This document shows positions 1-57,120 of a DNA stretch of 57,120 bases, in pieces. A model generated the notes under the pieces. It made no database searches, was not told the DNA's origin, and saw only the letters and a program-made list of their open reading frames with translations. The DNA is from [Limnothrix rosea] IAM M-220 (lineage in GTDB: Bacteria; Cyanobacteriota; Cyanobacteriia; Cyanobacteriales; MRBY01), in contig NZ_MRBY01000023.1 in NCBI RefSeq assembly GCF_001904615.1, positions 1 to 57,120 on the forward strand, written 5' to 3'. Both the position numbers and the translations under genes were made by a program. Every line of letters begins with the position of its first letter. The first letter of the stretch is position 1.

Positions 1-450
1 AACTATATTAACCACACTCCCTCGACATGTCAACACCTTTTTCTGAAAATATTTTTTGATACCCTTCTCGCATACCCTCAAAGTGACTCTCAGTAAGCCT
101 TCTAGCATCGTTCGGAAATATAAAAAAACTCGCAATATACTCGACATCTCTACACAGCTCTTCTCTTTCGTCACGCAACCGCCATTGGCTCTAGGTAAAT
201 AAATCTGCATTTTTGTTGGCTTTGATAAGCTAACTAACCGAATCCTACATTTGTGGCTTTATGGTTAACGCTTATTGTTCTTTGGCTCTTGGACAGGTTT
301 AATGAGGGAGTTTGTATTAGTCATGTCGTCGAGCAAAGAATAGTCGCCATGGATATTGCAGACTAGGAAAGGAAAAAAAGGTAAACTAACCTCGATATAG
401 CAGGTGATTTTCTTTTGATAGTCAAAGCTGTCAGGATTAAGACAAAACGG
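1..450 (-). other. Gene-poor left flank with decayed coding traces
   Basis: No intact gene is visible here. On the minus strand a charged, protein-like stretch (about 30-196) reads between a stop near 197 and one near 27, without a convincing start. A 66-codon minus ORF (265-465) contains the string CLNPDSFDY, which recurs as CLNLDDFDY about 260 bp away. Composition is AT-rich and, unlike most of the window, no HIP1 palindrome occurs. I read it as degraded coding DNA of unknown origin next to a transposase relic. Function cannot be assigned. Confidence 0.4.
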
Positions 451-660
451 TAAGAAGAGCATCAATAGTTTCTTCTATTGTTTGAAAATATTTTTCCTCG
501 CTTTTCTGATGTTCTGTTTCAACCATCCTCAACATTTCTCGATGGGATTCATCTGTGCAGATTAGGGCGCTAAATAGCGAAGATGGCATTGTGCTTCTTC
601 CATTAACTTCCTAATGCGTATTACTCTTTGACGTGAATCAAGGTGCGGAAAACGGGCATC
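451..660 (-). pseudogene. Decayed IS630-type transposase C-terminal fragment
   Basis: Minus-strand translation gives the string RKLMEEAQCHLRYLAP, a stop (562-564), SAQMNPIEKC, a second stop (529-531), GWLKQNIRKA, and after a one-base shift TIEETIDALL. This resembles the end of IS630/Tc1-like DDE transposases, where the pattern YLPPYSPxxNPIExxWxxLK carries the last acidic catalytic residue (here the E of NPIE). Two stops and a frameshift make it non-functional. No terminal inverted repeats were found. The family call rests on one motif block, so other DDE transposases remain possible. Confidence 0.55.
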
Positions 661-1015
661 GATGCTTACATGTCTATAGTCAAAGTCATCAAGATTAAGG
701 CATTTAATAGGCTTCAGAGTCTTGTTATGCAGGAGCTTGAAATATTCGTCGGCTTCAACTTAACGTAAAGGCTTTTTCATATAAGCTTTTTCCGTCTAAG
801 GCTCATTGAGGTGGACTCCAAATCAACAGATATCTTGTGTATTGAATGGGCTGGAGATGCTATTAGATTGACCGCTCTAAGCACTGCCTGAAGAGTTAGG
901 ACTAGCAGTGAGCGTCACAATCTACATTTGGACTCAAGGTACTTATAAGTATTATTCGGTTCTAGGGGAGCACCTACGTCTGTTCCATTCAACTTCTCAA
1001 AATGCTATTGAATTT
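661..1015. other. Non-coding stretch beside the transposase relic
   Basis: No open frame of convincing length is present. Minus-strand translation near 670-770 gives a protein-like patch (EADEYFKLLHNKTLKPIK, then CLNLDDFDY) interrupted upstream by stops, probably another piece of dead coding sequence. Nothing recognisable lies between about 780 and 1015. Confidence 0.4.
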
Positions 1016-1426
1016 TTAGGAATCTTGATTGGCTAACTTTTTTTCTAATTCTTCGAGTTGTTCACGGCGGGTTTCGATTTCTAGCTGACGACGTGTGAGA
1101 TCTTGGCTTTGGGAAGTGATCTCCTGCCGCCAAGTCTCGATTTTTGCTTGCTCTTTACGAATGAAATCAGGTGTAATTGAATCCTGTGCAAAGTGTCGTT
1201 TAACAACTTCAAGGAGCCAATCTGTTGCGTTATGAATGCTGAGAAGTGAATTATCTTCGCCAAGTTTTACAATAACTAGCATTCCTGCTGCAAAGGACTT
1301 ATGGTCTAGTAAAATTTCGAGACGATCGCCAAGTTTCCAGCTACCGTCTTGTTGCTCATGGGCAAGAATAAGTAGCTGTTGATGACCAGTTAAGGGATTA
1401 ATTTGAACTTGGGCGAGGTGACGCAT
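1016..1426 (-). CDS. Hypothetical coiled-coil protein downstream of valS
   Basis: This is a 136-residue protein of unknown function. I chose the ATG at 1426, which gives an N-terminus of MRHLAQVQINPLTG and lies 16 nt after the valS stop; the longer in-frame start would run inside valS. The N-terminal half looks like a small beta-rich domain. The last 50 residues are strongly heptad-like and charged (EIETRREQLEELEKKL), predicting a coiled coil. There is no signal peptide or membrane segment. Tight spacing after valS suggests cotranscription. I recognise no family beyond a probable conserved cyanobacterial hypothetical. Confidence 0.7.
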   Translation of the reverse strand: MRHLAQVQINPLTGHQQLLILAHEQQDGSWKLGDRLEILLDHKSFAAGMLVIVKLGEDNSLLSIHNATDWLLEVVKRHFAQDSITPDFIRKEQAKIETWRQEITSQSQDLTRRQLEIETRREQLEELEKKLANQDS

Positions 1427-1442
1427 TACAAAGGAAAAGTGG

Positions 1443-4184
1443 TTATTGTAGGCGCTGTAGCCGTTCCTGCAAGATGTTTTGCTGGGCTTCAGCTTCAGCG
1501 AGGGAGTTTTTCGCACTTTGAATAACCGATTCGGGGGCTTTGTTGACAAAGCCGGGATTATTCAAACGACTGCTTAAAGAAGCTATTTCTTTCTCTACTT
1601 TACTTAAATTCTTCTCTAGTTTTGCACAAAGAGCCGGAACATCGACTAAACCTTCTAAAGGAATTAATACTTGTATTGTTCCCACAACGCCGGCGATCGC
1701 CTGTTTTAGATCAGAATTAAGGGATTCAGTAAGTTTCAAGGTTTCAACTTTCGCCGATTTGTAAATGTAAGCTTCGCCTTTTTCTAAGGTTGTCAGTTCA
1801 GGGGTTGACTCACTTTGTAAAATGACATTAACTGTTGCGCTGGGCTTGATTCCGGCTTCGGCGCGCAGATTTCGAATGACGCGAATTGTTTCAATTAATA
1901 GAGTAAATTCTGTTTCTAAAGCTTTGTCTACAAGGTTTTCATTCTCGGCGGGATAAGGTTGAGTTGCAACAAATGTGTTGCCATTGCTCTGGGTTAAAGT
2001 CTGCCAAATCTCTTCGGTGATATGAGGCATAAAAGGGTGAAGAAGCTTCAGGATATCTTCTAAAACCCACGCCAAAATCTGCTGGGCAACTCTACGGGAT
2101 GAAGCATCTTTTTCTTCTTTGGCATACAAGCGTGGCTTTGCTAATTCGATATACCAGTCACAAAAATCACCCCAAATAAATTCATAGAGAGCTTTTGCAG
2201 ATTCGCCTAAGGCATAATTTGCAAGGTTATGGTGAGTGTCGGCAATCACTTGATGTAACCGTGACAGAATCCAGCGATCGCCTAATTCTAGATCTGCATC
2301 AGCAGGGCGACCTAAAACAGCTGGTGTTTGCCCTTCTAGGTTCATCATGACAAAACGCGCAGCATTCCAAAGTTTGTTCGCAAAATTTCGAGAAGCTTCA
2401 ACGGATTGGGATTCGTCGGTTTTCCGGTCATACTGAAGACTAATATCCTGACCAGCACCAGCAACTTCGCGAATTAATGTGTAACGCAACGCATCGGTAC
2501 CATAACGATCACACATTAAAAGAGGGTCAATGCCGTTATTGGCAGATTTCGACATTTTCTTGCCGTTTTCATCCCGCACTAAACCGTGAATATACACGTC
2601 TTTAAACGGAATCTTGCCAGTGAAGTGGCTAGACATCATGGTCATTCGGGCAACCCAGAAGAAAATAATGTCAAAGCCTGTAACCAAAACGCTATTTGGA
2701 AAATATTTTTGAAAATCAGGAGCGTTTTCATCGGGCCAACCTAAGGTTGAAAATGGCCAGAGTCCAGAAGAAAACCAAGTATCCAAAACGTCAGAATCTT
2801 GCTCTAATAGACAATCTTCACCATATTCGGCGATCGCCTTCTGTTTGGCTTCAGCTTCATCATGGGCAACAACGAAGGGAGTATCGTCTTGAATTTCGCC
2901 CTTCGTTTCACTAACCACATACCAAGCGGGAATTTGATGACCCCACCACAACTGACGAGAAATACACCAATCATTCAGTTTTACGAGCCAATCACGATAA
3001 ACTTTCCGCCAACGCTCAGGCACGTAATTCGGTTGATTATCTTCATCCAAAAACGCCAAAGTTTTGCTGGATAGCGGATCGATTTTGACAAACCATTGAG
3101 TTGACAAAAGAGGCTCGACAGGAACTTTGCCGCGATCGCTGTGGGGAACCGCGTGCCGATAATCTTCCGTTTTAATCAGAACACCATCTTCCTTCAGCTT
3201 CGCAACTAAATTTTTACGCGCTTCAAATCGATCCTGACCCGCAAACATGCCAGCATTTTCGTTGAGTGTGCCATCACGATTCATGATATTGATAAACGGT
3301 AAATCATGGCGTTTACCCATTTCAAAGTCATTAGGATCGTGAGCCGGCGTTACCTTTACACAACCTGTTCCAAATTCTAGATCAACTAATTCATCCGCAA
3401 AAATCGGAATCTCACGACCAACAATAGGCAAAGTAAGGGTCTTACCGATGAGATGTTGATAGCGTTCATCATTTGGGTTAACTGCAACGCCCGTATCACC
3501 AAGCATAGTTTCGGGACGAGTGGTCGCAACTTCTACAAAACCACTGCCATCGGTCAAGGGATAACGGAAATGCCAAAGATGCCCGTCAACTTCTTTGCTT
3601 TCAACCTCAAGGTCAGACACCGCCGATTGGGAAGCCGGACACCAATTAACCAGATAATTACCGCGATAAATAAGGCCTTCATCGTAGAGGGTAATAAAGG
3701 CTTTTTTGACAGCTTCCGATAAATTTTCGTCGAGCGTAAAACTTTCCCGCGACCAATCCGCCGACAAACCCATGCGTTTTAATTGATTCACAATGGTGCC
3801 ACCGGATTCTTCGCGCCAAGCCCAAGCTCGTTCTAAAAATTTCTCGCGGCCTAGGTCATAACGGGTTTTGCCTTCTGCTTTAAGCTGTTTTTCGACAATG
3901 GTCTGTACGGCAATACTCGCGTGGTCAGTACCGGGTAAACACAACACATTTTCTCCCTTCATGCGGTGATATCGCACAATTGTGTCGATCAAGGAGGTAT
4001 TAAATGCGTGACCCATATGGAGTTTGCCCGTAACATTTGGCGGCGGAATTACGATGCAAAAAGAGTCGCCTTCTTTGCTGGGGTCTGCCTGAAACACTTG
4101 CTGCTCAAGCCAAGTCTGTTGCCACTTATTTTCTGTGCCGTGGGGGTCATACTGGCTGGGAAGGTTTGGTGCTTCGTTAGTCAT
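1443..4184 (-). CDS. valS: Valyl-tRNA synthetase
   Basis: A class I aminoacyl-tRNA synthetase that charges tRNA-Val in the cytosol. From the ATG at 4184 it is 913 residues, normal for bacterial ValRS. The HIGH-type signature is HMGH at residues 56-59, following IPPPNVTGK. The CP1 editing domain contains [12 protein letters not shown], which removes mischarged threonine, and KMSKS is present as [11 protein letters not shown]. The anticodon-binding domain is followed by a C-terminal coiled-coil arm typical of ValRS. An upstream in-frame ATG (4229) would add 15 residues without homology support, so the shorter start (MTNEAPNL) is preferred. Confidence 0.97.
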
Positions 4185-4411
4185 GCTAGGTCTAAATGTT
4201 CTTGAGACTATAATTTTAAAGCTATTCAAAGCGATTTGAACGCTTGATTTTCAAGCCTTGTTTATTTTGGCTGAATTAATCGCTGCTCTCACGAAAAAAT
4301 ATGGTGTTTTTTACCGAGAAGAAACATTTTGCTCTGGAAAAGGTTCCTAGGGAGATAGTGGGCTGTCAAGCTAAATGTGTTACAAGAGGAAAGCTTTGTA
4401 AATTTGGTGGC

Positions 4412-5029
4412 ATGAACAAAAATTCTCTGTTGTACATTGGCGTATTTCTTGCGGGAGCTATTATTACTCCCCTGTACCTCAGTTTGTTCACTGATAATGA
4501 TGGCGATCGCCTCAATGAAGTTACGGAAGAAAACTCGACTTTCCCAGAACCAGAAAATAATTCGTTAGTATCTGAGGAACAATCAAATCAGGTTTTCGTT
4601 CCGAGAGATAGTCAAGAGGCAATTGAAAGTGACTATGCCATTAGTCCGGAACTAAGAATCCCGACCTCTCTGCCACAATATGCAACAAATCAACCAAGCA
4701 TCCCTGGCTATCCCAACTATTCAGCCATTCCCCCTGTCGCCCTCAGCTTCCCCAAGCAAATAAGCAATGAGAGTGCCGTTATGCCACAGCGTCCGCTGTC
4801 AACGGGAGAAAGTTTAAGAACAGAAGATCAGGCGATCGCCCCTAAAACGACCCAATCAGTGCCGATATTAGGAAGTACGGCGCGGAGTTTATCGGAAAAT
4901 ATTTTCACCCCACCACATACTCGCCCCGATCCAGAAGCCATAGCACCTGAACCTTTCAGCACAGGCAACATTGCACCAGCAGAATTTAATCTCAGAAATT
5001 TTGCAACTGACGATGTCGACTCAGAATAA
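4412..5029 (+). CDS. Hypothetical membrane-anchored, proline-rich protein
   Basis: A 205-residue protein from the ATG at 4412, which has a GGTGG sequence just upstream; an in-frame ATG at 4301 would add 37 unlikely residues. One N-terminal hydrophobic segment (about residues 5-25, SLLYIGVFLAGAIITPLYLS) suggests a signal anchor. The remaining 180 residues are rich in Pro, Ser, Glu and Asn, with no recognisable fold, and look disordered. It is transcribed divergently from valS and convergently with tktA. No family recognised. Inference: a single-pass protein with a long unstructured domain outside the cytoplasm. Confidence 0.6.
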   Translation: MNKNSLLYIGVFLAGAIITPLYLSLFTDNDGDRLNEVTEENSTFPEPENNSLVSEEQSNQVFVPRDSQEAIESDYAISPELRIPTSLPQYATNQPSIPGYPNYSAIPPVALSFPKQISNESAVMPQRPLSTGESLRTEDQAIAPKTTQSVPILGSTARSLSENIFTPPHTRPDPEAIAPEPFSTGNIAPAEFNLRNFATDDVDSE

Positions 5030-5077
5030 AAAAATCAAGAATACTTTGACCAATCGTAAATTGGGTGGTCGATAAAC

Positions 5078-5110
5078 GAAAAAAGAGCAAGCCAAAGCTT
5101 ACCCTTTTCA
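5078..5110 (-). terminator. Probable rho-independent terminator of tktA
   Basis: On the minus strand AAAAGGGTAAGC pairs with GCTTGCTCTTTT (two G-U pairs) around a four-base loop, followed by further T residues. It lies 37 nt after the tktA stop and may also slow transcription arriving from the convergent hypothetical gene. Confidence 0.7.
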
Positions 5111-5146
5111 AATTTCAAATAATTCAGTTTAATTTAACAGATAAAA

Positions 5147-7153
5147 TTAACCGAGCACTTCTTTTGCAGTGCTAACAACATTTTCAACGGTGAAACCGTA
5201 TTCTTTCATGATGATGCCACCGGGAGCAGAAGCACCAAAGGTGTCAACACCAACAACTGCGCCTTCAAAGCCAACATACTTATACCAGCTCATAGTGCAG
5301 CCAGCTTCTACCGCAACACGCTTGGTGACAGACTTCGGAAGTACAGACTCTTGGTAAGTAGTATCTTGCTCTTCAAAACGTTCGACACAAGGCATGGAAA
5401 CCACACGAACATTTTTACCAGTAGAACGGAGTTCATCAGCAGCGGCAACACAGAGTTGAACTTCACTACCAGTACCGATCAAAATAATATCGGGAGTGCC
5501 TTCACTGTCAGAAAGAATGTAACCACCCTTTTCGGCTTTCTCAATAGAGCTACCTTCAAGGTTGGGGAGATTTTGGCGTGTCAGGGCAAGGAGGGTCGGA
5601 GTCTTTTTACTTTCTACAGCGACCTTGTATGCACCGGATGTCTCGTTCACATCAGCGGGACGATAGACATAGAGGTTGGGAATTGCACGGAGAGAGGCAA
5701 CCTGTTCAATAGGCTGGTGTGTTGGGCCATCTTCACCAAGGGCGATGGAATCGTGGGTCATCACCCAGATTACGCGGGTCTCAGAGAGAGCAGACAAACG
5801 GATGGAGTTCCGCATGTAGTCACTGAAGATTAGGAAAGTCGCGCCGTAGGGAATTAAGTTAGTTCCATGGAGGGCGATCGCATTACAAATCGCACCCATG
5901 GCGTGTTCCCGTACACCGAAGTGAACATTACGGTTTTCGTAAGCGCCTTTCTGGAAATCGCCGGAAACTTTGATTTCAGTCAAGTTGGAGTGGGTTAAGT
6001 CAGCAGAACCACCGATCAACTCATCTAATACAGGGGCGATCGCATTAAGAGTCGCTTGGGAATGCTTACGGGTCGCCATGCCAGCCACATCAGGGGTTGC
6101 TGTAGGGAGGCAATCAGCCCAGTTTGCAGGCAATTCACCAGAGAGGAGACGCTCAAGTTCGGCTGCTTCGTCAGCATACTTGGTCTTGTAGGTCGCCATA
6201 ATCTGATTCCACTCGGCTTCAGCGCTTGCACCACGGTCAACGGCTTTACGGAAATGACTGAGGGCATCTTCAGGAACCTCAAAGGGACCATAGTTCCAGT
6301 CGAGCTCCTTGCGAGTTAGTTCGATTTCAGATTCACCAAGGGCTGCACCGTGAACACCAGCAGTGTTGCCTTTATTAGGGGAGCCATAACCAATAATGGT
6401 GGTGACTTTAATCATTGTGGGCTTATCAGTGACAGCTTTTGCTTCTTCAATCGCTTTGGCGATCGCATCGGTGTCAGTGTTGCCATCCTCTACATGGAGT
6501 ACATGCCAACCATAAGCCTCAAAACGAGCACTTACATCTTCAGTGAAAGCGACATCGGTAGAACCATCAATGGAAATATGGTTATCATCATAGAGAGCAA
6601 TGAGCTTACCGAGACCCCAGTGACCAGCAAGGGAAGCGGCTTCGCCAGAAATACCTTCCATGTTGCAACCATCACCCATAATTACGTAGGTGTAATGATC
6701 AAAAAGTTTTGCATCGGGCTTATTGAAACGGGCAGCCAAATGTGCCTCTGCAAGGGCAAGGCCGACACCATTCGCAATACCTTGGCCGAGGGGACCCGTT
6801 GTAACTTCAACGCCGGGAGTAACAAAGTTTTCGGGGTGACCGGGAGTCTTAGACTTCCACTGGCGGAATTGCTTTAGATCTTCTAGGGAAACACTGTCAT
6901 AACCAGCCAAGTACATCAAAGCGTACTGGAGCATGGAACCATGACCAGCAGATAGAACAAAGCGGTCTCGGTTAACCCAATTGGGATTTTTGGGGTTAAA
7001 GCGCATGAACTTATCCCATAGGGTATAAGCCATAGGAGCTGCGCCCATCGGCAATCCGGGGTGACCGGACTTCGCCTTCTCGACGCCATCAATTGCTAAA
7101 AAGCGAATTGCATTAATACAAAGTTGGTCAATAGATTGGGTAGCAACGGTCAT
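5147..7153 (-). CDS. tktA: Transketolase
   Basis: This thiamine-diphosphate enzyme transfers two-carbon ketol units in the Calvin cycle and the pentose phosphate pathway. Its 668 residues match the family. The N-terminal domain carries the substrate-contacting SGHPGLPMG and the ThDP/Mg motif GDGCNMEG, extending to DDNHISIDG. The central pyrimidine-binding domain has FGVREHAMG with the catalytic glutamate and [12 protein letters not shown]. The C-terminal transketolase domain is complete. In a cyanobacterium the main role is regeneration of ribulose bisphosphate. It stands alone, with its own terminator and a 155-nt gap to upstream fabF. Confidence 0.97.
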
Positions 7154-7308
7154 AGTGCGTATTTCTGACTGTAAACAACAAATAGGAAAAACTATAAAGG
7201 GTTACCAATACATCGAGTATGGCGATGGGCTCTCCCCAAAATTACACTCATCATCCCACTGTTGGGATCGATGGGCAAGAATGATTTCTGTCAAATCGAT
7301 AACATTTA

Positions 7309-8562
7309 TTAGGGGTGGTATTTTTTGAATGCTAATGTCACGTTATGGCCACCAAAACCAAAAGAATTCGATAGGGCAACTTCTATTTTATGTTCGCGGC
7401 TTTCATTGGCAACGTAGTCTAAATCGCATCCTTCTTGGGGTTCTTCCAAGTTAATCGTGGGAGGTACACGATCATTGGCGATCGCCATGGCTGTGGCAAC
7501 AGCTTCAATGCCACCAGAGCCACCGAGTAAGTGACCCGTCATGGATTTTGTCGAACTGACTAAAATTTTATAGGCTTGGTCACCTAAAGCTCGTTTAATT
7601 GCTTTTGTCTCGGTGATGTCGTTGGCGGGAGTACTTGTACCGTGGGCATTAACGTAATTCACTTCGTTCGGTGCTAAGCCACCATCTTTCAAAGCCAATT
7701 CAATGGCACGAGTTGCCCCAGTTCCTTCTGGTGTTGGTGCGGTCATGTGGTAGGCATCGCAGGTCATACCGTAACCGACAATTTCACCATAAATTTTTGC
7801 GCCGCGGGCGATCGCATGCTCCAACTCCTCAAGGATAAGAATGCCTGCGCCTTCACCCATCACAAATCCATCTCGATCTTTATCAAAGGGACGACAAGCA
7901 TGTTTTGGATCGTCATTACGACGGGATAAAGCACGGGCAGAAGCAAATCCGGCATAACTGAGGGGAGTAATCGCAGCTTCTGTGCCACCAGAAATCATGG
8001 CTTTTGCGTAGCCTCGTTGTACTAAACGAAATGCTTCGCCGACGGCGTTAGAGCCAGCAGCACAAGCTGTTACAGTACAACTATTTGGGCCTTGAGCACC
8101 GGTATGAATGGCGGTTAAACCGGCTGCCATATTGCCGATCATCATCGGAATCATGAACGGGCTACAACGACTGGGGCCCTTCTCTAAATAAATTGTTTGC
8201 TGGTCTTCTAATACCTTGAGGCCACCAACTCCAGTGCCAATCATCACACCGACATCTGGTGCATTATCTTCATTAATGATGAGTCCCGCATCGGCGATCG
8301 CCTGCTTACTCGCTGCAACGGCAAATTGGGAAAAGCGGTCCATACGCTTGGCTTCTTTTTTTGAAATAAATTCAAAGGGGTTAAAACCTTTAACTTCTCC
8401 CCCAATACGACAAGCATGCTCCGATGCGTCAAAAGCTGTAATCAGGTCAATACCGTTGCGACCAGCCATCAAGCCGTCCCAGTATTCTTCGAGGGTATTG
8501 CCAATGGGGGTAATTGCCCCCAAGCCAGTGATCACAACGCGATGCAGAGATGAGTTTGCCAT
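7309..8562 (-). CDS. fabF: 3-oxoacyl-ACP synthase II (KAS II)
   Basis: Condensing enzyme of type II fatty acid synthesis: it joins malonyl-ACP to a growing acyl-ACP. Starting at the ATG at 8562 (MANSSLHRVV) it is 417 residues, the usual FabF length; a start at 8613 would add 17 residues unlike the family. The thiolase-fold triad is visible: Cys167 in VTACAAGS, His307 in NAHGTSTPAND and His344 in KSMTGHLLGGSGG. It follows acpP on the same strand across a 165-nt gap, the acpP-fabF order common in bacteria, so enzyme and carrier are probably cotranscribed. Confidence 0.96.
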   Translation of the reverse strand: MANSSLHRVVITGLGAITPIGNTLEEYWDGLMAGRNGIDLITAFDASEHACRIGGEVKGFNPFEFISKKEAKRMDRFSQFAVAASKQAIADAGLIINEDNAPDVGVMIGTGVGGLKVLEDQQTIYLEKGPSRCSPFMIPMMIGNMAAGLTAIHTGAQGPNSCTVTACAAGSNAVGEAFRLVQRGYAKAMISGGTEAAITPLSYAGFASARALSRRNDDPKHACRPFDKDRDGFVMGEGAGILILEELEHAIARGAKIYGEIVGYGMTCDAYHMTAPTPEGTGATRAIELALKDGGLAPNEVNYVNAHGTSTPANDITETKAIKRALGDQAYKILVSSTKSMTGHLLGGSGGIEAVATAMAIANDRVPPTINLEEPQEGCDLDYVANESREHKIEVALSNSFGFGGHNVTLAFKKYHP

Positions 8563-8727
8563 AATAAGGATTAAATCTATTTGCAGTGGGGAGAAGGTAA
8601 CTTCGTTGTCCACTCAGGACGTGATAAGAACGTCGCTTTAAACAACAAATCTAGCCAGAAAGCCGCGATTACTTATTAAAAAGTCGCAGCTCTACAACTA
8701 GAATTACATAACCGTTCTAAAGCTGAA

Positions 8728-8967
8728 CTAGTCAGCTTTGGAGTCAATAATTTTCACTGCTTCACCGACAGTTGTAATTTGCTCAGCAACTTCATCAGGA
8801 ATGTCAATATCAAACTCTTCTTCGAAGGCCATAATGAGCTCTACTGTATCTAGGGAGTCTGCTTCTAGGTCAGAAATAAAATTAGCTTCGGGAGTGACAG
8901 AGTCGGCATCGACATCCAGTTGGTCGACGATAATACCTTTGATTTTGTCAAAAATTTCTTGGTTCAT
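8728..8967 (-). CDS. acpP: Acyl carrier protein
   Basis: Small acidic four-helix carrier for fatty acid intermediates; 79 residues. Ser38 in the DSLD motif ([10 protein letters not shown]) is the site for the 4'-phosphopantetheine arm added by holo-ACP synthase. The helix II recognition sequence [17 protein letters not shown] is intact. It is the first gene of the acpP-fabF pair and reads away from gatA, leaving about 250 nt of intergenic DNA that must hold both promoters. Confidence 0.98.
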
Positions 8968-9217
8968 TGAATTGATGATTCCTAAAGTTTGTTTAAGCGC
9001 AATTTGAGCTTTAAAAATAAGCGCTCATCAATTTAGCATTTCGTCGTGCTAGCGAGAAACAGACTTACTAAATTAGCATAAACTTCAATTATTGTATCGG
9101 ATGGTGGTTCCGTTACTGAGGCGATCGCCGAAAAATATTTTTCCCTGGATGATTGTCAGGAACGAAGGCGAATAGATACACTGGTTTCGGTATTAAGAAC
9201 GAGAGAAGAGACCAATA

Positions 9218-10672
9218 ATGTCAGCCATCCGCGCACTACATCAACAGTTAATTTCCAAGGAACGTTCTGCTGTTGAGATTTTGACAGACACTTTTGCACG
9301 CATTCAAGCAGTAGAGCCGGATGTAAAAGCTTTTTTAACCTTGACCCAAGAGCAGGCGATCGCCCAAGCCAAAGCTGTTGATGACAAAATTGCCGCGGGC
9401 AAAGACATTGGTTTACTCGAAGGTATTCCCATTGCCATCAAAGACAATATGTGTACGAAGGGGATCACCACAACCTGTGGCTCTAAAATCCTTGAAGGCT
9501 TTGTCCCGACCTACGAATCCACCGTCACCCAAAAATTAAAAGACGCTGGCGCAATTATGGTGGGTAAAACGAACCTCGACGAATTTGCCATGGGAAGTTC
9601 CACAGAAAACTCTGGCTATCAAGTTACCGGAAACCCTTGGGATGTGACGCGTGTCCCCGGTGGCTCTTCTGGTGGTTCAGCAGCAGCAGTAGCAGCTGGT
9701 GAAGCTCCCATTTCCCTTGGCTCCGATACAGGTGGCTCTATTCGCCAGCCAGCTTCATTATGTGGCGTTGTGGGCATGAAACCGACCTATGGCCTCGTAT
9801 CTCGCTTTGGATTAGTAGCCTACGCTTCTTCTCTAGACCAAATCGGCCCCTTTGCGAAAACCGTTGAAGATGCCGCGATTTTGTTAGAGGCGATCGCCGG
9901 CTATGACGCAAAAGACTCCACAAGCTTAGACGTTGAAATTCCCACATACAGTCAAGCCCTAAGCACTGACCTCAAACCAGACTTAAAAATTGGCATCATT
10001 AAAGAAACCTTCGGAGAAGGCCTAGACAAAGAAGTCGAAGCAACCGTTAACCAAGCCATCGAACAATTCAAAAAACTTGGCGCAGAAGTTGAAATCATTT
10101 CCTGTCCACGCTTTCGCTATGGCCTACCAGCCTACTACATCATTGCCCCGTCAGAAGCCTCCGCAAACCTCGCTCGCTACGACGCAGTTAAATATGGTGT
10201 GCGCAACCAAGACGCTGGCAACTTAATGGAAATGTATACCCAAACTAGGGCAACAGGCTTCGGCGCAGAAGTTAAACGCCGAATAATGTTGGGTACTTAC
10301 ACACTATCTGCTGGCTATTACGACGCTTACTACTTAAAAGCACAAAAAGTTAGAACCCTGATTAAGCAAGATTTTGATGCAGCCTTCTCGAAAGTTGACG
10401 TGCTAATCTGCCCAACCTCACCAACTACGGCTTTTAAGGCAGGAGAAAAAACAAATGATCCCTTGAGTATGTACTTGTCAGACTTAATGACCATTCCGGT
10501 CAACTTAGCAGGTTTGCCAGCGATGAGCGTTCCCTGCGGTTTTGACAAACAAGGATTACCTATCGGCATGCAATTAATTGGCAATGTTCTCCAAGAAAAT
10601 CTGCTTTTCCAAGTAGCCCATGCCTACGAGCAATCAACCGAATGGCATAAACAAACAGCTCGTCTGTCGTAA
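9218..10672 (+). CDS. gatA: Aspartyl/glutamyl-tRNA amidotransferase subunit A
   Basis: Glutaminase subunit of GatCAB, which converts Glu-tRNA-Gln to Gln-tRNA-Gln in organisms lacking GlnRS; it releases ammonia for the GatB subunit. 484 residues. The amidase Ser-cisSer-Lys triad is present as Lys75 (PIAIKDN), Ser150 (PGGSSGGS) and Ser174 ([11 protein letters not shown]), with spacings of 75 and 24 residues as in the structurally known GatA. It is monocistronic here; gatB and gatC are not in the window, as is usual in cyanobacteria. It is convergent with rplL. Confidence 0.97.
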
Positions 10673-10729
10673 ACCACTGCACCGACAAATTTAACCGGCA
10701 AATTTAATTTACACATTTACACAAAACCA

Positions 10730-10762
10730 GAAAGGCGGATGTTCCCAGAACGCCCGCCTTTC
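10730..10762. terminator. Hairpin between convergent gatA and rplL
   Basis: GAAAGGCGG (10730-10738) pairs perfectly with CCGCCTTTC (10754-10762) around a 15-nt loop. It lies 57 nt after the gatA stop. A moderate T-tract follows on the minus strand, so it may serve the rplL side as well. Confidence 0.65.
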
Positions 10763-10786
10763 CTAGCAAATATTCACTTTGAACAA

Positions 10787-10888
10787 TATAGTCATTTCGA
10801 ACCTTAACGAAACATGAATGTCCGTTAATTTTTCATTAGCGAGATTTGACGCATCAAGTCCCAACAGAATTTGCTTGAAATGACTATA
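10787..10888. mobile_element. Putative 102-bp MITE-like element
   Basis: TATAGTCATTTC at 10787-10798 is repeated exactly in inverted orientation as GAAATGACTATA at 10877-10888. The ends carry TA, compatible with the TA target preference of IS630/Tc1-type elements. The interior has no ORF but contains a smaller dyad, TTAACG (10804-10809) with CGTTAA (10823-10828). It sits between two convergent genes, where insertion would be harmless. Only one copy was seen in the window, so mobility is inferred. Confidence 0.5.
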
Positions 10889-10947
10889 AGTAATCCCTCA
10901 AGGTAATACAAACAATAACTAATCAATTATCTGTACTAACCAGAAAA

Positions 10948-11337
10948 TTACTTGATGCTAACTTTAGCACCAGCTTCTTCAAGCTTTGCTTTGATTTCTT
11001 CAGCGTCTTCTTTGCCAGTAGCTTCTTTAATTGCCTTAGGTGCTTCTTCAACAAGACCCTTAGCTTCCTTGAGACCAAGGCCAGTTACGCCACGAACAAC
11101 CTTAAGAACAGCAATCTTCTTAGCAGCAGGAACTTCTTCGAGAATAACATCAAATTCAGTCTTCTCTTCTTCAGGCTCAGCAGCGCCAGCAGCACCGGGA
11201 GCAGCCATTACCATGCCACCGACGGGAGCAGCAGCACTAACACCAAAAGTGTCCTCGATTTGCTTAACAAGCTCAGCAGCCTCTAAGAGAGTGAGAGATT
11301 GCAACTTTTCCAAAATTTCATCAGTAACTGCAGACAT
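10948..11337 (-). CDS. rplL: 50S ribosomal protein L7/L12
   Basis: Multicopy stalk protein of the large subunit that recruits and stimulates the translational GTPases. 129 residues: an N-terminal dimerisation and L10-binding helix pair, an Ala/Gly-rich flexible hinge (about residues 40-60, [19 protein letters not shown]) and a C-terminal domain with the factor-binding helix [17 protein letters not shown]. The start is preceded by GGAGAT. Last gene of the rplK-rplA-rplJ-rplL run, 89 nt after rplJ. Confidence 0.98.
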
Positions 11338-11426
11338 TAGGATATCTCCTTAAAATAAAAATTTACTCGTAAAATCGATTGATCAAGGTTGCGTAAAACA
11401 AAATTGCAATTATGCAACCTTAGTCG

Positions 11427-11954
11427 TTAAGCCGCTTCTTTTTCGGAAACAGCTTGCAATGCTCTTGCCAAAGAACCAGGTACTTCGTTGATTCCAATAG
11501 CAATCTTGGCAGTAACAGCATTGAGAGCACCAGCAATCTGACCATAAAGTTGGTCTTTTGTCGGTAGATCGCCAAGTGCTTCCACCTGAGCACTATCTAA
11601 AGCTTGGCCTTCCATTACACCGCCGCGAAGTTCAGTTTTCTTCGTAGCTTTACGGAAGTCTTTATAAGCTTTGACCGCAGATGCAACATCTTCACCAGCA
11701 ATCAAAAAGGCGGAAGAGTCCTTAAGTAAAGATTGCATCGGTTGCCAATTTTCGTCACCTTCAACGGCTTTGTGCATCAAAGTGTTTTTAGCAATTTTGC
11801 ACGATGCGCCGACGGGACGAAGACGGTTGCGTAAATCGGAAATTTCAGCGACGGTAAGACCTTTGTAATCAATCACAAATGTCAAATGGGCGTCTTCAAG
11901 AAATCCTTGAATTTCTTCTACTAAAACTTTCTTTTCAGCTAATGATTTTCCCAT
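11427..11954 (-). CDS. rplJ: 50S ribosomal protein L10
   Basis: Scaffold of the ribosomal stalk: it binds 23S rRNA through its N-terminal domain and carries L7/L12 dimers on its C-terminal helix. 175 residues, with family motifs VIDYKGLTVAEISDLRNRLR and CKIAKNTL. A very strong ribosome-binding site, AGGAGGTG, precedes the ATG. The 231-nt gap to rplA contains an L10 leader, so synthesis is probably feedback-controlled by the L10-L12 complex binding its own mRNA. Confidence 0.97.
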   Translation of the reverse strand: MGKSLAEKKVLVEEIQGFLEDAHLTFVIDYKGLTVAEISDLRNRLRPVGASCKIAKNTLMHKAVEGDENWQPMQSLLKDSSAFLIAGEDVASAVKAYKDFRKATKKTELRGGVMEGQALDSAQVEALGDLPTKDQLYGQIAGALNAVTAKIAIGINEVPGSLARALQAVSEKEAA

Positions 11955-12054
11955 TACGTTTTCACCTCCTTTTATCGGGAAAGGTTAATAGGGGGGAGAG
12001 CGATAAAAATAGACCCTGACATCTAAATGCCAAGGTCACGCTCAATTCTCCAAA

Positions 12055-12145
12055 TTAATTTTGGAAAAACTTGTTGATGTAGCGTAGTACCTCGGCAGGT
12101 AATTAAGCAAAATTCGTTGCACCTGCTGTCTGTGGTAGTGATACA
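12055..12145 (-). ncRNA. L10 leader (ribosomal protein autoregulatory RNA)
   Basis: In the rplA-rplJ spacer the minus strand reads CCACAGACAGCAGGTGCAA, then about 15 nt later TTAATTACCTGCCGAGGTA. This matches the conserved core of the bacterial L10 leader (AGACAGCAGGTG pairing to CCTGCCGAGG in a kink-turn-containing structure). The known role is binding of L10 or L10-(L12)4 to repress rplJL translation or promote attenuation. It lies about 100 nt upstream of the rplJ start. Boundaries are approximate. Confidence 0.8.
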
Positions 12146-12185
12146 AATATTTAGTTAGTGATTAGTTAATCTACGAACTATGAGA

Positions 12186-12905
12186 TTAAGAAGCTTGCTC
12201 TTCGAGGTTCAAGTCGCGAAGGGCGTTGATATCAACTTCGATGGAAGGTCCCATTGAAGCGGATACGTAAACGCTACGCCAGTAGCGTCCCTTTGCTCCA
12301 GAGGGACGATTACGATCAATCGTTTCCTGAAGAGTTTTTAAGTTTACCAGAAGATCTTCCGCTGAGAAAGAAGATTTTCCAAACAGTACGTGAACAATAC
12401 CGGCCCGGTCGGCGCGAAATTCTTGCTTACCTGCTTTGAATTCGGCGATCGCCGCCACAACATCAGTAGTAACAGTACCACCCTTAGGAGAAGGCATTAA
12501 ACCACGAGGACCAAGCTGACGACCGAGACGCGCCACCTTAGGCATCATATCAGGCGTTGCAATCAGAATTTCAAAATCCATCATGCCCTTCTGAATATCC
12601 TCAATCAGCTCTTCAGAGCCCACAAGATCAGCACCAGACTCCTCAGCCACCTTGACCTGCTCACCACTGGTGATTACCGCAACCCGAACAGACTGACCAG
12701 TTCCCTTAGGGAAGCCAACCGTTGTGCGCAATTGCTGATCTGTGTACTTCGGGTCAATCCCTAAGCGAATGTGAGCTTCAGCAGTTTCATCAAACTTAGC
12801 AGTAGCAGTTTCCTTTAACAATTGGAGAGCCTCAAGAGGTTCATAGACATGATCCTGAACCTTCTCTTGAGCCTCGCGAAAACGACGAGACAATTTCTTT
12901 GCCAT
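12186..12905 (-). CDS. rplA: 50S ribosomal protein L1
   Basis: L1 forms the mobile L1 stalk that helps move deacylated tRNA out of the E site, and represses its own operon in many bacteria. From the ATG at 12905 ([13 protein letters not shown]) it is 239 residues, normal for the family; the 16-residue upstream extension is not family-like. Signature stretches include [30 protein letters not shown] and the C-terminal [11 protein letters not shown]. It follows rplK by about 100 nt. Confidence 0.97.
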
Positions 12906-13007
12906 AAAAACTCCTTGGGTACAAACGAGACACACGCCTCTCCCCAATAACAAAATAACTTGTGAACAAAAAATAAAGACAACTAATTACGAATAGAAGT
13001 CAATCTT

Positions 13008-13433
13008 TTAATCAGCGAGAGTCACACCCATATTACGGGCAGTACCTTCAACAATCTTCATTGCAGCTTCAATATCATTAGCATTAAGATCAGGCATTTT
13101 AGTCTCAGCAATCTCTTTAAGTTGAGCTCTAGTAATTGTTCCGACCTTATCCTTATTGGGTTGACCCGAACCCTTTTCAACACCAGCTGCCTTACGAATC
13201 AGCACAGAAGCAGGAGGAGTTTTGAGAATAAAGGTGAAACTTCTGTCTTCATAAACAGAAATCTCCACAGGAATAACCATGCCAGCCTTATCAGAGGTTT
13301 TAGCATTATATTCCTTGCAAAACGCCATGATATTAACACCATGTTGACCCAAAGCGGGACCAACAGGAGGCGCAGGATTAGCTTTACCAGCAGGCAAAGC
13401 CAACTTAATTAACGTAACTACTTTTTTTGCCAT
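13008..13433 (-). CDS. rplK: 50S ribosomal protein L11
   Basis: Component of the GTPase-associated centre that binds 23S rRNA near the thiostrepton site. 141 residues. The N-terminal domain has the proline-rich [19 protein letters not shown] signature; the C-terminal RNA-binding domain includes [18 protein letters not shown]. It starts 2 nt downstream of the nusG stop, indicating translational coupling in the secE-nusG-rplK-rplA run. Confidence 0.98.
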
Positions 13434-13435
13434 TG

Positions 13436-14044
13436 CTAGCTCTGTTTTTCTACTTGATTAAATTCGAGTTCTACCGGAGTATCTCGACCAAAAATTGACA
13501 AGAGAGCCTTTAATTTGCTTCGTTCAGGACTAACCTCAACAACCTCACCTTCAAAATCTTTGAAAGGACCAGACAAAACCATAATCTTGTCTCCAACTTC
13601 CATATCAACTTTAACAGTGGGTTCAGCAACTTGAGCTCGCTTAAAGATGCGCTCAACTTCGGCTCGGCTTAGAGGGACAGGCTTTACATGACCTCTACCA
13701 CGACCAGTACTACGCTTTTGCTCAGCCCCGACAAAATTAATGACGTGGGGCGTGTTTTTAACAACTTGCCAAGCCTCGTCGTTAAGAATCATCTGAATCA
13801 AGACATAGCCAGGAAACACCTTTTCTTCACTATGTTGACGGCTGCCATCCTTACGAATTTTTACTGTTGGAGTCTGGGGAATCTGAACCTGAAGGATACG
13901 ATCCGCGACATCCAGAGTATGAATTCGTTGCTCAAGACTAGCCTTAACTCTTTTTTCACATCCGGAGGCAACCTGTACGGCATACCACCGAGGCTTTACG
14001 CCAGCTTGCACTCCTTGCTGTTGTTCTGAATGTTGTTCTTCCAT
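13436..14044 (-). CDS. nusG: Transcription elongation/antitermination factor NusG
   Basis: Binds the RNA polymerase clamp to aid elongation and couples transcription to Rho or to the ribosome. 202 residues: an N-terminal NGN domain (from [16 protein letters not shown], with FPGYVLIQM and VINFVGA) and a C-terminal KOW domain ([19 protein letters not shown]). A short polar extension precedes the NGN domain. It sits between secE and rplK in the conserved bacterial order, 22 nt from secE. Confidence 0.97.
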
Positions 14045-14066
14045 TACAAATAAGTTCTAGGAGTTT

Positions 14067-14294
14067 CTAAAATACCTTGCCGGAAACCCAGATGAACAGA
14101 TTATCAACAACATATACAACAGTTGCGACAAGAGTCACCATCAGAATGACCGCAGCTGACTCACTGAATAGCTGCTGGCGAGATGGCCAAACAACTTTAG
14201 CGAGCTCTTCTTTAGTTTCGTTAGCGTATTGAACCGCATCAAAACTTTCAGATTTCTGTTCTTCCGTGTCGACTGCTTTTTTGGTTTTTGCCAC
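14067..14294 (-). CDS. secE: Preprotein translocase subunit SecE
   Basis: Small essential partner of SecY in the translocon of plasma and thylakoid membranes. 75 residues: an amphipathic segment with the conserved ELAKVVWPSRQQ, then a single membrane helix (about residues 47-70, AAVILMVTLVATVVYVVDNLF). This one-helix architecture is the usual cyanobacterial and plastid form. Located between tRNA-Trp and nusG. SecY is encoded 11 kb away in the spc cluster. Confidence 0.96.
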   Translation of the reverse strand: MAKTKKAVDTEEQKSESFDAVQYANETKEELAKVVWPSRQQLFSESAAVILMVTLVATVVYVVDNLFIWVSGKVF

Positions 14295-14355
14295 AGCTAA
14301 AAACTCCTCCCCAGAGCATTAGTATTTTGCAACTAAATTTTAATCTAATTTCAAA

Positions 14356-14428
14356 CGCGCCCTGGAGGACTCGAACCCCCGACATCAGGTTTTGGAGACC
14401 TGCGTTCTACCAACTGAACTAAGGACGC
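14356..14428 (-). tRNA. trnW: tRNA-Trp (anticodon CCA)
   Basis: The 73-nt minus-strand sequence folds as a cloverleaf. Acceptor arms GCGTCCT and AGGGCGC pair (one G-U) with discriminator G73, as expected for tRNA-Trp. The anticodon loop is CTCCAAA inside stem CAGGT/ACCTG, giving CCA. The T loop is GGTTCGAGTCC-like. No CCA tail is encoded. It lies between rplS and secE and is probably processed from their common transcript. Confidence 0.96.
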
Positions 14429-14494
14429 TAGTTGACTTTCATCAAATAAGCCTTAGCAAGTATAGCATGTTTTTCAAGGGAAGCAAGCCTCGAC

Positions 14495-14857
14495 TTAGAT
14501 AGGACGGTCGAAACGTTGCTTGATGCGAGTTGCCTTACCAACGCGATCACGAAGATAGTAAAGTTTTGCTCTACGAACTTTACCGCGTCGCATCACTTTA
14601 ATGTTGTCAACGAGGGGAGAATGAAGTAAAAAGACTCTTTCTACTCCTACACCCTGAAAAATTTTGCGTACAGTGATGGTTTCATTAATACCACCGTTTC
14701 GCATAGCAATAACGGTGCCTTCGTAGGGCTGAACCCTTTCTTTATTGCCTTCTTTGATTTTGACTCCAACACGAACTGTATCACCTACATGGATAGTCGG
14801 AAGATCATCCTTTAGGTGCTCAGATTCGATGGAGTTAATAATTGCTTCAGCATTCAT
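14495..14857 (-). CDS. rplS: 50S ribosomal protein L19
   Basis: Large-subunit protein at the 30S-50S interface. From the ATG at 14857 ([15 protein letters not shown]) it is 120 residues, matching cyanobacterial L19; an ATG 27 nt upstream would add nine residues. Motifs include [31 protein letters not shown] and the C-terminal [11 protein letters not shown]. First gene in the rplS-trnW-secE-nusG run. Confidence 0.97.
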
Positions 14858-14960
14858 GGCTTTAAAAAACTCACAATTTCTCATTGTATGTTCAAATTCT
14901 TTTTAAGTCAAAAAGATTCGGACATCGTATCTAGTATTTTTTTTGATAAGATTTTGCAAT

Positions 14961-14992
14961 AGAAAAAGTGAGCCGATAAGACTCACTTTTTC
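14961..14992 (-). terminator. Terminator downstream of the porin gene
   Basis: AGAAAAAGTGAG (14961-14972) and CTCACTTTTTCT (14981-14992) form a perfect 12-bp stem with an 8-nt loop. It lies 50 nt beyond the porin stop and upstream of rplS. Its arms are A-rich and T-rich, so it can act as an intrinsic terminator on either strand. Confidence 0.8.
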
Positions 14993-15041
14993 TATTTCTA
15001 CTCAGTAGAAATGTGTAATCAACACAGTCTATCTATCTCTA

Positions 15042-16640
15042 CTAGAACTTAAAGGTAGTACGTAGGGTACCGACCCAAACAGCATCGTTGTTATCGTTCT
15101 CGTTAGGGTTGAAGATTACGTATGCACCGGGAGTGATAGTAATGTTGTCGCTAAGCTTATAGCGATACTGCAGCTCGGCGAGGTAGGAGGTGTCAGTGTT
15201 ACTGTCGACATCAACTTGATTAAACTCACCATCAATAAGATTGGGAGTTTGACCAAAGATTAGGCCAAGAACATTACCGTCACCACCGACATCAGAAATT
15301 GCAGCATTAACAGCCCAATTTAAGACATCAGCATCGCCAGAAGCATTGGGGTCTTCAACTGAAGCATCGGTATAACCTACCCAACCAGCAATATTGAGCT
15401 TTTCGGCAGCCTTCCAGCTTGCTTGTACTCCAAAACTGTTGGAGGAGGCGGCTGCGTTATCAGATGTGAAGTCATTGGCAAGCGCACTTCCTGTGCTACC
15501 GGAGAGGTTGACATCTCCAGTTTTTTGGTAGCGGTTCACGTAAGTGGCAGACAGCATGAAGCGATCAGCGGGCTTGAAGTCAAGCTGTGCACCAAGGCTG
15601 TAGCTTCCATTAAATAAACCATTCTTGTCTGTAGGATCATTTGCATCACCTGTGAGGTAGGCTGCGGAGAAAGAAACACGGTCTGTAAAATCAAGGTTAA
15701 GACCGACACCAGCACCACTAGGGCCACGATAGATGGGATTAAAGCGACCGAAACGGGTTAATGCGCCACCGCCACTGCTTGCAAACTTAGGGTTAGTTAC
15801 ATCAAAAATATCATCTAAGCCAAGACCGACAGTACCAACATGGAAAGTTGCTTTGTTACCGAGGGGAGTGCGATACCATAGTTTGCTGACTGTCACGTTG
15901 TTATCGCCACCGCTGTCATAACCGAGACGAGCAGCATCAACGCCAGTGGCACGGTCAAAGCGCGGCATATTAGCAGCTTGTAGACGAGTGCGGAGGCGAT
16001 CTTTTCCAGTAAAGCTGGTATCTAGGTTGAGACGAACACGATTAGAAAAAACAACTTCATCATCTGTGTCATCACCGCTTCCGTTGACTTTGTCTTCTGG
16101 GCTCAAAGCAGCGGCGAGGTTGAAGATTACTTCACCATTCAGTTTTGTGGTGGTGGAGAATTGGTTGTCTTCGAGGAATTCAACGCGGCCTTCGATGTCG
16201 TCGACGCGTGCACCGAGGGTTGCTAGTTCTGCTTCAAATTCTTGAACAAGGGCACGAAGACGGGTAATGTCTGCTGCGTCAACGTCGGAGCCTCCGCCGA
16301 TGATGAGGCGCTCGATTTGTTGCATACAAGCGTTGAGGCCTGCTGCAAATTCGTAACGGCTGAGGGGACGGTTACCACGGAATGTACCGTCGGGATAACC
16401 TACGATACAGTTGTATTTCTCAACAAGGTTACGGAGTGCGTCGAATGCCCAGTCGGAAGGTGCAACATCGCGTAGTTGAAATACGCTATTTACTTGGGCG
16501 AAAGAGTTTGCATCGTTGTATTGACTAATCTGGTCAATTACTGCTTGGCTATCTTCTGCGATCGCCGCGCTGGATAAGGCAACTGTCGCACTGAGGGCGA
16601 GAGAGGTACCAGCAAAAAGTTTTCTTGTTTTGTTCGACAT
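15042..16640 (-). CDS. SLH-domain outer membrane porin (OprB-like, iron uptake porin type)
   Basis: Major cyanobacterial outer-membrane channel protein. From the ATG at 16640 (MSNKTRKLF) it is 532 residues. A signal peptide ends near the AIAED site (about residue 28). An SLH domain follows (LRDVAPSDWAFDALRNLV, GYPDGTFRGNRPLSRYEFA), anchoring to the peptidoglycan-linked polymer. A coiled-coil linker (LRALVQEFEAELATLGARV) leads to a C-terminal beta-barrel of about 370 residues ending in aromatic FKF. Homologues such as Synechocystis slr1841 are known as porins for small solutes or ions; substrate specificity is not evident here. Confidence 0.92.
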   Translation of the reverse strand: MSNKTRKLFAGTSLALSATVALSSAAIAEDSQAVIDQISQYNDANSFAQVNSVFQLRDVAPSDWAFDALRNLVEKYNCIVGYPDGTFRGNRPLSRYEFAAGLNACMQQIERLIIGGGSDVDAADITRLRALVQEFEAELATLGARVDDIEGRVEFLEDNQFSTTTKLNGEVIFNLAAALSPEDKVNGSGDDTDDEVVFSNRVRLNLDTSFTGKDRLRTRLQAANMPRFDRATGVDAARLGYDSGGDNNVTVSKLWYRTPLGNKATFHVGTVGLGLDDIFDVTNPKFASSGGGALTRFGRFNPIYRGPSGAGVGLNLDFTDRVSFSAAYLTGDANDPTDKNGLFNGSYSLGAQLDFKPADRFMLSATYVNRYQKTGDVNLSGSTGSALANDFTSDNAAASSNSFGVQASWKAAEKLNIAGWVGYTDASVEDPNASGDADVLNWAVNAAISDVGGDGNVLGLIFGQTPNLIDGEFNQVDVDSNTDTSYLAELQYRYKLSDNITITPGAYVIFNPNENDNNDAVWVGTLRTTFKF

Positions 16641-16694
16641 AGTTAAATCAAGCCTCACACCTGAATTTATTAATACGTTAGGCAAAGGTAGCAT

Positions 16695-16719
16695 AGTATA
16701 CATAAAGCATCAATTGCAA
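16695..16719 (-). promoter_or_regulatory. Possible porin promoter
   Basis: On the minus strand TATACT (16695-16700) lies about 55 nt upstream of the porin start and is preceded by TTGCAA (16714-16719). The 13-nt spacing is short for a consensus sigma-70 promoter, so the -10 is more convincing than the -35. The rest of the 280-nt gap to the divergent aminopeptidase gene shows no other clear element. Confidence 0.3.
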
Positions 16720-16920
16720 CAGATTTGCAATAAAAGGTCTTTGCCATGTTGATAAGTGAAAGCTATGTTATTTACGAGAAGGTAAAAAGTCACATTTCTT
16801 CTTGTAAATTTTAATACATAACTTAATTTGGTTTTAATACCTCTCAAGTAAAGTCGCTCACTGTTAATAGGTCGTTGATGGTGCATTAATGGCAGATTAA
16901 TTTTCAGAAATTATTTTGTT

Positions 16921-18282
16921 ATGGGGCTAGGTATGGCTATTTTGGCAAGGCGGCAGGGGTTGATGGAGCGTTTTGCTTTTCCTGTGATGTTTTTTTCGGG
17001 CGATCGCCTCAGTCGTAATTTTCGCGCGAATCGCTATCCATTCAGAGCTAGTAGTCACTTCCTTTATTTTGCGGGAATATCTTTGGCTGGGGCAGTGCTG
17101 TATCTTGAGGGCGATCGCCAAATATTATTTTTTGATTTACCGACGGCAGACGAGGCATTATGGCACGGTGAATTTATGAGGCGTGACCAGCTTCAGTCTT
17201 TATTGGCAGTGGCTAAGATTTTGCCGAAATCTGATTTGGCTCAATATATCTCCGGAGCATCTACGATTCCGCTCACAGATCCTTTTCAGCGATTAGAGCA
17301 GTCTCAAATTTTAGAACGGGAATTGACCACGCCAAATCAACTCACTGGTGGCGATCGCCAATTAGCAGAAGCCATTATTGATTTACGGCTCAGCCATGAT
17401 GAGATGGCATTATTGGAAATACGCAGGGCGATCGCCGTTTCTGTCCAAGCCCACAAAAGGGGAATGAGCACCGCAGTCACAGCAAATACGGAAGCACAAG
17501 TCCGGGGGGCAATAGAAGGTTATTTGATTAGCCAGCAAATGAATTGCGCCTACAACAGTATTGTGTCTGTAGCAGGAGAAGTACTACATCACGAATCTTC
17601 TCCCAATCCGCTTCACTTGGGTGATCTGCTGCTGGTTGATGCTGGAGCTGAAACGATGAATGGGTGGGCGGCTGATTTAACCCGCACTTATCCGGTTAGC
17701 GGCAAATTTTCTGCAACGCAACGAGATATCTACAACGTCATTTTAAATGCCCATGATCAGGCGATCGCCGCCATCAAACCAGGCCTAGAATTCCACGAGC
17801 TCCATAGCTTAGCGGCCAAATTAATCACCCAAGGACTTTTAGACCTAGGCATTCTAAAAGGCCATCTAGACGATTTACTATCCGAAAATATCGTCTCAAC
17901 CTTTTTTCCCCACGGTCTTGGCCATTTATTAGGCTTAGATGTTCACGATATGGAAGATTTAGGCGACTTAGCAGGATATGCTTCCGGACGGCAGCGCAGC
18001 AAAAAATTTGGCCAATGCTTTCTCCGTCTCGACCGTCCTCTACAAGAAAATATGGTGGTCACTATCGAACCAGGCTTTTATCAAGTACCAGCTATTCTCG
18101 GCGATCGCCACACCCGTGAACCCTTTAAATCAATGATTAACTGGGACAAGCTAAAAAAATTCCATGATGTGCGAGGCATCCGTATCGAAGACGATATTTT
18201 AGTCACCACCAATAATGCCCAAAACCTCAGTCATGCCCTATTTACCAAAACCGACGATATCGAGAATTTTATGAACCCTTAA
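16921..18282 (+). CDS. pepP: M24 metallopeptidase, Xaa-Pro aminopeptidase (PepP-like)
   Basis: Predicted dinuclear-metal aminopeptidase that removes N-terminal residues preceding proline. 453 residues: an N-terminal aminopeptidase-P domain (about residues 15-150, FFSGDRLSRNFRANRYPFRA) and a C-terminal pita-bread M24 domain. The metal ligands are recognisable in LLVDAGAE, AADLTRTYP, FFPHGLGHLLGLDVHD, MVVTIEPGFY and GIRIEDDILVT. The gene is unusually rich in HIP1 sites (six in 1.36 kb). It is divergent from the porin. The exact dipeptide preference cannot be read from sequence. Confidence 0.92.
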   Translation: MGLGMAILARRQGLMERFAFPVMFFSGDRLSRNFRANRYPFRASSHFLYFAGISLAGAVLYLEGDRQILFFDLPTADEALWHGEFMRRDQLQSLLAVAKILPKSDLAQYISGASTIPLTDPFQRLEQSQILERELTTPNQLTGGDRQLAEAIIDLRLSHDEMALLEIRRAIAVSVQAHKRGMSTAVTANTEAQVRGAIEGYLISQQMNCAYNSIVSVAGEVLHHESSPNPLHLGDLLLVDAGAETMNGWAADLTRTYPVSGKFSATQRDIYNVILNAHDQAIAAIKPGLEFHELHSLAAKLITQGLLDLGILKGHLDDLLSENIVSTFFPHGLGHLLGLDVHDMEDLGDLAGYASGRQRSKKFGQCFLRLDRPLQENMVVTIEPGFYQVPAILGDRHTREPFKSMINWDKLKKFHDVRGIRIEDDILVTTNNAQNLSHALFTKTDDIENFMNP

Positions 18283-18384
18283 TTTGAATTAAGAAATCTC
18301 GCAAAAAATCAGATCCCAGCCGTTTATCGTTAGGCTGAAAAGAAGCTGTTGTGCCTGATTTCATTTAATAGTTGAGAGGTCACT

Positions 18385-18729
18385 ATGATTCAAGAATTTA
18401 ATAACTGCCTAAAACACAAAGTCGCCTACGTGGCGATCGGCGAATTCAAACCCGGACGCTTTTCCCAAGCCCAGAGACTTTACGAACAAGCCGTCTCCAA
18501 ATACGACGACGGTTTTAAAGGCGCATTCTTACTTCAAAAAATGGGCACAGATGACGACAAAGGCATCGCCATGATTTTGTGGGAAAACATTGAAGACATG
18601 GAAAAAAACCAAACCGAAGCAGGCAAAAAAATTCTGGAGGAAATGAATCAACTATTTGCATCTCCCCCAGAAACCGATTTTTATGAAGTTTGCAGCGAAA
18701 TTAAACCCGCTCAAACAGTACTGACTTAA
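18385..18729 (+). CDS. Small ferredoxin-fold-like (ABM-type) conserved protein
   Basis: A 114-residue cytosolic protein without signal or membrane segment. The pattern of a beta strand ([15 protein letters not shown]), an amphipathic helix, strands around GAFLLQKM and [14 protein letters not shown] and a final helix resembles the antibiotic-biosynthesis-monooxygenase dimeric alpha/beta barrel. No catalytic residues can be assigned. It follows the aminopeptidase on the same strand by about 100 nt. Its TAA overlaps the TAA of convergent prfA (18726-18729). Family assignment is tentative. Confidence 0.7.
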
Positions 18730-19844
18730 GCTGTAGCCAAACCATCCGTCGCAGAATCATCAGAAGCCAACTGCTCTAATTGAGCCTGCTGATCTTGAGT
18801 AATACAAGCCTGAATCATCCCCTCAATTTCACCCTCCAAAGCCGTTGATAAAACAAAATTTTGTCCCAAACGATGGTCTGTGACGCGATTATCTTTGTAA
18901 TTATAAGTACGAATTTTCTCAGAACGCGCACCAGTACCAACCTGAGATTTGCGCATTGAGCTCACTTCATCCTTCTGCTTTTGCAACTCCATCTCATAAA
19001 GCTTTGCCCGCAGAATTTGCATTGCTCGCTCACGGTTTTGCAATTGCGATCGCTCCTCAGTACAAAAAATACGAATCCCAGTCGGTTTATGCATCAAGTC
19101 AACCGCCGTTTCCACCTTGTTAACATTTTGGCCCCCTGCACCACCAGACCGAGCCGTCGTCATTTCAATATCTTTCGCTTCAATCTTGACTTCCACATCA
19201 TCAACTTCCGGCATAATTGCGACTGTCGCCGTCGAAGTATGAACCCGCCCTCCAGCTTCGGTCACAGGAACTCGCTGCACTCTGTGAACACCAGCTTCGT
19301 ACTTGAGCTTACTGTAAACCCTTTCCCCCTGAATTTCGAGAATAACCCCCTTAAAGCCACCCATATCAGCGGCAGATTCACTCAATAATTTCAATCGCCA
19401 ACCTTGACCTTCAGCATAGCGCGAGTACATCCGCAACAAATCCCCAGCCCAAATACTAGCTTCGTCTCCGCCAGTACCAGCTCGAATTTCTAACATGATG
19501 TTTTTGTCATCATTAGGATCCTTAGGCAATAGTAGAATTTTGAGCTTCTCTTCTAATTCCTCAATCTGCGTTTCCAATTCAGAAACTTCCATTGAGGCCA
19601 TTTCCCTCATTTCGGGATCACTATCGGATTCCTTTAAAATCTCCCTAGCACCCTCCAATTCTTCTTGGGTGTCTCTCCAAATCTCAAAAGTATTGACCGT
19701 TTCTTCTAGGGATGAGCGAATTTTTGCTACACGTTGCAACTCGTCGGGATTTGTCGCAATGTCAGGATCAGCTAGGCGACGAGTCATTTCCTGAAATGTT
19801 TGTTCTACAGATTTCAGTTTATCAAGTAAATAAGCTTCAGCCAT
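18726..19844 (-). CDS. prfA: Peptide chain release factor 1
   Basis: Recognises UAA and UAG and triggers peptide release. 372 residues. The codon-recognition PxT motif is PVT at 193-195, identifying RF1 rather than RF2 (SPF). The catalytic GGQ is at 237-239 within [13 protein letters not shown]; its Gln is normally methylated by PrmC. An N-terminal coiled-coil domain 1 is present. It is downstream of rpmE, but a strong terminator lies between them, so it likely has its own promoter or depends on read-through. Its end overlaps the convergent small gene by 4 nt. Confidence 0.97.
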
Positions 19845-19889
19845 GATTCCAAATCTTTACGAATAAATGCGAATAAACGACGAGTTGTC

Positions 19890-19927
19890 TAAAAAACAAT
19901 TAACCCAGCAGGTCTCTGCCGGGTTAA
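19890..19927 (-). terminator. Rho-independent terminator closing the ribosomal protein operon
   Basis: Minus strand: TTAACCCGGCAG pairs with CTGCTGGGTTAA (one mismatch) around a short loop, followed by TTGTTTTTTAG. It lies about 20 nt after the rpmE stop and before prfA. The textbook form makes this the probable 3' end of the long rplC-rpmE transcript. Confidence 0.85.
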
Positions 19928-19945
19928 TCACGTTTAACCAATGGG

Positions 19946-20176
19946 TTACTCTTGGTCGTCGGAAGAGTTGCTCAACATACCGTACTTGCGGAGGAAGCGG
20001 TCTACACGGCCTTCGGTATCAATAATCTTTTGAGTACCAGTGTAAAAAGGATGGTTTCCAGACCAGATTTCAACGTTGATTTCAGGTTGGGTAGAGCCAA
20101 TGGTCATTACAACTTCACCATTGCAAATAACCTTGGCTTCTGGATACCATTCGGGATGAATATCAGCTTTAGGCAT
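19946..20176 (-). CDS. rpmE: 50S ribosomal protein L31
   Basis: Bridges the central protuberance of the large subunit to the small subunit head. 76 residues, with the conserved NHPFYTGTQKIIDTEGRVD. Only one cysteine remains (VICNGEV); the CxxC pairs of zinc-binding L31 are absent, so this is a zinc-independent form as seen in cyanobacteria and plastids. Last gene before the operon terminator. Confidence 0.96.
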   Translation of the reverse strand: MPKADIHPEWYPEAKVICNGEVVMTIGSTQPEINVEIWSGNHPFYTGTQKIIDTEGRVDRFLRKYGMLSNSSDDQE

Positions 20177-20258
20177 AGGACTAACTATATACTTTTGTGC
20201 AAATTGAAAGGTCTTAAACTAGCTAGAGGCGATCGCCCCTAACCAGAAAAAAGAAAAA

Positions 20259-20669
20259 TTAACGCTTGGAGAACTGAGGCGCTTTCCGTGCTTTGTGAAG
20301 ACCGTACTTTTTACGTTCCTTACAACGGGGATCACGAGTTAAATAACCCTCGGTTTTTAGAGGTTGACGGTTGTCAGGATCGAGCTCACAGAGTGCACGA
20401 GCAACACCCAACTTGACAGCATCAGCTTGACCAGTTAAACCACCACCATGGGCATTTACAAAAATGTCATACTCGCTTTCAAGACCTAAAGTTTCTAAAG
20501 GTGACTTGAGAACAGCAAGGTAACCAGCAATACGGTTGAAGTAGTCTTCACCGGTGCGACCATTGACAGTGACATTGCCAGAACCAGGAATTAAACGGAC
20601 GCGAGCAATGGAAGCCTTACGACGACCAGTACCCCAATAAACTGCGCGATCTTGAGTATCAGTAGACAT
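20259..20669 (-). CDS. rpsI: 30S ribosomal protein S9
   Basis: Small-subunit head protein whose C-terminal tail contacts P-site tRNA. 136 residues, with [14 protein letters not shown] near the N-terminus and the invariant basic C-terminus [11 protein letters not shown]. It starts 2 nt after rplM; the rplM-rpsI pair is universal and translationally coupled. Confidence 0.98.
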
Positions 20670-20671
20670 TT

Positions 20672-21127
20672 TTACTTAGAGCCTCCGGGAGTAGTGTTAA
20701 TAGTCATCACTTCAGGTTGTTGTGCTTCATGGGGATGAGCCGCACCAGCATAAACCTTTAGCTTAGTGAACAAACGACGACCTAGGGCATTTTTGGGAAG
20801 CATACCTTTAACAGCCTTCTCAATGATGCGCTCAGGAATACGCTCTTGCAATTGATTGAAAGTCTCAACCTTCATTCCACCAGGACGACCAGAGTGGCGG
20901 CGATAGAGCTTTTGTTCAGGTTTACGGCCCGTTACAACAACTTTCTCTGCATTGATCACAACGACAAAATCGCCAGTGTCCATATGAGGAGTAAACTCAG
21001 GCTTATTTTTGCCACGTAGCGTTTTGGCAATTTCAGTTGCTAAGCGACCGAGGCGTTGGTCGGCAGCATCGACAACGTACCATTTCTGGTCAAGGTTATC
21101 TTGTTTTGGTAAAGGGGTCTTAATCAT
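20672..21127 (-). CDS. rplM: 50S ribosomal protein L13
   Basis: Early-assembly 23S rRNA-binding protein. 151 residues, with [32 protein letters not shown] and [10 protein letters not shown], all family signatures. It lies 36 nt after truA. The truA-rplM-rpsI order is shared with many Gram-positive and cyanobacterial genomes. Confidence 0.98.
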
Positions 21128-21163
21128 AGGATTTTGCTTTTAATAGCACAAATAATAACTCTA

Positions 21164-21988
21164 CTAATGGCTTAATAGAAAGGTGGGCTGGGTATCAAAC
21201 CAGAGATGGGCGGGAAATAATGCTGTGGGATAACCCACTCGCAATAGACACAATCCTCTCGCCGGGGCGGAATATTTCACAAGGTCTCGTCTTTCAGTAC
21301 TCCAAATCGTCTTAAAGTCTTCAAGGGAGCGCTTGCCTTGTCCAACGTCAACCAAGAGTCCAACGAGAAGACGAACCATCCCATATAGAAAGCCACTAGC
21401 TTGAATTTCAATATGAATAAAGGAGCCTCTACGAGAACATTCTGCCGCCTGTACTTCGACCCAAGAGTGGGTACGTTGAGAACCAGAGCGGTGAAATGCA
21501 GCGAGATGATGCCGCCCTATCAATGGAGTCATGGCCTCCTGTATCAAGGTTTCATCGAGAGGAGCTTGGTAATAATGCCAAGCCAACGGTTGGACAAAAA
21601 GGTTTGGGGTAGGGTGAGTGTAAAGTGTGTAACGATACCGTCGCCAAAGGGCCGAAAACTGGGAATGCCAATTGGGTTCAACTTCCGTGGAAGCTCGAAT
21701 CACAATGTCGTCGGGAAGGCGATCATTGAGAATTTTTGACCACTTATGTCCCGGTATTGGACTCTCACATTCAAAGTGAGCAAATTGACCTGCGGCATGA
21801 ACACCACTGTCAGTTCGTCCTGCGCCATGTATTTTGGTGGTACAGCCGAGAACTTCTGTTAAGGTTGCTTCGATCACGCCTTGCACTGTGCGTCCTTGTT
21901 TTTGTTTCTGCCAACCATAAAAGTTTGTCCCAAGGTATTGCACAACCATGGCAACGCGCTTTCGATGATTAGACAGGTCTACAGACAT
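21164..21988 (-). CDS. truA: tRNA pseudouridine(38-40) synthase
   Basis: Isomerises uridines 38-40 in the anticodon stem-loop of many tRNAs. 274 residues. The catalytic aspartate is Asp60 in HGAGRTDSGVHAAGQ, at the same position as in the E. coli enzyme. Other TruA signatures are NFYGWQKQ and GFLYGMVRLLVG. It is embedded between rplQ and rplM in the ribosomal protein operon, 20 nt after rplQ, which ties tRNA modification to translation-factor expression. Confidence 0.96.
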   Translation of the reverse strand: MSVDLSNHRKRVAMVVQYLGTNFYGWQKQKQGRTVQGVIEATLTEVLGCTTKIHGAGRTDSGVHAAGQFAHFECESPIPGHKWSKILNDRLPDDIVIRASTEVEPNWHSQFSALWRRYRYTLYTHPTPNLFVQPLAWHYYQAPLDETLIQEAMTPLIGRHHLAAFHRSGSQRTHSWVEVQAAECSRRGSFIHIEIQASGFLYGMVRLLVGLLVDVGQGKRSLEDFKTIWSTERRDLVKYSAPARGLCLLRVGYPTALFPAHLWFDTQPTFLLSH

Positions 21989-22008
21989 TGGCGATCGCCT
22001 ACAGTACT

Positions 22009-22359
22009 CTAAACTAACTCGATGATCGCCATCTCAGCATTATCACCACGGCGACGAATAGTCCGCACAACACGACTATAACCACCTTGGCGATCGCCGT
22101 AACGATCTTTCGCTTGCTCAAACAAAGCATGAACAAGTTGCTTGTCATACATATAACCAAGGGCACGGCGGCGAGCAGCTAAAGAGCCATCCTTAGCCAA
22201 AGTAATCATGCGATCAACTTCAGAACGCACAGCCTTGGCACGAGCCTTAGTCGTTTTAACTTGACCATGACGAATCAGCTGAGTTGTCAAAGCCCTCAAA
22301 AGAGCTTTACGTTGATCAGCAGGTCTTCCTAATTCGGGAACGCGACGACCATGACGCAT
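22009..22359 (-). CDS. rplQ: 50S ribosomal protein L17
   Basis: Large-subunit protein near the polypeptide exit. 116 residues, beginning [20 protein letters not shown] and containing [16 protein letters not shown]; it ends with the family-typical AEMAIIELV. It follows rpoA, the standard alpha-operon order, and has a good ribosome-binding site (AAGGAGGA). Confidence 0.98.
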
Positions 22360-22417
22360 TTGTTTGTCCTCCTTAATCTAAAAAACAAAAAACGAATACC
22401 ATAATGAAAAAGCGACT

Positions 22418-23359
22418 TTACTTAGCAGCCTTTTCCTCAGGCAAGGTGATTCCGAGACGAGTCTTTAGCGCATCAATTACTTCTTCAGCAGATTTTTGTC
22501 CGAAATTTTTGATTTCCAACAAATCCTCTTGACTATAATCAAGGAGATCTGCTACTGAGTTAATTTGAGCACGCTTCAAACAGTTATAAGCACGTACAGA
22601 GAGTTGAAGCTCTTCGATGGGAATCTGACTTGTGGGATCCTCGTCTTCCTGGTAATCATCTTGAATTGCTTCAAGGGTCAAATCTTTCAGAGGATTAAAC
22701 AAATCAACGGCGATCGCCGCAGCCTGAGATAAAGCCTCCTCAGGCTTGACACCACCATTAGTCCAAATCTCTAAAGTCAGGCGATCCTTAACCACATCAT
22801 TCTCAGAGTGGATGCTGTCAACAGCATACTTAACCTTAGTAACAGGCATAAACACAGCATCAATTTGTAGAAAATCAAGTGCGCCAGTTTCATCCTTACC
22901 ACGCTGTACCGCACGATAACTTTTGCCCTTCTCAATACGAAACTCCATTTCAAGCTTGGCGCCATCAGCAAGAGTTGCAATATATTGAGACGAATCAACA
23001 ACCTCAACCTCAGAAGGCAAATCAAACTGCGCAGCAGTAACTTGACCAGGACCAGAAGCTACAAGCCGACCAATCTGAGGCTGACTAGTGAAGCTTTTGA
23101 GGACAATCTCCTTCATATTGAGAATGATCTCTAACGCATCCTCACGTACCCCAGGTATTGTTGCAAACTCATGGTTGACACCACCGATACGCAATGCAGT
23201 TACAGCAGTCCCTTCCAAGTTAGACAAGAGAATACGTCTTAGAGAATTCCCTAAAGTTATACCCTGGCCACGATCAAGAGGTTCAAAAACAAACTTACTA
23301 TATTGACTTTGATTTTTGTGCGTTTTACTTTCCACACACTCAATTTGAAACTGTGCCAC
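22418..23359 (-). CDS. rpoA: RNA polymerase subunit alpha
   Basis: Assembly platform and promoter/activator contact of RNA polymerase. I place the start at the GTG at 23359 (protein begins MAQFQIECVES), giving 313 residues like other cyanobacterial alpha subunits, with GGGAG about 10 nt upstream. An in-frame ATG at 23434 would add 25 residues reaching almost to rpsK; this is less likely. The N-terminal domain has EPLDRGQGITLGNSLRRILL, and the C-terminal domain has the helix-hairpin-helix LKRAQINSVADLLDYSQEDL. The two are joined by an acidic linker (YQEDEDPTS). Confidence 0.95.
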   Translation of the reverse strand: MAQFQIECVESKTHKNQSQYSKFVFEPLDRGQGITLGNSLRRILLSNLEGTAVTALRIGGVNHEFATIPGVREDALEIILNMKEIVLKSFTSQPQIGRLVASGPGQVTAAQFDLPSEVEVVDSSQYIATLADGAKLEMEFRIEKGKSYRAVQRGKDETGALDFLQIDAVFMPVTKVKYAVDSIHSENDVVKDRLTLEIWTNGGVKPEEALSQAAAIAVDLFNPLKDLTLEAIQDDYQEDEDPTSQIPIEELQLSVRAYNCLKRAQINSVADLLDYSQEDLLEIKNFGQKSAEEVIDALKTRLGITLPEEKAAK

Positions 23360-23452
23360 TCTTTTTTCAATCTCCCTTATTTTAGTGACCAGAACTTTCT
23401 CAACATTAAAGAACTCTGGCTTCTGCAAATCCAATACTGACTTCGTAAGGTT

Positions 23453-23842
23453 CTACACTCGTCGACGTTTAGGTGGGCGACAGCCATTGTGAGGAATAGG
23501 AGTAACATCACGGATCAGAGTGATTTCTAGACCAGCAGCCTGAAGTGCTCTAATCGCAGTCTCACGGCCAGCACCGGGACCACTTACCATCACTTCAATT
23601 TGTCTCATACCTTGATCCATTGCCCTTCTAGCAGCATTATCAGCAGCCGTTTGAGCAGCAAACGGAGTGCCTTTCTTAGCCCCTTTAAAACCACTCGCAC
23701 CAGCAGAAGACCAAGAAACTGCTTCACCTTTAGTATCACTGATTGTGACAATGGTGTTATTAAAAGTAGATTGAATGTGCGCTACACCATTAGGAATATT
23801 TTTCTTGACCTTTTTGGCGCCGCCCTTTTTTTGTCTTGCCAT
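23453..23842 (-). CDS. rpsK: 30S ribosomal protein S11
   Basis: Platform protein contacting mRNA near the E site. 129 residues, with [35 protein letters not shown] and the C-terminal [12 protein letters not shown]. It follows rpsM in the alpha cluster. The rpsD gene that follows S11 in E. coli is absent here. Confidence 0.98.
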
Positions 23843-23942
23843 ATCTCTCTAGAGTTACTCAAAAACTATAAACATTTTTACGCCCATGCAAAACCGGTTT
23901 CACCCAAAACACTGATGACTCAAAGTAAAACCCAGTTGATTT

Positions 23943-24320
23943 TTAGCGTGGAGCTTTCTTCTTACCCGCAACCGTGACGCGACGGCCACGACGAGTACGC
24001 GCATTAGTACGGGTACGTTGGCCTCGAACAGGCAACCCTTGACGATGACGACGCCCTCTATATGTACCAATATCAGCAAGACGCTTAATATTCATCGACT
24101 CCAAACGTCGCAAATCACCTTCAATCTGGTAATTATCTGTGACATAAGAACGCAACTTCATTGCGTCTTCATCAGACAAATCGCGAACTCTGGTATCAGG
24201 ATTAACCCCAGTATTTGCGATAATTTCTTGAGCCCTAGATAAACCAATGCCATAGACATAAGTAAGAGCAACCTCAATGCGTTTATCGCGAGGTAAATCA
24301 ACACCGGCTATTCGTGCCAT
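23943..24320 (-). CDS. rpsM: 30S ribosomal protein S13
   Basis: Head protein that forms inter-subunit bridges and contacts P-site tRNA. 125 residues, with [21 protein letters not shown] and the basic tail [15 protein letters not shown] ending in KKKAPR. It follows rpmJ by about 70 nt. Confidence 0.98.
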
Positions 24321-24392
24321 TACTGCTTCTCCTAGATTACGATAGTGATAACTTAAATAATTTAAAAATTAAATATAGAATAAGATGCCTGT

Positions 24393-24506
24393 CTAACCTT
24401 GACGTTGCTTATGTTTAGGATTAGAACAGATCACCATAACGCGGCCTCTACGCCGTATAACGCGACACTTGTCGCACATTTTTTTTACAGATGCTCTAAC
24501 TTTCAT
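24393..24506 (-). CDS. rpmJ: 50S ribosomal protein L36
   Basis: A 37-codon gene read directly from the minus strand (ATG at 24506, TAG at 24393-24395). It begins [19 protein letters not shown] and ends [10 protein letters not shown]. The zinc-ribbon ligands are the two Cys of CDKC, a later Cys (VICSNPKH) and the His, so this is the zinc-binding form. It lies in the expected infA-rpmJ-rpsM order. Confidence 0.97.
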
Positions 24507-24670
24507 AATTTATCTGCTTTGATGGAGCAATATTTTTTACATCATAAGTAGCGGTTCTTTTTGAAAACCATCAAAAAAACACCACAAGTTTTCAATCATA
24601 TCAATATTGAGCCAACATGACTATCTCTTACAAGCAATTAGCTTCAGATTAGACATGTACAGCACAATAT
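24507..24670 (-). other. AT-rich spacer between infA and rpmJ
   Basis: At 164 nt this is the longest gap inside the spc/alpha run. It holds no ORF and no clear terminator. It could contain an internal promoter for rpmJ-rpsM-rpsK-rpoA, but no convincing -35/-10 pair was found. Confidence 0.3.
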
Positions 24671-24895
24671 TTACTTTTTCCGGAGTCTATAGGTGATTCT
24701 CCCTTTCGTTAGATCGTAAGGCGTTAGCTCAACCTTGACGCGATCGCCGGGAAGAATTTTGATGTAGTTACGACGAATTTTGCCAGAAATGTGAGCCAAA
24801 ACATTAAAGCCATTATCTAGATCGACTCTGAACATAGCATTTGGCAGAGATTCTGTAACAGTTCCCTCCATTTCAATCAAGTCTTGTTTAGACAA
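24671..24895 (-). CDS. infA: Translation initiation factor IF-1
   Basis: S1-like OB-fold factor that binds the 30S A site during initiation. 74 residues, with [36 protein letters not shown] and [14 protein letters not shown]. It follows adk by 30 nt, as in many bacteria where secY-adk-infA is conserved. Confidence 0.98.
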
Positions 24896-24925
24896 AACAG
24901 TTAACGCTCCTTATATTGAGTAGTT

Positions 24926-25489
24926 TTAAACAGAAATTTTAGATTGCAAATCACTAGTCACATCGTCCAATGCTTGATCACCATTGACCGAAACTAATAA
25001 TTCACGTTGCTTGTAAAATTCAATCACAGGGGCGGTTTGCTCACGATAAACATCTAGTCTTCGAGTAATGGTGGACTTGTTGTCATCCTTACGACCGCGC
25101 CCTAGCAATCTCTGAATAAGAACCGAGTCATCAACCTCAAGATTAAGAGCATGATCACAGTCTTGATCCAACTCAGATAGTAGTTTTTCTAAAAACTCAG
25201 CCTGAGCCACATTACGAGGAAAACCATCCAGAATCCAACCATTAGAAACATCAGGTTGCTGCAATCGCTCACGAATTAAATCAAGAATTAAATTATCAGG
25301 AACTAACTCACCCCGATCAACAAAACCTTGAGCTTTAACCCCTAAAGACGTTTTGTTTTTGATCGCCGCTCTCAAAATTTCACCAGTAGAAATATGGGGA
25401 ATTTTATGAAGTTCGGCCAGCAAACTTGCTTGGGTGCCTTTCCCAGCCCCAGGGGGGCCTAGAAAAATAAGCTTTACGCTTTTAGCCAT
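24926..25489 (-). CDS. adk: Adenylate kinase
   Basis: Interconverts ATP + AMP and two ADP. 187 residues. The P-loop is GPPGAGKGTQ (residues 11-20), the AMP-binding region includes ISTGEILRAAIK and DGFPRNVAQAEFLE, and the LID is the short zinc-free version (RGRKDDNKSTITRRL). It is cotranscribed between secY and infA, with a 58-nt gap to secY. Confidence 0.97.
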   Translation of the reverse strand: MAKSVKLIFLGPPGAGKGTQASLLAELHKIPHISTGEILRAAIKNKTSLGVKAQGFVDRGELVPDNLILDLIRERLQQPDVSNGWILDGFPRNVAQAEFLEKLLSELDQDCDHALNLEVDDSVLIQRLLGRGRKDDNKSTITRRLDVYREQTAPVIEFYKQRELLVSVNGDQALDDVTSDLQSKISV

Positions 25490-25547
25490 AATAATTAGTC
25501 ATCTCAATAATTTGCTTGTGCTCGTAATAGTGAAGCTCCCAGTAAAC

Positions 25548-26864
25548 TTACTGTTTCACCATGCCTTCATAACGCTGGGAAATCACGTAAGTTTGGATTT
25601 GCTTTGCCGTATCAATTGCAACACCAACTAAAATCAATAGTGAAGTAGCTCCAAATCCTTGCAAAGTAGTAATACCAGTTGCGCCCTCCACAAAAGTGGG
25701 AACAGTTGCGACTAAACCCAAGAATATTGCACCAAGTAAAGTCAAACGATTAATCACTTTCTCCAAGTACTGACTTGTTGCTCTTCCAGGTCGTATTCCG
25801 GGAATGCTCGAACCCATTTTTTTCAGATTCTGCGACATATCCACTGGATTCACAATCAAAGAAGCATAAAAGTAGCTAAAAAAGAGAATCAATGTCAAAT
25901 AAACAATGACATAAGGGATTCTCCCCGGCTGAAGAAAATTGGTCACCCCAATCAAAATATTACTAAGGGTTCCTTCACCTGACGCAAAACCAACAAGAGA
26001 AGAAGGTAGAACCAATACAGCAGACGCAAAAATAATTGGCATAACGCCACCCTGATTCAGGCGCAAAGGCAAATAACTTGTGCGTTCTCTATAAAGTTTG
26101 CGACCCACTTGACGTCTTGCCGAGACAATAGGAATACGACGAGTACCTTCCTGAACGAAGACAATGCCGATAATCATTACAAGGAAGACTAGAAGCAACA
26201 AAATAACTTTAGCGATTACGGCTCTGCCGCCAGCTTGGGCAAACTCAATTGTGTTTCCAAGGGTACGAGGTAATACAGCAACAATATTGACAAAAATCAA
26301 TAGCGAAGCACCATTACCCAAGCCTTTCTCTGTAATTAATTCGGAGATCCACATTACGAATACTGAACCAGCAGTCAAAGCCAAGGTTGTTTCAAGAACG
26401 AAGGCAAACCCCGGATCAACGGCATATGGGCGTAGTATCTGTAAAGTAATGCCGAAGCTCTGTAGTGCTGCCCAGCCAACAGTTACATAGCGGATAATCT
26501 GAGAAATCTTACGACGCCCAGCTTCACCGTCATTTTTCTGCATGTCTTCCAAAGCGGGTATCGCTGCAGTCATTAACTGCATAATGATGGAAGCATTAAT
26601 GTAAGGCAAAATACCGAGGGCAAAAATACCTACAGCAGATAAACCACCACCAGCAAAGACATCTAAAAAGCCAAGGAAAGGGGAATTCTGAATACCAGCA
26701 CTTAATTCAGCCCGGTCTATTCCAGGAATAGGGATAAAAACACCAAGACGAACAAGCACTAATAAGCCTAATGTGACAAGTAAGCGACCTCTCAGGCCAG
26801 CTGCTTGCGCCATTTGCATAAAAGTTTCTTGTGCTGTCGGTGTTTTTTCGCGACTAACAACCAT
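25548..26864 (-). CDS. secY: Preprotein translocase subunit SecY
   Basis: Channel-forming subunit of the Sec translocon for plasma and thylakoid membranes. 438 residues with ten predicted membrane helices. Family signatures include the plug/TM2 region GIFALGILPYINASIIMQL and the cytoplasmic loop QVGRKLYRERTSYLPLRLNQ. The gene order rplO-secY-adk is conserved in the spc operon. Confidence 0.97.
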   Translation of the reverse strand: MVVSREKTPTAQETFMQMAQAAGLRGRLLVTLGLLVLVRLGVFIPIPGIDRAELSAGIQNSPFLGFLDVFAGGGLSAVGIFALGILPYINASIIMQLMTAAIPALEDMQKNDGEAGRRKISQIIRYVTVGWAALQSFGITLQILRPYAVDPGFAFVLETTLALTAGSVFVMWISELITEKGLGNGASLLIFVNIVAVLPRTLGNTIEFAQAGGRAVIAKVILLLLVFLVMIIGIVFVQEGTRRIPIVSARRQVGRKLYRERTSYLPLRLNQGGVMPIIFASAVLVLPSSLVGFASGEGTLSNILIGVTNFLQPGRIPYVIVYLTLILFFSYFYASLIVNPVDMSQNLKKMGSSIPGIRPGRATSQYLEKVINRLTLLGAIFLGLVATVPTFVEGATGITTLQGFGATSLLILVGVAIDTAKQIQTYVISQRYEGMVKQ

Positions 26865-26958
26865 AATTAAAATTCTCTGTGATGATTAAAAAAGTCAAAT
26901 AAATTAAAAGAGTCTTAATTTCTTTCAAAATCTTAACTTAATCTCTCTAATCTTTGGC

Positions 26959-27405
26959 TTAGCCAACGACTTCGCAAGTGCCACCTGCAGCTTCGATATT
27001 GCTCTGGGCGCTTTTGCTAAATCCAGCGGCTTTAACGGTCAAAGCCACAGAAATTTCTCCTTCTCCCAAAACTTTCAAAGGGCCATCATTGCTAGTAACG
27101 ATGCCTTTTTCCATCAGGGAAGCAAGTGTCACTTCAGTTTGTGCATCTAGTTCTGCAAGTTTACTCAGATTAACAACTGTAAAGTGTTTAGGGTTTACAA
27201 TCGTAAAATGCTTCAGCTTCGGAACGCGACGATATAAAGGCATTTGACCGCCTTCGAAACCAGCTTTTGTACCGGTGCCGGAACGAGATTTTTGACCTCG
27301 CATACCGAAACCGCAACTAGCTCCCTGGCCTGCGGCAATACCGCGACCAACGCGGCGACGGCGCTTTTTAGAACCAGCTTTTGGGGAAATATCGGATAGT
27401 TTCAT
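26959..27405 (-). CDS. rplO: 50S ribosomal protein L15
   Basis: Late-assembly 23S rRNA-binding protein. 148 residues with a basic, glycine-rich N-terminal extension ([20 protein letters not shown]) and the conserved [18 protein letters not shown]. The usual rpmD (L30) between rpsE and rplO is missing, as expected for cyanobacteria. Confidence 0.98.
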
Positions 27406-27454
27406 CGTTTGATTAGGTTTAGTTATTTTCTAATGCCTACAACTTAAATGGAAC

Positions 27455-27976
27455 CTAGGCATAAATTCGATCAATCGAAACACCACGTTCCTGGGCAACA
27501 GCAGAAAAACTACGGAGATTTCCGAGGGCATCAACAGTTGCGCGGGCATTGTTTAAAGGACTTTTAGATCCAAGCTGCTTTGCAAGAATGTTTTTAACGC
27601 CGGCGAGTTCTAGAACAGTTCTAACTGCTCCGCCTGCGATTACGCCTGTACCGGGGGCGGCGGGACGCATCATAACTTTTGCGCCACCTGCGATTCCGTT
27701 AATCCGGTGAGTAACGGTATTTGTTTTTGTTAAAGGAACATCAACAACGTGTTTTTTCGCATCGGCTACGCCTTTACGGACAGCACCAATAACGTCTCCA
27801 GCTTTGCCAACGCCAACGCCGACCTTACCGGTCTCATTGCCAATTACAACAATGGCGCGGAAACTTAGTTTCTTACCACCTTTGACAACTTTGCTAACGC
27901 GACGGATCTGAATGACACGCTCTTGCCAGTTCGAGTCTTTGTCCTTATTTCTTGATGATTTACGGCGCTTTGCCAT
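27455..27976 (-). CDS. rpsE: 30S ribosomal protein S5
   Basis: Small-subunit protein important for decoding fidelity and mRNA unwinding. 173 residues: an N-terminal double-stranded-RNA-binding-like domain ([33 protein letters not shown]) and the C-terminal domain with [20 protein letters not shown]. It lies 35 nt after rplR. Confidence 0.98.
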
Positions 27977-28011
27977 TGTTTTTTGTCCTAATGATTACAT
28001 CAACAATAGTT

Positions 28012-28374
28012 TTAGAAGTCGAGACCGGCTTCTCTCGCAGCATCAGCTAGAGCTTTAACTCTGCCGTGATAGAGGTTTCCTCCTCGGTCAAAAACGACTT
28101 TCTTAATTCCTTTTTCTAGGGCTCGTTTAGCGATTAAATTACCAACGGCTGTGGAAGCGGAAGTGTTACTGCTGGAGTTGAGGTCTTTGCGTAAATCTTT
28201 ATCCAAGGTTGATGCTGCAGCTAAAGTGTGCTGTTTTTCATCATCAATGACTTGGGCATAGATATGTTTGTGAGAGCGGAATACGGCTAGCCGGGGGCGA
28301 TCGCCAGTTCCTTCGACACGACGACGAATACGGAAGTGACGACGTTGTGTAAGTTGTTTGCGAGTTGCTTTCAT
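28012..28374 (-). CDS. rplR: 50S ribosomal protein L18
   Basis: 5S rRNA-binding protein of the central protuberance. 120 residues, with the basic N-terminus [37 protein letters not shown] and the C-terminal [19 protein letters not shown]. It starts 5 nt after rplF. Confidence 0.98.
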
Positions 28375-28379
28375 CTTGA

Positions 28380-28919
28380 CTACTTACCTGCCTTACCTGC
28401 TTTACGTCTAACATGCTCACCTTGGTAACGGATGCCTTTGCCTTTATAGGGTTCAGGGGGACGAACTGCGCGGACTTTAGCTGCAGTGTTGCCAACAACT
28501 TCCTTATCAATACCAGAGATGATTACTTGGGTATTTTTTTCACCCATTGCTACAGTAATCCCTTCCGGCATTACCATTTCAACAGGCTTACTATACCCAA
28601 CGTTAAGTGTTAAAGTGTTGCCTTTAACTTGTGCTCGATAACCAACCCCGATGATCTCTAGGTTTTTGCTATATCCATTGGATACACCTTCAACCATATT
28701 TGCCACGAGGGTGCGACAAAGACCATGACGCTCACGGGCTGGACGGCTTGAATCAACGGGGCTAATAAGGATAGAGTTATCTTCCTTAACGACTTTTACC
28801 TTTTCAGGTAGAGTCCGTTCCAAAGTTCCTTTAGGACCTTTTACAGATATGGTTAAACCATCAACTGAAACGGTGACCTTATCAGGAATCGGAACAGGTT
28901 TTTTACCAATACGAGACAT
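28380..28919 (-). CDS. rplF: 50S ribosomal protein L6
   Basis: Large-subunit protein near the sarcin-ricin loop and factor-binding site. From the ATG at 28919 ([13 protein letters not shown]) it is 179 residues; a start at 28946 adds nine atypical residues. It has two repeated L6 domains and the C-terminal [19 protein letters not shown] signature. Confidence 0.98.
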
Positions 28920-28952
28920 TCGTTTTCTCCTGAATATCAGTTTCAACCACGA

Positions 28953-29354
28953 TTACCAGACGTAGCAGAGGATTTCGCCACCGATTCCTTCTTTACGAGC
29001 TTGACGATCAGTCATCACGCCTCTAGAGGTGGAAATGATCGCAATACCAATACCACCTAATACTCTAGGTAAATCTTTGTGGTTACTATATACCCGTAAA
29101 CCGGGCTTGCTAACGCGTTGTAGCTTCTGGATAATCGGCTTGCGGTTGCGACCTTTATATTTCAAGGAAATTACAAGGTGCTTGCGAATGCCTTCACCAG
29201 CTTCTACATAGTTATCAATAAATCCTTCGTCTTTTAAGACAGCAGCAATGCTGCGAGTCATACGGGTTACGGGGACTTTAGTGTTTTCATGCTGAACCAT
29301 GCACGCATTACGGATGCGTGTCAGCATATCGGAAATGGTGTCGTTCGCCGCCAT
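28953..29354 (-). CDS. rpsH: 30S ribosomal protein S8
   Basis: Primary 16S rRNA-binding protein, and the operon repressor in E. coli. 133 residues, with [20 protein letters not shown] and the C-terminal [20 protein letters not shown]. It directly follows rplE; the rpsN gene found between them in many bacteria is absent. Confidence 0.98.
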
Positions 29355-29379
29355 TATTACCTTTAATCTCTCCTAAGAT

Positions 29380-29925
29380 TTAGCTTTCGCGGAAGGGCAT
29401 ACCCATCGCTTTTAACAACGCTCGACCTTCTTCGTCGGTTTGCGCAGTTGTAATGATGGAAATATCCATACCTCGAATTTGATCAATGGAATCGTAGTCA
29501 ATTTCAGGGAAAATTAGTTGCTCACGAATTCCTAGGCTGTAGTTTCCACGGCCATCGAAACTCTTGGGACTAATACCGCGAAAGTCACGAATGCGAGGAA
29601 GTGCCAAACTAATTAGACGGTCTAGAAAGGCATACATTTTCTCGGAGCGTAGCGTTACCATGACACCGACTGGCATTCCTTGACGGATTTTAAAACCGGC
29701 GATCGCCTTTTTAGCACGGGTGATCACAGGTCTTTGACCAGTAATGGTTGCCAATTCTGTGCGAGAAGATTCCATTGCTTTAGCATTGGAAGCGGCTTCT
29801 CCGAGGCCACGGTTCACTGAGATTTTGATAACCTTAGGAACTTCGTGAATATTTTTATAACCAAATTGCTCCGTCAATTTAGGAACAATAGAGTCTTGAT
29901 AGAGAGTTTTGAGTCGTTGAGACAT
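29380..29925 (-). CDS. rplE: 50S ribosomal protein L5
   Basis: 5S rRNA-binding protein that contacts P-site tRNA and the small subunit. 181 residues, with [39 protein letters not shown] and [20 protein letters not shown]. It lies 80 nt after rplX. Confidence 0.98.
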
Positions 29926-30005
29926 AGAGCTTAATTTAAACCTCCCTGGGCTTGGTCAGGGAAAAATAGAATTAATCGAATATTTTGAAAAATACCGTTC
30001 AAGAT

Positions 30006-30356
30006 TTAGTCGATCACTTCGCCTGTCTTTTTAAGGACGCGAACCTTACGACCATCGTCAGTGATTTGATAGCCAATACGACTGGCTACTTTTTCCTTTT
30101 CGGAATAATGCATCACGTTCGAACTATGAATCGGTGCTTCAAAGGTTTGGATTTGACCAGACTCACCTTCTTGCTGGGGTTTCACGTGCTTTGTCCGGAT
30201 ATTGACATCCTTCACGATTACCTTGCTAGATTTGGGTAGCGTCTGGATTACTTCACCTACTTTTCCTTTATCGCGACCAGAAATCACCTGAACGGTATCA
30301 CCTTTTTTAACGTGCATATTGTGGCGCGTCGGTGTGGAACTTTTACGTCCTGCCAT
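30006..30356 (-). CDS. rplX: 50S ribosomal protein L24
   Basis: Assembly-initiating protein at the exit-tunnel rim. 116 residues, with the KOW motif [20 protein letters not shown] and [19 protein letters not shown]. Its ATG overlaps the rplN stop by one base, indicating coupled translation. Confidence 0.98.
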
Positions 30357-30724
30357 TAGATAACCTCCGGTGCAAGGGAAACGATTTTAGTGAAGTTTTT
30401 ATCCCGCAATTCGCGGGCAACGGGACCAAAAACACGAGTACCTTTGGGGTTGCCTTCAGCATTGATGATCACGGCGGCATTATCATCAAAACGGATACTC
30501 ATACCACTTACACGACGTAAGGGTTGGCGAGTCCGAACGATAACGGCACGTACAATGTCAGATTTTTTGACACCCATATTTGGGATTGCCTCTTTTACAA
30601 CAGCGATGATTTGATCGCCGATGCCACCGTAGCGACAATTCCCTGTACTCAGAACCCGCAAACACATTAGTTTACGAGCACCGCTGTTATCGGCAACATT
30701 TAGATAGGTTTGTTGTTGAATCAC
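30356..30724 (-). CDS. rplN: 50S ribosomal protein L14
   Basis: Binds 23S rRNA at the intersubunit face. 122 residues, with [20 protein letters not shown] and [20 protein letters not shown]. It is followed by rplX with a one-base overlap. Confidence 0.99.
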
Positions 30725-30760
30725 GGCTTTGTAGTAAGGGTTAGATAGAAAGGTTAATTA

Positions 30761-31000
30761 CTATTTGTTGAGAATTTCGGCGATCGCCCAGCGCTTAGTT
30801 TTGCTGGTAGGAGGCGTTTCGCGAATGCGAACACGATCACCAACTTTGCACTGATTCTCTTCATCGTGAGCCTTAAAACGCTTAGTCTTAACCACGATTT
30901 TTTTGTATTTTGGGTGAGGAGAACGGTTTTCAACAGCAACAACGACAGTTTTATCCATCTTGTCACTGACAACCAATCCCACTCTTTCTTTAGTAGCCAT
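30761..31000 (-). CDS. rpsQ: 30S ribosomal protein S17
   Basis: OB-fold primary 16S rRNA-binding protein. 79 residues, with [38 protein letters not shown] and [18 protein letters not shown]. It is 20 nt after rpmC. Confidence 0.98.
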
Positions 31001-31020
31001 ACAAGGTATTTCTCCGACAG

Positions 31021-31227
31021 TTACTGAGCTTGGAGTTGGCGTTGACGCTCAACAGTCATAAGCTGTGCCAAACGATGGCGGGCATGCTTAAACTCATGAG
31101 TTTTTTCAAGACGACCAGTAGCTTGCTGCAAACGCAGATCAAATAATTGCTTTTTAACAGCAACAATTTCATCCGCTAAAGCCTGATCATCAAGTTTGCG
31201 AGCATCTTCGATCTTTGGTAAAGCCAT
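31021..31227 (-). CDS. rpmC: 50S ribosomal protein L29
   Basis: Small helical protein by the exit tunnel that helps form the SRP and trigger-factor docking site with L23. 68 residues, with [20 protein letters not shown] and the [14 protein letters not shown] helix. It starts 3 nt after rplP, implying coupling. Confidence 0.97.
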
Positions 31228-31230
31228 AAT

Positions 31231-31650
31231 TTAGATGTACTCCACATTACGAGTGACAAACTTAGTTTTGATGGGCAGCTTCTGAGCAGCAAGTCGCATA
31301 GCTTCTCGAGCAATTGGTTCCGAAACACCATTCATCTCGAACATGATACGACCGGGCTTGACCACTGCAACCCAAAATTCAGGATTACCTTTACCCGAAC
31401 CCATACGAGTTTCAGCGGGGCGCATAGTGATTGGTTTATCGGGAAAGATCCGAATCCAAATCTTACCGCCACGCTTGATGTAACGAGTCATCGCACGACG
31501 AGCGGCTTCAATCTGACGGGCAGTAATCCAGCTTGGCTCAATCGCTTGAAGCGCATAATCACCAAATTGCACTGTGTTACCACGTTGCGCCATTCCCCGC
31601 ATACGACCGCGATGCTGCTTACGGAATTTTGTACGTTTTGGACTTAGCAT
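31231..31650 (-). CDS. rplP: 50S ribosomal protein L16
   Basis: Organises the A-site tRNA-binding region of the large subunit. 139 residues, with [34 protein letters not shown] and [20 protein letters not shown]. It follows rpsC by 66 nt. Confidence 0.99.
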
Positions 31651-31716
31651 TGTTTCCTAATGGAATAGATAGTAATTGCAGAAACGAGAAATCGAACATC
31701 ATCGAAGTCAACGAAA

Positions 31717-32439
31717 CTACTGTTCGCTACGATCTTCAAACTGCTGACGACGAGATTTACGACGGGGCATTGGTGCAGCATTGGCAGGGGGAACATCCTC
31801 CTGACCAGGAATGATTTCACCTTTAAAAATCCAAACTTTAATACCCAGAATGCCGTAAATTGTTTGAGCAGTTTTATAGGAATAGTCAATGTCAGCTCTC
31901 AAGGTATGAAGAGGAACTCGCCCCTCACGTACCCATTCTGTACGGGCAATTTCTGCACCATTCAGACGACCACTAACTTGAATTTTGATTCCTTGAACTT
32001 CGGCTCTTTGAGCTCTTTGCACAGCTTGGCGAACAACACGACGGAAAGAAACACGACGCTCTAACTGTTGAACGATGTATTCTGCAATTAAGGCAGCATC
32101 CGCATCAACACGGGCAACCTCAACAACATTAATCCGAATTTGACGTTGGTCACCAAGGGTTTGCTGAAGACCAGTACGCAAAGCTTCAATACCAGAACCA
32201 CCACGACCGACAACGACACCGGGGCGAGCAGTATGGATTTCGAGGTCGACTTGATCAGCTTTACGCTCGATCAATACCTTGGAAATACCAGCATTGTTGA
32301 GGTTGGCATCAACGTACTGACGAATTTTGTAATCTTCTTGGAGAAGTTCAGGATATTGCTTAGAGTCAGCATACCAACGAGATAAGTGCTCTTTCGTAAT
32401 TCCTAAACGGAAACCAACTGGATGAATTTTTTGTCCCAC
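31717..32439 (-). CDS. rpsC: 30S ribosomal protein S3
   Basis: Forms the mRNA entry tunnel with S4 and S5. 240 residues: N-terminal [20 protein letters not shown], a type II KH domain ([18 protein letters not shown]) and the C-terminal domain with [21 protein letters not shown] short basic tail ([13 protein letters not shown]) ends the protein. It follows rplV in the S10 order. Confidence 0.99.
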
Positions 32440-32485
32440 GGCTTATTCCTTTGCGATATTGACAATTCGTTTAAACGAGGTGTAA

Positions 32486-32845
32486 CTATTCAGCTGCGTC
32501 GGGGGCAACTGCAACGGTAATGTGACAAGTAGGCTTCCGAATCTGGAAGGCACGACCTTGGGCACGGGGACGATATCGTTTAAGCACAGGGCCAGCGTCA
32601 GCAAAGGCGGTGCTCACAATGAGACTGGAAGGATCAAGCCCTTCATTATGCTCAGCATTGGCGACAGCAGAACGGAGAACTTTTAGAATCGGTTCGCAGG
32701 CGCGGTAGGGCATAAATTCGAGAATAATTAAAGCTTCGCGATAGCTACGGCCACGGATTTGATCCAACACTCGTCTTACTTTACGAGGAGACATCCGGAT
32801 ATAGCGGGCGATCGCCTTAACTTCGTTTGTAGTATCGATAGACAT
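32486..32845 (-). CDS. rplV: 50S ribosomal protein L22
   Basis: Lines the exit tunnel with a long beta hairpin. 119 residues, with [37 protein letters not shown] and the hairpin [20 protein letters not shown]. It lies 16 nt after rpsS. Confidence 0.98.
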
Positions 32846-32861
32846 AATTTGTTATTAACCC

Positions 32862-33140
32862 TTATCGACGTGCTTTCTTATCACTTCTGGCATGGCCTTT
32901 AAAAGTCCGAGTTGGCGCAAACTCGCCCAACTTGTGACCCACCATCTGCTCAGAAATAAAGACAGGTACATGCTGACGACCGTTATGAACGGCGATTGTA
33001 TGACCTACCATCTGAGGCAGAATCGTCGAAGCCCGAGACCACGTTTTAATGACCTGCTTATCACCAGCAGCATTAAGCTTGTCAATCTTTTTCAAGAGAC
33101 TGTCCGCAATAAACGGACCTTTTTTTAATGAACGACCCAT
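32862..33140 (-). CDS. rpsS: 30S ribosomal protein S19
   Basis: Head protein forming a complex with S13. 92 residues, starting [20 protein letters not shown] and containing [20 protein letters not shown] and the C-terminal [19 protein letters not shown]. It lies 34 nt after rplB. Confidence 0.99.
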
Positions 33141-33174
33141 AACTTTCTAATCGAGTGTGATGAACAAAAAGGGA

Positions 33175-34002
33175 TTAACGACGACGACGAACAATCAAAG
33201 AACTACTTTGTTTCTTTTTCTTACGCGTCTTCTTACCGAGTGCGGGTTTACCCCAAGGTGTTACAGGGCCACTACGACCAATGGGCGCTCTACCTTCACC
33301 ACCACCATGGGGGTGATCAACAGGGTTCATGACACTACCACGAACTTGGGGGCGACGACCGAGATGACGAGTACGGCCAGCCTTACCAAGCTTGAGGTTA
33401 CGAGCTTCAGCATTACCAACCTTACCGATTGTTGCGTAGCACTCCTTTCTCACCATGCGAACCTCCTTCGAAGGCAGCTTGATAGTGACATAATCTCCCT
33501 CCTTAGCAACCAACTGAGCAAAGCCACCAGCCGTGCGAACCATTTGGCCGCCGCGTCCAGCATAGAGCTCAATATTGTGAATTTCAGTACCAAGGGGAAT
33601 CTTATAAAGCGGTAAAGCATTACCCACTTCAAAAGCAGCATCTTCACCAGCAGTGATTGTGTCACCAACATCTAAGCCAGCCGGCTGAAGAATATAGCGT
33701 TTTTCACCATCTTCATACCGCACAAGAGCAATACGAGCATTACGGTTTGGATCATATTCAATCGCGATCACTTCAGCAGCAATATCACGCTTATCACGAC
33801 GAAAATCGATCATGCGATACAAACGCTTATGACCGCCGCCACGGTGGCGACAAGTAATCACACCACGATTGTTGCGACCTTTCTTACGATGCTTATACTT
33901 AGTAAGCGATTTTTCTGGTTTGGATTTAGTAATATCCGAAAAGTCGGAGACAGTAGCCTGACGAGTTCCCGGAGTATATGGTCTAAATGAACGAATACCC
34001 AT
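33175..34002 (-). CDS. rplB: 50S ribosomal protein L2
   Basis: Highly conserved protein close to the peptidyl transferase centre and needed for subunit association. 275 residues, with the N-terminal [34 protein letters not shown], and the C-terminal [19 protein letters not shown] that includes the functionally essential histidine. It follows rplW by 22 nt. Confidence 0.99.
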
Positions 34003-34024
34003 GATTTATTCAAGTAAATGACGA

Positions 34025-34330
34025 CTATACTTCAGGGAACAAAGTGATTGTGTCCCCTTCTGCCAAGGTGATAACAGCACGCTTATATTGAGATTTAAAA
34101 CCCATGAAACGGCCAACACGACGCTTTTTACGAGGTAAACGCGCAGTGTTAATCTTGACAACTTTGACTTCAAATAAGCTCTCAATAGCAGCTTTAATAT
34201 CTGTTTTAGTTGCTGTTAAAACAACATCAAAAACATACTTATTTTCTTCAAGCTGGATTGTTGCTTTTTCGCTCACAATTGGCTTCAGAATCAAATCTGC
34301 AAGGTCACGGGACTGGACACGACTAGTCAT
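34025..34330 (-). CDS. rplW: 50S ribosomal protein L23
   Basis: Exit-tunnel protein that docks trigger factor and SRP. 101 residues, with [20 protein letters not shown] and [19 protein letters not shown]. Its start overlaps the rplD end by 8 nt, so the two are translationally coupled. Confidence 0.98.
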
Positions 34331-34955
34331 TGTAAACCTCCTGAATCTTTGCCAACGCTTCAGATGTCACAACAATTTTATTGGCATTGAGAATATCAAA
34401 AACATTTAAGCCATTTGCAGGAATGAGCTTCAAGGAAGCAACATTACGCGCTGACAAATAAACATTCTCTGTCAATTCGTCCATGATCAACAACACCTTC
34501 TCTCCGGATTCAACGCCCCAGCGGCTCATCGCAGCGAGCAAATCCTTTGTTTTAGGGGCAGCTAGTTGCGCAGCAAAGCTTTCAACAACAACTAAATCCT
34601 CAGAGCGGCTTTGGAATGCAGTGCGCAGTGCCAAGCGACGTTCTTTGCGATTCATTTTAATGTTGTACTCTTTGGGTTTGGGGCCAAAGATTACACCACC
34701 ACCACGCCATAAGGGAGAGCGGGAGGAACCAGCTCTGGCGCGGCCAGTACCTTTTTGACGCCAAGGCTTACGGCCACCACCACGGACTTCAGAACGAGTC
34801 TTGGTAGAGGATGTACCTTGACGGGCATTATTTAATTGACGCACAAGGGCGCGATGCACAATGTGCGATGCATTTTCTTCTTTGGCTGTCTTGAAATCGA
34901 GGCTGGCTTGGCCAACTTCGTCTCCTTGCCAATTTTTTACGGTGCAGTTAACCAT
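34323..34955 (-). CDS. rplD: 50S ribosomal protein L4
   Basis: Extends a loop into the exit tunnel and regulates the S10 operon in E. coli. 210 residues, with [20 protein letters not shown], the basic loop [20 protein letters not shown] and [20 protein letters not shown]. The 139-nt gap to rplC is unusually wide for this operon and shows no clear regulatory structure. Confidence 0.98.
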
Positions 34956-35094
34956 AGTGATGAAGTATCGGATTATCGGTTATCTGGTGCTCAAGGCCAC
35001 AGAGCCTGAGCTGTATTACATATTGAAATCAAATAAATAGTTTAGATATTTAGCTCGATGGAATTTGAGCCGAAATGACTAACTTTATTTTTTT

Positions 35095-35733
35095 TTACTG
35101 GCCTACGATATTGCTAGGTGCAATGCTCAATAGATTGCCAGTTTTACCCGGAACAGCACCCTTGATCAGCAAGAGGTTGCGTTCTTCGTCAACACGAACA
35201 ACTTCGAGTTTACGTACGGTAATTTTTGTGCCGCCATAACGACCAGCCATACGCTTACCGGGGTAAACGCGACCGGGAGTCGTGCCTGCACCGGTAGAAC
35301 CGGGTAGACGGTGGTTCTTAGAACCATGGGTCATATTACCGCGCTTGAAATTGTGACGCTTCTGGTAACCTGCAAAACCACGACCAATCGTATTGCCGGA
35401 AACATCGACAGTTTGACCTGCTTCAAAGATGCTTGCGGTAACGGACTGCCCGAGCTCGTAGGAGGATGCATCGTCAAGACGATATTCCTTTAAGTGACGC
35501 AAGGGTGTTGCACCAGCTTTACTAAGGTGTCCCAGTTCAGGTTTGGACAAAGCCTTTTCTTTTACGTCGCCGTAACCTATCTGTACGGATGTGTAACCAT
35601 CTGTTTCAGAGGTTTTGACTTGGGTAACGGTACAAGGTCCAGCTTGAATGACGGTTACGGGAATTGCAGCTCCTGTTTCCTGATCAAAGATCTGGGTCAT
35701 ACCGAGTTTAGTGCCGAGGATACCGAGTGACAC
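35095..35733 (-). CDS. rplC: 50S ribosomal protein L3
   Basis: Early-assembly protein reaching the peptidyl transferase centre. 212 residues, with [40 protein letters not shown] and [15 protein letters not shown]. The start is GTG at 35733, with a GAGG ribosome-binding site about 10 nt upstream. It is the first gene of the operon because rpsJ is not upstream, as in other cyanobacteria. Its promoter must lie in the 562-nt spacer shared with pnp. Confidence 0.98.
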
Positions 35734-36295
35734 GGAACAAAGACCTCTTATCTACTAATAGACAACATTAAAAATTGAGCAGAAATAATATGAACCGCTC
35801 TAGTAAAGAGTTGTGGTTCTTGTCTTCTACTCTTGAGAGTATTCAGAGTGTTTTTAAGGCTCTGAAAGACTGGTGGATGCAGGTGCTGTTCAAAGCACGT
35901 TTCGTTCAGGACTTAAAAACAAGGTTGCTTCCAGTATCCGAAAACGACTGCAAACGCTTTGGCTTCGATATACTCTAGGCGTTAAGTGTGCCTAAATGAG
36001 TTACCGGGGGTCTAGCTGACTAATCTAGGCAGTTTTAATTGCGAATGCCTCAAATGTGACGGGACTTATTTTTTCTGCCGTGGGGGCAAAATGTATCCGT
36101 CATTACTCAAGAAAAGGTGTGCGATTAGTCACAAGCAGCAATTATAGACTAAGCTTCGGCATATATGCAAGAAAAAGTTTTAATTTGTTTGCATGGTTGC
36201 AGAGTATGGCGATCGCCGTCTGGGACAGCATAAAGTGTTACGATTGCCACAGAACAGAGAAAAGCGATTATACATAAAAAGGAAAGAACGCAATA
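35734..36295. promoter_or_regulatory. Divergent regulatory spacer between rplC and pnp
   Basis: 562 nt without a convincing gene; small ORFs here lack ribosome-binding sites and protein-like composition. It must contain promoters for the 25-gene ribosomal operon (minus) and for pnp (plus). A TATACT at about 35969-35974 on the plus strand and a TATTAT-like box near 35787-35792 on the minus strand are candidate -10 elements without good -35 partners. A small dyad TAGGC/GCCTA lies at 35976-35994. Long 5' leaders are likely for one or both transcripts. Confidence 0.5.
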
Positions 36296-38440
36296 ATGCA
36301 AGAGTTTACAAAGTCGATATCTTTCGATGGGCGAGAGATTCGACTAAAAACAGGTTTGCTAGCGCCTCAGGCTGGTGGCTCCGTACTCATCGAATCAGGA
36401 GAAACGGCAGTCCTAGTAAATGCAACAACGGCAGCGGGAAGAGAAGGCATTGACTTTTTACCGCTACTCGTAGATTACGAAGAGAGATTATATGCAGCCG
36501 GTCGTATTCCAGGTGGTTTTTTAAGAAGAGAAGGTCGTCCTCCTGAACGAGCAACTTTGATTTCTCGCTTGATTGATCGTCCAATGCGTCCACTTTTTCC
36601 CCAGTGGCTAAGAGATGACATTCAAATTGTGGCAACGACTTTATCGATGGATGAGGATGTGCCCCCTGATGTGCTTGCGGTAACTGGTGCGTCTGTCGCA
36701 ACATTACTGGCTGGTTTACCGTTCCATGGGCCAATGGCTGCTGTGAGAGTGGGATTGGTCGGTGACGATTTTATTTTGAATCCAACTTACCGTGAGATTC
36801 TCGGTGGCGATTTGGATCTCGTTGTGGCGGGTACACCGGAAGGTGTGATCATGGTTGAGGCTGGTGCAAATCAACTGCCTGAACAGGATATGATCGAGGC
36901 GATCGATTTTGCCTATGAAGCTATCCAAGAACTCATTGACAGCCAAGTTGAGCTGATTAAAGAACTGGGCATCGAAATTGTTACAGCAGAGCCCCCCGCA
37001 AAGGATGAGACTTTAGATGCATTTATTGCAGAGAAAGCTTCAGAAAAAATCAAACAGGTCTTAAGCCAATTTGATCTGGATAAGAGCGGTCGTGATGCGG
37101 CACTAGATGAAATTAAAGCAAACGAGGTCGTGGCAGCGATTGAAGCGATGCCGGAAGACAGTGAGCTGCGCGTCAAAACTGAAGAGAACAAAAAGCTTAT
37201 TGGTAATGCGTTTAAAGCTTTAACTAAACAGTTAATGCGATCGCAGATCGTTGAGGATGGTGTGCGGGTTGATGGTCGTAAATTAGATGAGGTGCGTCCC
37301 ATCTCCTGTAAGACATCGGTTCTTCCCCGTGCTGTTCACGGTAGTGGCTTGTTTAATCGTGGTTTAACTCAAGTTTTATCGATTGTGACTTTAGGAACGC
37401 CCGGTGATGCTCAGGATATGGATGATCTGCATCCTTCTGATGAGAAACGTTATCTCCACCACTACAATTTTCCTCCTTATTCTGTTGGTGAAACTCGCCC
37501 CATGCGATCGCCGGGTCGTCGGGAGATTGGTCATGGCGCTTTAGCGGAACGTGCTCTAATCCCTGTATTGCCAGCAAAAGATGAATTTCCCTACGTCATT
37601 CGGGTGGTTTCGGAAGTCTTATCTTCCAATGGCTCCACGTCGATGGGGTCTGTGTGTGGCTCCACCCTATCGCTAATGGATGCAGGTGTACCGATCGCCA
37701 AGCCAGTTAGTGGTGCGGCCATGGGTCTGATTAAAGAAGGCGATGAAGTTCGTATCTTGACGGACATTCAGGGGATCGAAGATTTCCTTGGTGACATGGA
37801 CTTTAAGGTGGCCGGAACAGCCGACGGTATTACGGCCCTGCAAATGGACATGAAAATCACAGGTCTTGCAGTCGATGTAATTGCCGAAGCTATTAACAAA
37901 GCGCGACCTGCTCGCCTCCATATTTTGGAGAAGATGACTGATGTTATCGATAAGCCTAAAGAGCTGTCTCCCTCTGCGCCACGTCTACTTACCATCAAGA
38001 TTGATCCCGATCTCATTGGTATGGTTATTGGACCGGGTGGTAAAACGATTAAAAGTATTACTGAGCAGACCCGCGCGAAGGTTGATATTGCCGACGATGG
38101 TACGGTAACGATCGCCTCTTCTGAGTCTGAAAATGCGGAGAATGCGAAGAAGATGATCGTGAATATGACCCGTAAATTGGGTGAAGGCGATGTCTTCTTT
38201 GGTAAGGTGACTCGCATTATTCAAATTGGTGCGTTTGTCGAAATTCTCCCGGGTAAAGAGGGCATGATCCACATTTCGCAATTGGCGGAAGGGCGTGTCG
38301 GCAAGGTGGAGGATGAAGTGGCTGTCGGTGATGAAGTGGTTGTTAAAGTCCGCGAAATCGACAATAAAGGTCGCATTAATCTAACTCGCCTCGGTATCCA
38401 CCCCGATGAAGCTGCTGCTGCTCGCGAAGAAGCAAATTAA
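36296..38440 (+). CDS. pnp: Polyribonucleotide nucleotidyltransferase (PNPase)
   Basis: 3'-5' phosphorolytic exoribonuclease and RNA-tailing enzyme; in cyanobacteria PNPase also adds heteropolymeric tails. 714 residues: an N-terminal RNase PH domain, a helical linker, a catalytic second RNase PH domain ([20 protein letters not shown] with the metal-binding aspartates), a KH domain ([20 protein letters not shown]) and an S1 domain ([20 protein letters not shown]). A purine-rich ribosome-binding stretch (AAAGGAAAGA) precedes the ATG. A terminator follows the gene. Confidence 0.98.
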
Positions 38441-38500
38441 TTTCTTTTTTGCTCAATTGCAGAAAACCATTTAATTCATTACAGCTTGTTTGATGGTGAT

Positions 38501-38527
38501 AATCCTCCAGTTTCTGGGGGATTTTTC
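38501..38527 (+). terminator. Rho-independent terminator of pnp
   Basis: ATCCTCCAG and CTGGGGGAT form a stem (one G-U pair) with a TTT loop, followed by TTTTTCTTT. It lies about 60 nt after the pnp stop. Confidence 0.9.
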
Positions 38528-38606
38528 TTTGGCTAAATCTTGGGTGAAATGGGGCGAAGGGTTATGATGTGGCTTTGGTAATGGCGCAAGGATATTTTTA
38601 GAAACA

Positions 38607-39827
38607 GTGGACTATGATTTGGTCATTATTGGGGCGACACGGGCGGGGTTAAATCTTGCTCAAAAGGCGATCGCCGAAGGTCAGCGAGTGGCTTTAATTC
38701 AGCAAGTTTCTCAGCCATTACAGGATATTCAGTTACGGGCTTTAGAACGAGTTTTATTGCATAACGCAATTACAAGTTGGGAACAGTTACAGACAGAAAT
38801 AACGGCGGCGATCGCCCCAACGGATTTTTATGAGCCGCTTGCTAAATTAATCGAAAAAGGTGTGGATGTTGTGCCAGAAAGGGGCAAATTTCACTGGCGA
38901 CCTAACCCTGTTTTTGTGACAGAAAAACGAGAATTTCAAGGAAACAATTATGCGATCGCCACAGGTACAGTTTGGCAACAAACGGATGATCCACGACACT
39001 TAACTTTTCCCGATTTTTTACAGCCACAAACTTGGAAAAAGCTTCGGCCGAAAATTCTTTTTCAGGGCATTACACCTGCGCTGCTAGCCCTTGCCTATAC
39101 CCTTTGCAAACAAGGCAAACAGGTTCAATTTTTACTGGGCTTTCAGTTTTTCAGTGCGGAAGATCAACAACTCACCCATCGTCTCCAAACCTTTCTTGAA
39201 GTTGAAGGCATTGAAATTTATCGGAATCCTGCCGCGTCAGACATAGCTAAACTTCTTAATCGAAAAGATATCAACATTATCGATGGCGATCGCCGACAGG
39301 GAAATATTACCCATTTAAATTTGCCGCCGCGCTGTTTTCGAGGCAAGCAACCATGGCTGAAGGTTAACCATCGACTGCAAGCACCGGCATCTAATATTTA
39401 TGGATGTGGCTCAGTGTTAGGAGGCTATGATTTAACCGAGGTGGCGATCGCCGAAACTAGTTACCTTGCCCAATCAATTACCGCAAAAAAAGCACAACTT
39501 TGTCCCTATCATTTAGTGCCCTATCGATTGTTTGAGCCTTACCCTTTTGACCATGTGGGTTATCAGCCAAAAGATTTACCGAGCGATGGTATTACCCTCG
39601 AAAAAACGTTTTACTTAGATTATGTTGATCAGCATCGTTTCCCCTTCGATGTAACAATTAAGTTGTGGCTGTCTAAAGAAGAAAAAATATTAGGGGCAAC
39701 TGTGCTCGGCGATCGCTCTGGCAAATTGATCTACCATTGCCGAGATTTGATTCAAACCCAGCAAACCTTTAAGTCGTGGCAGAATCTCCTAGAATATTCG
39801 GGGATAGCGGCGGAGATTTGTTGGTAA
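38607..39827 (+). CDS. Degenerate pyridine-nucleotide-disulfide oxidoreductase-like flavoprotein
   Basis: 406 residues from a GTG start, 37% or so shorter in motifs than in length: the outline of a dihydrolipoamide dehydrogenase/mercuric reductase-type protein is present (DYDLVIIGATRAGLN, YAIATGT, IYGCGSVLGGYDLTEVA and a C-terminal dimerisation-like domain), but hallmark residues are changed. The FAD dinucleotide motif is GATRAG rather than GxGxxG; the CxxxxC redox pair is absent; the NAD-binding glycine motif is degenerate (ILFQGITPALLALA); and the GD motif is GS. It may bind flavin without disulfide chemistry, or be non-catalytic. Its TAA overlaps the ATG of the next gene (TAATG), so the two are coupled. 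Confidence 0.7.
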   Translation: MDYDLVIIGATRAGLNLAQKAIAEGQRVALIQQVSQPLQDIQLRALERVLLHNAITSWEQLQTEITAAIAPTDFYEPLAKLIEKGVDVVPERGKFHWRPNPVFVTEKREFQGNNYAIATGTVWQQTDDPRHLTFPDFLQPQTWKKLRPKILFQGITPALLALAYTLCKQGKQVQFLLGFQFFSAEDQQLTHRLQTFLEVEGIEIYRNPAASDIAKLLNRKDINIIDGDRRQGNITHLNLPPRCFRGKQPWLKVNHRLQAPASNIYGCGSVLGGYDLTEVAIAETSYLAQSITAKKAQLCPYHLVPYRLFEPYPFDHVGYQPKDLPSDGITLEKTFYLDYVDQHRFPFDVTIKLWLSKEEKILGATVLGDRSGKLIYHCRDLIQTQQTFKSWQNLLEYSGIAAEICW

Positions 39828-40459
39828 TGGACGCAAAATTTATCGTTTTTGAAGGAATTGACGGGTCAGGTAGCTCCACCCAAGCCGAGCTTTTATATCA
39901 ACATTTTCAGGCGCTAAATATCGCCGCCGTCCTCAGCCCAGAACCCTCTAACGGCATGATCGGTAATCTGGTGCGAGAAGCCCTCCGCCAACGGATTCGT
40001 TTTACAACAGATCCTGTGCAATTTAATCGCCAAATGGCCTATCTGTTTGCTGGCGATCGCCACGACCATTTGTATAACGAAATTGACGGTGTCATGAAAC
40101 TCCTCAAAGCTGGCACACAGGTGATTACGACACGCTACTATTTTTCTTCCCTCGCCTACAACGCCAATAGTGCCGAAGAATACGAATTTATTTATCGTCT
40201 GAATCAAGATTTTCCCAATCCCGATATTGTGTTTTATTTTGATTTGCCCGTAGAAGTTGCTTTAGAGAGAGTCAATCGGCGATCGCACCAAGAAATTTAC
40301 GAGACACAGACTAAACTCACCCAAGTCCGCAACAACTACGCACAAATTTTTGCCGAATATACAGGTCAATGGCTAAAGCTCGATGCCACCCAAGCACCAG
40401 AAAAAATTCACCAAAAAGTTATTAATGCTATTGCTCAGCTTCAATCTGGTCCGGACTAG
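39827..40459 (+). CDS. Thymidylate-kinase-like protein with atypical P-loop
   Basis: 210 residues from the ATG at 39827, which overlaps the upstream stop. Overall similarity to dTMP kinase is clear (KFIVFEGIDGSGSSTQAELL, EPSNGMIGNLVREALR, FYFDLPVEVALERVNRR). The Walker A lysine is replaced: GIDGSGSST has Ser16 where dTMP kinases have GK[ST]T. The DRxxxSxxAYQ block reads TRYYFSSLAYN, losing the aspartate. It may be a specialised subfamily, a different nucleotide kinase or a pseudo-kinase. I do not assign tmk. Its last 32 nt overlap the 3' end of convergent exbD. Confidence 0.75.
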   Translation: MDAKFIVFEGIDGSGSSTQAELLYQHFQALNIAAVLSPEPSNGMIGNLVREALRQRIRFTTDPVQFNRQMAYLFAGDRHDHLYNEIDGVMKLLKAGTQVITTRYYFSSLAYNANSAEEYEFIYRLNQDFPNPDIVFYFDLPVEVALERVNRRSHQEIYETQTKLTQVRNNYAQIFAEYTGQWLKLDATQAPEKIHQKVINAIAQLQSGPD

Positions 40460-41135
40460 GCGGTGCACCAAATTCTTCTAATGGCTGCAATTCCAACTCA
40501 AAACCATCCGGTGCAGGTAAAGTTTCTCCACTTTCTAGCGGCTCAAACTCAAAATCATTAGATGGCTGGAAAGTTGGGACACGAGGAATTGTGGGGTTCA
40601 CGGGGGTAACACCGGGATTTTGATTTTCATCAAAAAAGCCATCAAGATTTTGCATGACCTGTTGAGAACCGGACATCGTCCCCAACGCAACCCTTGTACC
40701 GCCAATGGATTTTAGCCAATCTAAAACCTGCATCACCTCTTGATAGGAACGTTTTTCTGAGGCATTGAGAATCACCAAACCTTCGGGATTGCGCTCTAGG
40801 TAATCTTCGATAATTTGAGTGAACTGCGCTTGGGTTTGAATGAGCTGTTTTTCAACATAAATTTGACCAAAATCTGTCAAGCTCACGATCGCCATATTAG
40901 GCATCTGAACAGTGCCACTATTCGCCATAGGCAAATCAAGATTTATCGCCTGCTGCCGTGAAAGATTTACCGCCGCCAAAATAAAAAACGTTAAAACGCA
41001 AAAAATCACGTCAATTAACGGAATAATTTCAATGCGAAAATCCGGTGTAGATTCCTCTTGCCAAAGCTTAAATGGTCGCAAACCAAGGGTATTGAGCTTG
41101 GTATTAGACGGCGGAGTCGGGCGTTCATTACTCAT
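40428..41135 (-). CDS. exbD: ExbD/TolR family biopolymer transport protein
   Basis: Proton-channel partner of ExbB that energises outer-membrane transport or envelope functions. 235 residues from the ATG at 41135, chosen because AGAGG lies 9 nt upstream; an ATG at 41144 is possible but has no spacing. A single N-terminal membrane helix ([20 protein letters not shown]) carries the essential aspartate. A periplasmic domain of about 110 residues follows, then a long acidic, proline-rich tail of about 75 residues not found in E. coli ExbD. It overlaps exbB by 8 nt. No TonB or receptor gene is nearby. Confidence 0.9.
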
Positions 41136-41874
41136 GGTGCTCATCCTCTGAATCTACGGAGGCGATCGCCGCCGCACCTCCTTCCTCGACATTAGTCTCA
41201 ACCGTTGCATTGACAAGCTCAGCTTCCGAGGTAACCGCAGGCTTAGGTAAACCATCAATAAAATTTTGACGGTAAAGCACCTCTAACTCACTGCCCGCTT
41301 GGCGAAACAACCGCACCTGATTACTAGATAGTGCTTGGAATAAACGATAAAACGCCAAACTAACAATGGCGACAATCAACCCCGATGCCGTCGAAATCAA
41401 AGATTCACCAATACCAAGGGTCACACCAGCCGTTGAATCTGTACCAAGATCACTAAGCCGAATGGAACCAAGGGAATTAATCAAACCTAAAACCGTACCA
41501 AGCAAACCCAATAACGGTGATAGGGCAATCACTGCCTCTAGAAGTTTTTCGCCGCGACGCATCAACGCTAATTCTTCATCGGCAGCAGCTTCCAAAGCCA
41601 AATGAAAAATCTCTGGATCGCTACATTCCTGCCGTAGAGGAGCATAAAGGAATCGACCAAGGGGATGTTCTCGGCAAGTGCGGGCAATCTCACTCACAGC
41701 CTGCCATCGATAATGGGCTGCATCAAGAATTTTGTCCTGCACACGCTGACTTTTCTGAATGACTTTCCACCAAAACCAGAGCCGCTCGATGATGGTACTG
41801 AGAGCCATAATTGACAGTAATATTAACGGCCACATAGCGGGACCGCCCCGATTGATCATTTCAAAAAAATTCAC
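41128..41874 (-). CDS. exbB: ExbB/TolQ/MotA family proton channel protein
   Basis: 248 residues with three predicted membrane segments: one near the N-terminus ([20 protein letters not shown]) and two in the MotA/TolQ/ExbB domain ([20 protein letters not shown] and [20 protein letters not shown]). It forms the multimeric stator that works with ExbD. It is the first gene of a two-gene exbB-exbD operon with overlapping ends. The acidic C-terminal tail is cytoplasmic in this family. Confidence 0.92.
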
Positions 41875-41968
41875 GCGTTACCTCACTCCAATCACACAGG
41901 CATCATTTAATTTTAGGCTGTTTTATCCGCCTTTAAATCAAGTCCCTTTGCAAAACTATTTTGTTGCT

Positions 41969-43018
41969 TCAACTGGCTGAAATTTTGGAAAAAACCGTTA
42001 GGCGATCGCGTCCCTGCTCCTTAGAAATATACAGAGCCTGATCACACTCAGTAATAAACCCACCAATCGTTTTATCTACGCTGGGAATAAGAGAGTGAAC
42101 CCCAAGGCTAATACTGACAATATTTTTCACATCAGATGCGCGATGTTCAATCCCTAAAGCCTGCACTTCTTTAAGGATACGGTTCGCCACAACCCTAGCT
42201 TCCTCAATACCGGCATTGGGCAAAATCACCGCAATTTCTTCGCCGCCGTAACGTGCCGGTAGATCCCGGGCAAGCACAACACTTTGTTTAACCGCTTGAG
42301 CTACAGCGTAAAGACAATGGTCACCCATATGATGGCCATAGTAATCGTTATAACGCTTGAAACAATCAATATCACCAAGGATCAAACCGAGTGGTTTCTT
42401 GGCTTTCAGACAGTCTTCCCAAGCTTTATCGAGATATTCATCAAAGCGACGGCGATTGGGAATTTGGGTCAAGCTGTCAACGATCGCCAGTTCTCCCAGT
42501 TTATGGTTAGCGACGATTAGTTCTTGATTTGCTCTTTCTAGGTCGGTGCGTAGCATTCTAGACTCAAGTAAGGCTAATTCGAGGTCTTTCATCGCTTGCT
42601 TGAGAGTGCGATTTTTCGTTTCAAGATTGAGACGTAGCTCCTGAAGTTCTAATTGGCATTTCACCCGGGCAAGCACTTCATTTTCATCGAAGGGTTTGGG
42701 GATATAGTCCACAGCACCGAGACCAAAGGCTTTGACCTTATCTTTCGTTGTATTGAGAGCACTGATAAAAATGACAGGAATTGAAGTAGTTGTACCATCA
42801 GCTTTAAGCTGGCGGCAGACTTCATAGCCACTCATATCTGGCATTTGAATATCGAGCAAAATCAGATCTGGTGGCTGTTTCACGATGGACTGTAGCGCCA
42901 TTGAGCCGTTAATTGCTTTTCTTACTTTGTAATTTTGCCGCGTCAAAAGCTCAGATAACAAACGCAAATTATTGGGTGTGTCATCAACAATCAAAATTGA
43001 TGCTTTGTAATCGCTCAT
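41969..43018 (-). CDS. Response regulator with GGDEF domain (diguanylate cyclase, PleD/WspR-like)
   Basis: 349 residues from the ATG at 43018, which has a GGAA-type site; a start nine bases upstream is possible. A receiver domain (1-120) has the acidic pair Asp12-Asp13, phospho-acceptor Asp56 (LILLDIQMPDMSGYEV) and Lys108. A coiled-coil linker (about 122-178) joins a GGDEF domain with active-site GGEEI at 258-262, so cyclic-di-GMP synthesis is likely. The inhibitory I-site RxxD upstream reads LARD (Leu249 for Arg), suggesting weak product inhibition. No cognate histidine kinase is adjacent. Confidence 0.92.
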   Translation of the reverse strand: MSDYKASILIVDDTPNNLRLLSELLTRQNYKVRKAINGSMALQSIVKQPPDLILLDIQMPDMSGYEVCRQLKADGTTTSIPVIFISALNTTKDKVKAFGLGAVDYIPKPFDENEVLARVKCQLELQELRLNLETKNRTLKQAMKDLELALLESRMLRTDLERANQELIVANHKLGELAIVDSLTQIPNRRRFDEYLDKAWEDCLKAKKPLGLILGDIDCFKRYNDYYGHHMGDHCLYAVAQAVKQSVVLARDLPARYGGEEIAVILPNAGIEEARVVANRILKEVQALGIEHRASDVKNIVSISLGVHSLIPSVDKTIGGFITECDQALYISKEQGRDRLTVFSKISAS

Positions 43019-43191
43019 TAGTTCCATGTAGATTTATGTTTTCTACTGATTTTTCCCTAGGACGTTTGCAACAAAGTTTTTATTGGGGCTATTGTTTCGG
43101 CTATTTTCGATTAGTTATATTTCTGTAGTTATATTCCTGACGATGTCTTTAGCTTCAGGGGAGATGATACGCACTTTTTTCAGGATTTTTC

Positions 43192-43746
43192 ATGGTAAAG
43201 CAGTTGTGGAACGCGAAACGTTTAGACATTCGGCTCTGGGAACCGGAACGGGATGCGATCGCCGCCCATCAGATCTATGGCGATCCGGCAGTTATGCAAT
43301 TTATCCGCGAGCCTTCTCCAAATTTAGCGGCCACTATCGAAACGCTGCAGCGCTACCGAAATCTAACGTTACAGGGAAAACAGGGAACTGGGGCTTGGGC
43401 TGTCATTGAAAAAGACACGGCTCAACCCATTGGCACCATCTTGTTAGTTGAGTTGGCAGATAATAACGGCGATCGCCGTACCGGAAAAATCGAAATTGGT
43501 TGGCATTTTCGGCAAGCAAGCTGGGGGCAAGGTTTTGCCTTTGAAGCAGCGACTTGTCTATTAAATTATGGTTTTAACGTTTTAAAGTTACCGATTATTT
43601 ACGCGGTATTGCGGGAAGATAATTGGCGATCGCGGCGGCTAGCAGAGCGCTTACAGATGTCTCCTCTAGGTAAAACTAAAGAATTTTACAATACTGAACT
43701 TTTACTGTTTGAATTAGCCGCGAAAACTGTGATCAAGTCAAACTAG
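43192..43746 (+). CDS. GNAT family N-acetyltransferase (RimJ/RimL-like)
   Basis: 184 residues with the RimJ/RimL-type GNAT layout: an N-terminal strand (LDIRLWEPERDAIAAHQIYG), IGTILLV, IEIGWHFRQASWGQGFAFEA (the acetyl-CoA pyrophosphate loop region) and LPIIYAVLREDNWRSRRLAERL. The substrate, protein N-terminus or small molecule, cannot be told. It ends exactly where the convergent ureA stop begins. It is divergent from the diguanylate cyclase. Confidence 0.88.
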   Translation: MVKQLWNAKRLDIRLWEPERDAIAAHQIYGDPAVMQFIREPSPNLAATIETLQRYRNLTLQGKQGTGAWAVIEKDTAQPIGTILLVELADNNGDRRTGKIEIGWHFRQASWGQGFAFEAATCLLNYGFNVLKLPIIYAVLREDNWRSRRLAERLQMSPLGKTKEFYNTELLLFELAAKTVIKSN

Positions 43747-44049
43747 TTATTGAATCGGGTTGTGGACAGTGACCAGTTTTGTACCATCGGGAAATGTCGC
43801 CTCTACCTGAACTTCGTCCACCATCTCCGGCACACCTTCCATCACCTCATCCCGTGACAGCCAAGTTTGGCCTTCACTCATCAGCTCGGAGACCATCTTT
43901 CCTTCCCGTGCCCCTTCAAGAATTGCGGCGGAGATATAGGCAACGGCTTCGGGATAATTTAGCTTTAAACCCTTGTCTTTGCGTCGTTCTGCGACTAGGG
44001 CAGCAGTAAAAATGAGGAGCTTATCTTTTTCCTGTGGCGAAAGTTGCAT
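43747..44049 (-). CDS. ureA: Urease subunit gamma
   Basis: Small structural subunit of nickel urease, which hydrolyses urea to ammonia and CO2. 100 residues, the standard length, with [40 protein letters not shown] and the C-terminal [20 protein letters not shown]. ureB, ureC and the accessory genes are not in the window; scattered urease genes are common in cyanobacteria. It abuts the GNAT gene without spacer. Confidence 0.96.
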
Positions 44050-44416
44050 GGCTTAATCTGACAACAAATGTGACGTGCTCTCAGTCTACCGCGCCTTGCC
44101 AAAAGAGAATGTTAAGTAACCTGAGCTTCGGTTAAGCTGCGTTTGTGCTGACACGGAGATAGGGTGAAGGGGGAGAAACGGCGAGCAAATTGCAACGCGG
44201 ACAAATACCTGATAACTCAGAATTTTTTTTGGTTTTAAAGGCGACTACAAAAACAAATATCTCCGCGTCACTTTATCTCCGCATCACCGCGTCCTATTTG
44301 TCAGACTGCGTCGAAATTCTACGGGACGGGCGATCGCCCTTTAAAGCACTTTCCTTGTCTCTCATCCTGTAGGGGAATTATGATTAACAGCAAGTTGTCT
44401 TAGGGGAGTTTTTTCA
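44050..44416. other. Intergenic region with inverted-repeat element
   Basis: 367 nt between ureA and a small membrane gene. The central part (44146-44311) is the repeat described separately. A 60-codon ORF here overlaps the repeat and is not protein-like. One HIP1 site lies near 44330, and GGGGAG about 10 nt before 44417 is a ribosome-binding site for the next gene. Confidence 0.5.
44146..44311. repeat. Intergenic repeat with purine and pyrimidine arms, copy 1
   Basis: A purine-rich arm (GACACGGAGATAGGGTG, then AAGGGGGAGAAACGG) at about 44150-44185 faces a pyrimidine-rich arm at about 44260-44310 (TCTCCGCGTCACTTTATC, then TCTCCGCATCACCGCGTCC). Read on the minus strand the second arm contains three related GACGCGGAGATA-like units. 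The arms can pair imperfectly. A similar arrangement occurs at the right end of the window. Repeats of this style are familiar between genes of filamentous cyanobacteria; function is unknown. Confidence 0.5.
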
Positions 44417-44626
44417 ATGGTTACAATGACGCCAAAGAGCGCGATTTTACTTCTACTGGCCTGTGTCAGTGCGATCGCCGCTGTGGGTTGTGTATTTGAG
44501 CTGAGTTATGGAGAGCCTGATTTAGGTTTCGGTACAACTCAACTCATTTTGGCTGGTAGCGTTCCGGTTACTGTGATTTCCTTTGTTTTAGCCGTTATGG
44601 ATGCCCGTCGCGCTAATCAAGAATAA
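44417..44626 (+). CDS. Small two-helix membrane protein
   Basis: 69 residues with two hydrophobic segments (about 8-28, AILLLLACVSAIAAVGCVFE, and 42-61, LILAGSVPVTVISFVLAVMD) separated by a polar loop with SYGEPDLGFGTT. GGGGAG precedes the ATG, supporting translation. The C-terminus is short and charged. I do not recognise the family; a conserved cyanobacterial hypothetical is likely. It is followed by the FHA-PrsW gene on the same strand after about 115 nt. Confidence 0.6.
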   Translation: MVTMTPKSAILLLLACVSAIAAVGCVFELSYGEPDLGFGTTQLILAGSVPVTVISFVLAVMDARRANQE

Positions 44627-44741
44627 AAACATTAAATAGCGTGATGTTTATACGGTTGAGACCAGTCTTAGCCGTTATAAATAACGGGGCGGAGTGATCC
44701 GTCTTTCATTTTTTCTTGGGTTTTGTTTTAGGGCGATCGCA

Positions 44742-46070
44742 ATGGCACAAATTGGCAAAATACGACAAATTTCCACAGGCGGCGTAGCAGTTGGCCTATT
44801 GTCAGACGTGGAGCTAGCCGCCGGACAAGAGCTTGTGTTTGGTCGCGAACCCAGTTGCCACATTGCCCTAGAGCCTAATCTCTATACGGTCGTTTCCCGT
44901 CGCCATGCCCTTTTAAAACAAAGTCCTGATGGTTGGGAAATCACTGATCTTGGCAGCGCCAATGGCACATTTATCAACGGCAAACAAATTTATTCGCCCC
45001 AGATCCTCCAGGTCGGCGATCGCCTGATGTTAGGCGACAACGGTCCCGAATTTATTTTTGAAATAATCCCCTCAGTCCAGGCCGCAACAGTTGCCTCACC
45101 CATTCCAACGCCCCAAGTTTCAAATCCTTCGGGTGCAAACCCTAGTAGTGATTCCCAAGTCGTTACCCTGTCCCAACTTTTCCCCATTGCAGGCTCCGGC
45201 AAAGACCTCTCCCACAAGGGTTATTTAATTCCCGGCATCCTCACCGTCATTTGCGTCGTTTTAATGTTTGCATCCATCGGGGAACCAGTCTTTTTTAATC
45301 TGCTGCTGTCCACCTACATTGCAGGCGCTGCCTTTTACTACATCTATCGCCTCTGCGGTAAACGCAAAGCTTGGTGGGTTTTAATCGGCTCGGCTTTTTT
45401 AACCATGCTGATGTTGGTGACACCCGTCGTGAATTTGTTTATTTTTGTCTTTCGCGAGATCTTACCCGGTGGACTCTACGAAGATAGTGGCATTTTTGCC
45501 TTATTTATCGGCATGTTTTTCGGAGCCGGGCTGATGGAAGAAATCCTTAAAGCGATTCCGATCTTTGTGGCAATGTTCATCGGCAATAAATTCAAATCCG
45601 TCAAACGGCGCGAAAAAATCGGTGTCACCGAACCCCTCGACGGCATTTTGCTCGGTACAGCTTCGGCAGTGGGCTTTACCCTCGTCGAAACCCTAGGACA
45701 ATATGTGCCAAATATTGTGAATGAAGTCTCAATGCAAGCTGACATCAGCACTGGCGAATTGCTGGGGCTACAACTTCTGATTCCCCGCATCCTAGGATCT
45801 GTGGCTGGACATATAGCCTATAGCGGCTATTTTGGTTATTTTATTGGCCTCAGCGTCCTCAAGCCTGCGAAAAAGTGGACAATCTTCATCGTTGGTTGTC
45901 TGACTTCATCTTTGCTCCACGCGCTGTGGAATACTGTCGGTTCCTACAGTAGTTTGTTGCTGGCTGTTGTCGGAGTCTTTTCCTATGCGTTTTTAGCGGC
46001 GGCAATCCTAAAAGCTCGCACCCTTTCCCCCACAAGATCTGACAATTTTGCCACCCGCATTGCTCGATAA
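44742..46070 (+). CDS. FHA domain fused to PrsW-type intramembrane protease
   Basis: 442 residues from the ATG at 44742, immediately after a HIP1 site; a start at 44694 would add 16 residues. The N-terminal FHA domain (about 20-110) has the phosphothreonine-binding residues G34-R35, SRRH (52-55) and NGT (74-76). A Pro/Ser-rich linker (about 111-145) leads to a multi-helix membrane domain with PrsW glutamate and histidine motifs: EEILK (266-270), Glu316 in FTLVETLGQY, His357 and HALWN (393-397). Inference: a membrane protease or regulator recruited by phosphorylated partners. The substrate is unknown. Confidence 0.85.
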   Translation: MAQIGKIRQISTGGVAVGLLSDVELAAGQELVFGREPSCHIALEPNLYTVVSRRHALLKQSPDGWEITDLGSANGTFINGKQIYSPQILQVGDRLMLGDNGPEFIFEIIPSVQAATVASPIPTPQVSNPSGANPSSDSQVVTLSQLFPIAGSGKDLSHKGYLIPGILTVICVVLMFASIGEPVFFNLLLSTYIAGAAFYYIYRLCGKRKAWWVLIGSAFLTMLMLVTPVVNLFIFVFREILPGGLYEDSGIFALFIGMFFGAGLMEEILKAIPIFVAMFIGNKFKSVKRREKIGVTEPLDGILLGTASAVGFTLVETLGQYVPNIVNEVSMQADISTGELLGLQLLIPRILGSVAGHIAYSGYFGYFIGLSVLKPAKKWTIFIVGCLTSSLLHALWNTVGSYSSLLLAVVGVFSYAFLAAAILKARTLSPTRSDNFATRIAR

Positions 46071-46189
46071 TTCTATTTAACAAAAAGTGATCAAAACTCG
46101 GCGATCGCCCCATAGATTTAATTCGGCTATGCTTCGGTGCAGGGAATTGTCATAATAGTATTTACAAAAGTTCACTTTCCCTAGACGTT

Positions 46190-47086
46190 ATGGCAGACCA
46201 ACTGATTCGCGGTACAGCAGCCGACAATGGCATACGAGTCGTCGGTGTTATCACCACCAAACTCACCCAAGAAGCACGCGATCGCCATAAGCTGTCCTAC
46301 GTCGCCACAGCAGCCCTCGGACGAACCATGGCATCGGCATTACTGATTTCGTCCAGCATGAAAAAGCAGGGGTCTAGAATTAACCTCCGCATCAAAGGTG
46401 ATGGCCCCCTCGGTGGCTTACTTGTCGATGCAGGGCCCGACGGTACAGTACGCGGCTATGTCCAGAATCCGAGCGTTGAATTACCGCCCAATAGCAAAGG
46501 AAAACTCGATGTTGGCGGGGCAGTGGGTAAAGGTTTTTTGTATGCCGTGAAAGACTTTGGCCATGGCTATCCCTACTCCAGTACCGTTGAATTAGTGTCT
46601 GGCGAAATTGGCGATGATGTCACCCATTACCTAGCCACTTCAGAGCAAACGCCTTCTGCCCTCGTCCTCGGTGTATTTGTCGGTTCTGAAGGGGTGACCG
46701 CCGCTGGTGGCATCCTTTTACAAATTCTCCCTAAGGCCGCCCGTGACGAAACCCTTGTCACCAAGCTCGAAAGTCGTCTTGGCACTTTGTCTGGCTTTAC
46801 GCCATTGCTCCAACAGGGTAAGTCTTTACATGATATTTTTCAGGATCTCCTCGGAGATGAAGGGCTCCATATTTTCCCTGAAACTCAAATGGTTCGCTTT
46901 GACTGTGGTTGTACCTTTGACCGCATGATGGGCGCGTTAAAGATGCTCGGTAAAGACGAACTTCAGGACATGATCGAAAAAGATGGGGGCGCTGAGGCAA
47001 CTTGTAATTTCTGCAATGAGGTTTACCATGCTGATGTGGATCATCTCAGTGGCTTGATTTCTGAGCTAGATCAACAGGAAGCCTAG
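46190..47086 (+). CDS. hslO: Hsp33 redox-regulated chaperone
   Basis: Holdase chaperone activated by oxidation or bleach stress. 298 residues. The N-terminal substrate-binding domain includes MADQLIRGTAADNGIRVVGV, and the C-terminal zinc redox switch has Cys239-x-Cys241 and Cys272-x-x-Cys275, the canonical CxC and CxxC pairs. Activation by zinc release and disulfide formation is known for the family. It is flanked by a convergent TPR gene and not obviously in an operon. Confidence 0.96.
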   Translation: MADQLIRGTAADNGIRVVGVITTKLTQEARDRHKLSYVATAALGRTMASALLISSSMKKQGSRINLRIKGDGPLGGLLVDAGPDGTVRGYVQNPSVELPPNSKGKLDVGGAVGKGFLYAVKDFGHGYPYSSTVELVSGEIGDDVTHYLATSEQTPSALVLGVFVGSEGVTAAGGILLQILPKAARDETLVTKLESRLGTLSGFTPLLQQGKSLHDIFQDLLGDEGLHIFPETQMVRFDCGCTFDRMMGALKMLGKDELQDMIEKDGGAEATCNFCNEVYHADVDHLSGLISELDQQEA

Positions 47087-47118
47087 GAGGCGATCGCCGC
47101 CCGAAATTGTTAGAGAGC

Positions 47119-47910
47119 TTAGTTGAGATGCAGAAAACTATCTAAACTGTTAGCCACCTTCGGCGGATAGCGACGAATATTGCGGATCCAGTTGAGATCT
47201 TTGTAGCGTTTGTCGAGACCATTGGCAGACACCCAATTACTTTCTGCCTCACCAAATTGTTTATTGCCCCACAGCATAGCCGTTAGAGCAACCCTTGCAT
47301 CGGCAAACAGCGGGTATTTACGAACCACACTTTTCATCCGCTGGATACCTTTATCGACATCGCCATTTTGGTAGAGGGCAAGGGCATAGCTTTCGGCTGC
47401 CCAAGCAAAACGGGGGTCAAGCTCGGTTGCTTTTTCGTAATCTTTCACAGCCTGTTCCCAGTTACCGAGGCTGCCGTAGGCATTTCCGCGATTGTGGTAG
47501 GCGATCGCCTCGTCAGGATCTAGTTCAATGGCTTTGTTGTAATCATCGATGGCAGCTTGAAATTGCTGTTTTTGCTCAAGGATGGCCCCACGGTTAAAGT
47601 AGGGATCAACTTCGTCGGGAGCAAGGCGCACAGCTTCGTTTAAATCTTCGAGCGCCTCATCAAAATTGCTCATACTGGCACGGGTATTACCACGGTTACT
47701 CCAGAGGGCAGGGTTACCGGGAAATTCCTTAATGAGCTCTGACCAAATCTTTTCCGCCGTAAATAAATCCCCCTGTTTGGCCGCTTGCACCGCTTCACGG
47801 GTGAGGCGATCGCCGCGCCAATAATCATCTTCGGTCATGGCCGTTGCAGGGGAGGCCTGTAAACCTAACCACAGCAATAGCCCACATATCAAACAGAGTA
47901 TTCCCCGCAT
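47119..47910 (-). CDS. Exported TPR-repeat protein
   Basis: 263 residues from the ATG at 47910, which opens a clear signal peptide (MRGILCLICGLLLWLGLQAS, then PATAM); longer starts reach into the divergent HAD gene and bury the signal. At least four TPR units follow, e.g. NPALWSNRGNTRASMSNFDE, VDPYFNRGAILEQKQQFQAA and AIAYHNRGNAYGSLGNWEQA. Likely periplasmic or lumenal and involved in protein-protein contacts. Similar proteins in cyanobacteria are often linked to photosystem assembly, but no specific partner can be named. Confidence 0.85.
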   Translation of the reverse strand: MRGILCLICGLLLWLGLQASPATAMTEDDYWRGDRLTREAVQAAKQGDLFTAEKIWSELIKEFPGNPALWSNRGNTRASMSNFDEALEDLNEAVRLAPDEVDPYFNRGAILEQKQQFQAAIDDYNKAIELDPDEAIAYHNRGNAYGSLGNWEQAVKDYEKATELDPRFAWAAESYALALYQNGDVDKGIQRMKSVVRKYPLFADARVALTAMLWGNKQFGEAESNWVSANGLDKRYKDLNWIRNIRRYPPKVANSLDSFLHLN

Positions 47911-48052
47911 CGCTTTTTGTCCGTCTGAAATAACCACTGATTTAGGATAACCTGCCTCGCCATTGGATTTCAGCGACAGGCCAAAAATCTGGTCGTCCAT
48001 TACCGAGCGATTCGTACTAGGGTATGGAAGAAATTTGCGCGGCATTTGGGTC

Positions 48053-48787
48053 ATGGTCACGGTTAAGGTTCACGACAAGATTTTTGAAAATATTACAGGC
48101 ATTATTTTTGACAAAGATGGCACATTATCCGACTCCCACAGTTTCCTTAAACAGTTAGCCCAAAAACGCGCTCGATTAGTGGATGCCCAGGTTCCGGGAG
48201 TTGGTGAGCCGTTGCTAATGTCCTTTGGCATGCTCGATGGCGATCTTGACCCAGCCGGACTTTTAGCAGTCGGTAGTAATCAAGAAAACGCGATCGCCGC
48301 CGCCGCTTACATTGCAGAAACGGGGCGCAGTTGGTTTGACTCATTAGAAATCGCCAAAAAAGCCTTTGAAGAAGCAGAAAGTGTTTTAGGTGATCGCAGT
48401 GGTACTTCGCCTTTATTTACAGGGAGTTTAGAAGTTTTGAAATTCTGCCACGATGCCGGATTAAAGCTGGGCATTCTTTCCATGGATAACACGGCTAACG
48501 TGGAAAAATTTGTGGAGATGTATCACCTCGAAGATTTTATCCAATTAAAGATGGGTGCAGAATTTGGTCTTAAACCAGACCCGAATTTATTTATTACCGC
48601 CTGCGCCAAATTGGGCACAAAACCGAGCCAAACATTAATGGTAGGCGACGCGCCGGGGGATATTCAGATGGCGAAGAATGCTGGTGCTGGGGGTTCAGTG
48701 GGAATTTGTTGGGGAAACGCGACGGCGGCGCATCTTGAGGGGGCAGATGTGGCGATCGCCTCATTAGATGAGATTCAAATCGTCTAA
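48053..48787 (+). CDS. HAD-superfamily hydrolase (phosphoglycolate-phosphatase-like)
   Basis: 244 residues from the ATG at 48053 (MVTVKVHDKI), preferred over 47963, which would overlap the divergent gene. Motif I is FDKDGTLSDS (Asp20 nucleophile, Asp22), motif II is ILSMDN, and motif IV is MVGDAPGDIQMAKNAG. An alpha-helical cap lies between motifs I and II, as in subfamily I. The substrate is probably a small phosphate ester. The last 14 codons recur in degenerate form 800 bp downstream, beyond the MntA/HepT genes. Confidence 0.88.
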   Translation: MVTVKVHDKIFENITGIIFDKDGTLSDSHSFLKQLAQKRARLVDAQVPGVGEPLLMSFGMLDGDLDPAGLLAVGSNQENAIAAAAYIAETGRSWFDSLEIAKKAFEEAESVLGDRSGTSPLFTGSLEVLKFCHDAGLKLGILSMDNTANVEKFVEMYHLEDFIQLKMGAEFGLKPDPNLFITACAKLGTKPSQTLMVGDAPGDIQMAKNAGAGGSVGICWGNATAAHLEGADVAIASLDEIQIV

Positions 48788-48866
48788 ACGTTCTTTGCTG
48801 TTTGCTTTTCGCTAGGATTAAAGTGAGTAATCAAACCGCTAATTTCACGATGTTCTGAAGACGACA

Positions 48867-49223
48867 ATGGAATTAATTAAAGCTAATCAGATTTCTCTAG
48901 ATTCAACTCAGCTGTACGAACGTTTAGCGACTAGTAAAGATCTCATTAGTGACTTTTGTCGAAATTGGCAGATCACTCAACTGGCTATTTTTGGCTCGGT
49001 GTTAAGAAATGATTTTAGATCTGATAGCGATGTCGATTTTTTGATTGTGCTCAGTGACAATACGCACCTCAGTTTCTCTGAATTTTTGGACTTAGAAGAG
49101 CAGCTCAGCAACTTGGTCAAACGAGATGTCGATATTATTTTTGTAAACGATCTCGAAAGAAGTGAGAATTGGATTCGTCGCAAACATATTCTCGAAACAG
49201 CAACGGTGATTTATGAATCGTGA
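48867..49223 (+). CDS. mntA: MntA-type nucleotidyltransferase antitoxin
   Basis: 118 residues with the minimal nucleotidyltransferase fold: IFGSVLRNDFRSDSDVDF contains the GS motif (Gly43-Ser44) and the metal-binding Asp55 and Asp57; a further acidic site lies in KRDVDIIFV. In known HepT/MntA modules the nucleotidyltransferase AMPylates the toxin to neutralise it. Its stop lies 11 nt inside hepT. A 38-residue N-terminal segment precedes the core. The antitoxin role is inferred from family and pairing. Confidence 0.85.
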   Translation: MELIKANQISLDSTQLYERLATSKDLISDFCRNWQITQLAIFGSVLRNDFRSDSDVDFLIVLSDNTHLSFSEFLDLEEQLSNLVKRDVDIIFVNDLERSENWIRRKHILETATVIYES

Positions 49224-49557
49224 TCAAGCCTCCTTGCTGGATGCCCTAATTTTCTCAAAGCGTATTCTCACGTTCACGGCAGGTATGGATAAATCTGTGT
49301 TTGCAGACGACCTTAAAACCCAAGCAGCTGTTCTCTACGAAATTTCAGTTCTGGGAGAAGCATTAGGACGCATTTCCAAAGAATTCCGCCAAGCACATTC
49401 AGAGATTCCCTACAGAAAAGTTATTGCCATGCGTAATAAACTCGTCCATGAATACGATGGTGTTAATTTAGATTTGGTGTGGGATGTTGTTCAAAATGAT
49501 ATTTCGGAATTAATCGAACTCATTTCGCCTCTTGTTCCTGAAAAGCCTGAAACATGA
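49213..49557 (+). CDS. hepT: HepT-like (HEPN) ribonuclease toxin
   Basis: 114 residues, mostly helical, with the HEPN catalytic motif Rx4HxY as RNKLVHEY (Arg74, His79, Tyr81). HepT toxins cleave RNA or tRNA ends and are silenced by oligo-AMPylation of the tyrosine by the partner MntA. The start overlaps mntA by 11 nt. The module sits directly downstream of a HAD gene and is followed by a relic of that gene's end, suggesting insertion. All catalytic residues are intact, so the module looks functional. Confidence 0.87.
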   Translation: MNRDQASLLDALIFSKRILTFTAGMDKSVFADDLKTQAAVLYEISVLGEALGRISKEFRQAHSEIPYRKVIAMRNKLVHEYDGVNLDLVWDVVQNDISELIELISPLVPEKPET

Positions 49558-49583
49558 ATAATCAAAATTGTAAAAACACTAGC

Positions 49584-49625
49584 GCTATGGCGATCGCCGC
49601 ATTGGATGCGCTACAAATTGTCTAG
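49584..49625 (+). pseudogene. Displaced copy of the HAD gene 3' end
   Basis: Frame ending at TAG 49623-49625 encodes SAMAIAALDALQIV-stop, matching the HAD terminus GADVAIASLDEIQIV-stop; the 42-nt blocks 48746-48787 and 49584-49625 agree at 33 positions. There is no start, and it lies 27 nt after the hepT stop. Best read as a remnant of an original or duplicated HAD end left downstream of the toxin-antitoxin pair. Confidence 0.7.
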
Positions 49626-49643
49626 GTGTGGTGAGAGGTTTCC

Positions 49644-49844
49644 ATGAAAGTTTGGCTAACAAGCGTTGCAGTTCTCTTTGTATTAGTGCAACTGTTCCAA
49701 TCCATTAAAGGATTTTTTGTGCCATTACCGATTTATATTTTGGCTGGGGCGTTTTTGGCGATCGCCTCCAACTACGACAAAGGCATTATTCCAAAGTTTA
49801 AAACAGACGATCCGGTAGACCAATCTACTGATGCGAAGTCTTAA
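49644..49844 (+). CDS. Small membrane protein
   Basis: 66 residues with GTGAGAGG upstream of the ATG, supporting translation. A hydrophobic N-terminal half (VWLTSVAVLFVLVQLFQSI, then LPIYILAGAFLAIASNY) predicts two membrane helices; the C-terminal 20 residues are polar. Family not recognised, although similar short proteins are widespread in cyanobacteria. It lies 18 nt after the HAD-end relic, so it was probably the gene next to the HAD gene before the toxin-antitoxin pair arrived. Confidence 0.65.
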   Translation: MKVWLTSVAVLFVLVQLFQSIKGFFVPLPIYILAGAFLAIASNYDKGIIPKFKTDDPVDQSTDAKS

Positions 49845-49934
49845 GGGAAAGGATTTGAGCTCAACTCGACCCTTACAATAGGGGGATTCGGATATGAGTT
49901 TAAAACAATCGCTTTAGACAAAGAACGGACAATC

Positions 49935-50840
49935 ATGAAACTTCGATACTGGGTCATTCTCGGCAGCACCTTCTTCTTCACCCAAACACCCCTCGCTGCG
50001 GAAATTAAAGGGCAGTCAACTCTTCCACAATTACCGCTAGCAATCGCTCAAAATGAAAGCGAACCAGTAGAGCCTGCTACAGAGAAGAATCCTTCTACAA
50101 CAGAAGTGAGCGACACAGCACGTCTCGAAGCAATTCAGTTTTATAACGATGGTGTTGATAAACTGACCAGCGGTGATTTTAATGGGGCGATCGCCGCCTT
50201 TACCGCCTCCCTCGAACTTGACCCAACCGATGCTGATGCATTTTATAATCGCGGCTATAGCCACCATGTTTTAGGGGATTTTCAAGCAGCCTTTGACGAC
50301 TACGGCCAAGCGACAGAGCTCAATCCCGAATTTGCCGATGCCTACGGCAACCGTTGCTACGCAGCCTATTTATTAAAAAACTACGATGCGGCTCTAGAAA
50401 ATTGTGAAGCGGCGATCGCCCTCACCCAAGCTAACCCAGACTTTTTTATCAATCGCGGCAATACCTACGACGACCTAGCCGTCATCGCTTCAGAAAATGG
50501 CAACACCACACTAGCAAGCCAACACCACGAACAGGCGATCGCTGATTATGACACCGCTATTAGCCTTCAGCCAGACCATGCCAAGGCCTATTACAACCGC
50601 GCCCTAGCCTACAATCGCATTAGTGACCACCAGGCCGCCGTTCGCGACTACAATGCCAGCATTGAACGCCGCAGCGACTTTGCCGAAGCCTACTTCAACC
50701 GCGGTATTTCCCACTATCAACTAGACAACACAGAACAGGCGATCGCCGACCTTACCAAAGCCGCAGAAATTTTCGGCCAACAAAACCAAATCGAGAACCA
50801 AGCCCAAGCCCTCGAACTCCTCGATACCATCCAGCCCTAA
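49935..50840 (+). CDS. Exported TPR-repeat protein
   Basis: 301 residues with a signal peptide (MKLRYWVILGSTFFFTQTPL, cleavage near AAEI). A polar linker leads to about six TPR units (e.g. ALDPTDADAFYNRGYSHHVL-like at 95-115, AKAYYNRALAYNRISDHQAA and AEAYFNRGISHYQLDNTEQA). Predicted periplasmic or lumenal scaffold with no enzymatic motif. It is followed by dnaK3 on the same strand 108 nt later. Rich in HIP1 sites. Confidence 0.85.
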   Translation: MKLRYWVILGSTFFFTQTPLAAEIKGQSTLPQLPLAIAQNESEPVEPATEKNPSTTEVSDTARLEAIQFYNDGVDKLTSGDFNGAIAAFTASLELDPTDADAFYNRGYSHHVLGDFQAAFDDYGQATELNPEFADAYGNRCYAAYLLKNYDAALENCEAAIALTQANPDFFINRGNTYDDLAVIASENGNTTLASQHHEQAIADYDTAISLQPDHAKAYYNRALAYNRISDHQAAVRDYNASIERRSDFAEAYFNRGISHYQLDNTEQAIADLTKAAEIFGQQNQIENQAQALELLDTIQP

Positions 50841-50877
50841 CAAAAACCGAAGGCCTCCGATAAAATAGCAAGTAAAT

Positions 50878-50889
50878 ATTGTTAACAAT
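50878..50889. promoter_or_regulatory. Palindrome upstream of dnaK3
   Basis: ATTGTTAACAAT is a perfect 12-bp palindrome 60 nt before the dnaK3 ATG, close to a TAAAAT that could be a -10 element. The CIRCE heat-shock operator is not seen. A repressor or activator site is possible, but no known consensus was recognised. Confidence 0.3.
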
Positions 50890-50948
50890 CGTGGCGCACC
50901 CTAAGATAAATAAATTGTCGAGCCACACCAAGGAGAATAGAAAAGCGC

Positions 50949-53252
50949 ATGGGTAGAGTAGTCGGCATCGATCTCGGAACAACTAATTCCGTTGTCGCAG
51001 TAATGGAAGGCAGCAAACCCATTGTTATTGCCAACTCAGAAGGCACAAGAACAACCCCATCCGTCGTTGGCTTCAACAAAGACGGCGAACTCCTTGTCGG
51101 GCAAATGGCTCGGCGACAATCAGTCCTCAATCCCCAGAACACCTACTACGGTGTCAAACGCTTTATGGGGAGACGATACGCAGAACTAACCCCAGAATCA
51201 AAACAAGTTCCCTACACCATCCGCCGCACCGAAGAAGACACCATTAAAATTCGTTGTCCCCGCCTCCGCCAAGAATTTGCCGCCGAAGAAATCTCCGCAA
51301 AAATTATTCGCCGCCTAGCAGACGAAGCCGAACGTTACCTAGGCGAAGAAGTTACCGGAGCCGTGATCACCGTGCCCGCCTACTTCAACGATTCCCAACG
51401 CCAAGCCACCCGCGATGCCGGACGCATTGCTGGCCTAGAAGTACTCCGGATTCTCAATGAACCGACAGCAGCCGCTCTAGCCTACGGCCTCGAACAAAAA
51501 GAAAGCTCTTCCATTCTTGTCTTTGACCTAGGAGGCGGCACCTTCGACGTGTCCGTCCTTGAAGTGGGCGACGGCATCTTCGAAGTCAAATCCACCAGTG
51601 GCGATACCCAGCTTGGTGGTAATGACTTTGATCGCAAAATTGTCGATTGGCTAGCAGAACAGTTCCTCGAAGCCGAAGGCATTGATCTCCGCAAAGACCG
51701 TCAGTCATTACAGCGCCTCACCGAAGCAGCAGAAAAAGCAAAAATTGAGCTGTCTGGCGTTACAACGACGGAAATTAATCTTCCCTTTATTACCGCCACA
51801 GAGGATGGCCCAAAGCATTTAGAAACCCAGCTTGACCGTGCCACCTTTGAAAGTCTTAGTGGCGAATTAGTTAGCCGCCTACGCCGTCCCATTAAACGTG
51901 CGTTACAGGATGCGGGCATTAGTCCGGTACAAATCCGAGAAGTTGTCCTTGTGGGCGGCTCTACGCGTATTCCGCTGGTGCAGGGTTTAGTGCGGAGCTT
52001 TATTGACCGGGAGCCAAACCAAAATGTCAATCCCGATGAAGTCGTGGCAGTGGGTGCGGCGATTCAGGCGGGCATTCTTGGGGGCGAAGTTAAGGATATT
52101 CTTTTGCTCGATGTAACACCCCTTTCCCTTGGTCTAGAAACCATTGGTGGGGTAATGAAAAAGCTCATTCCGAGAAATACCACTATTCCAGTCCGGCGCT
52201 CTGACATTTTTTCCACTGGCGAAAATAATCAAACAGTCGTTGAAATTCACGTGATGCAGGGTGAGCGGGAAATGGCGCAGGGAAATAAATCCCTTGGTCG
52301 GTTTAAATTAACGGGTATTCCTCCAGCACCTCGCGGTGTGCCTCAAGTTCAGGTGTCCTTTGATATTGATGCCAATGGTATTTTGCAGGTGGCGGCACGG
52401 GATAAAACCACTGGTCGTGAGCAAAGTATTACGGTACAGGGTTCTTCGACGCTGACTGATGCTGAAGTGAACCGGATGATGCAAAATGCGGAACAGTTTG
52501 CCCAGCAGGATCGTGAGCGCCGTGAAAAAGTCGAAAAGCGTAATCGGGCCAAGGCGTTAACGGATCAGGCTTCGAGAAGATTAAAGGAAGTTACCCTTGA
52601 TTTTGGTAGTCAGTTTGCTAGCTACTATCGCCGTCGTATTGAAAGCTTATCCCAAGAAATTTTGGAAGGCCTCAAGCAAAATGACGATCGCCGCCTAGAT
52701 CGTGCCCAGGCAGATTTACAGGATGCTTTGTATGAGCTGAACCGCGAAGTGCGGATGCAATACGAAGATGAGGATGAATCCTTCTTTAGCACCATCAAGA
52801 AAACTTTTATTGGTGACGATGAGGATGATGACTATTATTATGATTCTCGTCAGGCTTCGCGACCCGGTTCTGGTGGTTATAGCACAGGTTATGGGGCAGG
52901 ACGTGGCGATTATGACTATGATGAACCGCGGCAGCCCCAGCGCAATCAAGGCTATGAGTATGATCGGCGATCGCCCCAAAGACAGCAGCCCCCTGGCCGG
53001 GATTATAACTATGGGGCAGCCAATCCACCGCGCCAAAACTACAGTGGCAATCAACCGACTAATGACAACAGTTATGGCAATGGTGCAGCGCCGCGCCGTC
53101 GCCCAGCAGATCGTCCAGACCCCCGTCGCCCCAAGCCTTCTGCGAGAGACCCCTACGAACAAAGAAATGTCTCCCGCAAGTACTACAGCGAAGGTAAAGG
53201 TCGCAATATTCCCTACGAAAATGACTGGGATGAAGATGACGAGTGGTTTTAA
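50949..53252 (+). CDS. dnaK3: DnaK3-type Hsp70 chaperone with long C-terminal extension
   Basis: 767 residues, about 130 longer than E. coli DnaK. The ATPase domain has [47 protein letters not shown] and [16 protein letters not shown]; the substrate-binding domain has [18 protein letters not shown]. The end is a disordered Tyr/Gly/Arg/Gln/Pro-rich tail (about 630-767). Size and adjacency to a zinc-finger-less dnaJ match cyanobacterial DnaK3 (Synechocystis sll1932 with sll1933), which is essential and partly membrane-associated. GGAGAA precedes the start. Confidence 0.93.
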
Positions 53253-53350
53253 ACCCTTGTTTTCGGAGTTAATTCCGGCATAATGAACAACACATAACTT
53301 AATCGTGCGTCATTCTATCTGGAGAGCTCTCTCTACTCTGTCGCCTAAAT

Positions 53351-54310
53351 ATGAACAATTTGCGTAACTATTATGAAATTTTAGGCGTTCCTCGGAATGC
53401 TTCGAGTGATGAGATTAAGCAGGCATTTCGTCGATTAGCGCGTCGCTATCACCCTGATGTCAATCCGGGCGATAAGGTTGCTGAGGAAAAATTTAAGGAC
53501 ATCAATGAGGCCTACGAAATTCTCTCCGATGATGGGCGGCGATCGCAATACGACCAGTTCAGTCGCGCCGTAGGCAATAAATACAGCCGTCCCGGTTTTA
53601 GTCGTACACCCAACCGTAATAAGCGCAACGATTTTAGTCAGTTCGCCAATATTGGCAGCGTGAATCCCTTTGGCGATAAGAAACGTCAAACAACTCAGCA
53701 AACCCAAGCCCGTGTTAGGACGAGCAATTACGACGATTACCGTCCCGGCACAACCAAAACCACAAAAGTTGCCACACCAAAGCCACCATCTAGGCGTGAT
53801 GTGGAAGCACGGTTAACGCTCCCCCTTGAAAAGGCCTATCGGGGTGGTCGTGAAAGAATTCGTCTAGAAGATGGGCGATCGCTGGAAGTAGAGATGCCTC
53901 CCCATATGGTGGATGGGCAACGCATTCGGCTGCGGAACCAAGGCATTAATGGCGGCGATCTTTATCTCAAAATCACGGTGGCGCGTCACCCATTTTTTGA
54001 TATCCAAGGCGCAGATATTTATTGCCAATTACCCCTAAGCCCGACTGAAGCGATTTTGGGTGGTTCCATCGAGATTCCGACCATTGATGGTCTAGTCAAA
54101 ATGACTGTGCCCAACGGCGTAAAAGCTGGGCAAAGACTACGTTTGGCAAATAAAGGCTATCCCCGCAGTTCTGGAAATCGTGGTGATCAGTTTGTGGAAG
54201 TACAAATTGTCTTGCCCGTGGAAATCACGCCTGAAGAAAAAGCTTTGTATGAAAAATTGCGGGAAGTGGAAAGTTTTAATCCGCGCAAAGATATTTACCA
54301 GTATTCCTAA
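53351..54310 (+). CDS. dnaJ: DnaJ/Hsp40 co-chaperone without zinc finger
   Basis: 319 residues. An N-terminal J domain with HPD at 34-36 ([10 protein letters not shown]) stimulates the ATPase of Hsp70. A linker of about 70 residues, rich in Asn, Arg and Thr, replaces the Gly/Phe region. No CxxCxGxG zinc repeats are present, and a C-terminal substrate-binding domain follows ([38 protein letters not shown]-like). This is a CbpA/type B protein, presumably the partner of DnaK3 next door (98-nt gap). It abuts the next gene. Confidence 0.93.
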
Positions 54311-55243
54311 ATGCTTAATCAGGGCTGGATTTATGGCGATCGCCCCAAACGTTGCCATGTCGGTTTAACGGTACTGGATTTTTATAGTCAAAATTATCGC
54401 CATTCCAGTCGTACAAAATGGTCAGAACGCATCGCTCAAGGGCAAATTTTTGTCGATGGGCAACCTGCCAAAGCAGAACAACTTATAGAAAAAAATCAAC
54501 GGCTTGCCTACCACCGCGAACCTTGGGAAGAGCCAGACGCACCGTTAGATTATGAGATTGTTCACGCAGAAGAAGATTTTTTGATTATTGATAAACCCTC
54601 TGGATTACCTGTATTACCCGGCGGTTTTTTTCTGGAAAATACGCTACTCCATCAGCTCCGCAAGCATTTTCCGAATGAAACGCCTATTCCAATTCATCGC
54701 TTGGGGCGAGGTACATCCGGACTCATGATCCTAGGGCGATCGCCCCTCGGCAAACAGCACTTGAGCCAGCAAATCCGCCTACACAAAATCACCAAGATTT
54801 ACCGTGCCCTCATTCCCGCAGGCGACTATCCAGACCAGCTCACCATTACCACCCCCATCGGTAAAGTCCCCCATCCAGTTATTGGTAAACTCCACGCCGT
54901 TCATCCCGAGGGCAAACCGTCCCACAGTGAAATGACCGTACTCGAACGCCATCCCGAAACATCTTTAGTCGCAGTCAATATTAAAACGGGACGACCTCAC
55001 CAAATTCGCATTCACATGGCGGCGATCGGTTTTCCACTACTCGGCGATCCACTCTATGCACCAGGTGGTCTGCCAAAAATCGCTACTCCTCCTGAAAAAA
55101 CAGCTTTACCCGGCGATTGTGGCTATTTCTTGCACGCCACTGAACTCAAGTTTCTTCATCCAAAAACCCTAAAAACACAGTCGTTTTACAGCCCGCCGCA
55201 GTTCAACTCTCAAGAAATCGCCGAGAAATTTCGGAAAACATGA
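54311..55243 (+). CDS. RluA-family pseudouridine synthase-like protein with altered active site
   Basis: 310 residues; the ATG follows the dnaJ TAA directly. The RluA architecture is complete: an S4-like N-terminal region (SERIAQGQIFVDGQPAKAEQ), FLIIDKPSGLPVLPGG, TKIYRALI and the C-terminal GRPHQIRIHMAAIGFPLLGD. The catalytic motif HRLDxxTSG, however, reads HRLGRGTSG (129-137): Gly132 (codon GGG at 54704-54706) stands where the nucleophilic Asp is expected. It may be an RNA-binding pseudo-enzyme, or use another residue. Some plant and cyanobacterial family members may share this change, which I could not check. Confidence 0.85.
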   Translation: MLNQGWIYGDRPKRCHVGLTVLDFYSQNYRHSSRTKWSERIAQGQIFVDGQPAKAEQLIEKNQRLAYHREPWEEPDAPLDYEIVHAEEDFLIIDKPSGLPVLPGGFFLENTLLHQLRKHFPNETPIPIHRLGRGTSGLMILGRSPLGKQHLSQQIRLHKITKIYRALIPAGDYPDQLTITTPIGKVPHPVIGKLHAVHPEGKPSHSEMTVLERHPETSLVAVNIKTGRPHQIRIHMAAIGFPLLGDPLYAPGGLPKIATPPEKTALPGDCGYFLHATELKFLHPKTLKTQSFYSPPQFNSQEIAEKFRKT

Positions 55244-55270
55244 GCGATCGCCGAAGAAATTCGTCCAGAA

Positions 55271-55291
55271 TTGTAACTACAATGTAATTAC
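55271..55291. promoter_or_regulatory. Dyad elements upstream of mazE
   Basis: TTGTAACTACAA (55271-55282; arms TTGTA/TACAA) overlaps the next dyad, the perfect palindrome GTAATTAC (55284-55291), 20-40 nt before the mazE ATG. Toxin-antitoxin operons are usually autorepressed by an antitoxin binding such sites, so an operator is plausible. Confidence 0.35.
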
Positions 55292-55310
55292 TTTTTGCAA
55301 TTAAAAGACT

Positions 55311-55574
55311 ATGAGCGAAGCTATCAAAACACGCCTCGTCAAAATTGGGAATTCCCAAGGGATCCGGATTCCAAAACTTTTGTTGGAGCAAAGTGGTATT
55401 CGCGATGATGTGGAAATCCAAGTGTATGAAGGCCAACTGATTATTCGTCCGGTGAAGTCAGTTCGTGAGGGATGGGAAGATGCGTTTCAAACAATGCACG
55501 ACAACCGGGATGACGCTCTAGTAGACGAAGTGACAGAAACACTTTGGGAGTCCGATGAATGGGAATGGCAGTAA
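55311..55574 (+). CDS. mazE: MazE-type AbrB-fold antitoxin
   Basis: 87 residues. The N-terminal swapped-hairpin AbrB domain (residues 5-50) has TRLVKIGNSQGIRIPKLLLE and DDVEIQVYEGQLIIRPVK, typical of MazE. The acidic C-terminal half (ALVDEVTETLWESDEWEWQ) is expected to bind and inhibit MazF. Its stop lies inside mazF (16-nt overlap). The antitoxin is normally labile and represses the operon together with the toxin. Confidence 0.9.
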   Translation: MSEAIKTRLVKIGNSQGIRIPKLLLEQSGIRDDVEIQVYEGQLIIRPVKSVREGWEDAFQTMHDNRDDALVDEVTETLWESDEWEWQ

Positions 55575-55888
55575 ATCGGTTTGATGTTTTTCTCGTGAAC
55601 CTTGATCCCACAGTTGGCAGTGAAATCAAAAAAACACGTCCTTGCCTCATTATTTCTCCAGATGAGATGAACCGAAAAATTGCAACAGTGATTATTGCGC
55701 CGATGACGACCAGAGGTCGCACCTACCCAACCCGTGTTAGCTGTAGGTTTCAAGGAAAAAGTGGACAAATTATTCTTGATCAAATTAGAACAATCGATAA
55801 AACTCGCCTAGTTAAGAAACTAGGTAAAATTACGACGACGACCCAACAACAGGTGCTATCGATTCTTGCTGAATTATTTGCACCATAA
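55559..55888 (+). CDS. mazF: MazF-type mRNA interferase toxin
   Basis: 109 residues from the ATG at 55559; an ATG two codons later is equally possible. The PemK/MazF fold is visible in RFDVFLVNLDPTVGSEIKKT, RPCLIISPDEMN, VIIAPMTTRGRTYPTRV and GQIILDQIRTIDKTRLVKKL. MazF enzymes cut specific short sites in single-stranded RNA; the recognised sequence cannot be read here. It overlaps mazE by 16 nt, the standard antitoxin-first order. Basic residues and the conserved Arg in the RPCL segment are intact, so it is probably active. Confidence 0.93.
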   Translation: MGMAVNRFDVFLVNLDPTVGSEIKKTRPCLIISPDEMNRKIATVIIAPMTTRGRTYPTRVSCRFQGKSGQIILDQIRTIDKTRLVKKLGKITTTTQQQVLSILAELFAP

Positions 55889-55953
55889 ACAAACTCATCG
55901 AAACCTTTCAGGGTCGATAGAATAAATGCTGGATAAATCAATATTTAAACTTC

Positions 55954-56829
55954 ATGGCAGACATCAAAATCGGGATTATCGGTGGTAGCGGACTCTACAA
56001 AATGGAAGCGCTACAGGACGTTGAAGAGATTGCGATAGAAACTCCATTTGGTGACCCCAGCGACAAATTTGTAACGGGAACCCTTGATGGCACACCAGTC
56101 GTTTTCTTACCTCGCCACGGTCGCGGCCACCATCTTTTACCCACAGAACTCCCTTTTCGCGCCAATATCTATGCCCTGAAAACTCTCGGTGTTGAATACA
56201 TTATTTCGGCCTCTGCGGTAGGTTCCCTTAAGGCAGAATGTAAGCCTGTTGATATGGTGATTCCGGATCAGTTTATTGATCGCACCCGCCACCGCACTGA
56301 CACTTTTTTCGGAGAAGGGATTGTCGCTCACATTGCTTTCGGTGATCCGATTTGCCTAGACCTAGCAAAAGTCTTGGGAGATGCGGTCGAAGAATCAAAG
56401 TTAGAAGGTGTGGATTTGCATCGCGGTGGAACTTATATATGTATGGAAGGCCCGGCATTTTCGACAAAAGCCGAGTCAAATCTCTACCGGAGCTGGGGCG
56501 CAAGTATTATCGGCATGACCAATCTTCAGGAAGCAAAATTGGCACGGGAAGCAGAAATCGCCTATGCCACTCTGGCTTTAGTGACAGACTATGATTGCTG
56601 GCATCCGGATCACGATAGTGTGACGGTTGAAATGGTGATCGGCAATCTCCAGAAAAATGCGATGAATGCTCAAAAAGTAATTCGTTCAGTCGTGGCAAAA
56701 CTCGCGACGAACCCACCAAAATCTGTTGCCCACGATGCATTAAAGTACGCAATCCTCACACCAAAGGACAATGTTCCTGATGAGACGAAAACAAAGCTTG
56801 CGGCAATTCTCAGTAAATATTTTGATTAA
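55954..56829 (+). CDS. mtnP: S-methyl-5'-thioadenosine phosphorylase
   Basis: Cleaves methylthioadenosine to adenine and methylthioribose-1-phosphate in methionine salvage, removing the by-product of polyamine synthesis. 291 residues. Phosphate and substrate motifs include [54 protein letters not shown] and [20 protein letters not shown]. The long C-terminal region and EGPAFST pattern fit the MTAP rather than the trimeric purine nucleoside phosphorylase branch. It stands alone after mazEF. Confidence 0.95.
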
Positions 56830-57120
56830 TGTTTTTTGATTAATGTTTCTTTGGGGCGGCGATCGCCCAACAGGAAACCAAAGCAGATTGACAGCAAAAC
56901 TCATCCCAAAAGCCTTGCAATATATAGGCTTAGATTTTAGGTGTTCACTGCCTAAGTAACGTCAGTTATGGATAAGAATGTAGCCAAAATTCTTTAGAGA
57001 AGAGGAGACACAGAGAGGGAAAGACACGGGGAAGCAACGAAAATTTGCATTTTTTGAAAGCTAGTAGGATTGTTTGCATAGAAACATCTCCCGATCTCTC
57101 GCTCTCCCATTCACCGCGTC
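56830..57120. other. Intergenic right flank with repeat, copy 2 (truncated)
   Basis: No gene start is visible. A HIP1 site lies near 56862. From about 56995 a purine arm (AGAAGAGGAGACACAGAG, then AGACACGGGGAAG) is followed after 50 nt by a pyrimidine arm (ATCTCCCGATCTCTCGCTC, then CATTCACCGCGTC) running to the window end. The layout and the CACCGCGTC core resemble the repeat at 44146-44311. Confidence 0.45.

Follow-up and report, generated by a model that had tools for sequence, protein, structure and literature searches.

The window analyzed here is a stretch of 57,120 bases from [Limnothrix rosea] IAM M-220 (contig NZ_MRBY01000023.1, positions 1-57,120), within which a flavoprotein gene is followed on the same strand by a predicted thymidylate kinase gene (tmk) that overlaps it by one base (Table 1). 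Both reading frames are intact, and the pair is dense in HIP1 sites (GCGATCGC), with 8 in positions 38607-40459 compared to 73 in the whole window, a density approximately 3.4 times that of the window. One of these sites, at 40279-40286, overlaps the codon of R152, an arginine in the LID of the kinase. The initial annotation had described a TAATG-coupled, HIP1-rich pair with open frames, all of which holds. It had further interpreted the missing hallmark residues of the two products as a sign of a joint repurposed function, and it is on this point that we arrive at a different view.

Table 1. Features of the flavoprotein-tmk locus (coordinates are positions in the window)
Feature	Position	Strand	Remarks
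Flavoprotein gene	38607..39827	+	GTG start, 406 aa; cysteine-free relative of flavoprotein disulfide reductases
FAD dinucleotide motif GATRAG	38631..38648	+	Middle Gly replaced; sequence
Degraded NAD(P) motif QGITPA	39063..39080	+	Sequence
Gly-Ser for Gly-Asp FAD motif	39408..39413	+	Sequence
TAATG stop-start overlap	39825..39829	+	TAA 39825-39827 shares a base with ATG 39827-39829; sequence
Predicted dTMP kinase gene (tmk), lysine-free P-loop	39827..40459	+	ATG start, 210 aa
P-loop G10-T18 (GIDGSGSST)	39854..39880	+	Ser16 replaces Lys; sequence and alignment
Thr102-Arg103 replacing the Asp-Arg motif	40130..40135	+	Sequence and alignment, including to Plasmodium TMK
R152 in the LID, candidate catalytic Arg of type II	40280..40282	+	Sequence; Arg in 25/25 lysine-free and 8/13 lysine-bearing clade members

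The downstream product resembles a thymidylate kinase (TMK) in profile scores and predicted structure. It scored 153 bits against PF02223 (cut-off, 27 bits; E = 9.5e-45) and 169.9 bits against the dTMP-kinase equivalog TIGR00041, twice the cut-off of 83.25 bits (E = 5e-50). The AlphaFold2 model (mean pLDDT, 91.0) has a predicted TMK fold, with thymidylate kinases making up all of the best 50 PDB matches listed and the Plasmodium enzyme at their head (2wwf; TM, 0.83). The thymidylate-kinase-like identity first proposed for it holds, and the two substitutions pointed out at the same time are both present. The P-loop, FEGIDGSGSSTQ (GIDGSGSSTQ), departs from GX4GK[ST] by carrying Ser16 (codon AGC, 39872-39874) in place of the lysine, and the region of the Asp-Arg (DR) motif reads TRYYFSSLAY, with Thr instead of Asp. 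A type II LID arginine is present at R152, as judged by sequence only.

The upstream product matches the Pyr_redox_2 domain (PF07992; 40.7 bits; cut-off, 26.1 bits; E = 2.5e-10) and reaches the curated cut-off of none of the 18 NCBIfam models listed. Its AlphaFold2 model (pLDDT, 87.9) is closest in the PDB to glutathione reductase (3grs; TM, 0.79), with lipoamide dehydrogenase also close. Domain and predicted fold are those of the flavoprotein disulfide reductases, but the CxxxxC pair is missing, as the initial annotation had stated along with the degraded FAD and NAD motifs (GATRAG, QGITPA, and GS for GD), which we also find. The pair was found in none of 26 tmk-linked flavoproteins including that of the window, although the sequence from G268 lacks the N-terminal part where it would lie, and the middle Gly of the FAD motif is replaced in 25/25 that cover the N terminus (the window's and 24 others). 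The GD motif is kept in 10 of the 26 aligned flavoproteins; it reads GS, GA, or GP in the 5 from the window's genus and is lost too in a Microcystis-like group and others. Judging from these motifs, FAD binding by the flavoprotein in the window's genus is doubtful. Among the best 30 flavoprotein homologues from the phylum search, 29 lack CxxxxC by pattern (the exception being G223, locus L083) and most have no tmk within 1.5-kb flanks; the loss of the cysteines therefore belongs to a wider cyanobacterial family. We read the flavoprotein as a cysteine-free protein of the disulfide-reductase fold, separate from the kinase, that, where GD is kept, most likely passes NAD(P)H electrons via FAD straight to a small acceptor.

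Searching the phylum with the kinase as query gave a match in 381 of 386 genomes. Thirty of the 386 matched at ≥48% identity with E values of 8.2e-54 or better, and the top match in each remaining genome had an E value of 1.0e-21 or weaker (≤36% identity among the matches listed). By these scores, the kinase belongs to a TMK clade that is sharply apart from other cyanobacterial TMKs, of which 25/25 canonical members read keep both the lysine and the DR Asp. The initial annotation had asked whether the same substitutions are conserved across cyanobacteria. For the Asp they are, as it is found in 0 of the 30 clade genomes (27 Thr and 3 Pro), whereas the lysine is absent in only 17 of the 30 and kept in 13. 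The combination of Ser16 and Thr102 recurs in all 5 other genomes of the window's genus (G001-G005), which rules out an assembly error behind the kinase substitutions. One of these, the draft G004 (200 contigs; locus L093), has frame breaks in both the kinase and flavoprotein genes. The Arg of the DR motif, Arg103, is invariant across 21 aligned members, and every one of the 115 rows of a wider TMK set has either Lys or Arg there. In these alignments, the motif losses of the kinase and of the flavoprotein are family traits.

Both genes are under constraint, with the flavoprotein evolving faster. Within the genus, dN/dS (Nei-Gojobori) is 0.07-0.18 for the kinase (10 pairs), which is under purifying selection, and 0.14-0.29 for the flavoprotein (7 pairs, several with dS above 1; 3 more were saturated); for the neighboring pnp it is 0.028 (one pair). 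Conservation and dN/dS together rule out random decay of the pair, as the initial annotation had argued. It would have given way to a single isolated genome with elevated nonsynonymous rates, and what we see is the same kinase substitutions in 5/5 same-genus genomes, along with the low dN/dS values given above.

A profile search of the window's genome (estimated completeness, 100%) placed PF02223 at a single site, this kinase, and found no second kinase of the family, which answers in the negative the earlier question of a canonical tmk elsewhere in the genome. ThyX was found and ThyA, which was also looked for, was not; the cell therefore presumably synthesizes dTMP de novo and has to phosphorylate it. 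PF21448 (T4-type dNMP kinase), a model that we take to cover the dNMPK of Pseudomonas putida, was found in 0 of 13 genomes searched, including that of the window. In 13 of 15 cyanobacterial genomes with a lysine-free kinase of this clade, PF02223 matched once. The other two, G054 and G004, each gave an additional weak match, and the kinase copy of G004 is split by frame breaks into two pieces. The initial annotation had named as fatal to its reading any evidence that this is the only, active dTMP kinase with a known lysine-free P-loop; as far as the sequence goes, the kinase is both the sole recognizable one and lysine-free.

Some side observations concern thymidylate metabolism more broadly. 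The ThyX gene of the window's genome, which lies outside the window (G000:C61:1965-3116; L232:236-1471), is one frame with an insert between two Thy1 halves; the insert starts with CLAGDT, ends with VVVHN before Ser, and is mini-intein-like by eye. In G021 (L233), a second PF02223 match adjoins a gene resembling, by eye, a viperin-like radical-SAM protein. Five genomes with an estimated completeness of ≥92% gave no TMK match, namely, G229, G313, and G376 (one genus; single-protein search) and G007 and G031 (PF02223), and a different dTMP kinase may serve in these.

Lysine-free TMKs also occur outside the cyanobacteria. We scanned named genomes with two peptide patterns as seeds and read 79 TMKs among the matches listed, 74 of which were used as outside rows. 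The P-loop lysine is absent in 26 of these 74 among the matches listed, a pattern-seeded count and not a frequency, and lysine is therefore not a constant of the dTMP kinase family. By record title, these 26 comprise 15 spirochaetes, 7 Deltaproteobacteria or Myxococcota, and one each of another proteobacterium, an archaeon, a Nealsonbacterium, and an unplaced bacterium (among the matches listed). The DR Asp is kept in 76 of 77 sequences among the matches listed (the 74 outside rows and 3 canonical cyanobacterial ones), with Ala in the other. When 16 genomes with a lysine-free TMK were searched with PF02223, the lysine-free TMK was the only or strongest match in every one: 9 had a single match, and 7 had a second, weaker match (strongest E, 9.3e-20). 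The lysine-free TRY form is also found in two Bacillus genomes, whose kinases are members of the window kinase's own clade. In Bacillus sp. PS06, the lysine-free tmk has an Orn/Lys/Arg decarboxylase gene on one side and darA on the other, with DUF327, holB, ricT, and yabA coming after darA, and in B. kwashiorkori, the genes downstream of it include darA, holB, and ricT; second PF02223 matches in the two genomes are weak (E values of 2.7e-6 and 5.6e-6). As we take the site beside darA and holB to be the usual place of tmk in Bacillus, the lysine-free enzyme appears to have replaced the normal tmk in situ.

The history of the lysine was followed on a quick tree of 115 TMKs that was built without the lysine and DR columns and that leaves out the canonical loci of G034, G053, and G057, the distant second hit in G036, L190, and L129 (the same genome as G029, judging from identical coordinates). 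At the lysine position, the 38-row clade has 13 Lys, 13 Thr, and 12 Ser. On the best 115-TMK tree, lysine presence switches at least 8 times, with a minimum of 3 switches falling inside the 38-row clade, although for the tree as a whole the well-supported branches by themselves require no more than 3. The Bacillus pair, which is lysine free, is the first branch of the clade on this tree, which hints that lysine was regained inside the cyanobacteria; the change counts themselves cannot tell gain from loss.

We consider it very unlikely that the kinase is a conserved pseudoenzyme and that an unrelated, unrecognized kinase makes dTDP. This would need to be true of many unrelated lineages as well, lysine is present in 13 of the 38 members of the same clade, and the Bacillus gene sits beside darA and holB, presumably the usual place of tmk. 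In favor of this reading, the kinase has neither the Walker A lysine nor the DR Asp, and a dNMPK is reported to do the work of tmk in P. putida KT2440 (PMC10653934), but PF21448 was found in none of the 13 genomes searched. The sole recognizable dTMP kinase of this genome thus lacks two residues usually regarded as essential to the ATP-binding site, and since related bacteria share this lack, the protein is probably an unusual enzyme that works, neither broken nor repurposed.

Such an enzyme could work as follows. The subfamily, consisting of cyanobacteria and the two Bacillus members, would dispense with the DR Asp, and many of its lineages, including the window's genus, would do without the Walker A lysine as well. 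Backbone amides of the P-loop would hold the ATP phosphates, with Ser17 (the K+1 position) and Mg2+ remaining in place, and the charge work of the lysine may pass to the LID arginine R152, in a type II arrangement, aided by R148. Arg103 of the TR motif would position dTMP and the gamma-phosphate. The dTMP phosphate that makes the attack is anionic to begin with, so that no catalytic base would be required. Human TMK has Arg16 at K-3, Asp96 as its Walker B Asp, and Arg97 at D+1, and nucleoside monophosphate kinases can do without a proton acceptor, given the negative charge that the attacking phosphate already carries (PMC9599734). This fits a family in which the Asp is lost and the Arg, invariant in the 21 aligned members, is kept. 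In type II TMKs, it is the LID rather than the P-loop that supplies the catalytic Arg (PMC3169407).

The distribution of R152 is consistent with this role. Residue 152 is Arg in 25 of 25 lysine-free clade rows and in 8 of 13 lysine-bearing ones (Fisher p = 0.0026, uncorrected for kinship), an association that rests on three changes on the tree, with at most 3 pairs on the clade in a tree-aware pair test. Of the 5 lysine-bearing rows without Arg152, 3 carry a P-loop Lys at K-3, a type I-like arrangement. We also searched for compensating columns across the 115 TMKs, although our reading of R152 relies only on the 38-row clade. Among the basic columns listed, position 152 stands out, being Lys or Arg in 94% of lysine-free rows versus 41% of other rows; columns 155 and 166 show a similar but smaller difference, whereas column 153 runs in the opposite direction (basic in 8% of lysine-free rows versus 58% of others) because alignment gaps shift the LID columns outside the clade. 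Outside the clade, with LID columns gap-shifted in this way, R152 occurs in 23 of 26 lysine-free versus 15 of 51 lysine-bearing rows among the matches listed.

Linkage between the two genes was assessed in the 36 cyanobacterial clade loci fetched with flanks (G004, G126, G142, G219, G284, G299, and G342 are not counted), a set that holds near-copies, such as five Microcystis-like rows and five of the window's genus. A flavoprotein homologue lies in the fetched tmk flank at 26 of these 36 loci, compared to 0 of 6 canonical loci, and was not found in the fetched flank at the other 10. In G029, G032, and G054, the homologue lies approximately 0.5 to 1.5 kb from tmk; in G142, G284, and G342, outside the 36-locus count, it lies beside tmk by coordinates. 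Linked loci make up 20 of the 23 lysine-free and 6 of the 13 lysine-bearing cyanobacterial loci (Fisher p = 0.018, uncorrected for kinship). Expressed the other way, 20 of 26 linked and 3 of 10 unlinked loci are lysine free; p becomes 0.064 when the two Bacillus loci are added, and a tree-aware test of lysine loss against linkage has few pairs to draw on, at most 3 on the clade.

These counts also bear on the proposal of the initial annotation that the two proteins gave up catalysis jointly and now make up a new complex or pathway. The genes are coupled, both products lack hallmark residues, and the lysine-free state goes with linkage (20/23 versus 6/13, uncorrected for kinship). However, the genome has no other PF02223 kinase, lysine-free TMKs are the only or strongest match in 16/16 genomes searched (9 of them without a second), and the Bacillus lysine-free tmk lies beside darA, holB, and ricT. 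The cysteine pair is missing from the flavoprotein also where the linked kinase has its lysine (6 loci) and at loci whose 1.5-kb flanks contain no tmk, and lysine-free kinases occur without a linked flavoprotein at 3 cyanobacterial loci and in other phyla, with 10 of the 36 clade loci having no flavoprotein in the fetched flank. A joint repurposing now seems highly improbable. Least probable of all is an active kinase that needs the flavoprotein as the supplier of a residue or as a redox switch on dTDP synthesis. In its favor, the flavoprotein lies near tmk in 26/36 clade loci versus 0/6 canonical ones; against it, 10 of the 36 are unlinked, 6 of the 26 linked loci have a lysine-bearing kinase, and identity to the window's proteins within the genus is 49-65% for the flavoprotein compared to 77-87% for the kinase.

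The likeliest account is therefore an unusual but apparently working dTMP kinase and a cysteine-free flavoprotein with a function of its own, in an inherited gene order. Taken as a whole, we hold it to be quite probable that the locus consists of a working dTMP kinase of an unusual subfamily and a functionally separate flavoprotein and that their linkage would be an inherited cyanobacterial gene order; the catalysis, the role of R152, the activity of the flavoprotein, and the reason for the linkage are what we infer. The striking part is likeliest a kinase subfamily that lacks the Walker B Asp and for which the Walker A lysine would be dispensable. A broader proposition, which we advance tentatively as possible, is that an essential P-loop kinase family can spare the lysine of Walker A as well as the Asp of Walker B (the DR motif): in a clade of cyanobacteria and Bacillus, the Asp is absent throughout, and repeated loss of the lysine, perhaps with regain, would have occurred under purifying selection, enabled by the type II LID arginine.

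The Walker A lysine is treated as near-indispensable in P-loop ATP enzymes. Motif-based annotation would call lysine-free TMKs dead, which is a warning against naming pseudoenzymes by motif. A sole dTMP kinase without Lys and DR Asp, together with its close lysine-bearing relatives, offers natural pairs for testing the role of the lysine, and if both residues are truly dispensable, dTMP kinase would provide a natural test of the purpose that the Walker A lysine serves. As TMK is a drug target too, this variation bears on how general TMK inhibitors can be. Narrow phrase searches of the open-access literature found no description of lysine-free TMKs.

Comparisons with known systems place each protein near, and apart from, well-described enzymes. 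With glutathione reductase, lipoamide dehydrogenase, and MerA, the flavoprotein shares PF07992, the overall predicted fold, and weak matches to MerA and related NCBIfam models, but it lacks CxxxxC, and its FAD and NAD motifs are altered; its C-terminal end is also shorter than in tmk-linked relatives outside the genus. A cysteine-poor protein with the disulfide-reductase fold and without the full cysteine pair is known from mycobacteria, in the LpdA (Rv3303c) type. The kinase shares with type II dTMP kinases of the Escherichia coli and Ehrlichia type the predicted fold, the EGID P-loop frame with Gly after the Asp, the Arg of the DR motif, the LID Arg, and the profile scores, and it differs from them in Ser16 for the P-loop Lys and Thr102 for the DR Asp. 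Plasmodium TMK (2wwf), its closest structural match and among its best sequence matches, has EIYE in the LID in common with it but, unlike the window kinase, keeps the P-loop Lys and the DR Asp. Human TMK (1e2f) comes just behind the Plasmodium enzyme in structural match and, unlike the window kinase, has a P-loop Arg and is of type I (PMC3169407).
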